From assembly GCA_017405375.1 (NCBI GenBank), contig JAFRAO010000013.1, positions 1 through 64,000 on the forward strand: a stretch of DNA of 64,000 bases. Direction: 5' to 3'. The translations under genes and the position numbers were made by a program. Positions 1 to 64,000 of this stretch are shown here, piece after piece. The notes under the pieces are model-generated. The model worked only from the letters and a program-made list of their open reading frames with translations. It was not told the origin of the DNA and did no database searches. Every line of letters begins with the position of its first letter. Position 1 is the stretch's first letter. This DNA comes from a bacterium. Lineage in GTDB: Bacteria; Cyanobacteriota; Vampirovibrionia; Gastranaerophilales; Gastranaerophilaceae.

Positions 1-721
1 TAAAAATTTTAAACAATTCCAAATGATTTTCTTTAAGGTTACCTTTTGTTGCCTCTGTAATTTCTTCCAATGTATAGCAGATATCCCAAAGCTTTTCATC
101 TTGTCCATATTCAGAGTCTTGGCAACTTTTTAGAAAATTCACAAATTCATTTAATAATTGAGGATTATTGAATATTTTTCCCCTAAATTTCTTAATCCTA
201 AATTCATGATTAATGATAGCATCCGCCAAATCTCTATCTTCACATATAGATTTAAATATTTCAATATTATCCTCAATGACTTTTTTATCTTCGTCTGTTT
301 TTGGTTGGGTTTGAATAATATTTTGCGTTTGTATGACCGGTTGTTGTTTATCAATGCTGATAACTCTGAAATTTATTTTATTCCCATTTTCATTTTCTCT
401 TTCTCTATTTTCATTAGTATTGTTATGCTCAGGTTCTGATTGTTGATTACCTGTTAAACAGGCTGTATTATCTTTATTTTTTCTATTAGAAATTGGATTA
501 ACCAAAGACATTGTAAAAGCTGTGCAAACTGTTAAAAATTTGAATAAATTATTGCAGTTTGCCTGTGCTCCGAAATTTAAATTTTTACCCTTATATTTTT
601 TTTTACTAAAATCAACAATATCCGGTTTTTGGCATTGAAAAGCTCTTGTATTTGAACTTTTTGTATTTGGATTTTGTTGATTCTGAATAATTTTTGTTGT
701 TATTGCTGATATTTTACTCAT
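1..721 (-). CDS. Unknown protein, C-terminus beyond the window edge
   Basis: An ATG at 721-719 opens a frame that runs without a stop through position 1, giving at least 240 residues. The N-terminus is rich in Asn, Gln, Lys and Ser and begins MSKISAITTKIIQNQQ. A weakly hydrophobic stretch (LFKFLTVCTAFTMSLV) lies near residues 57-72 and could be a membrane anchor or signal sequence. After it comes a low-complexity N/E/R-rich linker, then a more ordered part. It starts 15 bases after the stop of the gene upstream on the same strand, so the two are probably co-transcribed. I do not recognise a family. The layout (polar N-terminus, one hydrophobic segment, linker, domain) resembles the upstream neighbour. 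Confidence 0.7.
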   Translation of the reverse strand, partial: MSKISAITTKIIQNQQNPNTKSSNTRAFQCQKPDIVDFSKKKYKGKNLNFGAQANCNNLFKFLTVCTAFTMSLVNPISNRKNKDNTACLTGNQQSEPEHNNTNENRERENENGNKINFRVISIDKQQPVIQTQNIIQTQPKTDEDKKVIEDNIEIFKSICEDRDLADAIINHEFRIKKFRGKIFNNPQLLNEFVNFLKSCQDSEYGQDEKLWDICYTLEEITEATKGNLKENHLELFKIF

Positions 722-736
722 TTTAACTTTATTCTA

Positions 737-2212
737 TTATTTTAGTAAAAATTTTTCTATTAATTTAATACAATTTTCTAAACTATCATACGATTCTTTT
801 TGTGAAATATTACTACCGTTTACAAAATATTGAGTCATATTTTCATTTTTCATTTCTTGTAATATTTTTGTTATATCACAAAATATAAAAGATAATTTTT
901 CTTTCAATTTTTTACAATTTTTTGTACAATCAAAAGGAGATTTACTATTTGGTGATAAACATAATTGATATAAATTTTCCTTGTCATGTATTTCTATATC
1001 AAAAAAATCAGGCATAGGATTATTTTTAGAAATTTTTCCAACATCCATGAAAATTTTACCTTGTGGATTGATAATGGTTAGTGCCACTCCATTTTGAGAT
1101 TCTTCTAACATATAATGTTTAACCAAATCTCCGTACTGATTATATTGTTTTATTTCTTTAGGTGCATTAACTAATTCTTTTGAAGACAGCAATTCACTAT
1201 ATTCGTCAATTTTATATCGGCTGCCAATTCTATCTGTATAGGAACCATTTGAATTATATGTTCTTTCGCAAAATTTGTTATTTTTATTTATAAAAAATTC
1301 TTTTTTAATATTTCCGTTTTTGTCAAAGATTTTTCCTCTCTTCGGGATACTATGATTATAATTAAATTCAAATTCGGCTATTTTTTGGCCATTTGGCAAA
1401 AATTCCGTACATTTGTTATTTGTTGCAATTTGAATATCTTTTAAGTTACTCATCTCGCATTTTATTATTTTTGATATATTCCCGTTTTCATGATAAAAAC
1501 GATAATTTCTTTCAATTATTTTTCCGGATTCATTCAATTTTTCAATTATAACACCTCTATCACGAGCCAAAAAACATTTAGTACTGCTGTCATAGTATCT
1601 AGCATACCTTTTAAGCATTTTTCCGTCAATTTTGGAATTTACTATAAAACCGTCTTTGTATTCAACAGTTACTTTTTTGCCGGATTTTGTTTCGGTACTC
1701 ATTACGCCTGTAAAACCTGATTTATCAGAGTTTATAGCTCTACCTTTTATAATTTGCACTCCTTCAACAGGATTGTTTTTACATAAAAATTCTCTTGAAG
1801 GTTTAAATTTAGGTTTTATCTTTGATTGTATTCCTGTTTTTTTCGTTATATTAGTTGCTATTTTAGGTTCTGTGTCTGATTTTATTTCAGGTTTTTTCTT
1901 TGCATTAATTTCTGATTTAATTTTTGTTTTATGAAAAATTGACTTAATTTTATTCAATAATTCATTTGTTAATTTTTCTAAATTTGCACCAAAAACCCCT
2001 TTTTTAGAAAGAAAAAACATTCCTGTTGCTGTTGCAAATGCTGTCAAACAAATTGTTGTTGAGGTTATAAGCTTTTTTTTGTCTGATTTTTCTGAATTTA
2101 ATGCAATATTATCCTGTTTTGGGTAAATTTTTTCAGGTCTTATAGGGTTTCGGATGTTTTCTGTAAATTGTTCTTGTCTTGCAGCAATTAATAAAGGTGC
2201 TATCTTTTCCAT
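737..2212 (-). CDS. Membrane-anchored protein with repeat-like C-terminal domain (unknown function)
   Basis: 491 residues. A polar N-terminus is followed by one hydrophobic segment around residues 49-69 (ITSTTICLTAFATATGMFFL), a KKG..G.NL motif and a Lys/Thr-rich linker to about residue 145. The rest has recurring short units of the type 'NGN..K' and 'Y..DG.....GK', reminiscent of MORN or YwqK-like antitoxin repeats. The same order (segment, KKG.(F/L)G.NL, charged linker, GFTGV/PFTGV and a YKDG strand) appears in the protein at 61191-62303, so I regard the two as paralogues. No catalytic motif is visible. An envelope location is inferred from the hydrophobic segment only. Confidence 0.75.
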   Translation of the reverse strand: MEKIAPLLIAARQEQFTENIRNPIRPEKIYPKQDNIALNSEKSDKKKLITSTTICLTAFATATGMFFLSKKGVFGANLEKLTNELLNKIKSIFHKTKIKSEINAKKKPEIKSDTEPKIATNITKKTGIQSKIKPKFKPSREFLCKNNPVEGVQIIKGRAINSDKSGFTGVMSTETKSGKKVTVEYKDGFIVNSKIDGKMLKRYARYYDSSTKCFLARDRGVIIEKLNESGKIIERNYRFYHENGNISKIIKCEMSNLKDIQIATNNKCTEFLPNGQKIAEFEFNYNHSIPKRGKIFDKNGNIKKEFFINKNNKFCERTYNSNGSYTDRIGSRYKIDEYSELLSSKELVNAPKEIKQYNQYGDLVKHYMLEESQNGVALTIINPQGKIFMDVGKISKNNPMPDFFDIEIHDKENLYQLCLSPNSKSPFDCTKNCKKLKEKLSFIFCDITKILQEMKNENMTQYFVNGSNISQKESYDSLENCIKLIEKFLLK

Positions 2213-2392
2213 ATCTTTTCCATAAGTTTTTATTAATTAGTGGTACATGTAGTAAAAACACTAAAAATAAATTTTGTCAGTTTAAAAAATAAAAATTTAC
2301 AATTTTAATAATTATAGTCTAAAATCCTTATATAGCTTAAAAGGCAATTTTTTTGAAGAAAAATACTTTATATATATACAGAGGATATATAA

Positions 2393-2785
2393 ATGAACGC
2401 AACAAATTTATTTTCAAATGCAAATCAGAGCACTTATTCAACTTCAGCACAAAGTAACCCGATTTTAGAAGATGCGAAAAAACGTAATGATGAAAAAATA
2501 GCAAAGATTAAAGAAGATCAAAAAAAACATCTTAATGGTCTTTTTGACAAATATGTTACAAAAAGAGAAGAATATTATACTCAGCGAAAACGTGCAGCAA
2601 AAGCTGAATCTGATTTTTTAACATTGAAATATCAATATAAAAATTTTAAAAATATTAATTTAGATGATGTTGAAAAATCTAAAAAGAATTATAAAAAAGA
2701 GGAAAGTGAATCAGATTTAAAATTAACTTTTTATCAAGATGCAACTTGGAGTTATTGCAAAGTATCAATGATGTCATTAGCATAA
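2393..2785 (+). CDS. Small coiled-coil protein of unknown function
   Basis: 130 residues with an Asn/Ser/Thr-rich start (MNATNLFSNANQS) and a charged Lys/Glu/Gln helix from about residue 28 to 105 that looks like a coiled coil. A good ribosome-binding site (AGAGGAT) sits 8 bases before the ATG. It is transcribed away from the gene at 737-2212; the 180-base AT-rich gap between them must hold both promoters. There is no signal peptide or membrane segment and no family I recognise. Confidence 0.65.
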   Translation: MNATNLFSNANQSTYSTSAQSNPILEDAKKRNDEKIAKIKEDQKKHLNGLFDKYVTKREEYYTQRKRAAKAESDFLTLKYQYKNFKNINLDDVEKSKKNYKKEESESDLKLTFYQDATWSYCKVSMMSLA

Positions 2786-2883
2786 TGTTTATTTTTCGTT
2801 ACAAAGTATAAAATATATAGTTGATTTTTTTTCTTGACATATTATTATAGATTTAAGACTAGATAGAAAAGGAAATTTATAAT

Positions 2884-3153
2884 ATGTCAATTAATTTAAA
2901 AAACAAAAATGCTATTGTAGCAAAGTTTGGAGCAAATGAAAAAGATACCGGCTCAGCAGAAGTTCAAATAGCGATGCTTAGTAAGAAAATAGGCGAATTA
3001 ACAGAACACATGAAGTTGAACAAAAAAGATTTTTCAGCTAAACGTGGTTTGTTAATGATGGTTGGTAAAAGAAAAAGACTTTTAGCTTATTTGAAAGATA
3101 TTAATTTAGACGGATACAGAGGATTAATTAAAAAGTTAAAACTTCGTGGTTAA
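2884..3153 (+). CDS. rpsO: 30S ribosomal protein S15
   Basis: 89 residues, the usual S15 length. It binds 16S rRNA in the central domain of the small subunit. Family features are clear: TGSAEVQIA near residue 20, LTEHMK near 38, and KRGLLMMVGKRKRLLAYL near 55-72. AGGAAAT precedes the ATG. A perfect TTGACA at 2834-2839 is a plausible -35 box, but I see no good -10 at standard spacing. A strong terminator follows, so the gene appears to be a single transcription unit. S15 often represses its own mRNA; I could not identify such a structure in the ~30-base leader. Confidence 0.97.
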   Translation: MSINLKNKNAIVAKFGANEKDTGSAEVQIAMLSKKIGELTEHMKLNKKDFSAKRGLLMMVGKRKRLLAYLKDINLDGYRGLIKKLKLRG

Positions 3154-3176
3154 TTCTTTGAATGTTTTTATAAAAG

Positions 3177-3209
3177 GCAATCTTTCCGTTTTGTGAAAGA
3201 TTGCTTTTT
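3177..3209 (+). terminator. Rho-independent terminator after rpsO
   Basis: A 10-bp stem (GCAATCTTTC at 3177-3186 with GAAAGATTGC at 3195-3204) has an 8-nt loop and is followed directly by TTTTT. It lies 24 bases after the rpsO stop. Confidence 0.9.
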
Positions 3210-3237
3210 GTCGTCTTTAGTAAAGCATGCCTGATTG

Positions 3238-4734
3238 TTAAGAGAATTGCATTTCTGCCTCAAGTTTCTCTATAAGATTGTTGTTATGCGCTTTTTTAGC
3301 GTATTGGATGGCTTTTTCTATTAAATTTCTGCCTTTATCATATTTTTTGTAATCAATCATGAGCTCACCTGCTCTTTGGTATGTTTGTGCAACTTTTGTA
3401 TCTGCTCCTGCTTTTTCGTAATTTTTAACCGCATCGGAATAATACTTTAGGGCTTTGTTTGGTCTGTTAAACTTATCGTAAGCATTTGCGATTGTATTTG
3501 AAACATAACCTTTATTTTTGTTATCTTTTGATTCTTCTGCAATTATTTGAGCATGCTCGTATATATTGAATGCTTCTTTATCATATTTATCCGAATAAAT
3601 ATCTCCGATTTTTGTGAGGGACTGAATTTGAGCTTTAAAATTATCTTTTTCGCCTGCAAAAGCGATTGCTGCCATATAATGTTCTATCGCCGGTTTAAAT
3701 TCGTTCACATCGTTATAAATTTGAGCCATTGAATAATGACTTTTAATTTTGATGTTATTATCGTTTGTAGAATTAATTGCATTATTATATTCTGTCAACG
3801 CTTGCGGAAGAGCATCTATTTTATCAAATAGCTGTCCTTTTTCAAATAAAATTTTTGATAATGTTACTGTATCATTAATCTCTTTTGCTCTTTCTTCGGC
3901 TTGAGTCAGATTTAATAATCCGGTTTTGAAATCGCCATTATTAATACTATTTAAACCTGCATGAAATAAATTTTTTAATTGCAAATCCATTTGTGGTTTT
4001 TGCTTTTTGGATTGTTGAATTTCATTTTTATTTTCATTATTTTCAGGGACTTGAACCAAAAATGCTTCATTAATATCTTCAGTATTATATTTGTAGTCAA
4101 CCTGTTGCAAAAATATGGCTTCAACCCAATTTTCAACAACTTTTGATACTTTGTTTAAAGTATTTGAAATATATTCATCAAGTAAACTTGCGGCACTTCT
4201 TAAGTTTGTTTGAACAAGTTTTACATTTGCATTATCTTTTGTAGTTTGCTTTTTTACTAATTCTAAGTATGTATTTACTTCATCATAAATATCTTCAGGA
4301 GTTCCGATAGCATGTGCCGTATTTTTAAAATCACCTACTATTTGAGCGATATTTATTCTTGGGCTTATTCTTTTTGATAATGGTTCTTCTGTGTTATTTA
4401 CATTAGTTGCGGGAGTAATATTATTTTTAGGTTGAACATTTTGTTTGTGTATATTTATTTTGTTAGGATAATTAATATATACACCGTTGTTATAAGTTCT
4501 GTTTTGTGAAATTGAATTATTGTAAGCAGGTTGATTATTTATCGGTTGCGGATTCGACGGTGTTTTCCCGTTTTGCAAATCCTGAACATACTGCAAACCA
4601 CGACTTCTGGCAGAATTATTATTATTTTCTTCCCCATTTTCTGCCTGAATATTCGATTCATTATCTTGTGATTTTTTTAACGGTAATCTGTTTTGCGGTG
4701 TAAACCGATTTGTTACCTTTAAAGTATCAAGCAA
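3238..4734 (-). CDS. TPR-repeat protein with disordered N-terminus
   Basis: 498 residues. The first ~130 are low-complexity Asn/Gln/Pro/Ser-rich and probably disordered. A helical region follows (about 130-200), with a short Gln/Lys linker near 230-250. From about residue 250 to the end there are tandem 34-40-residue helical repeats with tetratricopeptide features: A...Y..A (ALTEYNNAI, PAIEHYMAAIAFA, ALKYYSDAVKNYEKAG) and regularly spaced Gly and Tyr. TPR arrays are protein-binding scaffolds; the partner is unknown. There is no signal peptide, so it is probably cytoplasmic. It converges on rpsO across that gene's terminator. Confidence 0.8.
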   Translation of the reverse strand: MLDTLKVTNRFTPQNRLPLKKSQDNESNIQAENGEENNNNSARSRGLQYVQDLQNGKTPSNPQPINNQPAYNNSISQNRTYNNGVYINYPNKINIHKQNVQPKNNITPATNVNNTEEPLSKRISPRINIAQIVGDFKNTAHAIGTPEDIYDEVNTYLELVKKQTTKDNANVKLVQTNLRSAASLLDEYISNTLNKVSKVVENWVEAIFLQQVDYKYNTEDINEAFLVQVPENNENKNEIQQSKKQKPQMDLQLKNLFHAGLNSINNGDFKTGLLNLTQAEERAKEINDTVTLSKILFEKGQLFDKIDALPQALTEYNNAINSTNDNNIKIKSHYSMAQIYNDVNEFKPAIEHYMAAIAFAGEKDNFKAQIQSLTKIGDIYSDKYDKEAFNIYEHAQIIAEESKDNKNKGYVSNTIANAYDKFNRPNKALKYYSDAVKNYEKAGADTKVAQTYQRAGELMIDYKKYDKGRNLIEKAIQYAKKAHNNNLIEKLEAEMQFS

Positions 4735-4891
4735 TTTTTTCCCTCACAGTCTGTTATTATTGTATAATATTTTAATTAGTTTTATAAGTATTTAGAACAA
4801 ATTTCATCCTTTTGTAGGATATAAATTGTTTAATGACAAATTAAAAAAAGTCATGAAAATATATGTAAAGCATAATTTACAATAAAAATTA

Positions 4892-4920
4892 TTGCAAAAA
4901 ATATCGAAATATGGTACAAT
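4892..4920 (+). promoter_or_regulatory. Promoter for nrdDG
   Basis: TTGCAA at 4892-4897 and TACAAT at 4915-4920 are separated by exactly 17 bases, a good sigma70-type pair. Initiation about 7 bases downstream would start the RNA at the first helix of the riboswitch. The lysC promoter in this window also uses TTGCAA as its -35 box. Confidence 0.7.
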
Positions 4921-4924
4921 TAGC

Positions 4925-5029
4925 TTGATTATTCAAGGAAAGTCAGGTGGAAATCCTGCGCTGGTCCGCAGCCGTTATAGTCGGAATGCTTGATTAATCT
5001 GGTATTACTGCGTGACTGGGGGAAAAATC
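4925..5029 (+). promoter_or_regulatory. Cobalamin-type riboswitch (compact form) in the nrdDG leader
   Basis: The core matches the B12-riboswitch pattern: AAGTCAGGTGGAAATCCTGC followed by GCTGGTCCGCAGCCGT. Nested helices can be drawn: GATTA 4927-4931 with TAATC 4995-4999, TCAAG 4933-4937 with CTTGA 4989-4993, CAGG 4944-4947 with CCTG 4955-4958, and TGCG 4957-4960 with CGCA 4967-4970 (the last two share bases and would compete). The loop TGGTC (4962-4966) can pair, with two G-U pairs, to GACTG at 5014-5018, which abuts the GGGGG ribosome-binding site of nrdD. Ligand binding would then block translation. The known family logic is repression of B12-independent isozymes when B12 is present. It is much shorter than the classic ~200-nt form, so the subtype is uncertain. 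Confidence 0.75.
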
Positions 5030-7159
5030 ATGGAAAAAATTATCACAAGGGATGGAAAAATTGTAGAATTTAATTCTGCAAAAATCACAAATGCTATTGA
5101 AAAAGCATCTAGTGCAACACATGAAATTGATAGAAAAGCTGCTTTGCAACTTACAAGAAATGTTATGAATATTATAAATAACTTTGTAAGAGAGAAGCAA
5201 TCAAATTTGAAAGCTCCTACAATAGAAGAAATTCAGGATATTGTAGAGCAAGTTTTGTTGCAATCCGAATATAAACAAACTGCAAAAGCCTTTATTTTGT
5301 ATCGTGAACAACACAATAAAATGAGAGATTTTGCAAATCAGGCTTCAACTGACATGGTTGATGATTACTTAAAACAGCTTGATTGGCAAGTTAATGAAAA
5401 TTCAAACATGGGCTACTCTATTCAAGGTTTAAACAACTACATAGCCTCAAATATAAGCAAAAATTATTGGTTAAATAAAATTTATTCGGCAGAAATTAAA
5501 AACGCACATCAAAATGGTGATATTCATATTCACGATTTGAATATAATTTCAGCATACTGCGTTGGTTGGGATTTAAAAGATTTATTAATGGAAGGTTTCA
5601 AAGGTGTTACAGGTAAAATTGAATCCGCACCGCCGAAACATTTCAGAACAGCTTTAGGACAAATGGTAAACTTCTTATACACAATGCAAGGAGAAAGTGC
5701 AGGAGCTCAAGCATTCTCTAACTTTGATACGCTTCTTGCTCCGTTTGTAAGATATGATAATTTGAATTATGAACAGGTAAAACAAGCCTTGCAAGAATTC
5801 GTATTCAATATGAATGTTCCGACTCGTGTCGGTTTCCAAACTCCATTTTCTAACGTAACTATGGATTTAACTGTTCCTAGTTACTACAAAGACCAATGTG
5901 TAATTATTGGCGGGGAAATGAAAGAAGAAACTTATGGTCAATTCCAAGCTGAAATGGATATGATTAACAAAGCATTCTTTGAAATTATGATGCAGGGTGA
6001 TAATTCAGGCAGAGTATTCACTTTCCCAATTCCGACATACAACATCACAAAAGATTTTAATTGGGATAATGAAAACCTTGAAGGTTTATGGGAAATGAGT
6101 GCAAAATATGGTATTCCATATTTCTCTAACTTTATTAATTCAGATATGAATCCTGAAGATGCACGTTCTATGTGTTGCAGACTTAGAATTGACAATAGAG
6201 AATTAGAATACAGAGGCGGTGGATTGTTCGGCTCTAACCCATTGACAGGTTCAATCGGTGTAGTTACAGTAAATCTTCCAAAAATTGCGTACCTTGCAAG
6301 CAGTAAAGAAGAATTCTTTGATTTATTAGCAAAACGTATGGATTTGGCTAAAAATTCTCTTGAAATTAAACGTAAAATGCTTGAAAGATTGACTGATGCA
6401 AGCCTTTATCCATATACAAAATTCTATTTAAGAGATATTAAATCAAGATTTGGAGTATATTGGAAAAACCACTTCTCTACAATCGGTTTAATCGGTATGA
6501 ACGAAGCATGCCTAAATCTTTTAAATACTGATATAGGTTCAGAAGAAGGTCGTAACTTTGCTCTTGAAGTTATGGATTATATGAGAAACCGTATCGTTCA
6601 ATATCAAGAAGAAACAGGTAATAACTATAACTTGGAAGCAACTCCTGCAGAAGGTACAAGCTACCGTCTTGCAAAATTGGATAAAGAAAATATGCCAAAC
6701 ATCAGATGTGCAAACGATGGTGAAGAATGTTGCAGTAGTGAATATTACTACACTAACTCAACACAACTTCCTGTAAATTATACTGATGATATTTTTGAAG
6801 TTCTTGATCATCAAGACGAAATCCAAACAAAATACACTGGCGGAACAGTTGTACACATCTTTGCAGGTGAGCGAATTCATGATACAAAGGTTATGAAAAA
6901 TTTGGTTAAAAAGATTTGTGAAAACTACAGATTGCCATATTTTACATTCTCTCCGACATTTTCAATATGTCCAAATCATGGATATATAAATGGAGAACAC
7001 GAAACTTGTCCTGATTGCGGATATTCTTGTGAAGTATATTCAAGAGTAGTTGGATACATAAGACCTGTTGACCAATGGAACAGAGGTAAAAAAGTAGAAT
7101 TCGCTAACAGAAAAACATTCAAAATTAACGAGGAAAAATTAGAATGCGTTTCTGTATAA
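5030..7159 (+). CDS. nrdD: Anaerobic (class III) ribonucleoside-triphosphate reductase
   Basis: 709 residues from the ATG at 5030. It reduces ribonucleoside triphosphates to deoxy forms with a glycyl radical under anoxia. An ATP-cone fills residues ~1-95 (ITRDGKIVEFNSAKI). The catalytic barrel follows. The C-terminus has a Zn-type site (SICPNHGY...CPDCGYSC) and the glycyl-radical loop RVVGYIRPV, with the radical Gly near residue 675. An in-frame GTG at 5012 would start 6 codons earlier, but it lies inside the riboswitch. The ATG has GGGGG 8-10 bases upstream and an N-terminus that fits the family, so I chose it. nrdG overlaps its 3' end by 16 bases. Confidence 0.95.
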   Translation: MEKIITRDGKIVEFNSAKITNAIEKASSATHEIDRKAALQLTRNVMNIINNFVREKQSNLKAPTIEEIQDIVEQVLLQSEYKQTAKAFILYREQHNKMRDFANQASTDMVDDYLKQLDWQVNENSNMGYSIQGLNNYIASNISKNYWLNKIYSAEIKNAHQNGDIHIHDLNIISAYCVGWDLKDLLMEGFKGVTGKIESAPPKHFRTALGQMVNFLYTMQGESAGAQAFSNFDTLLAPFVRYDNLNYEQVKQALQEFVFNMNVPTRVGFQTPFSNVTMDLTVPSYYKDQCVIIGGEMKEETYGQFQAEMDMINKAFFEIMMQGDNSGRVFTFPIPTYNITKDFNWDNENLEGLWEMSAKYGIPYFSNFINSDMNPEDARSMCCRLRIDNRELEYRGGGLFGSNPLTGSIGVVTVNLPKIAYLASSKEEFFDLLAKRMDLAKNSLEIKRKMLERLTDASLYPYTKFYLRDIKSRFGVYWKNHFSTIGLIGMNEACLNLLNTDIGSEEGRNFALEVMDYMRNRIVQYQEETGNNYNLEATPAEGTSYRLAKLDKENMPNIRCANDGEECCSSEYYYTNSTQLPVNYTDDIFEVLDHQDEIQTKYTGGTVVHIFAGERIHDTKVMKNLVKKICENYRLPYFTFSPTFSICPNHGYINGEHETCPDCGYSCEVYSRVVGYIRPVDQWNRGKKVEFANRKTFKINEEKLECVSV

Positions 7160-7833
7160 GCGGTTTTCAAAAAACCTCTTTAATAGATTTTCCGCAAAAA
7201 ATTGCATGTATTGTTTTTACAAACGGATGTAATTTTAAATGTGGTTACTGCCACAATCCGGAATTATTTACTAACAAAGAACCGGCACTTTCTGTGCCGG
7301 ATTTCTTTGCATATTTAAATACAAGAAAGAATAAACTTGACGGAGTTGTTATAACAGGCGGAGAGCCCACTCTACAAAAAGATTTGCAAACATTTATTCA
7401 AAAAATTAAAGATTTAGATTTTTGCGTAAAGCTTGATACAAACGGAACTAATCCTAACGTAATTGAAAAATTGCTAAAATCAAATTTGCTTGATTATATT
7501 GCAATGGATATTAAAGCACCTTTAAGTAAATACAAATCCGTTACGAACGTTGATTATGATGTTTCTAAAATAGAAAAAAGCATTGATTTAATCAAAAATA
7601 GCGACATTGATTATGAATTTAGAACAACTGTTATAAAATCTCAATTAAGTATAGAAGATTTTAAACAAATCGGAGAAGAAATAAAAGGAGCAAAAGCATA
7701 CTATTTACAGGAATTTATCCCGACAAAGATTTTAGATGAGTCTTTGTTAAATGAAAAAAGTTATACAAAAGAAGAGTTTAAAAATATTTGCAGCATGCTT
7801 AGAAATTATGTTAAAGTTGTAGATTTTCGTTAA
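7144..7833 (+). CDS. nrdG: Anaerobic ribonucleotide reductase activating protein (radical SAM)
   Basis: 229 residues. It uses S-adenosylmethionine and a 4Fe-4S cluster to install the glycyl radical on NrdD. The CxxxCxxC cluster motif is CNFKCGYC near residue 30, followed by the SAM-binding VVITGGEPTLQ near 75. The start, IDFPQKIACIVFTNGCNF, is typical of the longer NrdG2-type activases. It overlaps the end of nrdD by 16 bases, implying translational coupling and shared riboswitch control. Confidence 0.93.
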   Translation: MRFCISGFQKTSLIDFPQKIACIVFTNGCNFKCGYCHNPELFTNKEPALSVPDFFAYLNTRKNKLDGVVITGGEPTLQKDLQTFIQKIKDLDFCVKLDTNGTNPNVIEKLLKSNLLDYIAMDIKAPLSKYKSVTNVDYDVSKIEKSIDLIKNSDIDYEFRTTVIKSQLSIEDFKQIGEEIKGAKAYYLQEFIPTKILDESLLNEKSYTKEEFKNICSMLRNYVKVVDFR

Positions 7834-7957
7834 ATTTTTTATATATTTGGCATGTAAATATACAAAAATTACTCCGGTTAAATGATTATTATTTTTGAAA
7901 ATAATGAAAAAATATAAATAATGATTTAATAAGAAGAAATTGAGAGGAAAAATTTAT

Positions 7958-8209
7958 ATGGTATCAGAACTACCTACGGTCAGCGGTAATTTTGGAATAC
8001 AGCTTATTGATGATATATTCACCTTAAATACATCTAATAATGAAGAAGATGAGAAAGCGGGTGATATATTTGAAAAGTTATTTAGAACAATAAGCAAAAG
8101 TGAAAATACACAAGAAAACAGTGTTTCAAATGTAACAAATCCAATACATAAAAGTACATTTGGACCGCCGTTTGGTATGAAAATGGATGGTTTTGATTAT
8201 GTTGACTAA
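7958..8209 (+). CDS. Small acidic protein of unknown function
   Basis: 83 residues from the ATG at 7958, which has GAGAGGA 10 bases upstream. A TTG at 7940 in the same frame would place the ribosome-binding site inside the coding region, so I reject it. The protein is acidic and Asn/Ser/Thr-rich with a Pro/Gly/Phe-rich tail (FGPPFGMKMDGF). There is no signal peptide, membrane segment or recognised domain. It stands alone between nrdG and a terminator. Confidence 0.55.
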   Translation: MVSELPTVSGNFGIQLIDDIFTLNTSNNEEDEKAGDIFEKLFRTISKSENTQENSVSNVTNPIHKSTFGPPFGMKMDGFDYVD

Positions 8210-8267
8210 AAAATAGTTAGGAGTTTAAAAGTTAAAATAAAGAATCTTATTACTATCTATATTTACT

Positions 8268-8294
8268 GACGAACTTATAATGTTCGTCTTTTTA
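8268..8294. terminator. Terminator between convergent small genes
   Basis: GACGAAC (8268-8274) and GTTCGTC (8282-8288) form a perfect 7-bp stem with a 7-nt loop. TTTTT follows on the plus strand. The opposite-strand gene ends at 8298, so the hairpin may serve both directions, although the minus-strand T-run is weak. Confidence 0.8.
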
Positions 8295-8297
8295 TTT

Positions 8298-8867
8298 TTA
8301 TGAAAGTCCTAATGCCATTTTATTAAGCATGCCAATCATATCTTGACCTGCAAACATTGCATTTCTTGCAGATTTAATTTCATCTACTCTGTCTTTTATA
8401 TCTTGGAATTGTTGTTGAATGTCTTTTTTATCATCTTTTGTTTGATTATCATTTCTTTGAACTTTTTGAGAATGGTCGCTGGAATTAACTTGGCTTGATG
8501 CAGCTCTTTTATATTCTTCAACTTTTGGTTCTAATTTTGCAACAGCTTTATCAAAATCTTTTTCGTTAGAAACATCAACACCAATTTTTTCTCCCAATAC
8601 TTTCATATCATTTCTTAATTTTTGAATATCAACATGAATAGGGCTTTGATTTCCGCTATCAGCGTGCGAAACGTTTGACCCTTGACCATTTTGGGCATTT
8701 TTAATAATTTTTTGAGCTTCTTCTTCTGATTTTACTTTTGAAGGGTCAATGCCTAGAGATTTCAATTTTTTAACAGTTTCTTCAGATAAACCGCCTTTTA
8801 TTTTTGAAATTGAACCTATTGCTCCTGAATTATATGATTGAATTCCTGATACAGCATCTATACCCAT
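8298..8867 (-). CDS. Hydrophilic helical protein of unknown function
   Basis: 189 residues, starting MGIDAVSGIQSYNSGAIG. Residues ~28-60 look like a small helical motif (LSEETVKKLKSLGIDPSKVKS). A second similar stretch (KVLGEKIGVDVSNEKDFDKAVAKL) follows, then a Gln/Asp/Lys-rich segment and a short hydrophobic C-terminus (FAGQDMIGMLNKMALGLS). The two 'LG-D/V' stretches may be diverged copies of one motif. No signal peptide or catalytic residues were recognised. AGGTAAC precedes the ATG on the minus strand. Confidence 0.6.
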   Translation of the reverse strand: MGIDAVSGIQSYNSGAIGSISKIKGGLSEETVKKLKSLGIDPSKVKSEEEAQKIIKNAQNGQGSNVSHADSGNQSPIHVDIQKLRNDMKVLGEKIGVDVSNEKDFDKAVAKLEPKVEEYKRAASSQVNSSDHSQKVQRNDNQTKDDKKDIQQQFQDIKDRVDEIKSARNAMFAGQDMIGMLNKMALGLS

Positions 8868-9050
8868 AATGTTACCTTTTTTGTTTTATGTTATCCTTAT
8901 CAACAGTATTTATATCGGAAAATTTCTTAATAACTTTAGTATTTTGACTGAAGATATTAATAAATTTTAATATATATATAAAGATTTTTTTAAATTAAAA
9001 ATTGCATGTAATTTGAAAAACTTTTACAATATTTTACGTTACTCACTCGA

Positions 9051-9146
9051 GCAAAATCTGATTATAAGTGCAGCGCCTTGATAGCGCAAAATCTGATTAG
9101 AAATGCTAAAATAAAACTAAGTATTTGTATTAAAAATACTTAGTTT
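9051..9146. repeat. Short direct repeat and hairpin in the 8868-9175 intergenic region
   Basis: This 308-base gap has no gene I can support. It holds GCAAAATCTGATTA twice (9051-9064 and 9086-9099). A 13-bp perfect inverted repeat follows: AAACTAAGTATTT at 9114-9126 with AAATACTTAGTTT at 9134-9146. The hairpin has no clear T-run and may be a weak terminator for the minus-strand gene starting beyond it or a remnant. The rest is featureless AT-rich sequence. Confidence 0.5.
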
Positions 9147-9175
9147 ATGCAAAGATAATGTATATTTTTTATGGT

Positions 9176-10036
9176 TTAAGTTTCAAATTTTTTAAAGTCA
9201 ATGGAAAATATTTTGGAGTTATTTTCTGAGCAAATTTTACAAAAAGGAGTTTCTAAATACATTTTTTTGCCGTAATCTGAAAAATCAGCACCCATTCTTC
9301 CTCTATGGTCATTTGCCAAAAACGGACAAGTATAAACACCTTTTTCTGTTAGAATTCTTCCGCTTTGACAATCAAGTTCGGTATAATCTTCAACTAAATA
9401 CTCGTCATTTGAAAATTTATCATAATAATTGTGAATTAAAAAATTTGTTGAGTTTACTTTTATATCAATATTTGCAAAAACTTTTATAAATTCTTCAATA
9501 AGAACATTTGTTTTTTCTTTGTAAAAATTTGTGATATTAAAAATTGGATTAAATTGATATTTAGCCAAGATTTTACAGGCATGTAAAATTTGCCTGTACG
9601 CTCCTCTCGTGCGAACGTTATCATTTTTTATTTCGTCGAAATGAGCAAAAGGTAACATAAAAATAATTTCGTTTTCAGTTTCTTCATCAACACGTTTAAG
9701 AAAACGTACCTTTTTTTCATTTAATAATGACCCGTTCGTACAAATACAAACATTGTGTTTTTTTAAGCATAGCCTTAAAATTGAATTAAAATCAGGGTGA
9801 AGCATTGGTTCAGCTCCTGTAAGATAAATACATTGAATTTTTTCATCTTTTGTATCAATTAATGCTTGTTTTACTTTTTCTACATCTATAAAATCTTTTT
9901 TAGCCTTGCTTAGCGGAAAATCTATGTAACAATGCCTACAATGCTGATTGCAATTTTTTTCCGTAAGTTCTATAAATAAATGGTTTAACTCTGTAAGTTC
10001 ACTTTTTTGAATTTTGTATAATGTTTTTAACGTCAT
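9176..10036 (-). CDS. Radical SAM protein with C-terminal Cys cluster
   Basis: 286 residues. The N-terminal CxxxCxxC is CNQHCRHCYIDFP near residue 30, followed by YLTGAEPMLHPDF near 73, the SAM-binding GGEP-type motif with Ala replacing the first usual Gly. A C-terminal set of cysteines (CQSGRILTEKGVYTCPF and FCKICSENN) resembles the SPASM/Twitch region that holds an extra Fe-S cluster in peptide- and cofactor-maturing enzymes. No substrate peptide gene is adjacent; the small proteins at 7958 and 8298 are the nearest candidates but there is no direct evidence. AGGAGA lies a few bases before the ATG. Confidence 0.82.
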   Translation of the reverse strand: MTLKTLYKIQKSELTELNHLFIELTEKNCNQHCRHCYIDFPLSKAKKDFIDVEKVKQALIDTKDEKIQCIYLTGAEPMLHPDFNSILRLCLKKHNVCICTNGSLLNEKKVRFLKRVDEETENEIIFMLPFAHFDEIKNDNVRTRGAYRQILHACKILAKYQFNPIFNITNFYKEKTNVLIEEFIKVFANIDIKVNSTNFLIHNYYDKFSNDEYLVEDYTELDCQSGRILTEKGVYTCPFLANDHRGRMGADFSDYGKKMYLETPFCKICSENNSKIFSIDFKKFET

Positions 10037-10161
10037 AATTTCTCCTGTCTTTAAAATTATTTTAAAAATTAAAGAAACTTTTGAAATTAGTCAGTTGGAT
10101 ATAATTTTGAGAAAAGTGTCCTATTTTCCATGGGGTTTATTTCAATGCCTATAGCTTCTCT

Positions 10162-10299
10162 TGTCTATCCTTAACTCGGTTTAGAATCTATAACACAGAA
10201 TAGATTTCGAAACTAGTTTGGAATGGACAAATGTTTTATACTCAGCATGACAAAATAAGTAATCCCTCTGTCTATACTAAACTTGGTTCAGCATCTATG
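10162..10299. repeat. Cluster of three REP-like imperfect palindromes
   Basis: Three related ~30-bp copies lie at 10162-10192, 10200-10229 and 10269-10299. The first and third are inverted relative to the middle one. They share a core of the type TAGATTCCGAACCAAGTTCG followed by GAATGGACA, best preserved at 50474-50505. The third copy runs over the stop codon of the Rel gene. The rest of the 258-base gap (10037-10294) has no gene I can support. Confidence 0.65.
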
Positions 10300-12505
10300 A
10301 TTTCTTTTTTGGTTTCTTTTTAGGTGCGTTCTTTTTCGAAAATTGTTCGGGTGCTCTTGAATAAGACGTTTGAATACGTTTTACGCTAATTACATCCGGA
10401 AGTGCCTGCAAACTCGTTATAACTTTTCTTAAAGTAGTGATATTATCCAATTCCAAGCCCAACTCAATTATACCAATATTATTTTGCTTAGCTTTTACAT
10501 TTGCATAATTTATATTGGTATTATTATCGGAAACAGCAGCAATAATATCTTTTAACAAACCTTGTCTGTCTTGAGATTCAACTCTTATCGTAGTGCTGTA
10601 AGATTTATTGGAAGAAGTATTTGCCCATTGAATATCAATTAATCTTTCAGGTTCAACGTCTTCAAGAGTTTTACAATCAAGTCTGTGAATAGAAACACCT
10701 TTAGAACGTGTAACTACACCGACTATAGGTTCACCAGGAATAGGAGAACAACATCTTGCAAAAGAGTACAATAAACCGTCAAGTCCCAAAACGTCTTTTG
10801 TAGATGTTTTTTTCTTTGTTGCTTGATAAGTTTCCGGTGCGCGTGTTTTATCTTCAGGTTTTTTTAACTTATTGATAATTTTATTAATAGTCGTTTCACC
10901 ATATCCCAAAGCTGCAAATAAATCTTCTGCGGATTGGTAATTCATTTGTTTTGCGACTGTTTCAAAATCACCTGATTTTATATATTCATCAAAAACCGCT
11001 TTTGTAAGTTCATGTTCAAGATTACTTTTACCCAATTCAACATGGTCTTCACGTTTATTCTTCTTAAACCATTGTCTTATTTTTTGCCCTGCTTGTTTTG
11101 TAACAACAAAATTAAGCCAATCCAAACGTGGTGCAGGTTGTTTTGACGTCAAAATTTCAACAATATCACCGTTTTTTAATTTTGTATCCAAAGGAACAAT
11201 TCTGCCATTTACGAGCGCACCGACAGTTTTGTGTCCCACATCAGAGTGGATACGATATGCAAAATCTACAGGGGTCGCTTTTTTAGGCAAATCAAATACA
11301 TCACCGTTTGGGGTGAATGCAAAAACTTGGTCAGAAAATATGTCCAATTTTACAGAATTTACATAATCTTCCGCATTTGTCATATCTTGGTTATATTCAA
11401 CCATTTTTCTCATCCAAGAGAATTGCATATCTTCGGCTTTATCAGCTTTTTGTGAACCCTTTTCTTTGTATCGCCAATGTGCTGCAACACCATATTCTGC
11501 GATTTCATGCATTTTATGAGTTCTGATTTGAACTTCCAAAGGGCGCATTTTAGGTCCAATTACTGATGTGTGCAAAGATTGATATAAATTACCTTTCGGC
11601 ATTGCAATATAATCTTTGAATCTTCCTGGAATTGGTTTAAATTGAGAGTGAATTAATCCTAAAACTTCGTAGCACTCTTTTTCAGTATCAACAATTACTC
11701 TGACAGCAGTAATATCATAAAGGTCTTGAAAAGAAATATTTAAACGTTTCATTTTACAATAAATACTGTAATAATGTTTTGCACGACCTGTTATTTGAGC
11801 TTTTATTCCACCTGTTTTTAAATCATTTGCAATTTTTTCCATTACGGCATTGACTGTCGATTCACGTTCAGCTTTTGTTTGGTCAACCAAATTTACTAAA
11901 TCGAAATAACCTTGCGGGTCTAAATACCTTAAGGATAAATCTTCCAGCTCTGCTTTAATTTTACCGATACCTAATCTGTTAGCTAATGGTGCAAATACAT
12001 CTAAAGTTTCTTGAGCAATTTTTTTCTGTTTATCTTCACGCATAAAATTTAACGTACGCATATTATGCAATCGGTCTGCAAGTTTCAAAAATATAATTCT
12101 TATATCACTTGCCATTGCAATAAACATTTTTCTGAAATTTTCTGCTTGACGTTCTTCTTTTGAGTTAAAGTGATATTTCCCTAATTTTGTAACACCCTGT
12201 ACAATCGTTAAAACATCTTCGCCAAATTCATTCTTTATAACTTCCGGTTCTGTATCAGTATCTTCCAGAACATCATGCAAAAATGCAGCCACGATTGTGT
12301 GAGTATCTGCTTTCAACCCGATTAAAATTTTTGCTACTTCAATAGGATGAATAATGTAAGGTTCAGAAGATACTCTGAATTGATTTTTATGCTTTTCACG
12401 CGCGAACAAAAATGCCTTTTTAATTAATTCTTGGTCCGATTTTGAACGTTCTTTAATTAATTCTTGTATATTATCAAATAATGCTAATGTATCAATATCG
12501 CTCAT
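10295..12505 (-). CDS. Bifunctional (p)ppGpp synthetase/hydrolase
   Basis: 736 residues, full length for the Rel/SpoT family, the stringent-response alarmone enzyme. The order is: HD hydrolase domain (about 25-185, with IVAAFLHDVLEDTD), synthetase domain (about 245-360, with RFKDYIAMPKGNLYQSLHTSV), TGS domain (about 390-450, VFAFTPNGDVFDLPKKATP), a CCSPIPGEPIVG Cys motif near 595, and a C-terminal ACT domain. Both catalytic halves keep their signature residues, so I expect both activities. It is the only long Rel in this window. The tail is very basic (KKNAPKKKPKKKS). Confidence 0.95.
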   Translation of the reverse strand: MSDIDTLALFDNIQELIKERSKSDQELIKKAFLFAREKHKNQFRVSSEPYIIHPIEVAKILIGLKADTHTIVAAFLHDVLEDTDTEPEVIKNEFGEDVLTIVQGVTKLGKYHFNSKEERQAENFRKMFIAMASDIRIIFLKLADRLHNMRTLNFMREDKQKKIAQETLDVFAPLANRLGIGKIKAELEDLSLRYLDPQGYFDLVNLVDQTKAERESTVNAVMEKIANDLKTGGIKAQITGRAKHYYSIYCKMKRLNISFQDLYDITAVRVIVDTEKECYEVLGLIHSQFKPIPGRFKDYIAMPKGNLYQSLHTSVIGPKMRPLEVQIRTHKMHEIAEYGVAAHWRYKEKGSQKADKAEDMQFSWMRKMVEYNQDMTNAEDYVNSVKLDIFSDQVFAFTPNGDVFDLPKKATPVDFAYRIHSDVGHKTVGALVNGRIVPLDTKLKNGDIVEILTSKQPAPRLDWLNFVVTKQAGQKIRQWFKKNKREDHVELGKSNLEHELTKAVFDEYIKSGDFETVAKQMNYQSAEDLFAALGYGETTINKIINKLKKPEDKTRAPETYQATKKKTSTKDVLGLDGLLYSFARCCSPIPGEPIVGVVTRSKGVSIHRLDCKTLEDVEPERLIDIQWANTSSNKSYSTTIRVESQDRQGLLKDIIAAVSDNNTNINYANVKAKQNNIGIIELGLELDNITTLRKVITSLQALPDVISVKRIQTSYSRAPEQFSKKNAPKKKPKKKS

Positions 12506-12553
12506 GATATAATTATTTTACCAGTTTTTTTAATTTTTACAAGAGGTAAATTT

Positions 12554-12829
12554 ATGAATACGGACTCAATTACAATAAAATTAAAGATTTCGCCGAATGC
12601 AAGTAAAAATGAAATTGTAAAAAATGATAATGAATTAAAAATAAAAATTACGGCTCAACCTATTGAAAACAAAGCAAATAAAGCATTAATAGAATACTTA
12701 TCAAAAACATTAAAAATTGCAAAGTCCAAAATTGAAATTGTAAAAGGAGAAACATCAAAAGAAAAAACATTACTTTTTAAAAACATTTCATCTGAAAAAA
12801 TACTGGAAATAAAATCAATTTTGACATAG
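12554..12829 (+). CDS. DUF167 / YggU-family protein
   Basis: 91 residues. It matches the small DUF167 fold: a starting strand KLKISPNASKNEIV, then ELKIKITAQPIENKANKALIEYLSKTL and IEIVKGETSKEKTL. The molecular function of the family is not established. It is divergent from rel with a 48-base gap and has AAGAGG before its ATG. A 33-base gap to the next gene suggests co-transcription. Confidence 0.85.
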   Translation: MNTDSITIKLKISPNASKNEIVKNDNELKIKITAQPIENKANKALIEYLSKTLKIAKSKIEIVKGETSKEKTLLFKNISSEKILEIKSILT

Positions 12830-12862
12830 AATGAATATATAATTAATATTAAAGGGTAAAAT

Positions 12863-13156
12863 ATGCAAAAACGTTGGTATGATATAGATCCTACAGTAAG
12901 TTTGGCTGTGAGTTTGATGAAAAATTCAAATGAAGAAACTCAACTTCATTGTGCAGAGTATATTATTTCGAAATCGAAAAATTTAGGGGTTAAAAATAAA
13001 GAGAATACTTTAAATGAAGCGTTTACGTATCTTTTAAAACGCTGGTATGATAAAGATAAAAGAATACAAGAGGCATTTGAATATTTAAAATCTGCACCAT
13101 CGGATATCCAAAGAGAAATTGCTTTGGAATTAATTGATGCATTACAAGCATGCTAA
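12863..13156 (+). CDS. Small helical protein with an internal duplication
   Basis: 97 residues. KRWYDIDPTVSLAVSLMKNS at residue 3 and KRWYDKDKRIQEAFEYLKSA near residue 59 start two similar halves, each continuing into E..I..A..II/LI helices. This is an internal repeat of about 55 residues. There is no signal peptide. I do not recognise a named family. The stop overlaps by 4 bases with the stop of the convergent gene at 13153. Confidence 0.7.
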   Translation: MQKRWYDIDPTVSLAVSLMKNSNEETQLHCAEYIISKSKNLGVKNKENTLNEAFTYLLKRWYDKDKRIQEAFEYLKSAPSDIQREIALELIDALQAC

Positions 13157-13935
13157 TTATTTTCAATATATAAATTCATAAATTCAATGTCATCATAATC
13201 AATATATGCATTTTGCATTAAGTTGCGCCCTGTTTTAATGGTAATTTCATTTAATTGATTAGCTTTTACCAAATGATTTGGGATTTTAAATCTTTGACCA
13301 TCACCGTTTAATTGAATTTCTGCAATTTTATTTCCGTTAATATAAATTTCCGGCGGACTTGCGTATGCAAAAGAAATATTATTTTGACCCATACTTTTTG
13401 CCATTTTTGTATCTACACCGATTATAGAGCCGATTACTAAGTATATATTGTTTGTTGCATTATTAATTTTAATTTTTTTAGAGTAATAAGGACCAATACA
13501 TTTTACACAAAATTGACCCGCATTGGCAGACATTTCAGAATAATTATTATCACCTAAATGAAACATATCTGTATCTATAACCATTTTCATCGGGTTTGTT
13601 TTTTCAATGCCTATAACAATAGGACTTGATGCCATTTGTTCGTTTATCGTTAAAGAAAAAGGTCTGTATCCGTCTTTTTCAACAGATAATACTGTATTGT
13701 CAGTAATATCTACTTTTAAATTAAACATACCATTATCATTAGTTGTTGTGGAATAATTCTTTTGAGGTAGTACAATTTTTGCACCCTTTATAGGTACTTT
13801 TGTTTTTGAATCAATAATTTTATGAACACCAATAGTTCCTTCCTTTGTAACATTAGCTTGCAAAGGTTCTGCCAAAACCTGAATATTGAAAAAAATCATA
13901 AATACAAATAAATATATAATTTTAAAAATTTTCAT
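13153..13935 (-). CDS. Secreted protein with carboxypeptidase-regulatory-like domain
   Basis: 260 residues. There is a clear signal peptide (MKIFKIIYLFVFMIFFNIQVLAE). Residues ~32-105 match a peptidase-associated Ig-like fold: GVHKIIDSKTKVPIKGAKIV, a TNDNGMF turn, and VEKDGYRPFSLTI. The remainder is beta-rich, with ITIKTGRNLMQNAYIDYDD near the end, and may be a carbohydrate-binding-like or second Ig-like domain. It probably sits in the periplasm or on the surface. AGGAGAG precedes the ATG on the minus strand. Confidence 0.75.
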   Translation of the reverse strand: MKIFKIIYLFVFMIFFNIQVLAEPLQANVTKEGTIGVHKIIDSKTKVPIKGAKIVLPQKNYSTTTNDNGMFNLKVDITDNTVLSVEKDGYRPFSLTINEQMASSPIVIGIEKTNPMKMVIDTDMFHLGDNNYSEMSANAGQFCVKCIGPYYSKKIKINNATNNIYLVIGSIIGVDTKMAKSMGQNNISFAYASPPEIYINGNKIAEIQLNGDGQRFKIPNHLVKANQLNEITIKTGRNLMQNAYIDYDDIEFMNLYIENN

Positions 13936-14086
13936 TCTAAACTCTCCTTTGAAACAATAATGTAAAAATTTATATAAAATTAAAATTGATTAATCGAATA
14001 CATTAAGAATTATTTTATAAAATTTAAAATTTGATTTGATATTTTAAATTTTTTTTGCTATATTATAAGAGTAAAACGTAATACAT

Positions 14087-14166
14087 GCCGATGTGATGCT
14101 CAAGGTAGCCGAGTTAGAATAACGAGGACTACCGAGTCTGATTAGACCAATTCAATCACAGAGGCA
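14087..14166 (+). ncRNA. Putative structured RNA, unit 1 (tRNA-sized)
   Basis: The 80-nt core can fold as GCC/GGC, a symmetric GA/GA internal loop, then TGTGAT/ATCACA closing a junction. The first inner arm is GGTAG-CC-(GA)-GTTA, loop GAA, TAAC-(GA)-GG-A-CTACC. The second is GTCT, loop GATT, AGAC. Tandem GA/GA loops therefore occur twice, and both ends mimic a tRNA acceptor (starts GCC, ends GGCA). It lacks a T-arm consensus and a normal anticodon arm, so it is not a regular tRNA. The RNA is hypothetical. The strand is chosen from the tRNA downstream. Confidence 0.5.
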
Positions 14167-14207
14167 AAGCAATAAAAACTTTGACAATTAAATAAAACAT
14201 GATACAT

Positions 14208-14287
14208 GCCGATGTGATGCCCAAGGTAGCCGAGTTAGAATAACGAGGACTACCGAGTCTGATTAGACCAATTCAATCACAGAGGCA
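14208..14287 (+). ncRNA. Putative structured RNA, unit 2
   Basis: The core is identical to unit 1 except C at the position equivalent to 14100, and it keeps every pairing listed for unit 1. It is followed by a 41-nt spacer containing ACTTTGATAATTAAATAAAA. Confidence 0.5.
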
Positions 14288-14328
14288 AAACGATAAAAAC
14301 TTTGATAATTAAATAAAACGTAATACAT

Positions 14329-14408
14329 GCCGATGTGATGCCCAAGGTAGCCGAGTTAGAATAACGAGGACTACCGAGTCTGATTAGACCAATTCAATCA
14401 CAGAGGCA
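14329..14408 (+). ncRNA. Putative structured RNA, unit 3
   Basis: The core is identical to unit 2. Its spacer leads into the tRNA-Leu gene, so a transcript starting upstream of unit 1 would carry three units and the tRNA as one precursor, with a processing site expected before each GCCGATG. Confidence 0.5.
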
Positions 14409-14449
14409 AAACAATAAAAACTTTGATAATTAAATAAAACGTGATACAT

Positions 14450-14533
14450 GCCGATGTGATGGAATTGGTAGACGTGCTAGACTCAAAATCTTGTGTAGGA
14501 AACTACGTGCCGGTTCGACCCCGGCCATCGGCA
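14450..14533 (+). tRNA. tRNA-Leu (anticodon CAA)
   Basis: 84 nt. The acceptor GCCGATG at 14450 pairs with CATCGGC, with discriminator A at 14533. There is a D-arm with TTGGTAGA, an anticodon loop ACTCAAAATC giving CAA (decodes UUG), a long variable arm (TGTAGGAAACTACG) typical of tRNA-Leu, and a T-arm CCGGTTCGACCCCGG. No CCA is encoded. Its first 17 nt are shared with the tandem units upstream. A terminator follows. Confidence 0.95.
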
Positions 14534-14543
14534 AATTAATAAC

Positions 14544-14578
14544 AAAACGAGAGATGAATTAAATCTCTCGTTTTATTT
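14544..14578 (+). terminator. Terminator after tRNA-Leu
   Basis: AAAACGAGAGAT (14544-14555) pairs with ATCTCTCGTTTT (14563-14574), a perfect 12-bp stem with a 7-nt loop ending in a T-rich tail (TTTTATTTT). Confidence 0.9.
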
Positions 14579-14692
14579 TGAATTTTAACTTTACTAATGT
14601 TCACAATAGGAAGAGCTTTTTTGCAAATAATGTTTTTAATGCTAAAATATAATAAAGATTTTATTTTAATTAAAATGAAAGGTTAATATAAT

Positions 14693-16537
14693 ATGTGCGG
14701 AATTGTTGGATATGTCGGCAAAAAGAATGTTGCTGAAATATTAACAGGCGGTTTAAGTGCTCTTGAATATAGAGGATACGATTCATCCGGGGTAGCTGTT
14801 TTAGCAGACGGAAAAACAAAGATATATAAAGCCGAAGGTAAATTACAAAATTTAAAAGATTTATTAAAAGAAAAACAAGATGAAATAATTACGGCACAAG
14901 TCGGAATCGGGCATATAAGATGGGCAACTCATGGTATTCCGAATGAAGTGAACGCACACCCGCATACTTGCAACTGCGGAAAGCTTGCCGTTGTACATAA
15001 TGGTATTATCGAAAATTATAAAGAACTAAGAGAACAATTAGAAGCAAAAGGATGTGTTTTTAAATCACAAACAGATACAGAAACAGTTGCTCACCTTGTA
15101 GCCCAAAAATATGGCGAAACCCAAGACTTAAAAGAAGCTGTAAGACTTGCAACATCAGAATTAGAAGGTGCGTATGCGCTATGTATAATTCATCAGGATG
15201 TAGAAAACACAATAGTTGCTACAAAAAGAAATGCACCTCTATTAATTGGAGTAGGTGAAGGAGAAAATTTTGCCGCATCTGATGTTCCTGCAATTATAGA
15301 ACATACAAAACGAGCAATTTACTTAAATGATAATCAAATAGCTGTTTTAAAGCCTAATTCTATCGAATTATTTGATGAAAACAATAATAAAATAGAACCA
15401 AAAGTAGAACTATTACCTTGGGAACCAATAGCTTTAAGTAAAATGGGTTACAAGCATTTTATGCTTAAAGAAATTCACGAACAACCTGACGTAATAAGAA
15501 ATTTTCTTTCAGGTAAACTTCACACAGCAAATGAAACAACAAAATTAGATGAAGTAAAACTTGACAAAAACACATTAAAAAATTTAAACAGAATTCAGGT
15601 TGTAGCATGCGGAACATCACTTCATGCAGCTATGGTAGGTAAATATATTATTGAAGAACTTTGTGAAATACCAGTTGATGTAGAAGCATCAAGTGAATAT
15701 ATTTACAGGAAAACAGTAACAGATGAGCATACACTTGTTATTGGGGTTTCACAATCAGGAGAAACAGCGGATACATTAACTGCAATTAAGCAATCAAAAG
15801 CAAGAGGTTCACATATTCTTATAATTACAAACAGACCTGATAGTGCAATGGCAAGAGAAGCGGATAGTTTAATTCCTGTAAATGCTGGTATTGAAGTTTC
15901 TGTTGCCGCTACAAAATCTTATGTTGCGCAACTAATGGCATTTTATTTATTAGCAATTCATCTTGCTGAAATTAAAGGTTCTTACGATAATAGTGCGTTA
16001 ACTGAATTAAAAAATGAATTAATGTTATTACCGCAAAAAATCGAACTATTTTTAACAAAAACAGATAAAATTCAAAAATGTTCAAGAATGTACTCAAGTT
16101 CTAAGAATTTTATTTTTATAGCAAGAGGAATAAATTATGCAACAGCACTTGAAGGTGCATTGAAATTAAAAGAGATAAGTTATATAAACGCAACCGGCTA
16201 TCCTGCAGGAGAACTAAAGCATGGTCCTATTGCAATGCTTGATGAAACATTACCTGTATTATCAATTATGATGAAAGGTAAAGTTTATGAAAAAATTCTT
16301 TCAAATGCTCAAGAATCAAAAGCCAGAAATGCAAGAATGATTGCCTTAACAGATTCCACAGATGAAAAATTAGATGAAATATTTGATTATGTATTAAATG
16401 TTCCGTCAGTTCATGAATTGATTTCACCAATTATGGCAATTATTCCGTTGCAATTACTTGCATATTACATAGCGGAATTTTTAGGAAAAGATGTTGATCA
16501 ACCAAGAAATTTGGCAAAATCAGTAACAGTAGAATAA
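14693..16537 (+). CDS. glmS: Glutamine-fructose-6-phosphate aminotransferase (isomerizing)
   Basis: 614 residues, full length. It makes glucosamine-6-phosphate from fructose-6-phosphate and glutamine, the entry to peptidoglycan and LPS amino sugars. The catalytic Cys2 starts a class II glutaminase domain (MCGIVGYVG, LEYRGYDSSGVAV, GHIRWATHG). Two SIS sugar-isomerase domains follow (VACGTSLHAA, GVSQSGETADT, SVAATKSYVAQL), and the end is DQPRNLAKSVTVE. TATAAT at 14648-14653 may be its -10 box. I see no glmS ribozyme signature in the short leader. A small ORF and ahcY follow on the same strand. Confidence 0.97.
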   Translation: MCGIVGYVGKKNVAEILTGGLSALEYRGYDSSGVAVLADGKTKIYKAEGKLQNLKDLLKEKQDEIITAQVGIGHIRWATHGIPNEVNAHPHTCNCGKLAVVHNGIIENYKELREQLEAKGCVFKSQTDTETVAHLVAQKYGETQDLKEAVRLATSELEGAYALCIIHQDVENTIVATKRNAPLLIGVGEGENFAASDVPAIIEHTKRAIYLNDNQIAVLKPNSIELFDENNNKIEPKVELLPWEPIALSKMGYKHFMLKEIHEQPDVIRNFLSGKLHTANETTKLDEVKLDKNTLKNLNRIQVVACGTSLHAAMVGKYIIEELCEIPVDVEASSEYIYRKTVTDEHTLVIGVSQSGETADTLTAIKQSKARGSHILIITNRPDSAMAREADSLIPVNAGIEVSVAATKSYVAQLMAFYLLAIHLAEIKGSYDNSALTELKNELMLLPQKIELFLTKTDKIQKCSRMYSSSKNFIFIARGINYATALEGALKLKEISYINATGYPAGELKHGPIAMLDETLPVLSIMMKGKVYEKILSNAQESKARNARMIALTDSTDEKLDEIFDYVLNVPSVHELISPIMAIIPLQLLAYYIAEFLGKDVDQPRNLAKSVTVE

Positions 16538-16559
16538 CATGTATATAAATAGGACTTAA

Positions 16560-17998
<1,439 letters not shown>

Positions 17999-18064
17999 TA
18001 TTTGATTATTAATTAAACGATTTAATCAATTAATCAATTTATTTGCAATTAACAAACTTAAAAA

Positions 18065-18096
18065 AATCGGTGATTTCAATTTTGAAATCACCGATT
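18065..18096. terminator. Bidirectional terminator between ahcY and the SLH gene
   Basis: AATCGGTGATTTCAA (18065-18079) and TTGAAATCACCGATT (18082-18096) form a 15-bp near-hairpin. It is flanked by AAAAAA on the left, which gives a U-run on the minus transcript, and by TAATTATTTTCTTT on the right. The genes on both sides converge here. Confidence 0.88.
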
Positions 18097-18117
18097 AATT
18101 ATTTTCTTTGAAATTAA

Positions 18118-19515
18118 TTATTTATTATAAATAATTTCTAATTCTTCGTTAGGGTTCAAAGCAGAATCATTTAAAGAACTTGGAAGAACTAAATATCTAA
18201 CTTCGTCGCCTAATTCATAAAGAACACCGAAAGTACCGCTTACAGCAAGTTTAACAATATCGTAAACGCAATAACCGGTAGTTACGAAAGTTTTACCGAA
18301 ACTTCTCAAACCAGCCATAGGTTGTAGAGATAATGTATTAGCAAATACATTTGACCAGTTATCACCAAAACGTTCAGTGTTATTTGATATGTCAGTAGCA
18401 GCAGTTGAAACTGTTCTTCCTGCAACACCTGCGATTCTTGCAGCAGTTGAGAATGGAGCAGCAACAAATCTTGCAGCAACATTTGTAGTTTTTACTTTGT
18501 CAGCGCTAACGCTTGCAATATTGATAGGGAATTCAGCTTTAGTAGAACCGTTTTGAATTGTGTTGAATCTAACTTTTACATAGCCCGGATTTTTCAAACC
18601 TGGTCTGCTAACTTCAACAACTTCACCTTTAACGATAGAACCTGCAGCGAATAATTCATTACCGAATTCGCTTGAATCTAAAGTTTCAGCCCAGAAAGTT
18701 TCACCGATATTAGCATGTCTTGCATCAACTCTTTCTTTCATTTTAACTCTTACAGTAGCTGTTTGAACAGCACCATTTAAGAATTTAGCATTGTAATATT
18801 TGTTGTAGCTTAAGAAACAAACTAATTTGTAAAGTTGTTCAGAAGACAAATATTTTTCGCTTGCAACTTTTTCTACATCAGGTAAATTATTTAAAATACC
18901 TGTTGCCATAACTTTTTTAGTTGGATAAATAGCCCAATTAGGAATTTCTTCCATATCATAAACGCCGTTTAATTTATCCAAAACAGGAGTATCATCAACA
19001 TCAATGTCGATTAATTGAGCTAAAGTAGCAAAAACTTCAGCTTTTGTAATTTGTTGATTTGGACGGAATTTTTTATCCGGATAACCAATCATAATACCTT
19101 TATCAGTAACATTGTAAATATAAGTGAATGCCCAACTTCCTTTTACATCTGAGTATTTATCTGTATTATCAGATAGAGGTAAACCTAAACCTTCAGATAA
19201 AGCATGTGCCATTTCTGAACGAAGGACAGGTTTTTTAGGGTCAAATTTACCGATAAATTTTTCTAAATCTGATAGTAAATCTCTTGCTTTTGCATCAACC
19301 AAAACGTTGGTTTTGTCTTCAATTGACATAACTTCATCAGCTTTTAAAAGTTTGTCCCCAACTACATAAACACCATTGTTTTCGGTGGATTGTACTTGAG
19401 AGCCGAATAAAGTCGGATGAGCATAAGCCTCAACTGTTGCATTTGTTGCAGCAAATACGCTTGAAGCGCACATTACAACGGCAGCAGTTGCAACTAATTT
19501 GTTTAATAATTTCAT
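18118..19515 (-). CDS. S-layer-homology domain protein, exported
   Basis: 465 residues with a signal peptide ([22 protein letters not shown]). Residues ~80-175 hold SLH motifs: [40 protein letters not shown] and [23 protein letters not shown] domains bind pyruvylated or secondary cell-wall polymers; in Cyanobacteria they occur in outer-membrane-linked proteins. The C-terminal half is beta-rich, then has Ala/Gly-rich helical stretches ([17 protein letters not shown]). It is probably periplasmic and may tether the outer membrane. AAAAGGAGA before the ATG and a favourable codon choice suggest strong expression. Confidence 0.85.
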
Positions 19516-19683
19516 ACTTTTCTCCTTTTCTTCCTGCTTACTGTAATAACTACAATTTTACATAACACTTTATATATATTTTTTTTACTACAAATAAAAA
19601 AAAAATACAATAGTATATTTTTATTAAATAAAACTTTACAACGGAGCTTATTTAATGTACGATTTTTAAAGATAGGAGTTTAT

Positions 19684-20412
19684 ATGACAGATAAAAGATA
19701 CAAAAGAATACTTTTAAAGATAAGCGGGGAAGCCCTATTGGGGGAACAGGAGTTTGGGATAGATTATAAGCCCGTTGAGTTTATTGCTAATGAGATAAAA
19801 AAAGTTCACGAGATGGGTGTAGAAATAGCTGTTGTAGTAGGTGGCGGAAACATTTTCAGAGGCATGAAAAACAGTACAAAACTTGGAATGGACAGAGCTT
19901 CAGGAGATTATGTCGGCATGCTCGCAACGGTAATGAATGCTATTACTTTGCAATCTGCATTAAAGAATACAGATGTTCCATGTCGAGTTCAATCCGCAAT
20001 AAGCATGAATCAAATAACAGAACCTTATATAAGATTTAGGGCACAAAGGCATTTAGAAAAAAAACGTGTGGTAATTTTTGCGGCCGGTACCGGAAACCCA
20101 TTCTTTACAACAGATACTGCAAGTGCCCTAAGAGCATCTGAAATTAACGCTCAAATTATGCTTATGGCAAAAAACGGTGTTGACGGTGTATATACAGATG
20201 ACCCGAACGTTAACAAAGATGCTAAAAAATTAGAAAACATTGATTATGACGAAATAATCAAAAATGATTTAAAAGTTATGGACAGGTCAGCTTGTGATTT
20301 GTGCCAGCAAAACAATATACCTATAATTGTTTTTGATTTCAAAAAAGAAAATGCAATCAAAAACATCATTTTAGGTGAAAAAATCGGAACTTACGTAGGA
20401 AAACAACAATAA
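19684..20412 (+). CDS. pyrH: Uridylate kinase
   Basis: 242 residues. It phosphorylates UMP to UDP. The amino-acid-kinase fold is evident: [13 protein letters not shown] at the start, [11 protein letters not shown] near 56, [12 protein letters not shown] near 140 and DGVYTDDPN near 168. It is the first gene of a long same-strand run. pyrH next to frr is a common bacterial arrangement, and the gap is 15 bases. Confidence 0.96.
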
Positions 20413-20427
20413 GAAAGAGGTATAGAT

Positions 20428-20994
20428 ATGACAGAATCATTAGACAATTTATTTAAAAACGGTACTGAAAAAATGGAAAAGGTGTTAAATCAATTACATA
20501 GAGATTTTACAACCGTAAGAACAGGACGTGCAAATCCTGCTATGTTAGACAAAGTTATGGTTGATTATTACGGTGCACCAACCCCGCTAAAACAAATGGC
20601 TCAAATAACAGTACAAGAAGGTACAACTCTTGTAATTGCACCTTTTGATAAATCTGTTTTAAAAGAAATAGAAAAATCTATTATAAAGGCTGAATTAGGT
20701 GTTGCGCCAAACAATGACGGTGTTTCTATCAGATTAAACTTTCCGCCTTTAACAGAAGAAAAAAGAAAAGAAATTACAAAAGATGTTAAAAAATTCGGCG
20801 AAGATGCAAAAGTAGGTATAAGGAATGTTCGTCGCGATTTGACTGATGAATTAAAGAAAATTGAAAAATCAGAAAACTTACCTGAGGATATGGTAAAAGA
20901 TAACCAAGATAAAATTCAAAAATTAACAGATAAATATACTGGAATTATAGACAAAGAAGTTACATCTAAAGAAAAAGAGGTTATGACTGTATAA
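20428..20994 (+). CDS. frr: Ribosome recycling factor
   Basis: 188 residues, usual length. It splits post-termination ribosomes with EF-G. The hallmarks are FTTVRTGRANPAMLDKVMVDYYG near 30 and the C-terminal helix bundle (RNVRRDLTDELKKIEKS). GAAAGAGG precedes the ATG. Its stop shares one base with the cdsA start. Confidence 0.97.
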   Translation: MTESLDNLFKNGTEKMEKVLNQLHRDFTTVRTGRANPAMLDKVMVDYYGAPTPLKQMAQITVQEGTTLVIAPFDKSVLKEIEKSIIKAELGVAPNNDGVSIRLNFPPLTEEKRKEITKDVKKFGEDAKVGIRNVRRDLTDELKKIEKSENLPEDMVKDNQDKIQKLTDKYTGIIDKEVTSKEKEVMTV

Positions 20995-21893
20995 TGGATA
21001 ACCTTTCTAAATCGGTACTTAGAATAATTACAGGATTTATATTCGGGTGGGTAGCGTTAGCCTGTATAATTTTTGGCGGATTACCGCTATTGATACTCGT
21101 TTTGACAGTAGTTTATATTGGTGCAAAAGAATACGTAAAAATACTTGAACACAAAGGATTTTTCCCGAGTTTAAAAGTAATTTTATTTGTTGATGCGCTT
21201 TTTGCCGTTATTGCTTATTTTAGCTGTTTCAAATATTTGCCGCTTATATTCACCATTGGCATTATGACTGCTTTTATGTGGGTATTATTTAGGGGTAAAC
21301 AACCATATATTGCAAATGTGGCAACAACGGTAGTCGGGTTTATGTATAGCGGCTGGTTTCCTTTGCACTTAATAATGTTGCGCGATATAGGTTCAAATTA
21401 TGATACGGCAATACAAATGTTATTAAAACCATACGCACAAAATTCCGGATTGCACTATCTTGTATTTGTCTTTTTGCTTGTAATAATAACAGATGTTGGC
21501 TGTTATTATTTTGGAAGACATTTAGGTAAGCATAAACTTGCACCTGTGATTAGCCCGAATAAAACTATTGAAGGCTCTATGGGCGGTGTATTTTGTACGG
21601 TTATAGGCGGTTTTATTATTGCGTATTTTATAAAATTACCTTGGCTTTATGCATTAATTGGAAGTTTACTTGTTACAACATTTGCCCAAATCGGTGATTT
21701 ATGTGAATCTATGATTAAGCGAGATGCAGGAGTTAAAGATTCAGGTGATTTATTACCGGGTCATGGCGGATTCTTAGACAGAACTGACAGTTATATATTT
21801 GCAATACCGGTTATGTACTACTTTTTTAAATGTATCGTTGAAAACAAAGATTTGATAATAAATATGACAGATTTTATCAAAAGGATATTTTAG
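20994..21893 (+). CDS. cdsA: Phosphatidate cytidylyltransferase
   Basis: 299 residues. It makes CDP-diacylglycerol from phosphatidate and CTP in the cytoplasmic membrane, the branch point of phospholipid synthesis. It has about 7-8 hydrophobic segments. The family signature is SPNKTIEGSMGG near 190, followed by KRDAGVKDSGDLLPGHGGFLDRTDS near 242-266. It overlaps frr by one base and rnc by one base, so it is translationally coupled. Confidence 0.94.
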   Translation: MDNLSKSVLRIITGFIFGWVALACIIFGGLPLLILVLTVVYIGAKEYVKILEHKGFFPSLKVILFVDALFAVIAYFSCFKYLPLIFTIGIMTAFMWVLFRGKQPYIANVATTVVGFMYSGWFPLHLIMLRDIGSNYDTAIQMLLKPYAQNSGLHYLVFVFLLVIITDVGCYYFGRHLGKHKLAPVISPNKTIEGSMGGVFCTVIGGFIIAYFIKLPWLYALIGSLLVTTFAQIGDLCESMIKRDAGVKDSGDLLPGHGGFLDRTDSYIFAIPVMYYFFKCIVENKDLIINMTDFIKRIF

Positions 21894-22585
21894 TGCAAGC
21901 AGAATTAGAAAAAATATTTAACATAAAAATTAATGATGAAAAACTATATATAAGAGCTTTAACTCACCCATCATACAGTCAAGAAAATAATTTAGGAATA
22001 CACGAAAATTATGAACGTTTAGAATTTTTTGGTGATTCTGTTTTAAAACTTTCAGTATCTGAAAAATTAATAAAAAAATACCCTAATATGGATGAAGGAG
22101 AATTAACTAAAATTCGCGCAATATTAGTTTCTGATGCTGAATTGGCAAAAATTACAGAAGCAGTCAATTTAACTCCTTTAATTATACTTGGTAAAAATGC
22201 GGAAAAATCAGGGGAAAGAAATCGAGAATCAATAAAAGCCTGCGTATTTGAGGCTTTGTTAGGTGCGTTTTATCTTGATGGACGGAAAGAAGAAATAATA
22301 AATTATTTGGATAATATATTTGAACCGATTATTGATGAAGTAAAAAATAATTTAGCACAATATCATGCTAAAGAATTGTTACAGGAATATACGCAGGCAC
22401 ACACAAAAGAGTTACCTGTATATAAGCTGATTGAAAAAACAGGCCCTGAACATTCACCGACGTTTAAAACAGAAGTTTTGTACCAAAACAGAATACTTGC
22501 GTGTGCAATCGGAAAAAGTAAAAAAGATGCAGAACAAAAGTGTGCTTATGAGGCATGTAAAAAACTTGGGGTTATAAATGAATAA
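21893..22585 (+). CDS. rnc: Ribonuclease III
   Basis: 230 residues. It cleaves double-stranded RNA in rRNA maturation and mRNA decay. The nuclease domain carries NYERLEFFGDSVLKL near 41 and ACVFEALLGAFYLDGG-like sequence near 115. A double-stranded-RNA-binding domain fills ~155-228 (AKELLQEYTQ, GKSKKDAEQKCAYEACKKL). I chose the GTG at 21893 because it overlaps the cdsA TAG and the first residues fit the family. Confidence 0.95.
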   Translation: MQAELEKIFNIKINDEKLYIRALTHPSYSQENNLGIHENYERLEFFGDSVLKLSVSEKLIKKYPNMDEGELTKIRAILVSDAELAKITEAVNLTPLIILGKNAEKSGERNRESIKACVFEALLGAFYLDGRKEEIINYLDNIFEPIIDEVKNNLAQYHAKELLQEYTQAHTKELPVYKLIEKTGPEHSPTFKTEVLYQNRILACAIGKSKKDAEQKCAYEACKKLGVINE

Positions 22586-23228
22586 ACAAATTATAATATC
22601 ACCATCAATATTGTCAGCAGATTTTGCTAATTTAGAAAGAGATATAAAATTAGTAGAAGATAACGGTGCTGATTGGATTCACGTTGATGTAATGGACGGG
22701 CATTTTGTTCCTAATATTACAATAGGAATTCCGGTTGTAAAGGCATTAAAAAGATTTGCGAAAAAGCCTTTAGATGTACATTTGATGATAGAAAATCCTG
22801 AAAAATACATTGAAGATTTTGCTATAGCCGGTGCTGATATTATTACATTTCATTATGAGGCTGTAAAACCTGAAAATATTGAAAAATTTTGTAATAAGAT
22901 AAGAAAGTTAGGTTGTAAAGTCGGAATTTCAATTAAGCCGAAAACAAATCAAAAAGATATAATACCATATCTTTCCTTTGTTGATATGGTATTGGTTATG
23001 ACAGTAGAACCGGGATTTGGCGGGCAGGAATTTATGCATGATTGCGCTCTAAAAATTCCTGAAATTGTTCATAACAGTAAAAACGGACTTATAATTCAAG
23101 TTGATGGCGGAATAAATAATATAACATCTAAAATTTGTACTTCTTTGGGTGCGACATCTTTAGTTGCGGGAAGTTATATTTATAACAGCAGTGATGTAAA
23201 ATTGGCAATAGAGAGTTTAAGAGCATAA
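22578..23228 (+). CDS. rpe: Ribulose-phosphate 3-epimerase
   Basis: 216 residues. It interconverts ribulose-5-phosphate and xylulose-5-phosphate in the pentose phosphate pathway. TIM-barrel motifs are clear: ISPSILSADFANL, VDVMDGHFVPNITIG, LDVHLMI, MTVEPGFGGQEF and QVDGGINN. It overlaps rnc by 8 bases and is 2 bases from rsgA. Confidence 0.96.
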   Translation: MNKQIIISPSILSADFANLERDIKLVEDNGADWIHVDVMDGHFVPNITIGIPVVKALKRFAKKPLDVHLMIENPEKYIEDFAIAGADIITFHYEAVKPENIEKFCNKIRKLGCKVGISIKPKTNQKDIIPYLSFVDMVLVMTVEPGFGGQEFMHDCALKIPEIVHNSKNGLIIQVDGGINNITSKICTSLGATSLVAGSYIYNSSDVKLAIESLRA

Positions 23229-23230
23229 GT

Positions 23231-24232
23231 ATGGCTAATATCGGACAAGTTTATAAAATTCATTCTGATTTTTATTACGTAAATTACGAAAATAGTACAT
23301 ACGAATGTAAATTGCGCGATGTTTTAAAAAAACAAAAGCAAAATATTGTGGTTGGTGATTTTGTGGAATTTGAAAATGGAGCCATAGAGAAAATTTTGCC
23401 GCGTAAAAATTATATTCCGCGTCCAAAAGTTTCAAATATTGACCAGATAATAATTGTTTCTTCCGTAAAGGAACCGGATTTGGATTTTTTGCAACTGAAC
23501 AGATACATTTGTTTTGCGAAATATTATGATATTCCGACAAAGTTATGCTTTAATAAGAATGATTTATCATTAGATGATTCAACTATTCAAAAAGTATTTA
23601 AAATATATGAACCTTTGGGATTTGATATAGTTTTCACATCTGCGCTTGAAAACGACGGAATTGATGATTTTAAAGAAATTCTTGAAAATAAAATTTCGGT
23701 TTTGTGCGGAAATTCAGGGGTGGGAAAATCGAGTTTGATTAATGCGATTAATCCCGAATGTAATTTAAGAACAAAAGCTGTAAGCGAAAAAACCGAAAGA
23801 GGTACTCACACAACAAGGCATTGTGAAATTATTAGGGTAAGCGATAAAACTTGTATAGTTGATACACCGGGTTTTAGCAATTTGAAATTTGATTTTCTTT
23901 TGCCAACAGAAATCGATGAACTTTTTGATGAAATTAAGCAATACAAATCTCAATGCAAATTTGCTGATTGTTTACATAACACAGAAGTAGGATGCGCAGT
24001 AATTGAAAATTTAGAAAAAATAGATGAAACAAGATATGAAAGTTATTTAAATTTTGTAGAAGAAGCCAAAGAATACAAAGAAAAAATAAAGTATTCAGGA
24101 ACAAAAAAAGAGAGAGAATCACATTTTAAACAAACTCATGATAAAATAGCAGTAAAGATAAGTTCAAGAAAAAGACAATCTGCAAGAAATACACAAAAAC
24201 AAAACATACATAAAGAAGTAAATGAGGCATAA
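23231..24232 (+). CDS. rsgA: Small ribosomal subunit biogenesis GTPase RsgA
   Basis: 333 residues. This circularly permuted GTPase helps mature the 30S subunit. The order is OB fold (1-70), G4 CFNKNDL near 107, G1 GNSGVGKSSLIN near 161, G3 VDTPGFSN near 210, then the Zn-binding C-terminal segment (CKFADCLHNTEVGC). The order G4-G1-G3 confirms the permutation. A basic Lys/Arg/Gln-rich tail extends the C-terminus. Confidence 0.95.
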   Translation: MANIGQVYKIHSDFYYVNYENSTYECKLRDVLKKQKQNIVVGDFVEFENGAIEKILPRKNYIPRPKVSNIDQIIIVSSVKEPDLDFLQLNRYICFAKYYDIPTKLCFNKNDLSLDDSTIQKVFKIYEPLGFDIVFTSALENDGIDDFKEILENKISVLCGNSGVGKSSLINAINPECNLRTKAVSEKTERGTHTTRHCEIIRVSDKTCIVDTPGFSNLKFDFLLPTEIDELFDEIKQYKSQCKFADCLHNTEVGCAVIENLEKIDETRYESYLNFVEEAKEYKEKIKYSGTKKERESHFKQTHDKIAVKISSRKRQSARNTQKQNIHKEVNEA

Positions 24233-25090
24233 ATGAACGAATTAATCGAACTTGTAAACAAAAAATTGGATGAATATTTACCTGTAAGTTATCCTGAAGA
24301 AATTTTTGAATCAATGAGATACAGTTTACTCGCAGGAGGGAAAAGACTTCGCCCAATAATGTGTTTGGAAGCATGCAGAGTTTTTGGCGGAGATATGGAA
24401 AAAGCACTCCCAACAGCCTGCGCATTTGAAATGTTGCATACACAAAGTTTAATACACGATGATTTGCCTTGTATGGATAATGATGATTACAGACGCGGAA
24501 AACTTACAAATCACAAGAATTTTTCAGAATCAACAGCAGTTTTGGCAGGTGATGCACTAATTAGTTACGGACAACAGTTAATAATAGATAAATCAGATTT
24601 GCCTGCTGAAATAATTGTAAAAATATTAAGAGAACATGCACTTGCAGCAGGTGCATACGGAATTATTGCAGGACAAATTGTTGATATTGCAATGGAAGGT
24701 AAACCCTATGATGCAAAAGTATTGGAGTATATTCATACACATAAAACGGCAGATTTATTTAAAGCTGCCTTAAAATCAGGTGCACATGTTGCAAACGCTA
24801 ACGAACAACAATTAAAAACAATGGAAGATTTTGGACAAACGCTTGGTTTTGCTTTCCAAATTTGCGATGATATTTTAGATGAAATTTCCACATTTGAAGA
24901 AATGGGAAAAACAATGGGTAAAGATAAAAAAGAAGGAAAATTAACCTATACAGCTCTTTTTGGACTTGAAGAATCAAAAAATAAACTGGATTGTCTTTTA
25001 GATGAATCTTGTGCTATACTAAAAAAGCAAAATATAAATTCAGAAATATTTAATACAATAATTGAGCAAATAAGGGAAAAGGGTAAATAA
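24233..25090 (+). CDS. ispA: Polyprenyl (farnesyl/geranyl-type) diphosphate synthase
   Basis: 285 residues. It condenses isopentenyl diphosphate with allylic diphosphates. The first Asp-rich motif is DDLPCMDNDDYRRG (two residues between Asp pairs plus insertion, the bacterial short-chain FPP type). The second is CDDILDEI. GGKRLRP near 36 binds diphosphate. It starts on the base after the rsgA stop. Product length (C15 or C20) cannot be settled from sequence. Confidence 0.92.
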   Translation: MNELIELVNKKLDEYLPVSYPEEIFESMRYSLLAGGKRLRPIMCLEACRVFGGDMEKALPTACAFEMLHTQSLIHDDLPCMDNDDYRRGKLTNHKNFSESTAVLAGDALISYGQQLIIDKSDLPAEIIVKILREHALAAGAYGIIAGQIVDIAMEGKPYDAKVLEYIHTHKTADLFKAALKSGAHVANANEQQLKTMEDFGQTLGFAFQICDDILDEISTFEEMGKTMGKDKKEGKLTYTALFGLEESKNKLDCLLDESCAILKKQNINSEIFNTIIEQIREKGK

Positions 25091-25566
25091 TGCAAATATA
25101 TTCACTAATTTTAAATACAGGTATCGAAGCAATTTTTTCAGGTATACTTGCAGCAATAATTGCACAGACAATCAAATTACTTACAGATATAATTATTCAC
25201 AAGAGGTTTGATTTTAGAGTACTTACAACAACAGGTGGAATGCCAAGTTCACATTCAGCCGGTGTAGTTGGTTTAACAACATCTGTCGGTATAATAGGTG
25301 GGTGGACATCGTTGGCTTTTGCTGTTTCTGTAGGTTATGCACTTGTTACAATGTATGATGCTGCAGGAATAAGACGTGCTTCAGGTAAAATGGCTGTTTG
25401 TATGAATAAAATGATGGAAGATTTTTACAAAAAGGATATAAACGCAGCGGGAACAAAATTAAAAGAAATGTTAGGTCATACACCAAAACAGGTCTTTTGC
25501 GGTGCAATTTTGGGGATTGTTTTTGCATTTTTGTTTCATTCGTTTTTGCTAAACCATTGTTTGTAA
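25090..25566 (+). CDS. Divergent PAP2-family membrane protein
   Basis: 158 residues with about four hydrophobic segments. The TTTGGMPSSHSAGVVGLTT near residue 50 and DAAGIRRASGKMA near 97 identify the DUF212/divergent PAP2 family, related to lipid phosphatases. Its place right after ispA (1-base overlap) suggests a role on polyprenyl phosphates or another lipid phosphate; that is inferred. It ends the operon. Confidence 0.88.
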   Translation: MQIYSLILNTGIEAIFSGILAAIIAQTIKLLTDIIIHKRFDFRVLTTTGGMPSSHSAGVVGLTTSVGIIGGWTSLAFAVSVGYALVTMYDAAGIRRASGKMAVCMNKMMEDFYKKDINAAGTKLKEMLGHTPKQVFCGAILGIVFAFLFHSFLLNHCL

Positions 25567-25663
25567 GTTTGTTTGGGTTTCAAACATAATCAAAAAATTC
25601 TTCTGAAGGATTCTACTAAAATTATTTTTGGGGTTTGATAACCAAAATAATTAATATAAACTA

Positions 25664-25692
25664 TTGCAAAAGGTTGTGTTTGTATATATAAT
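25664..25692 (+). promoter_or_regulatory. Promoter for lysC and following genes
   Basis: TTGCAA at 25664-25669 and a perfect TATAAT at 25687-25692 are 17 bases apart, 37 bases before the lysC ATG. Confidence 0.8.
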
Positions 25693-25729
25693 GTAGTGGT
25701 AAAATATTGTTATTTGTGTAGTGATAGAA

Positions 25730-26995
25730 ATGAGAAATTTAGTAGTACAAAAGTTTGGCGGTACATCTGTCGCAGATACAGATAAAATAATGAATGTCGC
25801 TAAATCGGTAATAAGAGAAAAAGAATTAGGGAATGATGTAGTGGTTGTTGTTTCGGCGATGGGACATACAACGGACTACTTAATGAAAATGGCGCATGAA
25901 ATAACTCAAACTCCTTCATCAAGAGAAATTGACATGTTGTTATCAACAGGGGAAGGTGTTTCAATCGCATTGTTGGCAATGGCACTACAGGCACAGGGTT
26001 ATGATGCTGTCAGTATGAATGCAATGCAAATTGGTATTATTACGGAAAATATTCACAACAAAGCAAGAATTATAAATATAAAAACCGATAAATTAAATAA
26101 ATATCTTGAAGATGGCAAAATAGTTGTAGTTGCAGGATTTCAGGGTGTAACCGAAGATGGTGAAATTACCACATTAGGCCGCGGAGGTTCTGACACTTCT
26201 GCTGTTGCGGTTGCTTCTGCTTTGAAAGCTATGAGATGCGATATATATACGGATGTTGACGGTGTATATACAACGGATCCGCGTATTGTGCCAAAGGCAT
26301 CAAAAATGGAATATGTAACTTATGACGAAATGCTTGAATTAGCAAGTTTGGGTGCAAATGTTTTGCACCCCAGAGCGGTTGAAACGGCTAAATTATTTGA
26401 TATGCCTGTAAGGGTACGTAGCAGTTTTAATTTGGAAGATTATGGAACACTAATAATGGGAGAAAATAAAATGGAACTTTGTAAACCTGTTACTGGCGTA
26501 GCGCTTGATATGTCCCAAGTAAGATTGGTCGTTTGTGATGTATTAGATGAACCGGGTATTGCATCTAAAATATTTACTACATTATCTGATGAAAATATTT
26601 CGGTTGATACAATCATTCAATCTTATGCAAGGTTACATAACAATACAAATGACATCGCTTTTACTATAAGTAAAACGGATTTGCCTCGTGCGATGGAATT
26701 GTTGGGTAAAATTAAACATAAAATTGATGTAGATAAAATAATTATTGATGAAGATATAGCAAAAGTGTCAATCGTAGGTGCAGGCATGATTGACAGTCCG
26801 GGTGTTGCTTCAAAGATGTTTAATACTTTTGCGGAATTGAATATTAATATAAAGATGATTTCTACAAGTGAAATTAAGATAAGTTGTTTAATCGGAAAAG
26901 CAGATGCAAATGCTTCGGTTAAGGCTTTGTGTGAAAAGTTTGACTTAGAAAGTGATGTTGTTGCCGTTGTAAATGGCGATTTACCAAATGTATAG
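25730..26995 (+). CDS. lysC: Aspartate kinase
   Basis: 421 residues from the ATG at 25730; a GTG at 25721 in frame is possible but gives an atypical N-terminus. It phosphorylates aspartate, the first step to lysine, threonine, methionine and diaminopimelate. The kinase domain has VQKFGGTSVAD, LSTGEGVSIAL, GRGGSDTSAVA and TDVDGVYTTDPR. Two ACT domains follow (about 265-335 and 345-415), implying feedback control by amino acids. The ribosome-binding site is weak. Confidence 0.94.
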   Translation: MRNLVVQKFGGTSVADTDKIMNVAKSVIREKELGNDVVVVVSAMGHTTDYLMKMAHEITQTPSSREIDMLLSTGEGVSIALLAMALQAQGYDAVSMNAMQIGIITENIHNKARIINIKTDKLNKYLEDGKIVVVAGFQGVTEDGEITTLGRGGSDTSAVAVASALKAMRCDIYTDVDGVYTTDPRIVPKASKMEYVTYDEMLELASLGANVLHPRAVETAKLFDMPVRVRSSFNLEDYGTLIMGENKMELCKPVTGVALDMSQVRLVVCDVLDEPGIASKIFTTLSDENISVDTIIQSYARLHNNTNDIAFTISKTDLPRAMELLGKIKHKIDVDKIIIDEDIAKVSIVGAGMIDSPGVASKMFNTFAELNINIKMISTSEIKISCLIGKADANASVKALCEKFDLESDVVAVVNGDLPNV

Positions 26996-27007
26996 AGGTT
27001 TTATAAA

Positions 27008-28249
27008 ATGGAAGATATACAAATTACTGAAAACAAAGAGAATATTTCAATAAGACGTAAAATTTTTATTGGGTTACTTGTTTTTGTTGGGTTTATTACA
27101 ACAATAAAATTGGCGATTATTTATTACAATGCCAATTTTTTGGAAAATGCTCCGTCAAGTTTTTGTTCAATTAACGAGTTTATAGATTGCGATTCTGTTG
27201 CAAAAACGGTTGATTCTCAGTTTTTAGGTATTCCTCTTGCATTATGGGGAATGTTCTTGTATTTGTTTATGGCATTGATGATGTTTGCTAATAAACTTAA
27301 AAACATTAAACTTTTGAAGTTTTTTGAAGTTTTCAAAAATCCGTATTCATATATATCCTCTTTGGGTGTGATTTCTTTTTTGATTTCAATTATTTTATTG
27401 TGTGTAAGTTTGTTTCAAATTAAAAAATTGTGTATTCTTTGCGCATTTACTTACGTATTGAACTTGTTAATAGGTTTATTTTCTATTGATTATAAAAATA
27501 AAGGTATAATTGGCGTTTTCAAAGATTCTTTTGTTGATTTTGCATGCGCATTGAAAGAGAAAAAATATCTTATAAGTTTTGTTTTGGTAGTTATATCAGC
27601 AGGTGCATTTCTGACGTACACATCAATTAGCTGCATATTAGCGCCTCATGTCAAATCGATTAAATCAATAAGGAAATTTGTGGATTTAAATGACAAGAAA
27701 AAAGAGAACCCGTATGCGATAGAAGGTAATGTTTTGGGTGATGTAAACGGAGAAGTTAAATTACATGTTTATTCTGATTTCAGATGTCCGATATGTTGCG
27801 TATATAATATTATAATTCACAAAGTTATATCAGAATTGGATAACGTTTTGGTTGTGCACCATAATTATCCTTTGGATATGGAATGTAATAAATATTTACA
27901 GCGACCATTCCACCAAGCATCTTGTATTCTGTCAAGGTATGCTGAGGCTGCGGCAATGCAAGGTAATTACTGGGGTGTAGCTTCTGATTTTTATATTCAT
28001 CAACCGATGACGGATTATGATGTTTGGATGATTGCATTAAAACATGGTTTAGATATGGATAAATTGAAACACGATGTTATGACGGCTTCAAGTATGCAGA
28101 AAGTTTTAAAAGATATAGATGAAGGAGCAAAACTTGGTATGCAAGGTACTCCTGCAATAAGAATTAACGATGCGCCTTTAAAAGTCGGTGTAATGCCGGA
28201 TTATGAATTAAAAGAAATGTTGATTAAAGCAGGTGCAAAAGAAAAATAA
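27008..28249 (+). CDS. VKOR-thioredoxin fusion (disulfide-forming membrane protein)
   Basis: 413 residues. An N-terminal vitamin K epoxide reductase-like domain with about five membrane segments carries the outer Cys pair (FCSINEFIDCDSV) and the active CILC. A C-terminal DsbA-like thioredoxin domain (about 240-410) has CPIC in FRCPICCVYN and the cis-Pro loop GTPAIRI. The pair oxidises exported proteins in place of DsbB-DsbA, passing electrons to quinone. Such fusions are characteristic of Cyanobacteria and some Actinobacteria. It is 12 bases after lysC and abuts queH. Confidence 0.92.
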   Translation: MEDIQITENKENISIRRKIFIGLLVFVGFITTIKLAIIYYNANFLENAPSSFCSINEFIDCDSVAKTVDSQFLGIPLALWGMFLYLFMALMMFANKLKNIKLLKFFEVFKNPYSYISSLGVISFLISIILLCVSLFQIKKLCILCAFTYVLNLLIGLFSIDYKNKGIIGVFKDSFVDFACALKEKKYLISFVLVVISAGAFLTYTSISCILAPHVKSIKSIRKFVDLNDKKKENPYAIEGNVLGDVNGEVKLHVYSDFRCPICCVYNIIIHKVISELDNVLVVHHNYPLDMECNKYLQRPFHQASCILSRYAEAAAMQGNYWGVASDFYIHQPMTDYDVWMIALKHGLDMDKLKHDVMTASSMQKVLKDIDEGAKLGMQGTPAIRINDAPLKVGVMPDYELKEMLIKAGAKEK

Positions 28250-28783
28250 ATGCAAAATAAAATTTTATTGCATGCGTGTTGCGCAATATGTTCAGCTTAT
28301 CCGATTCAGCATTTGATTGATTTGGATTATTCGCCTGTTGTATATTTTTATAATCCGAATATTTTCCCGCGGGCAGAATATAATAAAAGATTGGAAGCGC
28401 AAATAAAATTGTGTGAATATTATAATTGCGAATTAATTCAAGGTGAATATTCACCCGAAAAATACGTTGATTACGTAAAAGGATATGAAAAAGAACCCGA
28501 AGGCGGGTTAAGGTGCAATTTATGTTTCGATATGCGATTAAAAGAAACAGCAAAAAAAGCAAAAGAGCTTGGTATAAATAATTTTACAACATCAATAGTT
28601 ATAAGTCCGCACAAAAATTTTGATAAGATTTCCGAAATAGGGATGAATGTTTCTGCTGTTTATGGTATAACTTATGTAGCTATTAATTTTAGAAAGAAAG
28701 ATGGTTTTTTAAAAACAAATAAAATAGCAAACGGTTTGGGTTTATACAGACAAAATTATTGTGGTTGTCAATATAGTTTGTAA
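28250..28783 (+). CDS. queH: Epoxyqueuosine reductase QueH
   Basis: 177 residues. It performs the last step of queuosine tRNA modification in organisms lacking QueG. The DUF208 pattern is clear: LLHACCAICSAYPIQHL, LRCNLCFDMRL and the terminal YCGCQYS, supplying Cys residues for the Fe-S and metal sites. It starts directly after the VKOR gene's stop. Confidence 0.9.
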   Translation: MQNKILLHACCAICSAYPIQHLIDLDYSPVVYFYNPNIFPRAEYNKRLEAQIKLCEYYNCELIQGEYSPEKYVDYVKGYEKEPEGGLRCNLCFDMRLKETAKKAKELGINNFTTSIVISPHKNFDKISEIGMNVSAVYGITYVAINFRKKDGFLKTNKIANGLGLYRQNYCGCQYSL

Positions 28784-28799
28784 GGGGTAAAATACAATT

Positions 28800-29000
28800 A
28801 TGGAATGTAAAAAAGATGAAAACAAATTGGGATGTAGTTGTACGTATGTAAGTTGTCATAATCGCGGTGTATGTTGTGATTGTGTTCGTTCTCACAGAGA
28901 AAACGGAGAAATTCCGGGTTGTTTTTTTACAGCAGCAGGCGAAGCGACTTATGATAGGTCAATAAAAAATTTTATAAAGGTGATGTCAAAACATGTTTAA
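28800..29000 (+). CDS. DUF6485-like small Cys-rich protein
   Basis: 66 residues with CSCTYVSCHNRGVCCDCVRSH, HRENGEIPGCFF and TYDRSIKNFI. These match a small family (DUF6485) with a Cys-rich, presumably metal-binding N-terminal part. The function is unknown. It lies 16 bases after queH and overlaps the next gene by 8 bases. Confidence 0.8.
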   Translation: MECKKDENKLGCSCTYVSCHNRGVCCDCVRSHRENGEIPGCFFTAAGEATYDRSIKNFIKVMSKHV

Positions 29001-29676
29001 TTTAAAAGGATTGATATTAGTATTAATATTTTTGATGTTTGTTAATTTGAATGCGTTTGCCAAATATACAGACGAATTACATAGTGGTATTTCAAACGGA
29101 CAAATTATATATTATTCATATTTAACAAAAAGATGGTCATACCAAATGCCTGAGCATACTTTAAGTACGATGATGAACGTTGTACGTTATGTCGATAAGG
29201 AACATAATTTTTATTCAAGGTATGTTGCGAATGGTAAAGAAATATACAGTCCGAGTGATATAAGCCATGAATTTATATATGACGGCAGACTTATGGCGTA
29301 TGATAGAGGTAAAAACAAGTTTTATGAGTTGTATTTTAACAAAGGTCAAAATACGTTAGAGAAGAAATTATTGAAATTATCGGATATAAAATGTTTTTTG
29401 GGCAATCCTGTAATTATAAAAATGACAGATTTTGTGCTTAATCCTGACGATAATTATATAGCAACGGTAAAGAAGGTTCCGTTTAGGCGCCAGACATTTT
29501 TAATTTATAATAATACTGAAAATGATTATAATAATTACTTATTAGATGTAAAACACAGCGACAGATTGGTTAGAACATTGTTTTCCACTCGCAGAGCGAA
29601 AGTTGTAAAATATTATGATTATTACAATGAAGATGAATCTCCGACATTTTTTGTTCGTGTTAAATACGGGTTTTAA
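28993..29676 (+). CDS. Secreted protein of unknown function
   Basis: 227 residues with a signal peptide (MFNLKGLILVLIFLMFVNLNAFA). The mature part is rich in Tyr, Asn and Asp and appears all-beta, with no cysteines I can link to a fold. A GKNKFYELYFNKGQNTLEKK strand-turn-strand is typical. It overlaps the DUF6485-like gene by 8 bases. Export plus the upstream VKOR gene hints at an envelope role, but no family was recognised. Confidence 0.7.
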   Translation: MFNLKGLILVLIFLMFVNLNAFAKYTDELHSGISNGQIIYYSYLTKRWSYQMPEHTLSTMMNVVRYVDKEHNFYSRYVANGKEIYSPSDISHEFIYDGRLMAYDRGKNKFYELYFNKGQNTLEKKLLKLSDIKCFLGNPVIIKMTDFVLNPDDNYIATVKKVPFRRQTFLIYNNTENDYNNYLLDVKHSDRLVRTLFSTRRAKVVKYYDYYNEDESPTFFVRVKYGF

Positions 29677-29694
29677 TAATTCTCGTTTCTTTTA

Positions 29695-30447
29695 TTACTT
29701 GCAACTGAAAACATTGTTATCAACTGATAACGTTTTGTTGCTGTGCTTGCACTTGCCGTTTTCATCTGCATCAAGATAATCCATGTTGCCTGTATTAATT
29801 ACCCACGCAGTACACTTTTGACCATATTTAAAGCAATCAAACCAAAAATCTTTTTCATTTCCTGATTTTATATGTGAATCTGTCCAATATGAGCCACCGC
29901 TAACTGGTTTTATACCTTCTTTTGTTATATCAAAGGCAAATAAATCAATCCCCCAAGTATTTTTACCTTTGTTTGGACCATCTATATCTACATAAATAAA
30001 TATGCCAGAGCTTTTCCCTTTATATCCAGTACGAGTATCACCAGTATATCTAGGGAAATATCCATTACGCAAACCAATTTTAAGTGAACAGCCATTTGCC
30101 AAAATACCGGATATAGTAGCATTATTGTATGACTCACGAAGACCACTGGCTTCTGAATCACAGGATGTATTATTTAAACACTTATATTCAGCCATACATT
30201 TATTAGCTGAATCTCTGCAATTTTTTTGAATCTTCATAAATTCAGTTATTCTATCATAATCACGTTTAGCATAAGAAGAATCTCCACCTGACCATTTTTC
30301 TATTGGTCCATAAACAGCAGTTGCCCTATCGTATGCTTCATTTAATTCAGTATAAATCTTTTTAACTTTAGCAACAGATTCGGCTCTGCCTGTGTTTTTA
30401 TTAACGTTTGGGATAGTTAATGCAGCAACAACGCCGATAATACCCAT
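29695..30447 (-). CDS. Prepilin-like protein, body of a gene that is out of frame with its start
   Basis: The readable frame from ATG 30447 is 250 residues, beginning MGIIGVVAALTIPNVNKNTG. That is the second half of a class III/type II pseudopilin N-helix. The preceding codons in the same frame give SLAFTLAETLIV, the prepilin peptidase region, so 30447 is not the true start. The real start signal (AAGGAG then ATG at 30688) is one base out of frame across a 13-C tract (see the next two entries). The C-terminal domain has a DIDGPNKGKNTWGIDLFAF stretch and Cys pairs, like the paralogue at 50551-51576. As it stands the gene is probably silent; loss of one G restores a full reading frame. Confidence 0.75.
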   Translation of the reverse strand: MGIIGVVAALTIPNVNKNTGRAESVAKVKKIYTELNEAYDRATAVYGPIEKWSGGDSSYAKRDYDRITEFMKIQKNCRDSANKCMAEYKCLNNTSCDSEASGLRESYNNATISGILANGCSLKIGLRNGYFPRYTGDTRTGYKGKSSGIFIYVDIDGPNKGKNTWGIDLFAFDITKEGIKPVSGGSYWTDSHIKSGNEKDFWFDCFKYGQKCTAWVINTGNMDYLDADENGKCKHSNKTLSVDNNVFSCK

Positions 30448-30510
30448 AACAATTAATGTTTCTGCAAGAGTAAATGCGAGTGAGTGAACTGTTGACAGCG
30501 AATTGTTATG

Positions 30511-30555
30511 GGTGAACTGACAACTCTCACCTCTGTTCTCTCCTGACAGTTCACC
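30511..30555. repeat. GGTGAACTG / CAGTTCACC inverted repeat in the prepilin leader
   Basis: The 9-bp arms lie at 30511-30519 and 30547-30555, with further GTGAAC/GTTCAC copies nearby. The matching pair in the paralogue is at 51334-51342 and 51436-51444 with a longer centre. The variable stretch accounts for most of the length difference between the two leaders. Confidence 0.6.
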
Positions 30556-30625
30556 TTTAAATAAGTTACAAATAAAGGGTTTTAGATGTTCAAATAGGCT
30601 GAAAGCCTTGCTACACCTAGCTTTG

Positions 30626-30638
30626 CCCCCCCCCCCCC
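30626..30638. repeat. 13-C homopolymer (poly-G in the prepilin leader)
   Basis: Thirteen C on the plus strand, read as G by the minus-strand gene, sit directly after an in-frame ATG 16 codons into the leader. A run this long in an AT-rich genome is exceptional and is a classic slippage site. The paralogue has a tract of the same length at the same codon. Confidence 0.9.
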
Positions 30639-30844
30639 ATTGAGAACGCTTTCTGGGAGCCGGTTTGCACCATTTTGAATTTTCTCATAATAAACTCCTT
30701 CTCTTTTTTATTTACTATTTCATATTACATTATTATTTTAATTTTTGCAAGCATTTTTGTATGTCATTCTAATATAACTATTATTTTGAAATTAAAATAT
30801 TTTATAAATTATTAAGAAACTTATACAAACGCAAAAATACGGTG

Positions 30845-30873
30845 TTGACAGTAAAAATTGTTTGATATAAGAT
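30845..30873 (+). promoter_or_regulatory. Promoter of the ribosomal protein operon
   Basis: A perfect TTGACA at 30845-30850 lies 17 bases before TAAGAT at 30868-30873, in the context GATATAAGAT. A ~90-base leader follows before rpsJ, including a small hairpin (ATAACC...GGTTGT). Confidence 0.72.
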
Positions 30874-30969
30874 TTTTATACAGACATGGCGGAATATAAA
30901 TAAATATTTTGTTGTGCAAGGAAATAGTTATAACCACAAGGTTGTAGAAGTAAATAAAGGAAAAGAAAT

Positions 30970-31281
30970 ATGGCAACAGCACAAAGAATCAGAGTTTGTT
31001 TAAAAGCATACGATCACAAATTAATTGACGTATCAGCTGACAAAATTGTTGAAACAGCAAAAAGAACAGACGCAAAAGTAGCCGGACCGATTCCTTTACC
31101 TACAAAAAGACGTATATATTGCGTGTTGCGTTCTCCACACGTTGATAAAAAATCTCGTGAACACTTTGAAATGAGAACTCACAAACGTATCATTGATATA
31201 TACGAAGCAACTCAACAGACAACTGAAGAGTTGAGTAGATTAGATTTACCTGCAGGTGTTGATATTGAAGTTAAACTATAA
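30970..31281 (+). CDS. rpsJ: 30S ribosomal protein S10
   Basis: 103 residues, usual length. It is part of the 30S head and, as NusE, of transcription antitermination. Recognised by [50 protein letters not shown] and a [11 protein letters not shown] end (read as separate motifs). AAAGGAAAAG precedes the ATG. It leads the operon but is separated from rplC by 154 bases. Confidence 0.97.
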
Positions 31282-31435
31282 TTTCGATTCCACTGTGAAA
31301 AATTAAATAAGCATTATGCATATAATGCGATCTACGACTCTAACAGGGTAAAAGGTAAAGAGGCTCACAAGGCACGTAGCGCTCGCAAGCAGACGGATTA
31401 AGAAGTAAATTAATCCCAAAAAGAAAGGAAAATTT
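31282..31435 (+). other. Structured intergenic leader between rpsJ and rplC
   Basis: This is the largest gap in an otherwise tight operon. GCATTAT 31311-31317 pairs with ATAATGC 31322-31328. GGATTAA 31395-31401 pairs with TTAATCC 31410-31416, ending just before the rplC ribosome-binding site. The GC content between the hairpins (GGCACGTAGCGCTCGCAAGC) is unusually high for this genome. It may be an autoregulatory r-protein leader or an internal promoter; neither is proven. Confidence 0.45.
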
Positions 31436-32074
31436 ATGACACTTGGTGTGATAGGTAAAAAAGTTGGAATGACTCAAATTTTCAACGAAGAAGGTTTAGC
31501 AGTTCCGGTAACTGTAATAAAAGTTGATCCGATTGTTGTAACACAAGTGAAAACTGTAGAAACAGACGGTTACAATGCAATCCAAGTAGGTACGGTAGCA
31601 GCAAAAGAAAAACATTTGACAAAAGCTCAAATTGGTCATTTTGCAAAAAATAAATTAGACAATTTCAGACACCTACAAGAATTCAGAGTTGATAATCCTC
31701 AAGATTACACAGTTGGTCAACAAATCGAATTATCAGTATTAAATGATGTACAAAAAGTTGATGTAACAGGCACTTCAGTTGGTAAAGGATTTCAAGGTAC
31801 CGTGAAAAGACATAACTTCTCAAGAGGACCAATGGCTCACGGTTCAAAAAATCACAGAGCTCCCGGTTCAATTGGTGCAGGTACAACACCTTCAAGAGTT
31901 ATCAAAGGTAAGAGAATGGCCGGTAACATGGGTAACGAAAGAGTTACTATTTCAAAATTAAAATTAGTTAAAGTTGATTCAGAAAACAGCTTAATTTTAA
32001 TTAAAGGTTCAGTACCTGGTTCAGAAGGCAAATTAGTTACAATAGTTCCTTCAAGAACAAAATGGAATGTATAA
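31436..32074 (+). CDS. rplC: 50S ribosomal protein L3
   Basis: 212 residues. It binds 23S rRNA near the peptidyl-transferase centre and initiates assembly. It starts LGVIGKKVGMTQIFNEEGL and holds the signature FSRGPMAHGSKNHRAPGSIG and RVIKGKRMAGNMGNERVT. It has a strong AAAGGAAAA ribosome-binding site. Confidence 0.97.
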   Translation: MTLGVIGKKVGMTQIFNEEGLAVPVTVIKVDPIVVTQVKTVETDGYNAIQVGTVAAKEKHLTKAQIGHFAKNKLDNFRHLQEFRVDNPQDYTVGQQIELSVLNDVQKVDVTGTSVGKGFQGTVKRHNFSRGPMAHGSKNHRAPGSIGAGTTPSRVIKGKRMAGNMGNERVTISKLKLVKVDSENSLILIKGSVPGSEGKLVTIVPSRTKWNV

Positions 32075-32122
32075 AATACAACAAATACATTAGAAAATAA
32101 TACAATATAAGGACATATAAAA

Positions 32123-32764
32123 ATGGCAAAAGCAAAAACACAAGAAAAAGAAATATTGAGTACATCAGGTGAAAAACTTGGTGCAATCTCGTTAAATGAA
32201 AGCGTTTTTGGCGTTGAACCAAATTTACACGTAATGCATTTAGCATTAAGACGTCAATTAAACAACGCAAGACAAGGTTCAGCTTGTGCTAAGACAAGAG
32301 CAGAAGTTAGAGGTGGCGGACGCAAACCTTGGAAACAAAAAGGTACAGGTAGAGCAAGAGCTGGTTCTTTGAGATCTCCATTATTTGCTGGTGGTGGTGT
32401 TTCATTCGGACCAAAACCAAGAGATTACTCTTTCTCTATGCCTCAAAAAGCAAGACAACTTGCATTAAAATCTGCATTATCAGCTAGAAATGAACAATTA
32501 GTAGTTGTAAAAGATTTAGCAATTGCAGAACCAAAAACAAAATTAATGATGTCTGTATTAGACTCATTAAAAGTTACAGGTAAAATTTTAATTATCGCTG
32601 ATATTAAGGCCGCTGAAAACAACAATTTAGAATTGGCAGCAAGAAATATTCCAAGCGTAAAATTATTATTGCCAACAAACTTAAACGTAAAAGACTTGTT
32701 AGAAGCTGATAGCGTAATTATTACTGAATCAGCAGTTAACGAAATCACTGAAAGGTTACAATAA
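32123..32764 (+). CDS. rplD: 50S ribosomal protein L4
   Basis: 213 residues. Its extended loop lines the exit tunnel: RGGGRKPWKQKGTGRARAGS is the typical basic loop near residue 70. In E. coli L4 represses its own operon; whether that holds here is unknown. Its stop overlaps rplW by one base. Confidence 0.96.
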   Translation: MAKAKTQEKEILSTSGEKLGAISLNESVFGVEPNLHVMHLALRRQLNNARQGSACAKTRAEVRGGGRKPWKQKGTGRARAGSLRSPLFAGGGVSFGPKPRDYSFSMPQKARQLALKSALSARNEQLVVVKDLAIAEPKTKLMMSVLDSLKVTGKILIIADIKAAENNNLELAARNIPSVKLLLPTNLNVKDLLEADSVIITESAVNEITERLQ

Positions 32765-33072
32765 TGAGTACTTCAAGAACAAATACAGAAAAATTATATG
32801 ACGTAATTAAAAAACCGTTAATTACTGAAAAATCTTACAAAGCAATGCAAGAAGGTCAATATACTTTTGAAGTAAATATGGATGCTACAAAAGTTGAAAT
32901 TGCACAAGCTGTTGAATTAGCTTTCCCTGGAAGAAAAGTTAAAAAAGTAAGAACAGTTTATATGCCTTCTCATGCAAAAAGAATGGGTTACAAATTCGGT
33001 AGAACAGATTCTTCTAAAAAAGCAATTGTTACTGTTGAAGGTGATCCAATTAAAGAACTTGTAGAAATATAG
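32764..33072 (+). CDS. rplW: 50S ribosomal protein L23
   Basis: 102 residues. It sits at the tunnel exit, docking site for SRP and trigger factor. VIKKPLITEKSYKAMQEGQYTF near residue 15 and the strand-rich end (KRMGYKFGRTDSSKKAIVTV, two motifs) identify it. It starts on the last base of rplD. Confidence 0.95.
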   Translation: MSTSRTNTEKLYDVIKKPLITEKSYKAMQEGQYTFEVNMDATKVEIAQAVELAFPGRKVKKVRTVYMPSHAKRMGYKFGRTDSSKKAIVTVEGDPIKELVEI

Positions 33073-33090
33073 GAAAAAGGATAAATAAAA

Positions 33091-33918
33091 ATGGGTATTA
33101 GAAAAATTAATCCGACATCTCCGGGACAAAGAGGTATGACAAAAAGTGATTATCAAGATATCACAACATCAACTCCTGAAAAATCACTTTTAAAACCATT
33201 AAGAAAAACTGCAGGTCGTAACAATACAGGTAGAATTACTTGTCGTCATAAAGGCGGCGGTGTAAAACAACACTATCGTGTAATAGATTTCAAAAGAGAA
33301 AAATTTGGCGTTCCTGCAACAGTTAAAACAATTGAATATGACCCAAACAGAAACGTTAGAATTTCATTAGTGTTCTACGCAGACGGTGAAAAAAGATATA
33401 TTTTGACACCTGAAGGTTTGAATGTTGGTGATGTAATTGTTTCAGGTCCGGAAGCTCCAATTCAAAATGGTAATGCATTACCGTTAGAATTGATTCCTCT
33501 TGGTACAATAGTTCACAATGTTGAATTAGAACCCGGCAGAGGAGCAAAAATGGTTCGTTCGGCAGGAAATTCAGCACAATTGATGGCAAAAGAAGGTAAC
33601 TATGTAACAATCAAATTACCTTCAGGCGAAATGAGAATGGTAAGAAAAGAATGCATGGCAACAATAGGCGCTTTAGGCAATTCAGAATTTAAAAACATTC
33701 ACATTGGTAAAGCCGGCAGAAAACGTTATATGGGCATAAAGCCAACAGTACGTGGTGTAACAATGAATCCTTGTGATCACCCACACGGTGGTGGTGAAGG
33801 TAAAACAGGACCTGGCGGACATCCTAAGACACCTTGGGGTAAACCTGCACTTGGTTACAAGACTAGAAAATCTACTAAGGCTTCTAACAAGTTAATTGTA
33901 AGACGCAGAACAAAATAG
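33091..33918 (+). CDS. rplB: 50S ribosomal protein L2
   Basis: 275 residues, full length. It is required for subunit joining and peptidyl transfer. [38 protein letters not shown] and the conserved [10 protein letters not shown] near 230 are all present. 18 bases separate it from rplW. Confidence 0.98.
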
Positions 33919-33953
33919 TTAGATTAGAAATAATATAAAAGGAGAATAAATTA

Positions 33954-34229
33954 ATGGCACGTTCATTAAAAAAAGGACCATATATTGAAGAATCTTTAGC
34001 AAAGAAAATTGCTAAAATGAATGAAAATTCAGAAAAGAAAGTTGTAAAAACTTGGTCAAGAGCTTCAATGATAAGTCCTGATATGTTAGGACACACAATT
34101 GCTGTACATAACGGAAAAACTCACGTTCCGGTATATGTTACAGAACAAATGATTGGTCATAAGCTTGGTGAATTTGCACCAACAAGACTATTCAGAGGTC
34201 ATGCTGCTGATAAAACAGCTAAGAAGTAA
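33954..34229 (+). CDS. rpsS: 30S ribosomal protein S19
   Basis: 91 residues. It is a head protein near the A site. [38 protein letters not shown] and [18 protein letters not shown] are typical. AAAGGAGAA precedes the ATG. Confidence 0.97.
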
Positions 34230-34266
34230 AATTAAGTAATAGACTTTAATTAAAAAGGATAAAAAA

Positions 34267-34605
34267 ATGGAAGCTAAAGCAAAACAATCAAATATTAAAA
34301 TGACAGCTCGCAAACTTCGCAGAGTAATTAACGAAGTTCGTGGTAAGAATGTCATTGAAGCACAAGACTTGTTACGTTTTATGCCATATTTTGCAGCCAG
34401 AGTAGTTGAAAAGAACTTAAAAGCCGCAGTGGCAAATGCTAAAGAACAATTCGGTGTAAATGCTGATCAGTTAAAAATTTCAGAAATATTTGCAGACGAA
34501 AGTGTTACTTATAAAAGAGCAAGACCAAGAGCACAAGGTCGTATGTACTCTAGATTGAAACGTACATCTCATTTGACATTAAAGGTTAGTGATACAGGAA
34601 AATAG
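34267..34605 (+). CDS. rplV: 50S ribosomal protein L22
   Basis: 112 residues. Its hairpin reaches the exit tunnel. It has MTARKLRRVINEVRGKNV, AVANAKEQFG and the C-terminal RARPRAQGRMYSRLKRTSHL loop. Confidence 0.96.
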   Translation: MEAKAKQSNIKMTARKLRRVINEVRGKNVIEAQDLLRFMPYFAARVVEKNLKAAVANAKEQFGVNADQLKISEIFADESVTYKRARPRAQGRMYSRLKRTSHLTLKVSDTGK

Positions 34606-34617
34606 GAATTAAATAAT

Positions 34618-35343
34618 ATGGGACAAAAAACACATCCAACCGGATTTAGAGTAGGCATAATTAAACCTTGGGTAAGCTCATGGTATGCTAAAATAAAAGA
34701 ATATGGACAATTTGTAGCAGAAGATGCAAAAATCAGAAAATTTGTAAAGAAAAAATTATATGCTGCAGGTGTATCAAGAATATTGATAGCCAGAAAAGCT
34801 CAAAACGTTACGATTACAGTTATTACAGCAAAGCCCGGTATAGTAGTAGGACGTAACGGTCAAGGTATTGAGGAATTGAAACAAGAAATTTCAAAATACA
34901 TTAATCGTCAAGTAATATTGAATGTAGTTGAAGTTGCGCGAATCAATGCAGATGCTCAATTAGTATCAGAAGCAATAGCTCAGCAACTTGAAAAGCGTGT
35001 AGCATTCAGAAGAGCAATGAAACAAGCTATGCAAAGAACAATGCGTTCAGGTGCACAAGGTATAAAAGTTATGGTATCAGGTCGTTTAGGCGGTGCCGAA
35101 ATCGCTCGTAGTGAATGGGCAAAAGAGGGTAGAATTCCTCTTCAAACATTAAGAGCTGATGTAGATTATGGTTTTGCTGAAGCAGATACTATGATGGGTA
35201 AGATTGGCGTAAAAGTTTGGGTATTCAAAGGAAACTTAATGCCTGGCGAAAAAGCTGATGAAAATGTAAAATTAAAAGTTTCAAAAGATGAAAAAGTTGG
35301 TGCAAGACGTGGAAAACGTAGAGCAATAGAAACTGAAGAATAA
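34618..35343 (+). CDS. rpsC: 30S ribosomal protein S3
   Basis: 241 residues. It lies at the mRNA entry channel. It starts [17 protein letters not shown], has the KH-domain [15 protein letters not shown] near 80, and the C-terminal [14 protein letters not shown] charged ~25-residue tail follows the conserved part. Confidence 0.97.
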
Positions 35344-35366
35344 TAATTACACAGGAGTAAAATAAA

Positions 35367-35783
35367 ATGTTACAACCTAAAAAAACAAAATACCGCAAAA
35401 TGCAAAAAGGCAGAATGAGAGGACATGAAACTCGTGGTGTTAATTTTGAATTTGGTTCATATGCATTAAAAGCATTAGAACCTGGCTGGATAACAAGCCG
35501 TCAAATAGAAGCAGCACGTCGTGCAATGACTCGTGAAATCAAACGTGGCGGTAACGTTTGGATTAAGATATTTCCTGATAAACCAATTACGGCAAAACCT
35601 GCTGAAACTCGTATGGGTTCAGGTAAAGGTAACTTGGAATATTGGGTAGCAGTTGTAAAACCAAACAGAATTCTATTCGAACTTGAATATTTTGATAGAA
35701 ATGTAGCTGTTCATGCATTAGAATTGGCAGCTCAAAAATTACCTATTAAAGTTAAAGTAATTGAAAAGAACCCTGTTCAATAA
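35367..35783 (+). CDS. rplP: 50S ribosomal protein L16
   Basis: 138 residues. It organises the A-site tRNA region. [34 protein letters not shown] and [20 protein letters not shown] confirm it. Confidence 0.97.
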
Positions 35784-35798
35784 TAAAGGATAAAGCTC

Positions 35799-35990
35799 AT
35801 GAAATTACAAGAAATGCGTGAAAAAACAGTTGAAGAATTAAAAAGTGCAGTTGTTGATTTTAAAAAGCAGTTATTAGATTTACGAGTTCAAAAAGCAACT
35901 AATAAATTGGAAAATACAGCTTTAATCAGACAAACTAAGCATTTTATTTCACAAATTAAGACAGTTATAAAAGAAAAAGAGGAAAAATAA
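35799..35990 (+). CDS. rpmC: 50S ribosomal protein L29
   Basis: 63 residues, two-helix hairpin. It starts [18 protein letters not shown] and keeps [20 protein letters not shown]. It shares its last base with the rpsQ start. Confidence 0.94.
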
Positions 35991-36235
35991 TGCCTAAGAA
36001 AGAAAAACAAGGTGTTGTAGTTAGTAATAAAATGGATAAAACAGTTGTTGTAAAGGTTGCTGACTATGAGCCACACCCAAAATACAAAAAGATTATTGAA
36101 ACAACAAAACATTACAAAGCACATGATGAGCAAAATCAATGTGATGAAGGTGATGTAATCAGAATAGTTGAATCAAAACCATTGTCCGGCGGAAAACGTT
36201 GGAGTGTATTGAACATTGTAGAAAAGAGAAAATAG
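35990..36235 (+). CDS. rpsQ: 30S ribosomal protein S17
   Basis: 81 residues, OB fold. It is recognised by [37 protein letters not shown] and [13 protein letters not shown]. Confidence 0.96.
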
Positions 36236-36269
36236 TTTTCTCTATTGATAAAACAAAAGGTGATAAGAA

Positions 36270-36638
36270 ATGATACAACAAGAATCAAGACTAGTAGTAG
36301 CAGATAACACAGGTGCAAAAGAATTATTAACAATTCGTGTTATGGGCAGCTCAAATAAAAAATTTGCAGGTGTAGGTGATGTAATCATCGCGACTGTAAA
36401 AGATGCAACTCCAAATATGACAGTAAAGAAATCTGAAGTTGTTAGAGCAGTTGTTGTAAGAACAAAAGCTGATATAAAGCGTAAAGATGGTTCTGTAATC
36501 AGATTTGACGAAAATGCAGCAGTTATTATAAACAAAGATGGCAACCCAAGAGGAACTCGTGTATTCGGACCTGTTGCAAGAGAGTTAAGGGACAAGAACT
36601 TTATGAAAATTGTTTCTTTGGCTCCTGAAGTAATTTAG
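36270..36638 (+). CDS. rplN: 50S ribosomal protein L14
   Basis: 122 residues, exactly the usual length. It starts [20 protein letters not shown]; the conserved [11 protein letters not shown] and [18 protein letters not shown] follow. Confidence 0.98.
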
Positions 36639-36705
36639 TGTTTTACAAAAGAATATTCTGTTGTAAAATAGAAGTACGAAATAAGATAAGCCTAAGGAGA
36701 ATCAA

Positions 36706-37044
36706 ATGGCAAATAATAGTAAGAAATCTTTGCAAGTAAAAACAGGTGATAGAGTAATGGTTATTGCCGGCAAAGACAAAGGTAAAATCGGAAATATAAA
36801 TAAAATAGATACAAGCAATTCAAAGGTATATGTTGAAGGTGCGAACATGGTTACAAAGGCACAGAAAGCTAATCCGATGGCAAATATTCAAGGTGGATTG
36901 GTAAAAGTGGAAGCGCCTTTGGACAATTCAAATGTTATGATAGTTTGCCCGGCTTGTGAAAAAGTAACAAAAGTTAAGCACGAAGTTAGAGATGGTAAAA
37001 AAGTTCGTGTTTGTAAAAAATGTGGTGAAAAGTTAGATGTATAA
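36706..37044 (+). CDS. rplX: 50S ribosomal protein L24
   Basis: 112 residues. A KOW motif (VKTGDRVMVIAGKDKGKIG) near residue 10 is followed by a C-terminal CPAC...CKKC zinc ribbon, the bacterial form with four Cys retained. A 67-base gap before it and a 51-base gap after it are wider than elsewhere in the operon. Confidence 0.95.
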   Translation: MANNSKKSLQVKTGDRVMVIAGKDKGKIGNINKIDTSNSKVYVEGANMVTKAQKANPMANIQGGLVKVEAPLDNSNVMIVCPACEKVTKVKHEVRDGKKVRVCKKCGEKLDV

Positions 37045-37095
37045 TGCGAGATAGTTTTATTTCGGCATAAATCATCTTAAATAAAGGAAGAAAAA

Positions 37096-37650
37096 ATGAC
37101 ATTAACAAAGAATCTAAAAGCAAAATATGAGGAAGAAGTAAAAAAGGCATTAGTTGAAAAATTTGGTTATAAGAATGATTTAACAATACCTAGATTACAC
37201 AAGATTGTATTAAACATGGGTGTTGGTGAAGCATCACATAACACAAAAATAGCAGATGTTATACAAGGTCAATTAACAAAAATTGCAGGTCAAAAAGCAG
37301 TTGTAACGAAAGCTAAGAAATCAATAGCAACTTTCAAATTAAGAGAAGGTATGCCTGTTGGTGCAATGGTTACGTTACGTGGCGAAAGGATGTATGATTT
37401 CTTACAAAAATTAATCTGCGTTGTATTACCTAGAATTCGTGACTTCCGTGGTGTAAGTGCAAAAAGTTTTGATGGCCGTGGAAATTACACATTAGGTTTA
37501 AAAGAACAAACATTATTCCCTGAAATTTCTTATGAAGAAGTTGATTTAGTAAAGGGTATGAATGTTTCTGTTATTACAACAGCAAAAACTGACGAAGAAG
37601 CAAGAGAATTGCTAAGATTGTTAGGAATGCCATTCAAAGGTTTAAAATAA
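37096..37650 (+). CDS. rplE: 50S ribosomal protein L5
   Basis: 184 residues. It contacts 5S rRNA and P-site tRNA. It has [35 protein letters not shown] and [19 protein letters not shown]. Confidence 0.97.
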
Positions 37651-37687
37651 GGTAAATAATACTAATTAAAAGATAAAGGAGAATATC

Positions 37688-37894
37688 GTGGCTAAAAAAG
37701 CGATGATTAACAAAGAAGCAAAAAGAGAAGCCCTAGCTGCAAAGGGTAAATACCCATCAGTTAGATTACATAACAGATGCAGTATTTGCGGACGTCCTCA
37801 CGGGTATCACAGAGATTTCGGTCTTTGCAGAATATGCTTGAGAAAAATGGCTCATCAAGGCTTATTACCTGGTGTTACTAAAGCAAGCTGGTAG
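37688..37894 (+). CDS. rpsN: 30S ribosomal protein S14, zinc-binding type
   Basis: 68 residues from a GTG with AAGGAGAA upstream. The CxxC-CxxC zinc site is [20 protein letters not shown]. The short zinc form (type Z) is about 61 residues; this one is slightly longer at the N-terminus. It is the last ribosomal gene here; a terminator follows at once, so rpsH, rplF, rplR, rpsE and secY must lie elsewhere. Confidence 0.95.
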
Positions 37895-37912
37895 TTTTTA
37901 AATTTTGATTCG

Positions 37913-37951
37913 AAAAACAGAGGATGTCTGATTTTGACATTCTCTGTTTTT
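37913..37951 (+). terminator. Terminator ending the ribosomal operon
   Basis: The stem AACAGAG(G)ATGTC (37916-37928) pairs with GACAT(T)CTCTGTT (37936-37948) with one internal mismatch and a 7-nt loop, then TTTTT. Confidence 0.9.
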
Positions 37952-38009
37952 GTGTATTTTTAACAATCAAATTGTTTTTATGATTAATATGTTGAGTTAT
38001 GAAAAATAT

Positions 38010-38038
38010 TTGTAATTAATTCCTTGAAGTGGTATAAA
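38010..38038 (+). promoter_or_regulatory. Promoter for thrS
   Basis: TTGTAA at 38010-38015 and TATAAA at 38033-38038 are spaced by 17 bases. The 34-base leader is too short for a T-box, and I see no T-box sequence. Confidence 0.6.
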
Positions 38039-38072
38039 ATATATATAAGCAGAATAGTGAAAGGAATTTTTC

Positions 38073-39845
38073 ATGGAAAAGAACAACGAAACTTTGCATG
38101 TACTAAGACATTCAGCTTCACACATTATGGCTCAAGCTGTACAGTCATTATTTCCGCATGCCAAATTAGCAATCGGACCGGCTACTGATAGCGGTTTTTA
38201 TTACGACTTTGATTTAGATGAACATACATTTACAGAAGAAGATTTAACCAAAATTGAAGAGAAAATGAAAGAAATTTTGAAACAAAATCTTACTTTTGAA
38301 AAATATAACGTTGAAGATGTTGATGCAAAGATTGCAGAATTCAAATCTCAAGGTGAAATTTACAAGGCTGAACTTCTGGAAGAACACAGAAACGACGGAC
38401 CTACTTTGTATTTAACAAAAGACAAAGACGGTAATGTTTTATTTAACGACCTTTGTGCCGGTCCTCACGTTCCAAATACAAGTTATATAAAAGGTAATGC
38501 AATTAAATTATTGAAAGTTGCAGGTGCTTACTGGAGAGGTAATGAAAAAAATAAAATGCTTCAACGTATTTATGCTACTGCATTCTGGACAAAAGAAGAA
38601 TTAGCTGATTATTTGCACATGATGGAAGAAGCTGAAAAACGCGACCATAGAAAACTTGGTGCAAAGTTAGATTTGTTCTCAGTAAGAGAAGAAATTGGCG
38701 GTGGATTGGTTCTATGGCATCCTAATTTATATACAGTAAGAGAAGAAATTGAAAATTACTGGAGAACAGAACACAGAAAACGTGGTTATGTAATTGTTCA
38801 AACGCCTCAACTTGCAAAATCAAAATTATGGGAAATTTCAGGTCATATCGATCATTACAAGGAAAACATGTTCTTTATTCAAAAAGAAAATGAAGAAGAT
38901 GAACAATATATTGTAAAACCAATGAACTGTCCGTTCCATATTTTGATTTATCAATCACAAAGACATTCTTACCGTTCTCTACCATTGAGAATGGCTGAAT
39001 TGGGAACTGTTTACAGACGTGAAAAATCAGGCGCATTATCAGGTTTAACCCGTGTTCAAGGCTTTACTCAGGATGATGCTCATATCTTCTGTACTCCTGA
39101 ACAATTGGTTGATGAAATTAACGCAATTATTGATTTTGTTGCTGATACAATGGCTATTTTCAAGATGGATTTTGAAGTTGAATTATCAACAAGACCTGAA
39201 AGCTATGTAGGAAAATTAGAAAACTGGAATCTTGCAGAAGCAGGTTTAAAAGAAGCAATGGATAAACGTGGAATGAAATATGACATCAATGAAGGTGATG
39301 GTGCATTCTACGGCCCTAAAATTGACTTCAAAGTTAAAGATGCTATCGGCAGAACTTGGCAATGTGCTACAATTCAATTAGATTTTAACTTGCCTGAAAG
39401 ATTTGATATTAAATATCAAGATAAAGACGGTCAATTGAAAACTCCTGTAATGTTACACAGAGTAATTTTTGGTTCTATGGAAAGATTTCATGGTATTCTG
39501 ATTGAACACTTTGCAGGTGCATTCCCAACTTGGTTAGCTCCTACTCAAGTTTCGGTTGTTCCTATTTCAAACGAAAAACATGCGGATTTTGCGGAAAAAG
39601 TTTATAAAAAGCTAAGAGAAAACGGTATTCGTGCATATTTGGATGATCGTTCAGAAAGTATGAATTACAGAATTAGAGAAAACTTGCAAGATAAAAAAGT
39701 TCCGTATGTTGCTGTTGTCGGAGATAAAGAAATTGAAGCAAATTCAGTTGCAATACGTCAAAGAGGTGTCGGTCAAATTGGTGTAAAAACTGTTGATGAA
39801 TTTGTTGATATGATTTTGGAAGAAATTAGAACTAAAAAATGCTAA
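38073..39845 (+). CDS. thrS: Threonyl-tRNA synthetase, without N-terminal TGS domain
   Basis: 590 residues. It charges tRNA-Thr. It begins directly with the editing domain (VLRHSASHIMAQAVQSLFPHA, GFYYDFDLDEHTFT) and goes on to the class II core (VKPMNCPFHILIYQS, RMAELGTVYRREKSGALSGLTRVQGF as adjacent motifs 1-2) and the anticodon-binding domain (YLDDRSESMNYRIREN). Canonical ThrRS has a ~60-residue TGS domain first; none is encoded upstream, where a promoter and terminator lie. The editing domain keeps HSASH, so proofreading should be intact. Its end overlaps the next gene by 7 bases. Confidence 0.95.
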   Translation: MEKNNETLHVLRHSASHIMAQAVQSLFPHAKLAIGPATDSGFYYDFDLDEHTFTEEDLTKIEEKMKEILKQNLTFEKYNVEDVDAKIAEFKSQGEIYKAELLEEHRNDGPTLYLTKDKDGNVLFNDLCAGPHVPNTSYIKGNAIKLLKVAGAYWRGNEKNKMLQRIYATAFWTKEELADYLHMMEEAEKRDHRKLGAKLDLFSVREEIGGGLVLWHPNLYTVREEIENYWRTEHRKRGYVIVQTPQLAKSKLWEISGHIDHYKENMFFIQKENEEDEQYIVKPMNCPFHILIYQSQRHSYRSLPLRMAELGTVYRREKSGALSGLTRVQGFTQDDAHIFCTPEQLVDEINAIIDFVADTMAIFKMDFEVELSTRPESYVGKLENWNLAEAGLKEAMDKRGMKYDINEGDGAFYGPKIDFKVKDAIGRTWQCATIQLDFNLPERFDIKYQDKDGQLKTPVMLHRVIFGSMERFHGILIEHFAGAFPTWLAPTQVSVVPISNEKHADFAEKVYKKLRENGIRAYLDDRSESMNYRIRENLQDKKVPYVAVVGDKEIEANSVAIRQRGVGQIGVKTVDEFVDMILEEIRTKKC

Positions 39846-42800
39846 TTGAAGGTTCCATTTCATCAAATAAAACTCAAATGTTGGTTGAAAAATATTCTGA
39901 ATTGCTAAATTCGGGGGTTTCTTCAACCGACATTTTAGTATTGGTAAATAATTCAACAGCAAAAGAAAAATTTATAAATCAAACTTTTGAAAAATTAAAT
40001 GTAGATTGTATTGAAAGATTGCAGGTATATTCCTTTTTTGGGCTGGTTTACAATACAATAATTGATAATTGGGCGTTTTTAGAAAACAAACTATCAAGTG
40101 GAAATGCAAAAATAATTCCGAATATGATAGGGCTGGAAATTTCTCAATTTATGCTAAAAGACATAATCAAAGAAATCAAATTTGAGGGATATAATTCTAA
40201 AAAATCGTTATTGCAACAGCTTTTTAGACGTTATTCTTTAATAATTCAAAATAATTTAACTGAAAAAGATGTGGATTGGCGTTCTGAAACAGTTTTAAAG
40301 GAAAGTTTTTCACAAGATGCAAAAAATGCAATCAAACTTTTGATGTCAAAAACATTAAATTATCGGAGTTTCGACTATTTAAGACAGGGCTTGTTATTCA
40401 ATTTTATATATCAAAATGCAGAGGCGTTTAAGAATATAAAATATTTATTGGTTGATGATGCGGATGAAATTACACCAATTTGTTATGACTTTGTAAAATT
40501 TTTAATACCTCAATTAAAAGATTGTTTTATAGCTTGCGACAAATATGGTTCAAGCCGTTCAGGATATTTAAGCGCAGATAAAAATATTTATTCTAAATTA
40601 AAAACTTTATTAAATGATAATGTAAAAGAGGTTTGTTCAACTTCACCGCTTTCAGAAGAAGCTCAGACTTTGTACGATAATGTTATTGAGGATAAAGTTA
40701 CAAAATTAAAACATTTTTCAAATATTTCTCCGTCAAAACGTGCAACCATGATAGATTCGGTTGTATTAAAAATCAAAGACTTGATTAATAAAGGTGCACA
40801 TCCGAAAGACATAGTAATAATATCACCAATAGTTGATGATATGTTAAAATTTTGTTTGAAAGAACGTATTAATGATGCAAACTTGTTATTTTTATCGGGA
40901 AATGAAAAACTTATCCAAAATCCTTATGTATATTCGTGTTTGACTATATTGAAATTAAATACTGAATTAAAAAACAAGTTAACAGAATTCGATTTAAGAA
41001 TTATTTTAGCAAATATTTTAGAAATTCCAATAAGACATTGTAAAAATATTCTTGAAAATTTTGAAAAAACTAAAGTTTTAATTGATTATGAATTTAAGTT
41101 TAATGAATATACGCAAAAATATATACAACTTAAACAAGTTGTTGAGTATTTGAAAAATAGTAATAAAACAATATCAGAGCAGGTTTTGTATATTTATAAC
41201 GAATTATTTGATTTTAGATTACAGGATAAAAATGTTATAAATAAATTTTCATTTTTTGTTAAAGAATTACAGGATTTTGAGAGTGTTTTTTCAAAAGATT
41301 TTTTATCCGATAAATTGGAAGATATAATAAAACAAATAGAAAACTCTGTAATTGCAGAAAACCCTTATTCAGTAATTGATATTTGCGAGAACGACTTAGT
41401 TGTGGCAACTCCGCAAAAGGTTATAGATAACCAAATTAAGTCAAAATATCAATTATGGCTGGATATTTCTTCCGGGGAGTGGATAAAAAATGATATAGGA
41501 CCTTTGTATAATGCGTGGGTATTTCAGTCTGACTGGGATAAAGAAAATTATACAATTCAAGACGATATTGAGTTATCAAAACAAAAAACTGCAAGAATTT
41601 TACGAAAATTAGCTCTGTGTGCAAGTGATTTTATATACACATATTCAAGTTTGTTTGACGGAACAGGTGTTGAAAATTTCGGCGGAATTGAAAAGTATTT
41701 TACAAGTGATGAAGTTAATACGCAAACGAATTCATTTAAAATTACACCCAGAGAAGATCAAATGCCTGTCTTAAACTATAAAAACGGACAAATGGCAATA
41801 TCTGCAGTTCCAGGAGCAGGAAAAACAACTATTCTTCTGGCATTAATAATAAAACTTTTAAATGATGGGATTAACCCTGAAAATATATTTGTTTTAACTT
41901 ATATGGAATCTGCTGCGCGTAATTTTAGAGAACGTATAAAAAATATTAATCCAGAAAATTCAAAATTACCAAATATTAGTACAATACATGGTTTAGCATT
42001 GAGAATTTTGAAAGAAAATTCTAATTTTGAGAGATTATCATTAGCTCCTGATTTTGATATCTGCGATGATTCACAGCGGGCTACAATTATTCAAAATATT
42101 TCAGCAGGTTTAGGTTTAAAAAAAACGGAAATAGATGAATTTGATAGAGCTGTTTCAATACATAAATTAGGCAGCGGAGTTTTACCACAAAATTCACCGG
42201 ATGCCAAAATTCAAAAATTTATTCAATTTTACAACTTATACCAATTACAGTTAAAAGAAAACAATTTAATAGATTATGATGATATTCTTATTTCATCAGT
42301 AAAACTCTTAGAAGAAAATCAAGATATTCTTGAATATTATCAAGATATTTGTGAATATATTATAGAAGATGAAGCTCAAGATTCTTCTGCTATTCAGCAA
42401 AGATTAATCGGATTATTGAGTCAAAAACATAAAAATCTAATTCGTTGCGGTGATATAAACCAAGCAATAACTACGACTTTTTCAAATGCAGATGTAGAAG
42501 GATTCAGACAATTTATCAAACAAAGTCAAAGTGTAGAGATGAATTGTTCTCAGAGATGTTGTGAAGATGTTTGGAAATTAGCTAATAATCTTGTCGATTG
42601 GGCAGAGGGAAAAGAAGATTATAAAAATTCTTTCTACAAAATATTTATGAATCCTGTTGAAGGCAGAAATCCAATATCAAAAAATGCAGTGAATGCATAT
42701 CTTTTTGAAAATAGTTTATCAGAAAGAAATTATATTTTAAGACAAATAAAAGGGATTCTTACAAATAATCCAAAAGCAACTATCGGAATTTTATTAAGAA

Positions 42801-43702
42801 GTAATTATCAAGTTTCTTCTTGGCTTTCATTTATAAACGATGCAGGATTTAAAAGTATTTCACGTTCAGAATGTTTAGAACAAAAAAATGTTTACCGAGC
42901 TATTTATTCAATTCTTAATATAATAGCAAACCCATTTGACAATGAAGTTATAGCAGGTTCTTATGAAGTTTTATCGGATATAGGTTTTTATAAATCTCGT
43001 TTAAGTTCTGAAATAAGAGCTTGTGTTGAACCTTTTGTTTTAGCTGATGTTGATTATATGAATATTGATTTGGCAAAATTTTATTGGGATACGTTGTATT
43101 GGTTAATATTTACGGCCATGCCTGTTGAAGAATTGGCAATAAAAATTGGGTTGTATTATTACAAAAGTGAGATTGAAAAATCGAATGTGTATTTAATTTC
43201 AACTTTAATTAAGCGATTATCGTCTTCAAACAAGGACTTGAAAACAGTTTTAGACAAATTATCAGCTCTTGCAAAACGCCCGAATTTGAGTGGATTTAAA
43301 TTTTTCTCAGAAGAGGACGAATCAAATAAGGAGTTTTTGGAAGGTAAAATTCAAGTTATGACTTATCACAAATCTAAAGGTGATGAATTTGATTACGTAT
43401 TCTTACCGGAATTTACAGAAAAACTTTTACCGCTTGATTTTAACCAATTCGAATTAAAAAAGAATACAGATTTTATTGAAAAAATCAGAGAATTTAATCC
43501 AAAATATGCAAAAAAATCTGAGTTTGATTTAAAAAAAGTTCAAATAGCCGAAAACTTGAGGCTATTGTATGTGGCTATAACAAGAGCAAAACGAAGTTTA
43601 GTGTTTACAGTGTCTAAAGAAACAAAATCTTTTGGCAGGGTTCAAAAGCAAATTCCAAGTATTATTTTCGATGAATTGCTAAACGGAGGTGAAGAATTAT
43701 GA
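39839..43702 (+). CDS. UvrD/AddA-type helicase with a second, degenerate helicase half
   Basis: 1287 residues. The C-terminal half is an SF1A helicase: Walker A SAVPGAGKTTI near 655, AARNFRERI (Ia), DEAQDSSAIQQRL (II) near 843, CGDINQAI (III) near 871, MTYHKSKGDEFDYVF (V) near 1174 and LLYVAITRAKRSLVF (VI) near 1243. The N-terminal ~600 residues resemble a worn helicase: a Walker A-like GSISSNKT at 5-12 and LLVDDADEITP near 204. The combination and the nuclease gene overlapping by 4 bases are AddAB-like, for double-strand-break end processing. It overlaps thrS by 7 bases. Exact family assignment is uncertain. Confidence 0.82.
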   Translation: MLIEGSISSNKTQMLVEKYSELLNSGVSSTDILVLVNNSTAKEKFINQTFEKLNVDCIERLQVYSFFGLVYNTIIDNWAFLENKLSSGNAKIIPNMIGLEISQFMLKDIIKEIKFEGYNSKKSLLQQLFRRYSLIIQNNLTEKDVDWRSETVLKESFSQDAKNAIKLLMSKTLNYRSFDYLRQGLLFNFIYQNAEAFKNIKYLLVDDADEITPICYDFVKFLIPQLKDCFIACDKYGSSRSGYLSADKNIYSKLKTLLNDNVKEVCSTSPLSEEAQTLYDNVIEDKVTKLKHFSNISPSKRATMIDSVVLKIKDLINKGAHPKDIVIISPIVDDMLKFCLKERINDANLLFLSGNEKLIQNPYVYSCLTILKLNTELKNKLTEFDLRIILANILEIPIRHCKNILENFEKTKVLIDYEFKFNEYTQKYIQLKQVVEYLKNSNKTISEQVLYIYNELFDFRLQDKNVINKFSFFVKELQDFESVFSKDFLSDKLEDIIKQIENSVIAENPYSVIDICENDLVVATPQKVIDNQIKSKYQLWLDISSGEWIKNDIGPLYNAWVFQSDWDKENYTIQDDIELSKQKTARILRKLALCASDFIYTYSSLFDGTGVENFGGIEKYFTSDEVNTQTNSFKITPREDQMPVLNYKNGQMAISAVPGAGKTTILLALIIKLLNDGINPENIFVLTYMESAARNFRERIKNINPENSKLPNISTIHGLALRILKENSNFERLSLAPDFDICDDSQRATIIQNISAGLGLKKTEIDEFDRAVSIHKLGSGVLPQNSPDAKIQKFIQFYNLYQLQLKENNLIDYDDILISSVKLLEENQDILEYYQDICEYIIEDEAQDSSAIQQRLIGLLSQKHKNLIRCGDINQAITTTFSNADVEGFRQFIKQSQSVEMNCSQRCCEDVWKLANNLVDWAEGKEDYKNSFYKIFMNPVEGRNPISKNAVNAYLFENSLSERNYILRQIKGILTNNPKATIGILLRSNYQVSSWLSFINDAGFKSISRSECLEQKNVYRAIYSILNIIANPFDNEVIAGSYEVLSDIGFYKSRLSSEIRACVEPFVLADVDYMNIDLAKFYWDTLYWLIFTAMPVEELAIKIGLYYYKSEIEKSNVYLISTLIKRLSSSNKDLKTVLDKLSALAKRPNLSGFKFFSEEDESNKEFLEGKIQVMTYHKSKGDEFDYVFLPEFTEKLLPLDFNQFELKKNTDFIEKIREFNPKYAKKSEFDLKKVQIAENLRLLYVAITRAKRSLVFTVSKETKSFGRVQKQIPSIIFDELLNGGEEL

Positions 43703-44337
43703 TATTTTCTCCCGCGATGCTAAAAACATTTGAAGAATGTCCTAAAAAGTATGAATTTATTTATGTAGATAAAGTATCCTTGCCTAAGAATAAATATTTC
43801 TTTGAAAAGGGTAAAAATATTCACAGTTTAGCAAATTATTTTATAAAAGGTTTTGATGTAAACAAATTGGAACAAGCATTAACCTCTCAAGAGCTTTCGT
43901 TGTGGAATTATTTGAAATCAACGGAATATTTTAAATACCAATTATTGAAAAGTGAATATCAAATATCAATAAAACTTGGAGAAAATTGGATTGGCGGGCG
44001 TTTAGATGCATTGATTCAAAACAACAACGATTATTATATATTAGATTACAAAACGGGTTCAATTCCTAAAAATCCTGAATATGATTATCAAACAATGATA
44101 TATCTGTTATGTGTTGATAAACTGATTGATAGTTATGATTCTCTTAATTTCGTTTATCTGAACTTAAAAGAAAACTCCAATTTTGTTATAAACTTTAATT
44201 CAAATTTAAAAAATGAATATAAAATACGTATTTCAAACACATTAGCAAAAATCAATAAATATTTTGATATTAATAAAACAATTCAAAAAAATGAATGTAA
44301 TTGTGAATATAAAAAATTTTGCAACACATCAGTCTAA
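43699..44337 (+). CDS. PD-(D/E)XK nuclease, RecB/Cas4-like
   Basis: 212 residues. The nuclease core shows GGRLDALIQNNNDYYILDYKTGS (Asp, Asp and Lys in order; motif split as GRLDALI and YILDYKTG) near 95-115, with FEECPKKYEF near 13. A single Cys near 14 and three near the C-terminus (ECNCEYKKFC) could hold a 4Fe-4S cluster as in AddB and Cas4, though the spacing is CxC rather than CxxC. It overlaps the helicase by 4 bases (ATGA) and is surely its partner. No CRISPR array is present. Confidence 0.85.
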   Translation: MIFSPAMLKTFEECPKKYEFIYVDKVSLPKNKYFFEKGKNIHSLANYFIKGFDVNKLEQALTSQELSLWNYLKSTEYFKYQLLKSEYQISIKLGENWIGGRLDALIQNNNDYYILDYKTGSIPKNPEYDYQTMIYLLCVDKLIDSYDSLNFVYLNLKENSNFVINFNSNLKNEYKIRISNTLAKINKYFDINKTIQKNECNCEYKKFCNTSV

Positions 44338-44370
44338 ATAAAATATGTTAATTGCCACACATAAAATGTA

Positions 44371-44709
44371 CTATTTTGCAATTACAAATGCAATAGCTTT
44401 TGTTTTGTCGTGAGAAATACTTACTTTAAATCTTAAACTTTTCGGTAATTTTTTTAAAATACGAATTTTAGGATTATCATTTTGATCATGATATATTTCT
44501 ATATCCGTCAAATAAATTCCTTTAATTCCATATTGAGCAAGAGCTTTTTTAGCAGCTTCTTTTGCACAAAATTTTCCGGCAAAATGATGAGATGGTTTTG
44601 CTTGAGCAAGACAATATTCTTGCTCCGCTTTTGTGAATATTCTGTTTAAAAGATGCTCCGAACGATATTCAAATCTTGTGCTATCTTCTATGTCAACTCC
44701 AATTTGCAT
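44371..44709 (-). CDS. acpS: Holo-[acyl-carrier-protein] synthase
   Basis: 112 residues. It transfers 4'-phosphopantetheine from CoA to acyl carrier protein. QIGVDIEDSTRFE at the start, the FAGKFCAKEAAKKAL motif near 43 and SISHDKTKAIAFVIA at the end are diagnostic. It is divergent from leuS across 83 bases. Confidence 0.93.
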   Translation of the reverse strand: MQIGVDIEDSTRFEYRSEHLLNRIFTKAEQEYCLAQAKPSHHFAGKFCAKEAAKKALAQYGIKGIYLTDIEIYHDQNDNPKIRILKKLPKSLRFKVSISHDKTKAIAFVIAK

Positions 44710-44792
44710 AATTAAACCTATTTCTAAAATACTTCTCTAAATTATATTATCATGGTAGAATAAAAATAAGCAATAGTAAATGAGGAATAAAT

Positions 44793-47270
44793 ATGAAAAA
44801 AGAATATTTTCCACAGGAAATTGAACAAAAGTGGCAAAAATTTTGGGAAGAGAATAACACATTTCATACTCCCGATAACAGTGATAAACCTAAGTATTAT
44901 GCACTGTCAATGTTTCCGTATCCAAGCGGAAAACTTCACATGGGGCATGTGAGAAATTATACAATAACAGATGTAATAGCGCGCTTTAAAAAAATGCAAG
45001 GGTACAATGTTTTACATCCGATGGGCTGGGACAGTTTTGGACTTCCTGCTGAAAATGCAGCTATGAAACACGGTGCAAATCCTGAAACTTGGACTGATGA
45101 AAATATTGCTTATATGACAAAACAATTAAAAATGTTGGGTTTGTCTTATGACTGGAGTAGAGAAGTTGCAACTTGCAAACCTGAATATTACAAGTGGACT
45201 CAGTGGCTATTTTTACAATTATATAAAAAAGGTTTAGCATATAAAAAAGAAGCAGCCGTAAATTGGTGTAATGAATGCGGAACCGTTCTTGCAAATGAGC
45301 AGGTAATTGACGGAAAATGCTGGAGATGTGATAGTGTTGTTGAAAAGAAATATCTATCACAATGGTTTTTAAAAATTACTGATTACGCAGACAGACTTCT
45401 TAAAGATTTAGATAAATTGGAAGGTTGGGGTGATAATGTAAAAACAATGCAGGCAAACTGGATTGGTAAATCTCAAGGTGCTATTTTGAGGTTCAAAGTG
45501 GCTGAAAAAGACATGGAAATTCCTGTTTATACAACCCGTCCTGATACTGCATTCGGAATTACATATCTTGTTGTAGCTCCTGAATACAAAGATATTGAAG
45601 CACTTACAACAGATGAAAATAAAGCCGCTGTTGAAGAATACAGAGCAAATGCACGCAAATTAACAGAAATAGAAAGGCTCTCAACTGATAGAATTAAAAC
45701 CGGTGTTCCATTAGGTACACATGCAATAAATCCGTTTACAGGTGAAAAATTCCCGCTTTGGACAGCGGATTATGCCTTAGTTGAATACGGAACAGGTGCA
45801 GTAATGGCAGTTCCGACACATGATGAAAGAGATTTTGTGTTTGCAAAAAAATATAATTTACCGATGAAAGTTGTTATTTCGCCAAAAGATAAAGAATTGA
45901 ATGTTGACGAAATGACAAATGCTTATACTGACGAAGGCATAATGGTAAATTCAGGCGAATTTAACGGAATGAAAAACACCGATGCCAAAAAAGCTATTAC
46001 ACAATTTGCTGTTGATAACGGTTTTGGAGAATTTAAAACACAATTCAGATTAAGAGATTGGTTAGTTTCCCGTCAAAGATATTGGGGAGCGCCAATTCCT
46101 GTCGTATATTGCGATAAGTGCGGAATTCAACCTGTACCTGAAGAAGATTTACCGGTGTTATTACCGAAAGACGTCGATTTTTCAGTTGTAGGAAAATCTC
46201 CGATTACAACATCAAAAACATTTAAAGATACTGTTTGTCCTGTATGTGGCGGACATGCTGTCAGAGAAACAGATACAATGGATACATTTGTGTGTTCAAG
46301 CTGGTATTATATGCGTTACTCTGATGCAAGAAATTCTGAAAAATGTTTTGATAAAGAATTAGCAGATAAATGGCTGCCTGTTGACCAATATGTCGGTGGT
46401 ATCGAACACGCCATTTTGCACTTGCTTTATTCAAGATTTTTCACAAAAGCATTATATGATTTAGGTTTGGTAGGTTTTGATGAACCGTTTAAAAACTTAT
46501 TAACTCAAGGTATGGTCCTAAAAGATGGTTCTAAGATGTCTAAATCAAAAGGTAATACTGTTGATCCTGATGAAATATTCAAAAATTACGGGGCTGATAC
46601 AGCAAGAACGTTCATTCTTTCCGATTCACCACCGGCAAGAGATTTTGATTGGTCAGATGCAGGTGTTGAAGGATGTTACAAATTCTTAAACAGAGTTTGG
46701 AGATTGGTTTCTACAAACCAAGATCATATTCATTTTGACTACAAAGTTCCTGAAAACAGAACAAAAGTAAATGACGATTTAGTTCGTATGGTTCATATTT
46801 CTATTAAAGGTATTACAAATGATATTTCAAATGATTTTCAATTTAATACCGTAATTTCCAAATACAGAGAACTTGCAAACGCCATTTCTGATTGGGTAAA
46901 TACATCAAAATGGAATGAAGAAGACGAAAATGTATTTAGTTTTGCAATTTTGACATTAATGAAATTGATGGCACCTGTTGCAGTTCACATGACAGAAGAA
47001 GTTTGGACTTCTTTAGGTGCAAAAACATCTATTCATGATGAAAAATGGTGCGAATATGATGAAAATTTAGCAAAAGCAAGTTCAATTACTCTTGTTGTTC
47101 AAATAAACGGTAAAGTTCGTGATAAAATTGAAGTCGATGAATCATTGGAACAAGAAGAATTGAAACGTGTAGCTTTAGAAAGTCAAAAAGTAAAAGATTT
47201 AATCGACGGAAAGCAAGTTGTTAAAGTTATTGTAGTTCCTAAAAAACTTGTAAATATTGTTGTTAAATAA
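44793..47270 (+). CDS. leuS: Leucyl-tRNA synthetase
   Basis: 825 residues, full length. The class I HIGH motif is HMGH in PYPSGKLHMGHVRNYT near 50, and KMSKS is GSKMSKSKGNTVDPDE near 580. The CP1 editing domain (about 225-420) keeps TTRPDTAFG and GTGAVMAVPTHDERDF. A zinc-like CNECG...CWRCD pair occurs near 160. The C-terminus ends in the small tRNA-binding domain. Confidence 0.97.
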   Translation: MKKEYFPQEIEQKWQKFWEENNTFHTPDNSDKPKYYALSMFPYPSGKLHMGHVRNYTITDVIARFKKMQGYNVLHPMGWDSFGLPAENAAMKHGANPETWTDENIAYMTKQLKMLGLSYDWSREVATCKPEYYKWTQWLFLQLYKKGLAYKKEAAVNWCNECGTVLANEQVIDGKCWRCDSVVEKKYLSQWFLKITDYADRLLKDLDKLEGWGDNVKTMQANWIGKSQGAILRFKVAEKDMEIPVYTTRPDTAFGITYLVVAPEYKDIEALTTDENKAAVEEYRANARKLTEIERLSTDRIKTGVPLGTHAINPFTGEKFPLWTADYALVEYGTGAVMAVPTHDERDFVFAKKYNLPMKVVISPKDKELNVDEMTNAYTDEGIMVNSGEFNGMKNTDAKKAITQFAVDNGFGEFKTQFRLRDWLVSRQRYWGAPIPVVYCDKCGIQPVPEEDLPVLLPKDVDFSVVGKSPITTSKTFKDTVCPVCGGHAVRETDTMDTFVCSSWYYMRYSDARNSEKCFDKELADKWLPVDQYVGGIEHAILHLLYSRFFTKALYDLGLVGFDEPFKNLLTQGMVLKDGSKMSKSKGNTVDPDEIFKNYGADTARTFILSDSPPARDFDWSDAGVEGCYKFLNRVWRLVSTNQDHIHFDYKVPENRTKVNDDLVRMVHISIKGITNDISNDFQFNTVISKYRELANAISDWVNTSKWNEEDENVFSFAILTLMKLMAPVAVHMTEEVWTSLGAKTSIHDEKWCEYDENLAKASSITLVVQINGKVRDKIEVDESLEQEELKRVALESQKVKDLIDGKQVVKVIVVPKKLVNIVVK

Positions 47271-47308
47271 AATTAAACTTAAATATTATACTTAAAAGGA
47301 TTGTTAAT

Positions 47309-47752
47309 TTGGAAAGAAATAATATATCACAATATAATATCATATTGCTTTCTGTAATTATAATATGCTTTTTATTGTTTTTACCTAAATTCATTATAAA
47401 ATATCAAAAAGAATATTTAGTGAATGAATTAAGATATGTTTATACAATATTAGATAGTGGTTTTGCTGCTAATATTGTTAATAACAGAGATAGTTATAAT
47501 AACAAAGCTGTATATGAAAAGGGATTATATATTTATCTTCAAAACGGAGCATATATAGATATGGATAAAACTGACAAAGGAATTTTATTCACTTGTGATA
47601 TAAATGGATTCAAAGGACCTAATAAAGACGGCAGAGATATTTTTGATTTTTTTGTAAATTTTGATGATAAATATAATGTTTTACCGATGAATTTTGAAAA
47701 TAATACAGGCTCAAAAAGGATTATAGATGATGGTTGGAAGATGGAATATTAA
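47309..47752 (+). CDS. Membrane-anchored protein with pilin-like C-terminal motif
   Basis: 147 residues from a TTG with AAAAGGA 8 bases upstream; no ATG fits. One hydrophobic segment (IILLSVIIICFLLFLPKFII) lies at 11-30. The C-terminal part has CDINGFKGPNKDGRDIFDFF, very like the DIDGPNKGKNTWGIDLFAF region of the two prepilin proteins here. It lacks the FTLAE prepilin cleavage motif. It may be a minor pilin-fold protein that is not processed by prepilin peptidase. It heads a same-strand run with the next three genes. Confidence 0.65.
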   Translation: MERNNISQYNIILLSVIIICFLLFLPKFIIKYQKEYLVNELRYVYTILDSGFAANIVNNRDSYNNKAVYEKGLYIYLQNGAYIDMDKTDKGILFTCDINGFKGPNKDGRDIFDFFVNFDDKYNVLPMNFENNTGSKRIIDDGWKMEY

Positions 47753-48215
47753 TATTATAAAAAGTATTGCTGCTTTTTTTATTCTGATAATTTTTGGCGT
47801 TATAATTTTTAATTCAAGCGCTTACACAGATATTATACAAACTATTCTATTTCCTTTCGCATTAATAAATGACTTGTTTATAATTATTCTTCCGATATTG
47901 GCTATCTTATGCGTTTTATTCTTAATTTTAACTTGTTTTAGCAAAAACCCTCAGAAATATAATCTTGTGAATTTAATTTTAACATTAAGTATGGCGTATG
48001 CTCTATTTGGATATGATTTTGTAAGTTTAGCTGATTCTACTTCTCTTTTTAATATAAAAGATTTCGTTGAACTTTATCTTACTCTATTAAGTTTTTTAGC
48101 ATTTTTAATTGCAAATATTACTATCTTTATTAAAAATAAACCCAAATTATATATATTCCCGCAAATTCTTATTTTAGGCTATTTTTTATATAAAGTAATA
48201 CATTTTATTTGGTAA
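47727..48215 (+). CDS. Integral membrane protein of unknown function
   Basis: 162 residues with four or five hydrophobic segments and few charged residues. It starts at an ATG 26 bases inside the preceding gene; the second codon is also ATG. No family was recognised. It is 4 bases from the MFS gene, so they probably act together. Confidence 0.6.
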   Translation: MMVGRWNINIIKSIAAFFILIIFGVIIFNSSAYTDIIQTILFPFALINDLFIIILPILAILCVLFLILTCFSKNPQKYNLVNLILTLSMAYALFGYDFVSLADSTSLFNIKDFVELYLTLLSFLAFLIANITIFIKNKPKLYIFPQILILGYFLYKVIHFIW

Positions 48216-48219
48216 GAAG

Positions 48220-49422
48220 ATGAATATAAAGGCAATAGACATTAGAATTTGCAGATTTTATACAGCTTTATTTTTAAGAGCAATCTTGCTTTTATCTCCA
48301 ATAATGTTATTGTTTTATGAGGAAAATGGTCTTTCTATACCTGAATTATTCTTTTTCCAAGGTATTTTTTATCTCACATCTATTATTTTTGAATTTCCTG
48401 TTGGATTTTTATCTGATATGTTTTCCAGAAAAAAATTACTAATTTTTTCATTTACTATTTTTTTAGGGATTGTATTACTTTGGATATTTTTTAAAGGCTT
48501 TTACATAATTCTATTTGGTGAAATTATGTTTGGAATTTCAAAAGTAATTATGGATAATACAATGTCATGTTATTTATATGATTATTTAAGTGCTAACAAT
48601 AAACAAAATATGATGCCAAGATATTATGGTTATCTCAATTTTTTTCTTGCTGCAGGAACTTGTGTTGCTGCAATTTTAGGAACATGGATTTATTCAAAAT
48701 TCGGATTTAAAAACTTGCTTTTTATTCAAAGTCTTTTAATTTTAATAAGTATTTTTCTGATTTTTACTTTGCCAAATATAAAATTTAAAAGAGATACTAT
48801 AAAAAATAAGTTTTATAAATTTTTTAATATTTCCAAAGAGATATACAATAATAAAAGCATAAAATATTACATCCTTTTTTCAGGATTATTAACATCAATT
48901 TCCATTTTGTTTGTAACAAGTTTTCAACCGTTAATGCAAAATTCAATGTTTCCGATAACTTTATTTGGAATCATCGCTTTTACAAACCATGGAACAAGAA
49001 TGTTATCGGGCGTTATTGCGGGCAAATTGCTTAAAAATATAAATATAAAAGCCCTAATTATTCCATTATTCTTGTTATATATAATAGGATTTTGTATTGT
49101 ATTTTTTATAATGCAAATGAAAAATATTCCGTTAATTACTGCTTTATTATTCATTATCTGCTTAATTATTTGTTTACAACTAACATTTACCATTTTGCAT
49201 ATAAGTCGTATTCATAAATTTATTTCAATAGAAAAACGCGGAAACTTAATGTCAATAAATAATTTTATATCAAGAGCATTTGCTTTTGTAATACTTATTT
49301 CTTCGAAATTATTTATAAAAGATTTGGGGCTGCAAGAATATTTTTCAATTATATTTGCCCTATATTTATTATTTGGCTCTTATATTATAATTAAACTATA
49401 CAAAGTAAAGGATTTAGTATGA
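48220..49422 (+). CDS. MFS transporter
   Basis: 400 residues with about 12 hydrophobic segments. The A-like loop between helices 2 and 3 is GFLSDMFSRKKLLIFS near 66-81, the usual G.L.D...R motif. The midpoint has a short basic loop. The substrate is unknown. The C-terminal end overlaps the start of the glycosyltransferase gene by 4 bases. Confidence 0.82.
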   Translation: MNIKAIDIRICRFYTALFLRAILLLSPIMLLFYEENGLSIPELFFFQGIFYLTSIIFEFPVGFLSDMFSRKKLLIFSFTIFLGIVLLWIFFKGFYIILFGEIMFGISKVIMDNTMSCYLYDYLSANNKQNMMPRYYGYLNFFLAAGTCVAAILGTWIYSKFGFKNLLFIQSLLILISIFLIFTLPNIKFKRDTIKNKFYKFFNISKEIYNNKSIKYYILFSGLLTSISILFVTSFQPLMQNSMFPITLFGIIAFTNHGTRMLSGVIAGKLLKNINIKALIIPLFLLYIIGFCIVFFIMQMKNIPLITALLFIICLIICLQLTFTILHISRIHKFISIEKRGNLMSINNFISRAFAFVILISSKLFIKDLGLQEYFSIIFALYLLFGSYIIIKLYKVKDLV

Positions 49423-50375
49423 AAAAATTAATAACATGTTTATTTTTAATGATAATAGTTTCTACTCAATGTGGTTGGGCAAATGAAAAAATTAATATTG
49501 CTTTTGCTATTGATAACAACTATGTGCTTTTTGCATTACTTACAATGAATTCTATACTAAAAAACAATACTTCAAATTCTCAATATAATTTTTATGTAGT
49601 TGAAGATAATCTTTCTGATAAAAATAAAAATTTAATGGAAAAATATATAAAAAAACAGAATCAGAATATTGAGTTTATCAACATTGATACAAAAAAAATT
49701 GCAAACGGAGAAAATTTATTCAAGTATTTAACAAGAATTACACCAATAGGAATGGCAAGAATTATGATACCGAATTTGTTACCAAAAGATTTAAAAAAGG
49801 TACTTTATTTAGATGCAGATTTGCTTGTAACAACTGATATAAAGCCTTTATATGATACAAATTTAGAAGATAAAACCGTAGGCATGATTCTAAATTTTGT
49901 AAAACATAATAAAGCGGAAGGAATTCATAAGTTTGATGAATACTATAATTCAGGTGTAATTTTAATTGATATTGACAAGTGGCGTAAAAACAATATTTCG
50001 CAAAAACTTTTAGATTATATACAGCAAAATAAAAAATATTTTTCATATTCCGGAACAGTTGATGGTTTTGTATTTTTGTATCCGGACCAAGATTTGTTAA
50101 ATATAGTACTTGAAAATAAAATCAAAAAACTTCCGGACAAATGGAACGTACAAAATCCAAGACAATTTGAAGGTAACGGGATAATGCATTACGCAGGGCC
50201 CAATAAACCGTGGGAAGCAGGGATAAAACAAACACACAGAAGTTCTCTTTATCACAAATATTGGAGAAACTCTCCGTTTGCATTGTCTAAAATATCTTTT
50301 GGATTAAAAAATTTAAAAAATGAGTATATTTATTTTATAAAAAATTTTTATCATAAATATTTTCAAATGGCATAA
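49419..50375 (+). CDS. Glycosyltransferase family 8 protein with signal peptide
   Basis: 318 residues. The first 22 form a signal peptide (MKKLITCLFLMIIVSTQCGWA). The remainder is a GT8 domain: INIAFAIDNNYVLFALLTMNSIL, the metal-binding LYLDADLLV (DxD) near 130, YNSGVILIDIDKWR near 177, DQDLLN near 225 and HYAGPNKPWE near 262. GT8 enzymes transfer glucose or galactose from nucleotide sugars, which are cytoplasmic, so an export signal is odd. It could instead be a membrane anchor leaving the domain inside; the short n-region does not decide topology. Confidence 0.82.
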   Translation: MKKLITCLFLMIIVSTQCGWANEKINIAFAIDNNYVLFALLTMNSILKNNTSNSQYNFYVVEDNLSDKNKNLMEKYIKKQNQNIEFINIDTKKIANGENLFKYLTRITPIGMARIMIPNLLPKDLKKVLYLDADLLVTTDIKPLYDTNLEDKTVGMILNFVKHNKAEGIHKFDEYYNSGVILIDIDKWRKNNISQKLLDYIQQNKKYFSYSGTVDGFVFLYPDQDLLNIVLENKIKKLPDKWNVQNPRQFEGNGIMHYAGPNKPWEAGIKQTHRSSLYHKYWRNSPFALSKISFGLKNLKNEYIYFIKNFYHKYFQMA

Positions 50376-50390
50376 ATTAAGTAAATTTTC

Positions 50391-50505
50391 TGTCTATGCT
50401 GAATTTGTTTGACTACTTTTTCCAAAATCTTTGATTTTGTGAAAAATGTCCGGTTTCCCGCAGGGTCTGTTTGTTATAGATTCCGAACCAAGTTCGGAAT
50501 GGACA
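50391..50505. repeat. Two REP-like palindromes downstream of the GT8 gene
   Basis: A good copy lies at 50474-50505 with a perfect 9-bp stem (ATTCCGAAC 50480-50488 with GTTCGGAAT 50492-50500, loop CAA). A poorer inverted copy is at 50391-50413. They match the cluster at 10162-10299. The stretch GAAAAATGTCC at 50441 also has a partner at 10111. Confidence 0.65.
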
Positions 50506-50550
50506 AATTGTTATATACCTATTTTCTACGTTTTCAGCATGTCAAAAATG

Positions 50551-51576
50551 TTACTTGCAGCTATGGGCTTTATCTGGACCCCAGCCCAATTCTTTTGAAG
50601 GATTATTTTTGCATGTATAAGGGCTTGTATGATTTGCATTCAAATAGTCCATATTACCAAAATCCATTATCCATTTGCCACAATAAGAACCGCCCTGTAA
50701 ACACAGTCCTGGCATTTCATTTTCTACATACTTATCTGAAAAGTGATATATAGGTACAATGCCATTTTTTGTTACTCCTAATAGAAATACATCTATACCA
50801 AATGTGTTCTTTCCTTTCTTGGGTCCGTCAATATCAAAAAGTAATTTTCCACAATATGATTGACATGTATAATCTGCAATATAATAGACACTTGCACCAC
50901 TATTTAATAATAAGGAAGGATAACCGAATGGCAAAGTGCTAGAATAGGCATCAGTACCACCAGATAAAAAGTTAGCATATCTATCTGAATAAGTTATACC
51001 TTTGCAATCTGTTATATCTGCTGTTAGCCTACAACTTTTCTGCACTTTCAAGAAATCTGATAATCTATATATATAACGTTTACTCTTAGCCATGATATCT
51101 GCATCATTAACGAACCATTTTTCAACAGGACCATAGACTGCTGTTGCTCGATCATGGGCTTCTGATAATTCAGCATAAAGTTTCTTAAATTTAGCTACTT
51201 TTTCAGCTTCACCGGTATTTTTGTTCACATTAGGTATAGTTAATGCAGCGACAATACCGATTATACCCATTACAATTAGTGTTTCGGCTAAGGTAAACGC
51301 GAGAGAGTGAACGGTTGATAGTGAACTGTTATGGGTGAACTGAAAGCTATTAACTGTATGACAGTTATTAGCATTTATATCATTCTGTTCACGGTTCACT
51401 CTAGACTGACGACTCTGTTCACTGTTCACTTTGGACAGTTCACCTTTAAAGAGGTTACAAACAAAGTTTTTTAGAGGTTCAAATAGGTCGAAAGCCTTGC
51501 TACCAATATCTTGCCCCCCCCCCCCCATTGGGAACGCTGTCTGGGAGCCGGTTTGCGCCATTATTGAATTTTTCAT
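50551..51576 (-). CDS. Prepilin-like protein with long leader and in-frame poly-G tract
   Basis: 341 residues from ATG 51576, preceded by a strong AAAAGGAG. A 93-residue leader (MKNSIMAQTGSQTAFPMGGGG, then a Ser/Asn/Gln-rich stretch) precedes the prepilin helix FTLAETLIVMGIIGIVAAL; the cut would fall after Ala93. Typical leaders are 5-25 residues. The globular part has CKNN and SCK cysteines, LFDIDGPKKGKNTFGIDVF and WIMDFGNMDYLNAN. Such proteins form type IV pili or type II-secretion pseudopili. The 13-G tract is in frame here, so the gene is ON. It is paralogous to the gene ending at 29695. Confidence 0.85.
   Translation of the reverse strand: MKNSIMAQTGSQTAFPMGGGGQDIGSKAFDLFEPLKNFVCNLFKGELSKVNSEQSRQSRVNREQNDINANNCHTVNSFQFTHNSSLSTVHSLAFTLAETLIVMGIIGIVAALTIPNVNKNTGEAEKVAKFKKLYAELSEAHDRATAVYGPVEKWFVNDADIMAKSKRYIYRLSDFLKVQKSCRLTADITDCKGITYSDRYANFLSGGTDAYSSTLPFGYPSLLLNSGASVYYIADYTCQSYCGKLLFDIDGPKKGKNTFGIDVFLLGVTKNGIVPIYHFSDKYVENEMPGLCLQGGSYCGKWIMDFGNMDYLNANHTSPYTCKNNPSKELGWGPDKAHSCK
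51514..51526. repeat. 13-C homopolymer (poly-G in the prepilin leader, in frame)
   Basis: Thirteen C on the plus strand supply the last base of an in-frame ATG (codon 17) and four Gly codons. The following CAAGATATTGGTAGC keeps the frame open. A gain or loss of one base would stop translation shortly after. Confidence 0.9.
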
Positions 51577-51666
51577 ACTAAACTCCTTTTATAAATTACT
51601 AACCACTTCATAATACACTATTTGCTCAATTCTTGCAAGAAGTTTTTTATATGTGTATAATTTAGT

Positions 51667-52365
51667 CTATATCGGAATTTCAAAGAAAATTTTAGTGCCC
51701 TTGCCTATTTTGCTGTCAATATATATATTGCCTCTGTGAGCATCTATTATAAGTTTTGTTATATACAATCCCAATCCTGTTCCTGCAGATTTTTGTTCGT
51801 TTGCAAGTCGCACATATTTTTCAAAAGCCATACTCAATTCGTTTAAATTTATTCCGCACCCTTGGTCTTGTATTTCAAAATATACGCTATTGCTCAATTT
51901 TTTCAAAGTAATATTAATCATAGAATTTTTATTGGAATATTTTATGGCATTGGATATTAAATTCAGAATAACACGTTTTATTTCAATAACATCAATATGC
52001 GCATATATATTCTCTTTAGGACGATTAAAATTAATCTTTTGATTTTTTTCATACAAAGAATATTTTGCCGCCAGTATGCAATCATCAATAATTTTATCTA
52101 GGGGAGCATATTCTTTATTTAATTCATATTTGCCGCTTTCGACTTTGTATTTGCAAAGAGCATTTTCCGTAAGATTTTTCATGAATTTTGATGCTCTTAA
52201 AATATCTGTGATAAGTTCTTTTTGATATTCATTCAATTTGCTCCTTTTGCTATCGCGAAGTAGCAATTCTAAAGCAAATATTCCTGAATTAATCGGACCT
52301 TTTAGGTCGTGGGTAAACATGGCGATAAATGTATCTTTTTTATTTTCTGCTATTGTATCTGACAT
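51667..52365 (-). CDS. Sensor-type histidine kinase, no sensor domain
   Basis: 232 residues. An H-box FTHDLKGPINS near 20 begins the dimerisation helix pair. The ATPase domain shows NLISNAIKYSNKN (N), DQGCGIN (G1) and GTGLGLYITKLI (G2). There is no membrane segment or input domain, so it is a soluble kinase core. No response regulator is adjacent; its partner is elsewhere. Confidence 0.87.
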   Translation of the reverse strand: MSDTIAENKKDTFIAMFTHDLKGPINSGIFALELLLRDSKRSKLNEYQKELITDILRASKFMKNLTENALCKYKVESGKYELNKEYAPLDKIIDDCILAAKYSLYEKNQKINFNRPKENIYAHIDVIEIKRVILNLISNAIKYSNKNSMINITLKKLSNSVYFEIQDQGCGINLNELSMAFEKYVRLANEQKSAGTGLGLYITKLIIDAHRGNIYIDSKIGKGTKIFFEIPI

Positions 52366-52422
52366 AAGTTAATATTACACAATAAATAATAAAGATAAAT
52401 TATCCTATTGGTTATTAATAAT

Positions 52423-53253
52423 TTATTCTTTTACGGAACCTGCAAGTAAATCTGATAAAAAATATTTTTTCGCTAGTATAAATATAATTATAATGGGAAT
52501 AATACAAACAATAGAGCAGGCCATTAAATCTCCCCACATTGTTATTTCTCTGTAACTGCCTTTAAATATTGCCAATCCCACAGGTAAAGTCCTCATGTTT
52601 TCCGTATTAGTAATAATTAACGGCCAAATAAAACTATTCCAAGTTGTTATAAATGTAAATACCGACAAAGTTATTATTGCCGGCAAAGAAAGCGGAAAAA
52701 TAATTTTAAAAAACGTCTGGAAAGCATTACAGCCGTCTATTACAGAAGCATCAATAATATCTTTCGGTAATGATAAAAAATATTGACGCATAAAAAATAC
52801 TCCGAATCCGCCAAATAATCCCGGTAGAATCAATGCAGAATATGTATTAACCAAATGCAATTCACGCATTAAAAAAAATAAAGGAATTATGTTTACTTGC
52901 GGCGGAACCATCATTGTTATAAGAATTAACAAAAATAATGCATTTTTGTATTTAAATTTTAATTTTGCAAAAGCATATCCTGCAAGTGCAGAAATTATAA
53001 CTTGACCAACAGTCGTTAAAGTTGCCACAATTAAACTATTCAAAAAGTATCGCGTAATCGGAATTTGAGTGAAAACATGTTTGAAATTACATAATGTTAA
53101 TTTGTTATTTGAAAATATATTTGACGTTGCAAACATTCCGTCATTATTTGTTATAGCAATACTTATCATCACAACAAACGGAAAAATCATGCTAATTGCA
53201 ATAAATACCAAAATAATATATTTAATCAATAACAATGTATTTCTTTTTACCAT
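52423..53253 (-). CDS. ABC transporter permease, carbohydrate type (MalG-like)
   Basis: 276 residues with six hydrophobic segments. The coupling loop is the EAA-like DASVIDGCNAFQTFFKIIFPLSLPAI near 190-215. The family imports sugars or glycerol-phosphate with a second permease, a binding protein and an ATPase. None of those genes is in this window; only this one is adjacent to the kinase. Confidence 0.87.
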   Translation of the reverse strand: MVKRNTLLLIKYIILVFIAISMIFPFVVMISIAITNNDGMFATSNIFSNNKLTLCNFKHVFTQIPITRYFLNSLIVATLTTVGQVIISALAGYAFAKLKFKYKNALFLLILITMMVPPQVNIIPLFFLMRELHLVNTYSALILPGLFGGFGVFFMRQYFLSLPKDIIDASVIDGCNAFQTFFKIIFPLSLPAIITLSVFTFITTWNSFIWPLIITNTENMRTLPVGLAIFKGSYREITMWGDLMACSIVCIIPIIIIFILAKKYFLSDLLAGSVKE

Positions 53254-53406
53254 GCAAATATTTTACAACAAAATAAAATTAAAATTACAGGAGAATTAAT
53301 CCAATATGCACTAAATTTTATACAATGTGTTAATTTTTGTGAACTTTTGTACACTTATGAAATTTTGGCAATATAATATTATATGGTAGTATATTAATCG
53401 GAAGAC

Positions 53407-55326
53407 TTGGGTTTAGGTTTGAATATTTTGAATATTTTAAAATACTTAAATAAAATATTATTTTCGATATTGTTGTTTGCAATGTGTGCAACAAGTGCTT
53501 TGGCGATTGAGAATTCAAATACCGAATCGGGCGATGCGGTTGATAATGCATATATAAAAAGTATTGAAATTAGCGGCAATAGTGTTATCAAGCCTGAAAA
53601 TATACTTGAACAAATGCAATTACAAGCAGGTTCAAGATATGATAAAGATTTGCTGCAAACTGATTTAAAAAAGATTTACCAATTAGGCTATTTTACGGAA
53701 AAACTAAAAGCTGTCCCTGTTGTAAATAATGATAAGACAATTACTTTAAAAATTGTTATTGAAGAAAATATGCCTATAACAGATTTTACTATAGAAGGTA
53801 ATACAGTAGTTTCAACCGAAGAAATTTTAGCATATTTATTACCGCTCAGAGGTAAACCCCAAAATGTTTTGCAATTAAATCAAGCTATTGAAGATATTCA
53901 AAATTATTATGTAAGCAAAGGTTATATACTTGCAAGAGTCAGTGAACTTGACGATGACCCTGACGGCGTTATAAATTTAAAAATGGCAGAAGGTGTAATC
54001 AATAAAATAAATATTGCGGGTAACGAAAAGACAAAAGATTATATAATTGCGCGTAACGTTCTTACTGAACCGGGGACTGTTTATAACGAAAACTTCCTAA
54101 AAGGTGATTTGGTAAGATTATACGCAACGCAAGCATTCAAAGATGTAAATCGCGAGATTGAACCATCGGAAAATGACCCTGATAAATATGATGTAACAAT
54201 CGAAGTAAAAGAACAAAGAACAGCAACAATATCTCTTGGTGGTGGTTTGGATTCCTCAACCGGATTTTTTGGTTCAGCAGGGATTGTTGATAATAACTTT
54301 AGAGGAAGAAACGAACGTATAGGTATTAATTTCCTTGCCGGTACCGGTGTTATTATGAGTGATTCGTCCGTTTTGAACAGAGCAAATTTACAAGCAGAAT
54401 TAAGTTTCTTTGAACCATATTTCTTGAATGCTGATAATTCATTGAGCGCAAAACTTTTCTATAGAGATTTTGGTAGTTATCAAATTCCTTTAGCTATGGA
54501 ACAACGTTTTGGCGGTGAAATTGGAGTTGCACATAGAGTAAAAGCTAATCAAAATTTGACAAGTTCATTTACTGTAGGTATGGAACATATTAGCGTAACA
54601 GAAGGTGATTGGAGAAATTTACAAGCGAAAGCACTTTCAAGGGGTGTTCCTGTTGCAGGAATTCCTGTAATACAAATGCTTCGTAATGATCAATTAACAA
54701 AGGGTACATTCTTTGAATTTACTCCCGGACTTGTATATGATACAAGAGACAGTTCTGTTAATGCGAGAAATGGTATGTTAGCAAGTTTAAAATTTGCAGA
54801 AAATGTTAGTTTAAACGGATTTGACCAAACACACGGAAAACTTACCGGTTCAATAAAAAAATATTTCCCTGTAATGTCCAAGTCAGCATTTACGTTATCT
54901 GCTAAAGCCGGCGGTATAGTTCATGGCAACAATACCCCTGAGGTAATGCAATTCAGATTAGGCGGACCATACACAGTAAGAGGTTTCAAAATGGGAACCA
55001 TCGGTACGGGTAATGCTTTTGTAATGGGTTCTGCCGAATTGACAACACCTGTATTTTTCTTAGACAGAATCAAAAAAGTACCGTTCTTTGATAATTTAAG
55101 ATTGTCATTCTTTGTTGACGCAGGTAAATTGTTTGAAACAGATAACCTTACAAACTGGTTATATGAAAGACCAACGCAAGCTATTTCAGCCGGTGTAGGA
55201 TTGAAAGTGTTTGTTCCGGGTATGGGACCATTATCAATTGATTATGGTATTCCTCTTACTTCTCCGGGAAGAGAAAACTCTCGTAAGGGATACTTTACAT
55301 TTGGTGTTGGCGATTTGATGTATTAA
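53407..55326 (+). CDS. bamA: BamA/Omp85 outer-membrane assembly protein
   Basis: 639 residues from a TTG. After a signal peptide (ILFSILLFAMCATSALA) come three POTRA domains (about 48-118, 120-198, 200-275, e.g. IEISGNSVIKPENIL, FTIEGNTVVSTEEIL and INIAGNEKTKDYII) and a C-terminal 16-strand-type barrel with RGFKMGTIGTGNAF near 525. Three POTRA domains instead of five is the cyanobacterial pattern. It folds other outer-membrane proteins. The start is uncertain: no ATG precedes the signal sequence, and a TTG at 53419 is an alternative. The ompH-like gene follows after 18 bases. Confidence 0.93.
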   Translation: MGLGLNILNILKYLNKILFSILLFAMCATSALAIENSNTESGDAVDNAYIKSIEISGNSVIKPENILEQMQLQAGSRYDKDLLQTDLKKIYQLGYFTEKLKAVPVVNNDKTITLKIVIEENMPITDFTIEGNTVVSTEEILAYLLPLRGKPQNVLQLNQAIEDIQNYYVSKGYILARVSELDDDPDGVINLKMAEGVINKINIAGNEKTKDYIIARNVLTEPGTVYNENFLKGDLVRLYATQAFKDVNREIEPSENDPDKYDVTIEVKEQRTATISLGGGLDSSTGFFGSAGIVDNNFRGRNERIGINFLAGTGVIMSDSSVLNRANLQAELSFFEPYFLNADNSLSAKLFYRDFGSYQIPLAMEQRFGGEIGVAHRVKANQNLTSSFTVGMEHISVTEGDWRNLQAKALSRGVPVAGIPVIQMLRNDQLTKGTFFEFTPGLVYDTRDSSVNARNGMLASLKFAENVSLNGFDQTHGKLTGSIKKYFPVMSKSAFTLSAKAGGIVHGNNTPEVMQFRLGGPYTVRGFKMGTIGTGNAFVMGSAELTTPVFFLDRIKKVPFFDNLRLSFFVDAGKLFETDNLTNWLYERPTQAISAGVGLKVFVPGMGPLSIDYGIPLTSPGRENSRKGYFTFGVGDLMY

Positions 55327-55344
55327 TTATAAAAGGAGAAAGAT

Positions 55345-55800
55345 ATGAAAAATTTAAGAAATATCACATTCGCAATATTATTTGCATTAATAATTGGGTT
55401 GAATACTAAAGTTTTTGCAGGCGGTGTAGGTTTTATTAATTATAAAAAAGTACAAGACAATTATTCATATGCGCAAACTGTATCAAAAGAATTAGATAAT
55501 AAGAGTTTAGAACTTCAACAATATTTGGTTGATAAAGAAAAACAATTTAAATCACTTGATACACCGTTAAAAAAGAAAAATTTTGAAGATAAAACAAAAA
55601 AAGAATTCGAGGCTAAACAATCAGCTTTTATAAATTACAAGCTAAAGAAAGAAGAAGAAGTATTTAACAAGATACAAGATGCTGCAACACAAGTTCTTGT
55701 TGAACAGAAACTTGATGCGATAGTTGATTACAGAACAGTTTTTGTTGGCGGTGTTGATGTAACTGATTTGGTTATAGCAAAATTAAAAAGTGCAAAATAG
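55345..55800 (+). CDS. OmpH/Skp-family periplasmic chaperone
   Basis: 151 residues with a signal peptide (MKNLRNITFAILFALIIGLNTKVFA). GGVGFINYKKVQDNYSYAQ starts the mature part; a long charged coiled coil (about 45-115) forms the tentacle arms, and LVEQKLDAIVDYRTVFVGGVDVTDLVI ends it. Skp carries unfolded outer-membrane proteins to BamA, in keeping with its place next to bamA. Confidence 0.88.
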   Translation: MKNLRNITFAILFALIIGLNTKVFAGGVGFINYKKVQDNYSYAQTVSKELDNKSLELQQYLVDKEKQFKSLDTPLKKKNFEDKTKKEFEAKQSAFINYKLKKEEEVFNKIQDAATQVLVEQKLDAIVDYRTVFVGGVDVTDLVIAKLKSAK

Positions 55801-55827
55801 CAATAATTTATAAAAGGTGAAGTGAGC

Positions 55828-57291
55828 ATGCTCAATAAGAATTCAAAATTACAATATATTATAAAATCTGTTCCAAGCGACAGCACGTTACCATTGCAGA
55901 ATTTGCTAAATGAGATGGCTGCAGACGGGTGGGATTTGTATAGTATGAGTGAAGTTGAATCAGATGACGGATTCAAGTATAACTGTATATTTGTAAAGGA
56001 ATTTACACAAGAGAATTCATTTGAAGATGTAATAAATATTTCCGCATTTAAAAGTCAAATGGAAAAGATGCTTTCGGCAAAACTAACTCCATACGAAACT
56101 TGTAGGGATATACAATCAAAAATAAGAGAGCAAAAAAATAAAATAGCGAAAGTAAAAACACAATTAGAAAAAGAAGATGCCGGCTCATCACAAAGAAAGT
56201 TATTAAATGATAAAATGTCAGCAGGATTGAAAGAATTAGAGAATTTGCAACAGGATTTAATTCGTGCAATTTCACCTGATGCGATGTTTTCATCATTACA
56301 GTTGGAAAAATTTTCAATAAGATTAAACGAGCAAATTTTGGATTTTGTATCGCCGGATAATGAAAGTGATTTATTAAGCGAAACAGTAAAGAGCAGACAA
56401 AAGTTAGCAGATGATTTGGGTTACATCATACCGAAGATAGTGTTTAAAGATGATGATTTACTTGCCCCATACGAATATTCAATAAATGTGAGGGGATTGA
56501 GTGTTTTAAATTCGTTTGTGTATCCGAAACATTTAATGTATTTTCAAGATGTTGTGAATTTCAAAGGTAAAAAGAAAGATTGTTATACAGGCATTGATGT
56601 AATAACAGGTAAAAAAATTGTTTGGTTACCTGAAGAAACAGCTAAAGATTATTGGGAAAAGGGCATGACTCCTTCTGAATATATAGCCCGTTCGCTCGAA
56701 TTTGTAGCGATTAAATATGTGGAAGAGTTGTTAGATTATGAAGATATAAACAAATATATAAATATAGTATCAGAGCAAAATCCATATTTAGTGGATAATA
56801 TTATCCCTGATTTTATGTCAATCGCAGAATTACGCTATATATTGGTTAATTTGATAAGAGAGCAAGTATCAATAAAGGACATAGTTTATATATTTGAAAA
56901 AATAAATGATTTTTCTGATGAAGCATGCAAAGAAGCATTGTTGGATAAGATAAGATTTTCATTATCAAGATATATTTGCAGTCGTTATGCGAATATGGAA
57001 GGTACAATTCAATGTCTTGAAATGACGGAAAAAACAATAAATGAAATATTTGATGAAAACGAAGATACAAACAGTATAGTAAAAGTTGACGGCGACAAAG
57101 TTGAAAAGATGGCGTTAAAACTTTTAAGATTTGCAAAAGATAACAATTTAGATAATATAGTTTTGGCGGTACCTATCGAAGTTCGACATATGGTATATAT
57201 TATTTTATCTCAATATATAAATACTTTAACAGTTTTGGCACAAGAAGAGATAACAAGTTTTTATAATTTCGAAGTTATAGGCGAAGTGTAA
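55828..57291 (+). CDS. Soluble protein with FlhA-type C-terminal (export gate) domain
   Basis: 487 residues from the ATG at 55828 (AAGGTG 8-10 bases upstream; a GTG at 55822 is too near that site). The first ~55 residues fit a DUF4177-like fold (LLNEMAADGWDLYSMSEVE). A coiled-coil stretch spans ~75-150. From about 200 on it follows the cytoplasmic domain of FlhA/SctV: EYSINVRGLSVLNSFVYPKHLM, GMTPSEYIARSLEFVAIKY, DFMSIAELRYILVNLIREQVSIKDIVYIFE and a final nucleotide-free alpha/beta part. There are no membrane segments. No flagellar or secretion genes are adjacent. Confidence 0.8.
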   Translation: MLNKNSKLQYIIKSVPSDSTLPLQNLLNEMAADGWDLYSMSEVESDDGFKYNCIFVKEFTQENSFEDVINISAFKSQMEKMLSAKLTPYETCRDIQSKIREQKNKIAKVKTQLEKEDAGSSQRKLLNDKMSAGLKELENLQQDLIRAISPDAMFSSLQLEKFSIRLNEQILDFVSPDNESDLLSETVKSRQKLADDLGYIIPKIVFKDDDLLAPYEYSINVRGLSVLNSFVYPKHLMYFQDVVNFKGKKKDCYTGIDVITGKKIVWLPEETAKDYWEKGMTPSEYIARSLEFVAIKYVEELLDYEDINKYINIVSEQNPYLVDNIIPDFMSIAELRYILVNLIREQVSIKDIVYIFEKINDFSDEACKEALLDKIRFSLSRYICSRYANMEGTIQCLEMTEKTINEIFDENEDTNSIVKVDGDKVEKMALKLLRFAKDNNLDNIVLAVPIEVRHMVYIILSQYINTLTVLAQEEITSFYNFEVIGEV

Positions 57292-57362
57292 AAATTATTA
57301 AGTAAATAATCAAATATTAATATTTGTTAAAATTCGTAATAAATTTTTACAAAGTGCTGAAA

Positions 57363-57386
57363 ACCCACGCAGTGGCTATTTTTTTT
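57363..57386 (+). terminator. Possible terminator after the FlhA-like gene
   Basis: CCAC (57365-57368) pairs with GTGG (57372-57375) around a 3-nt loop, followed by CTA and an eight-T run. The stem is short, so confidence is moderate. The rest of the 183-base gap is AT-rich. Confidence 0.5.
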
Positions 57387-57474
57387 CAATAAATTTAATT
57401 TCATTCATAATGACAATTCTTTTCATATATTTGTTTTTAATTAATTGTAACATTATAGGATAGGAATGTAGCAA

Positions 57475-57579
57475 ATGGAAGAAATTTTGAATGCTAAAGT
57501 TAGCAAATTACCCCAAAAACAAGTGAATGCCGTGGGTCAAGATAAAAAAGATGTATCGCAAACACAGCAGAATGTGTGA
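57475..57579 (+). pseudogene. 34-codon 5' ORF of the AarF-like gene
   Basis: ATG at 57475 starts MEEILNAKVSKLPQKQVNAV and stops at TGA 57577-57579. That TGA overlaps the GTG of the next frame as GTGTGA. The composition (Gln/Asn/Lys-rich) continues smoothly into the next ORF (QTQQNV then TQQVKEV). Removing one GT from GTGTG at 57574 would fuse the two frames. It is either a 2-base frameshift in the N-terminus or a genuine coupled leader ORF. Confidence 0.5.
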
Positions 57580-60500
57580 CACAGCAAGTTAAAGAAGTCG
57601 CTCCGAATAAACAGTTAATTAAATCTCCCCTAAAGGACGAATTTATAAGAGAGCATAAGAAAAATGGTCTTGTTGAAAGATTATATAATGCTTTAAAAAA
57701 TTTAACCGGCTTAGGGTTAGGTTCTAAAAAGGTCGAGAAAATAATTGCTGACGCTGAAAATGGTAAAGTTGACCAAGAAGATGCAAAAGATGCAATAAAG
57801 AAATATAGAAATTCGCAGACAAATGCAGAGCAGGTTGCACTTGACGGAGTGTCAATTGCAACAGCTTTAAGTATATTTTTAAAGAACAAAAAAGATGTTG
57901 CATATAATGGTGCTACGGAATATTTACAAAAAACAAAAAATGTTAAAGTAGATAAAGGATCTCCTTTAACTAAAGCTTTTAATAAATTTGCAAATCCTTT
58001 TGAAGAACTAACAAAAAAGTTTAAGTCAAGTATTGGACTTACTGCTGAAATGTTTAAAAATCCTAAACGGTTTGCTCTTGCAACAGCGCTTTATGCATTA
58101 CCATTTGCAGCCATATCAAAAATGGTATTTGGCTGGGTTAATAGTATTGGCTCCACAGAATTTTCTGTATCTAAAAAAGATTTTAACGGAGCAAAAAAAG
58201 GCAAAGATTTACGAGATTATAATGCTGCCGTAAAAGATAAAAGTAAAGATCGTGCAGCAGCTACTTTCAAAAATTTATTTTCCGGTGCAATTAATGGACT
58301 TACAGCACCATTGGTTGGACTATGCGGCGGATTGGTTGGTGTTCCATTGTATTTTATCGTAAACAGTTTAAACAGATTTTTTATAAGTAATCGCCATGTC
58401 GAAAGTGAAGACAGAACTTTTGAAACATACATCCAAAATTTAAAAGATAACAAGGTTTTAAACGGTGCTCTAGCATTGGGTATTGGGCTTCCTGTTTTGC
58501 TAAAAACTCATAATCTTAATCAATTTCACAAATTAGAGTTAGAAGCTACTAAATTAGTTGATGGACAAACTTATATAAGAGAACGTATGTCTGAATCTAC
58601 TGTTTGTGAAATAGATAAGTTGTTATTTGAAAACAATTCATCAATTTCAAAAATAAATGGAATAGCGAAAATGGATGAAAATGACTGGCGTTTAGAAGAG
58701 ACCATAAAAAAATTAACGAGTTATGTCGAAAAACAAGCCAATGGTGAAAGTTTATTTGCTAATGAAGTGGAAGAACTTGCAAAAAATAAAGAACTTGTAA
58801 ATATTATCCGAAAAAGCCAAGAAAGAGGAATTTCCATAAGAGAAGCTGCAGCACAAGAATTAATTGATACAAATTTCTTTGCAGCAAAATTTAAACAAAT
58901 ATCTAATGATGGTTCTGTTCTTGCAAGAGTCTTGAGAGAAGATTGTCCAGCAACAAGAAATCTTGAAGAAGCACAAGCATACGTTGACAAGGCATTTGGC
59001 AAAGGTAAATATGTACTAAATCAAGAAGGTAAATATTGCTTAGGTGTAGGTACAGTTGCAGAAACATATTTTGCACAAAATGCTGAAGGTCAAGATGTTT
59101 GTATAAAAGTTCTTAAAAAAGGTATAAATCTTGATAAAATCAGAGCAGATAAAGATGCTGTTATTGAGATGATTAAACAAGCTCAAAAAAATCCTACAAC
59201 AGGAAAAGCATATACACAAGCTGAAAAAACTACTTTAATACAAAATATTGAAGATTTGGCAAAAAGCGCAGAAAAAGAATTAGATTTGAATTTGGAAATG
59301 GAATCTGCAAAAAAATTAGCAAATTATACGCAATCAGCAAATGTAGTAAAAGGAATAGAATTAAGCAATGATAAAACAGCTTATGTTATGGAAAGAGCGC
59401 GTGGAATAAGTCTTGAATCATTAATGACATTGCATGAAGCACGTGCGATGAAAGAGGTTTTAGAAAAATCATTATCCAATGAAAATAGTGAAATCAATAA
59501 TATATTTGAATATTTGACAAGACGTCTTGATTCATTGAAAATAAATAATGCACAAAAAGTTCTTAACGGTGCAATAGAAGAAGGCTCACGTGTTCAATCA
59601 ATATTAAATGAATGTGCAGATGTAACTGAATGGCATGGAAGAAGATATGTCAATCATTTTGATAGGGAAAAAGCTCTTGAAAAAATTAATGAACTTATCG
59701 AGCGTGTTGAATCAAAAACTCCTACTTATGGTAATATTGTACTTGGTCCGGCTGATATGAAAAATCTAATAGATGAATATCAAAAAGTATTGATTGAACA
59801 ATATCAAAAAATACTAAAAGACGGAAAAGTAGTTCACGGTGATATTCACCCCGGTAACGTATTTGTAGATATAGATGCATTAAGAGCAATGCCTAAACAA
59901 AGTAATTTAGAACAAACCGGCGGATTGTTTGATAGATTTAAAAAGCCAAATACAGATAGAACAAGCCATAAAGTGTTTACACTGATTGATACAGGTAATG
60001 TAATTGAAATGAATCAAGAATTATCAATGGCATTGCTAAAATTAACATCCTATGTAGATAATGGTAACTATAAAGAAATAGCTAAATATGTAATGCAAGG
60101 CGTAGAAGGAGAAGCTCTTGGCGGACGTACAAAAGAAGCTGCAACAAAAATAGTGGAAGAGGAATTGAAAAGATATTTTACAAGTCCTGATAAGCCTTTA
60201 GAAGTTATGACAACCGGAAGTGTAATTGAATTATCTTATAATATTATGAAAAAGAACGGTATTATACCAAATGATATTCAATTAACCTTGAATAAAGCAA
60301 TTCAATCAGCAAGTAATTCTTATAATGCACTTACAAGTGGCTTATATAAAAGCAGAACCACAAATGTCAACTTATTGGGCGGAAATCAAGAAGCTGTACA
60401 AGATTTATCACATATTTTTGATACAAAAAGATTTTTGGAACGAGCACAAGAAAAAGAAAATTTAGCTAATTTATCTGTAGAAGACAGAAGAAAATTAAGA

Positions 60501-60581
60501 AGTTCCGAAGGTAATTTAAGACCAAATCAATTAGAATACCATATATTTAAGCTTAAACAAGGCTTGACAAAAGATGCATAA
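57576..60581 (+). CDS. AarF/ABC1/UbiB-like kinase with a long membrane N-terminal region
   Basis: 1001 residues from a GTG. Residues ~155-310 contain hydrophobic segments (FALATALYALPFAAISKM, LTAPLVGLCGGLVGVPLYFI, GALALGIGLPVLL). The kinase-like part begins near 430: AAKFKQIS where the family has KxGQ, LGVGTVAETYFAQ, VCIKVLKKG, ELDLNLEMESAKKLA, HGDIHPGNVFV near 753 and TLIDTGN near 803. Catalytic Asp and Asn remain, but the diagnostic KxGQ reads KFKQ and the Ala-rich loop is altered. Normal ABC1 proteins are ~550 residues. Known members support quinone synthesis; the role here is unknown. It is 74 bases before the next gene. Confidence 0.8.
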   Translation: MTQQVKEVAPNKQLIKSPLKDEFIREHKKNGLVERLYNALKNLTGLGLGSKKVEKIIADAENGKVDQEDAKDAIKKYRNSQTNAEQVALDGVSIATALSIFLKNKKDVAYNGATEYLQKTKNVKVDKGSPLTKAFNKFANPFEELTKKFKSSIGLTAEMFKNPKRFALATALYALPFAAISKMVFGWVNSIGSTEFSVSKKDFNGAKKGKDLRDYNAAVKDKSKDRAAATFKNLFSGAINGLTAPLVGLCGGLVGVPLYFIVNSLNRFFISNRHVESEDRTFETYIQNLKDNKVLNGALALGIGLPVLLKTHNLNQFHKLELEATKLVDGQTYIRERMSESTVCEIDKLLFENNSSISKINGIAKMDENDWRLEETIKKLTSYVEKQANGESLFANEVEELAKNKELVNIIRKSQERGISIREAAAQELIDTNFFAAKFKQISNDGSVLARVLREDCPATRNLEEAQAYVDKAFGKGKYVLNQEGKYCLGVGTVAETYFAQNAEGQDVCIKVLKKGINLDKIRADKDAVIEMIKQAQKNPTTGKAYTQAEKTTLIQNIEDLAKSAEKELDLNLEMESAKKLANYTQSANVVKGIELSNDKTAYVMERARGISLESLMTLHEARAMKEVLEKSLSNENSEINNIFEYLTRRLDSLKINNAQKVLNGAIEEGSRVQSILNECADVTEWHGRRYVNHFDREKALEKINELIERVESKTPTYGNIVLGPADMKNLIDEYQKVLIEQYQKILKDGKVVHGDIHPGNVFVDIDALRAMPKQSNLEQTGGLFDRFKKPNTDRTSHKVFTLIDTGNVIEMNQELSMALLKLTSYVDNGNYKEIAKYVMQGVEGEALGGRTKEAATKIVEEELKRYFTSPDKPLEVMTTGSVIELSYNIMKKNGIIPNDIQLTLNKAIQSASNSYNALTSGLYKSRTTNVNLLGGNQEAVQDLSHIFDTKRFLERAQEKENLANLSVEDRRKLRSSEGNLRPNQLEYHIFKLKQGLTKDA

Positions 60582-60647
60582 TCTATGCAAAAAAACCTGA
60601 TAAAAACAGATAAAAACCAGTTTAGATAACTAGAAATAAAAAGAAAG

Positions 60648-60761
60648 AAAATTATATGGAAGGCATCAAAAACTTTAACGAAATCACTAATAAAACTGCA
60701 AATAGCGAAAAGGCAGCTAACAACAAAGATAGTGTTGTTAAGCAAAATAATGATAAGAATG
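60648..60761. repeat. 114-bp direct repeat, copy 1
   Basis: It is nearly identical to 61183-61296 (535 bases away) with only two mismatches that I can find (G/A at 60662 and C/T at 60687). It covers the ribosome-binding region and the first 35 codons of the gene. Confidence 0.85.
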
Positions 60762-61177
60762 CAGAGCTTGAAGAATTCAAAAAGGGACTTAAAGAAACAG
60801 CCCCGGAATTAGAAAAAACACCAAGCGCTGATACTGTAAGTTTTTTAGATGATAAAAAAGAAGTTAAAGAAAATCAAAAAACAGAAGAAGATGACGATGA
60901 AGACGAAGAAGATGATGAAAAAAAAGCAAGTACACTTAAAAAGTGTTTGGTAGGTCTTGCATCTTTATTGATACCGGGTTCAGGGCAAGCAATTAACGGA
61001 CAATGGGGCAAGGCTGCAGGTTTTTTCTCTGCCTGTGCTGTGCCTACTATTTATTTTGTTAAAAAAATTATGAATTTTGAAAAGCCAAATCTGTTGTTGT
61101 GTAGGATACCCATTTGGGTTAGCCGTATTTGGTCAGTAATAGATGCATTTAGAAATGCAAAAAGCAAGGATGCATAA
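60656..61177 (+). CDS. Membrane protein with acidic linker and TM2-like domain
   Basis: 173 residues. The N-terminal 35 residues (MEGIKNFNEITNKTANSEKA...) are shared with the next protein. A charged Glu/Asp/Lys linker (EEDDDEDEEDDEKK) fills ~70-95. The C-terminus resembles TM2-type membrane domains: LLIPGSGQAINGQWGKAAGFF near 108 and a final RIWSVIDAFRNAK. That pattern normally makes a two-helix membrane hairpin. The function is unknown. Confidence 0.72.
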   Translation: MEGIKNFNEITNKTANSEKAANNKDSVVKQNNDKNAELEEFKKGLKETAPELEKTPSADTVSFLDDKKEVKENQKTEEDDDEDEEDDEKKASTLKKCLVGLASLLIPGSGQAINGQWGKAAGFFSACAVPTIYFVKKIMNFEKPNLLLCRIPIWVSRIWSVIDAFRNAKSKDA

Positions 61178-61182
61178 CGGAA

Positions 61183-61296
61183 AAAATTATATGGAAAGCA
61201 TCAAAAACTTTAACGAAATTACTAATAAAACTGCAAATAGCGAAAAGGCAGCTAACAACAAAGATAGTGTTGTTAAGCAAAATAATGATAAGAATG
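61183..61296. repeat. 114-bp direct repeat, copy 2
   Basis: Second copy of the sequence at 60648-60761, again placed over the ribosome-binding site and first codons of a gene. The two genes diverge sharply after it. Confidence 0.85.
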
Positions 61297-62303
61297 AATT
61301 CAACAAGCAAGCACCTGCACAGCATGTTGACTTGAAACAGGCACCTGATACATTTGAATCAAGTGAAAATAAAAACGAAAAAAGTAGCAAAGGTTTGAAG
61401 ATATTAGCTTTATGTGCAATTGGACTTACTGCGGTTGCAGGTGGAGCTTATGCCGCAAAAAAGGGTTGGCTCGGTGAAAATTTACAAAATAAATTTTATG
61501 ATATTGCCGATTGGTTTAAAGCAAAATTTAAAAAAACTGAAGCACCAAAGCCATCGGAAGCATCGACTAAAACTTCTGCAGAAACCGGCACAAAACCTGC
61601 AAATACTTCAACACCATCAGTAACACCGACTAAAGCTCCCGCTGAAACTGCCGCAGTAGCTAAAACAGAGGTTCCTGAAACTAAACCAACTGAAGCTAAT
61701 GTAACGCCTACAAGCACTCCAAAACCGCAGGAAGCATCAAAACCATCAACACCCGCTAAGCCTACTGCCGAAATTCCTGCATCACAAAACAAAATAACAT
61801 TCAAAGATGCAAACGGTAATGAAATTGAAGGTATCATCAGAGATGGACAACACGCAAAAACTTCTGACGGTTCACCATTCACCGGTGTTTATGAAGAAGT
61901 TAATAATTCCGGTGGAGTCTTTTCCATGTCTTATAAAGATGGAAAAAGATGTGAGTTAAAAATTAATGATCAAGTACGCGAAAGATATGGTGATGGCAAG
62001 CAATTTGCCGGTTGCTTCAAAGCAAGTGATGCTGAATTAACGACCAAATTTGATGATAATGGCAATATAAAAGAACAAATATTAAGCCTTTACAATGATA
62101 AAGGTGAATTGATTAAAGATGTACCGCTTAGTGAAATACCGTCAAATATCTTAGCAAATTTGAATATTCAAGATATTTTTAAAAATGGTGGCATAGGCTT
62201 ACCAAATATAAACTTAGGTAATAAGCCAAATAATAAAGATGATTTGGCAGAAGGGTTTGGGACGCTCTTTTTCGACTTATTAAGTAAGTTATCAGGTCAA
62301 TAA
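61191..62303 (+). CDS. Membrane-anchored Thr/Pro-rich protein, paralogue of the protein at 737-2212
   Basis: 370 residues from the ATG at 61191. A longer frame from 61143 lies inside the previous gene and would precede the repeat-borne ribosome-binding site, so I discard it. The order is: shared 35-residue N-terminus, one hydrophobic segment (ILALCAIGLTAVAGGAYAA near 80), KKGWLGENL, a long Pro/Thr/Ala/Glu-rich linker (about 125-205), then a domain with DGSPFTGVYEE, SMSYKDGKRCELK and DDNGNIKEQI. That domain matches the one at 737-2212. The linker looks like an extracytoplasmic spacer. Confidence 0.78.
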   Translation: MESIKNFNEITNKTANSEKAANNKDSVVKQNNDKNEFNKQAPAQHVDLKQAPDTFESSENKNEKSSKGLKILALCAIGLTAVAGGAYAAKKGWLGENLQNKFYDIADWFKAKFKKTEAPKPSEASTKTSAETGTKPANTSTPSVTPTKAPAETAAVAKTEVPETKPTEANVTPTSTPKPQEASKPSTPAKPTAEIPASQNKITFKDANGNEIEGIIRDGQHAKTSDGSPFTGVYEEVNNSGGVFSMSYKDGKRCELKINDQVRERYGDGKQFAGCFKASDAELTTKFDDNGNIKEQILSLYNDKGELIKDVPLSEIPSNILANLNIQDIFKNGGIGLPNINLGNKPNNKDDLAEGFGTLFFDLLSKLSGQ

Positions 62304-62329
62304 TAACATTTTTATACGTTGATTTTTAG

Positions 62330-62365
62330 GTCGGTTTGCAATAAAAAGTCGCAAGCCGACTTTTT
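62330..62365 (+). terminator. Terminator after the Thr/Pro-rich protein gene
   Basis: GTCGGTTTGC (62330-62339) pairs with GCAAGCCGAC (62351-62360), ten pairs including one G-U, followed by TTTTT. Confidence 0.88.
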
Positions 62366-62442
62366 AAAATAACTCAAAATTATTTATATTATTATTTTTT
62401 AATTTTTTCTCCAAAAATATATTCCATGATTTTTTTTTCTGT

Positions 62443-62492
62443 TATAATAGATTTGGGTATAAGGTAAACCCGAGTATGAAAAGGAGAAAGAT
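62443..62492 (+). promoter_or_regulatory. -10 box and leader of the TRL-like gene
   Basis: A perfect TATAAT lies at 62443-62448; no good -35 hexamer is visible at 17 bases. A small GGTATAAGGTAAACCC hairpin follows, and AAAAGGAGA lies 6 bases before the ATG. Confidence 0.55.
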
Positions 62493-62795
62493 ATGAAAAA
62501 ATTATTAGCAACTTTAGCTTTGTTTGCAGTTATTGCTATGCCTGCATGTGCAGCAGAAACAATTGGTTACATTTACCAAAACGGTACAACACCTGGTGGT
62601 GGTTATACAGCTACTCAAGCTAACAAAGTTGGTTCTACAACTTGCAAAAGCTACTTCCACCTTGTTGGTTTAGGTGATTGTGCAGTTTTAACTGCTATGA
62701 AAAATGGTAATATCAAATCTTTAGCTGGTTTTGATGTTTACAAGAAAAACATTCTTGGTTTCCAAAAAATTACTATAAAAGCTTGGGGTAACTAA
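62493..62795 (+). CDS. TRL-like secreted small protein
   Basis: 100 residues with a signal peptide (MKKLLATLALFAVIAMPACAAE). The mature part follows the TRL-like family layout: a short Gly/Thr-rich start (NGTTPGGGYTATQANKVGS), a CKSYFHLVGLGDCAVLTAMKNG helix region, then IKSLAGFDVYKKNILGFQKITIKAWG. The function of the family is unknown. Strong ribosome-binding site, perfect -10 box, own terminator and favourable codons suggest an abundant envelope protein. Confidence 0.78.
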   Translation: MKKLLATLALFAVIAMPACAAETIGYIYQNGTTPGGGYTATQANKVGSTTCKSYFHLVGLGDCAVLTAMKNGNIKSLAGFDVYKKNILGFQKITIKAWGN

Positions 62796-62829
62796 TTTTA
62801 GGTTATAATATTTTAAGTTTTTAGTTAAT

Positions 62830-62863
62830 AAACAGCCTTACATAATTTGTTTGGCTGTTTTTT
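62830..62863 (+). terminator. Terminator after the TRL-like gene
   Basis: AACAGCC (62831-62837) pairs with GGCTGTT (62853-62859), followed by TTTT. A second GGCTGTTTATTTTTT lies just beyond. Confidence 0.82.
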
Positions 62864-62931
62864 GGCTGTTTATTTTTTATGTTTAAGTTATATAATGTAC
62901 ATAAGTTCTAATAATTAAAAAGAGAAATTGT

Positions 62932-63522
62932 ATGAAATTATGCGTATATTGTGGGACATTTAATCCTATTCACAATGAACATATTGAAATAGCAAAATTT
63001 GCAAAAACAGAATTAAATTTTGATAAAATTCTTTTTATTCCTGCATATAAACCGCCACATAAAAATTTGGACGGTAAATTGGCTATACACAGATTCAACA
63101 TGCTTACGCTTGCACTTGCTGATTACGATAATTTTTACATAAGCGACATTGAATTTAAAAGAAACGGATATTCTTATACTATTGATACAATCGAAGAATT
63201 GTATGCTGATATTCACGGACTTGACGGGAAAATAAAATTTATTATCGGCATGGATGCATTTAAAAATTTGAATACTTGGCATAATATTGAAAAATTAAAG
63301 CAAATTGTGGAATTTATTGTCTTTCAACGCGATAATGTTCTTACAATCGAAGAAGTTGAAAAATTTAAAAATGATGGATTTGATTTTATCTGTGCAAAAA
63401 AACAATTTGTTGATATTTCTTCAACTATGATTAGAGAAAAAGTAAAAAACGGTCAAGATATTAGGAATTTAGTTCCGCTAAATGTCAAAAATTATATAGA
63501 AAAATACGGGTTGTACAGATGA
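62932..63522 (+). CDS. nadD: Nicotinate-nucleotide adenylyltransferase
   Basis: 196 residues. It makes deamido-NAD from nicotinate mononucleotide and ATP. GTFNPIHNEHIEIAKFA at residue 7 is the HxGH-type nucleotidyl-transfer site, here HNEH (Glu in place of Gly). IGMDAFKNLNTWHNIEKL near 104 and the C-terminal ISSTMIREKVKNG complete the pattern. yqeK overlaps its stop by 4 bases, a common pairing. Confidence 0.92.
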   Translation: MKLCVYCGTFNPIHNEHIEIAKFAKTELNFDKILFIPAYKPPHKNLDGKLAIHRFNMLTLALADYDNFYISDIEFKRNGYSYTIDTIEELYADIHGLDGKIKFIIGMDAFKNLNTWHNIEKLKQIVEFIVFQRDNVLTIEEVEKFKNDGFDFICAKKQFVDISSTMIREKVKNGQDIRNLVPLNVKNYIEKYGLYR

Positions 63523-64000
63523 AAAATAATGAAGAAATAATATTTTGGTTAAAAAAAAATTTAGACGATGAAAGGTTTTTACATTCTTTGGGAGTTGCAG
63601 ATTGTGCAAAAGAACTGGCAATTAAGTATAATTTAGACCCTGAAAAAGCATACCTTGCAGGCTTATTGCATGACTGTGCAAAATGTCAAAAAAACGAAGA
63701 CCTAAAAAAAATTCTTGAAGAAAAAATGCATTGTGATATGGAAGAATTACTCAACCCAAAGACATATCATTCGCCGGCCGGAGCATATTTTGCAAAAGAA
63801 ATTTTTAAAGTTGAAGATGAAGAAATCCTTAATGCTATATACTGCCATACAGTCGGAAAAGAGCAAATGACAACTTTTGAAAAAATTATATTTTTAGCTG
63901 ATAAGATTGAACCGAATACAAGAAATAAAGATTGGCGAAATAAAATATTAGAAATTTTAGAAGAAGAAAACGGCTTAAATAAAGCACTTTTGGCTTGTTA
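63519..64000 (+). CDS. yqeK: HD-domain hydrolase YqeK, cut by the window end
   Basis: 160 residues visible, no stop. It starts at ATG 63519, overlapping the nadD TGA. The HD motif is GLLHDCAKCQ near 47, preceded by LHSLGVADCAKELA (conserved His) and followed by HSPAGAYFAKE and AIYCHTVGKEQMTTFEKIIFLADKIEP. The family hydrolyses diadenosine tetraphosphate symmetrically. The C-terminal ~30 residues are missing. Confidence 0.9.
   Translation, partial: MKNNEEIIFWLKKNLDDERFLHSLGVADCAKELAIKYNLDPEKAYLAGLLHDCAKCQKNEDLKKILEEKMHCDMEELLNPKTYHSPAGAYFAKEIFKVEDEEILNAIYCHTVGKEQMTTFEKIIFLADKIEPNTRNKDWRNKILEILEEENGLNKALLAC

Follow-up and report, generated by a model that had tools for sequence, protein, structure and literature searches.

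Three tandem 121-bp units precede the tRNA-Leu(CAA) gene in the window, the 64,000-nucleotide stretch of a Gastranaerophilaceae contig that was analysed here. The array appears to be the Leu-CAA case of a wider, apparently undescribed family of tRNA-capping hairpin repeats that is specific to Gastranaerophilales. It is most likely a strand-symmetric, DNA-level process that generates and spreads these units, adding them outside an intact master tRNA; we place this explanation first and hold it with about even confidence.

Organization of the tRNA-Leu(CAA) locus

The sequence-only reading had described three 121-bp units with the tRNA in phase as a fourth, and repeat analysis bore this out. TRF reported a 121-bp period across 14072-14461, with 96% matches and without indels, and the GCC that opens each unit (14087, 14208 and 14329) and the tRNA (14450) recurs at a spacing of exactly 121 (Table 1). 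As also described, the 80-nt cores end in GGCA and differ at a single base (at 14100, unit 1 has T where the other two have C), with more variation in the spacers between them. Each core starts like tRNA-Leu(CAA); the shared start, given in that reading as 17 nt, is however 12 nt long, the additional matching bases being accounted for by the leader 5' of the tRNA, which the units have in common with it. Past position 12, likeness between core and D-arm is patchy only (GGTAG.CG.G.TAGA).

Table 1. Features of the tRNA-Leu(CAA) locus (window positions)
Feature	Position	Strand	Remarks
Promoter-like site TTGATA-17-TATATT, TG-extended, of the tRNA-Leu(CAA) transcription unit	14036..14064	+	10/12 matches; upstream of whole array
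Unit 1 core, 80 nt	14087..14166	+	Parts: tRNA nt 1-12 copy, P2, P3, antisense, closing GGCA
Unit 1: tRNA nt 1-12 copy	14087-14098	+	
Unit 1: arm P2	14104-14133	+	
Unit 1: arm P3	14136-14147	+	
Unit 1: antisense of tRNA nt 6-20	14146-14160	+	
Spacer 1 with tRNA leader copy, boxA-like TTGACAATTAAATA	14167..14207	+	boxA by resemblance only
Unit 2 core	14208..14287	+	
Spacer 2 with leader copy	14288..14328	+	
Unit 3 core	14329..14408	+	Identical to unit 2 core
Spacer 3 / leader immediately 5' of tRNA	14409..14449	+	
tRNA-Leu(CAA), intact, fourth period of the array	14450..14533	+	ARAGORN; Rfam RF00005 48.2 bits
Intrinsic terminator of the tRNA unit	14544..14574	+	2 terminator-like sites, one per hairpin strand; 0.2 expected

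This tRNA is the sole Leu-CAA among the 27 tRNAs of the genome. A promoter-like site and a terminator enclose it together with the array, in agreement with the earlier proposal that the units lie within the tRNA transcription unit. The promoter-like match is weak taken alone, because six such sites were found versus 4.1 expected; the promoter and leader of the locus align with those of unit-free genus mates. In four genus mates that share this promoter and leader, the tRNA stands at the position occupied here by unit 1; the array is therefore an insertion between leader and tRNA. Identification of the leader motif as boxA was not upheld and is a resemblance only, since the strict pattern gave four hits in this genome versus two for the reversed control. 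Reading the units as leader peptides was likewise rejected, the short frames being inconsistent and, by eye, patternless. Elsewhere in the window, an AdoCbl-II (cobalamin) riboswitch lies at 4918-4999, ahead of ORF 5012-7159.

The core folds as had been proposed, with a GA/GA loop in the outer stem, a second GA/GA loop in arm 1 and a short second arm (-22.6 kcal/mol, z -3.6; 0-1 of 200 shuffles equally stable), and upstream units have a mean z of about -2.6 versus shuffled sequence. GA/GA loops were also seen in some units at other tRNAs, for example L212 (AACC-GA-AGC..GCT-GA-GGTT). As a general signature, tandem GA/GA was nevertheless rejected, occurring in 12 of 50 units versus 8.4 in shuffles, which is not significant. 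ARAGORN and RF00005 detected no cloverleaf in the array units and found only the gene at 14450. The array had no match in Rfam, riboswitch and T-box aptamers included; a permissive scan returned only a yeast snoRNA (E 0.46). No exact match to the core was found outside this genome among 99 relatives, genome contigs, viral contigs, phages and plasmids.

Units at other tRNAs and in related genomes

Homologous arrangements, which had been predicted upstream of tRNAs in relatives, were found there and at further tRNAs of this genome. Upstream units follow a common plan of tRNA nt 1-11/14, a variable hairpin, an antisense copy of the D-arm (in most types) and a leader copy. In this genome they occur at 5 of the 27 tRNAs (Leu-CAA, Leu-TAA, Lys-CTT, Thr-CGT and Arg-CCT), and downstream copies of the 3' end occur at three (Met-CAT, Gln-TTG and Leu-GAG). 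Related genomes have units at Leu, Pro, Lys, Met, Thr, Arg, Phe, Val and Ile tRNAs, those at Ile and Pro retaining parts of the D-arm. A leucine-specific role is hence not sustained: a leucine-charging sensor or an RNase P decoy is argued against because the design is common to many isotypes and is mirrored at 3' ends, beyond terminators.

The strict Leu-CAA design pattern was present in 29 of 288 family genomes, from eight genera (reversed control, 0), and in the genome collection all 20 hits with a tRNA within 300 nt downstream preceded tRNA-Leu(CAA). Degenerate-pattern scans gave many chance matches outside Gastranaerophilales, and only those then followed by tRNA-Leu(CAA) were kept. An exact copy of nt 1-11 lay upstream in 43 of 108 tRNA contexts, which were partly chosen for hits, versus 6 of 2160 other-isotype controls. 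Unbiased whole-genome tRNA sets had units at 8 of 27 and 1 of 43 tRNAs in the same family, 2 of 43 in another family of the order and 0 of 39 in another family of the class.

Close relatives differ in whether they have units, and a single genus can include both empty and occupied sites. Of 15 genomes of genus g36 sampled by tRNA, 12 had units directly, two had them on separate contigs and one had none. In one genus mate (L040/L449; G004 contig 12, about 20530-20664), tRNA-Leu(CAA) is broken, its nt 1-48 being joined to a downstream-type hairpin unit and 3' end, and ARAGORN found no tRNA there. Some contigs end within arrays, as might be expected of an assembly artefact; the same design nevertheless recurs in many independently assembled genomes, with copies that differ in sequence, and uninterrupted contigs span arrays, which leaves that explanation a negligible probability.

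A shared hairpin module and mirror-image downstream units

Units at different tRNAs are built around a conserved module, CTCTGCCGAG-hairpin-CGAGAGG. Of 60 genomes sampled from the same family, 38 had it; none of the 39 other genomes from the order and class did (control, 0). The form ACTCTGCCGAG-hairpin-CGAGAGG is common to upstream units of Lys, Leu (Leu-CAG), Pro, Met and Val, and its reverse complement, with a copy of the tRNA 3' end after it, makes up downstream units of Leu-CAA, Phe and Met. Module loci lay within 400 nt of a tRNA in 21 of 30 cases, where about 2% would be expected. Module hits in viral contigs served only as background for the test of tRNA copies; none of the six tRNAs on those contigs had a copy. 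Alongside downstream-type units at Leu-CAA and Gln-TTG there is another hairpin module, GCGCGAGYGAGCNGAGGC ... GCCGTTAARCGCGAG (L006, L107, L202, L316-L317).

Module copies also occur elsewhere. One genome (G052) has 34, many away from tRNAs, and its dispersed copies (L316-L326) are flanked by another repeat, GTCCGAGAAAG...CTTTTGAGTGGC. Tandem units with the module lie at non-tRNA sites in L329 and L332, the latter about 180 nt downstream of the bacterial large SRP RNA gene. In L223 (G042), a copy directly precedes a large serine recombinase-like gene, near a DNA-methylase-like gene, in surroundings that by eye resemble a mobile element; its position beside the recombinase may be a chance association.

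The compensatory changes sought in the stems were present in family hairpins: 31 cells of the module hairpin were altered on both sides, versus 8.0 in shuffles and 0-4 in slid pairings. Together with the better-than-chance fold and the arrangements in relatives, this covariation confirms that recent duplication alone is insufficient. Neutral decay of ordinary tandem tRNA duplications would account for tandem units in register that carry tRNA ends and leader, for the faint D-arm similarity in the array here and for the D-arm parts in the Ile and Pro units. It would not be expected to yield antisense arms, a module common to different tRNAs, mirrored downstream units or this excess of double changes; the shared module and antisense arms largely refute it, and we regard it as very unlikely.

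Downstream units are the mirror image of upstream ones, placed beyond the terminator and on the opposite strand. Judged from sequence, units always run from the outside towards the tRNA body, on whichever strand this requires. This strand-symmetric layout speaks for a DNA-level process rather than for a dedicated RNA regulator.

The antisense arm and a predicted tRNA trap

At its end the core has ~15 nt, ACCAATTC-A-ATCACA, that form a near reverse complement of tRNA nt 6-20, a feature that the sequence-only reading had missed. Leu-CAA units elsewhere combine tRNA nt 1-12/13, a variable hairpin, antisense of nt 6-20 and a leader copy, with unrelated middles. Their 5' ends track the acceptor variants of their own genome's tRNA (GATG/GGTG/GTTG/CAAG), and the antisense arm varies with the G or A at tRNA position 13, which the unit's own 5' arm lacks. 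When the last unit and the tRNA were folded together, two mutually exclusive states resulted. In the state favoured by the prediction, tRNA nt 6-20 are bound by the antisense arm while the acceptor copy of the unit pairs with the tRNA 3' end; in the transcript, the antisense arm would trap the D-arm of the tRNA.

These properties raise the possibility of a cis-acting RNA switch, in which the antisense strand has a choice of partners: the nt 1-12 copy of its own unit, which leaves the tRNA to fold normally, or, over 8 nt more, tRNA nt 6-20, in which case the acceptor copy takes the tRNA 3' end and the D-arm is trapped, so that the state of the unit sets tRNA yield. The predicted trap probability is at least 0.9 at all Leu-CAA loci, with the acceptor stem re-formed with the unit copy. 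Duplex energy is -29.7 kcal/mol for a unit with its own tRNA, compared with -18.8 for its own arm and -14.5 for other isotypes. In g36, where units have been inherited through at least 12 species, the D-loop complement is identical in 12 species, versus differences of 0.16 in the linker and 0.38 in the spacer, and the array here lies downstream of the promoter. The Pro and Val units, on the other hand, have no usable antisense strand (predicted trap probability at most 0.17, and at most 0.03 for Pro), no aptamer is common to the hairpin modules, units are absent from many close relatives, and downstream arrays cannot be used in this way because they are off the transcript, past the terminator and on the other strand. 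On balance, we consider such a switch possible, though rather improbable. We regard as improbable a lineage-specific cis-antisense system in which co-transcribed mimics of tRNA ends would capture the D-arm of the tRNA that follows, use their own 5' end to rebuild the acceptor stem, and control or expand tRNAs of many isotypes.

Origin of the units

The DNA-level explanation is ranked above the RNA switch because one process acting at both tRNA ends explains both sets of units. Read from sequence, each unit consists of a copy of the adjacent tRNA end and its flank, a hairpin module and, in most types, an antisense copy of the neighbouring tRNA arm; on the 5' side the copied part is the leader and nt 1-12, and on the 3' side the 3' end and the terminator. 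Units might be added by template switching or unequal copying at a tRNA cruciform, or by a recombinase acting on single-stranded hairpins. The master tRNA, being under selection, may keep correcting the direct and antisense copies, and such correction would account for the conservation of the arms. Upstream units would be co-transcribed with the tRNA from its promoter, presumably to be removed at 5' maturation; they may lower tRNA yield, the antisense arm being predicted to pair with the D-arm.

Counted in favour of a DNA-level origin were the mirror arrays, the occurrence of one module at many tRNAs, the dispersed non-tRNA copies, the patchy presence, the tRNA-matched unit ends and the proximity of loci to tRNAs. 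Against it stand the lack of a recombinase or other enzyme tied to the units, the better-than-shuffled fold of upstream units, and the invariance of the antisense arm in g36 while linker and spacer change, which selection at the RNA level would also fit. Covariation of the hairpins is no proof of RNA function, because template switching creates and maintains hairpins with compensatory changes (PMC8794818). The units resemble template-switch hairpins in these compensatory changes and in a probable DNA-level hairpin origin, but such events alone do not give a recurring conserved module.

Site-specific, cassette-like integration is a related alternative, in which a tyrosine recombinase or HUH-type enzyme reads single-stranded hairpins and uses the tRNA end as its attachment site. 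GCGNAGC mini-hairpins, which are very stable in single-stranded DNA, are present, exact direct repeats of tRNA nt 1-12 stand at every unit border, flanks are conserved while hairpin ends vary, and copies are dispersed. A fixed single recombination site is nonetheless insufficient for local leader and terminator copies and tRNA-matched antisense arms, and no enzyme was identified, a scan of the ten neighbouring proteins having given no recombinase; we think this alternative improbable. The units share with integron attC sites and tRNA-targeting integrative elements a variable-tip hairpin, conserved paired ends and direct repeats of the tRNA end, but no integrase was seen among the neighbours scanned, no cargo gene is carried, and the paired ends change with each tRNA. 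No attC R' box (GTTRRRY) was read in the units.

Comparison with known systems and significance

In E. coli tyrT (rtT RNA, RF00391), the tandem repeats come after the tRNA and contain its 3' end. Like them, the present units are tandem repeats of ~100-200 bp beside a tRNA gene, co-transcribed and copying one tRNA end; unlike them, they place copies of the 5' end ahead of the tRNA, include antisense arms and hairpin modules, and occur at many tRNAs. Downstream repeats with the tRNA 3' end, the tyrT layout, are absent from the window array and present in other family members, and RF00391 had no match in the window or six related loci. REP/BIME, RPE and other small palindromic repeats are also short, dispersed, lineage-restricted intergenic hairpin modules, whereas the module here is built into tRNA-end copies and concentrated at tRNAs. 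The 3'ETS-leuZ sponge RNA, which derives from a tRNA precursor spacer (PMC6191717), offers a parallel as a structured spacer that is possibly an RNA of its own; it differs in being single copy, on the 3' side and without a tRNA-end copy, and in targeting sRNAs.

Repeats that copy both ends of tRNA genes and carry antisense arms, and that occur at many tRNAs within a single bacterial lineage, had no prior description in the literature and catalogues searched. If the units act as RNA, they would represent a new way of gating tRNA production. If they are products of a DNA process, tRNA genes would be seeds of repeat growth, with unit number as its natural read-out.
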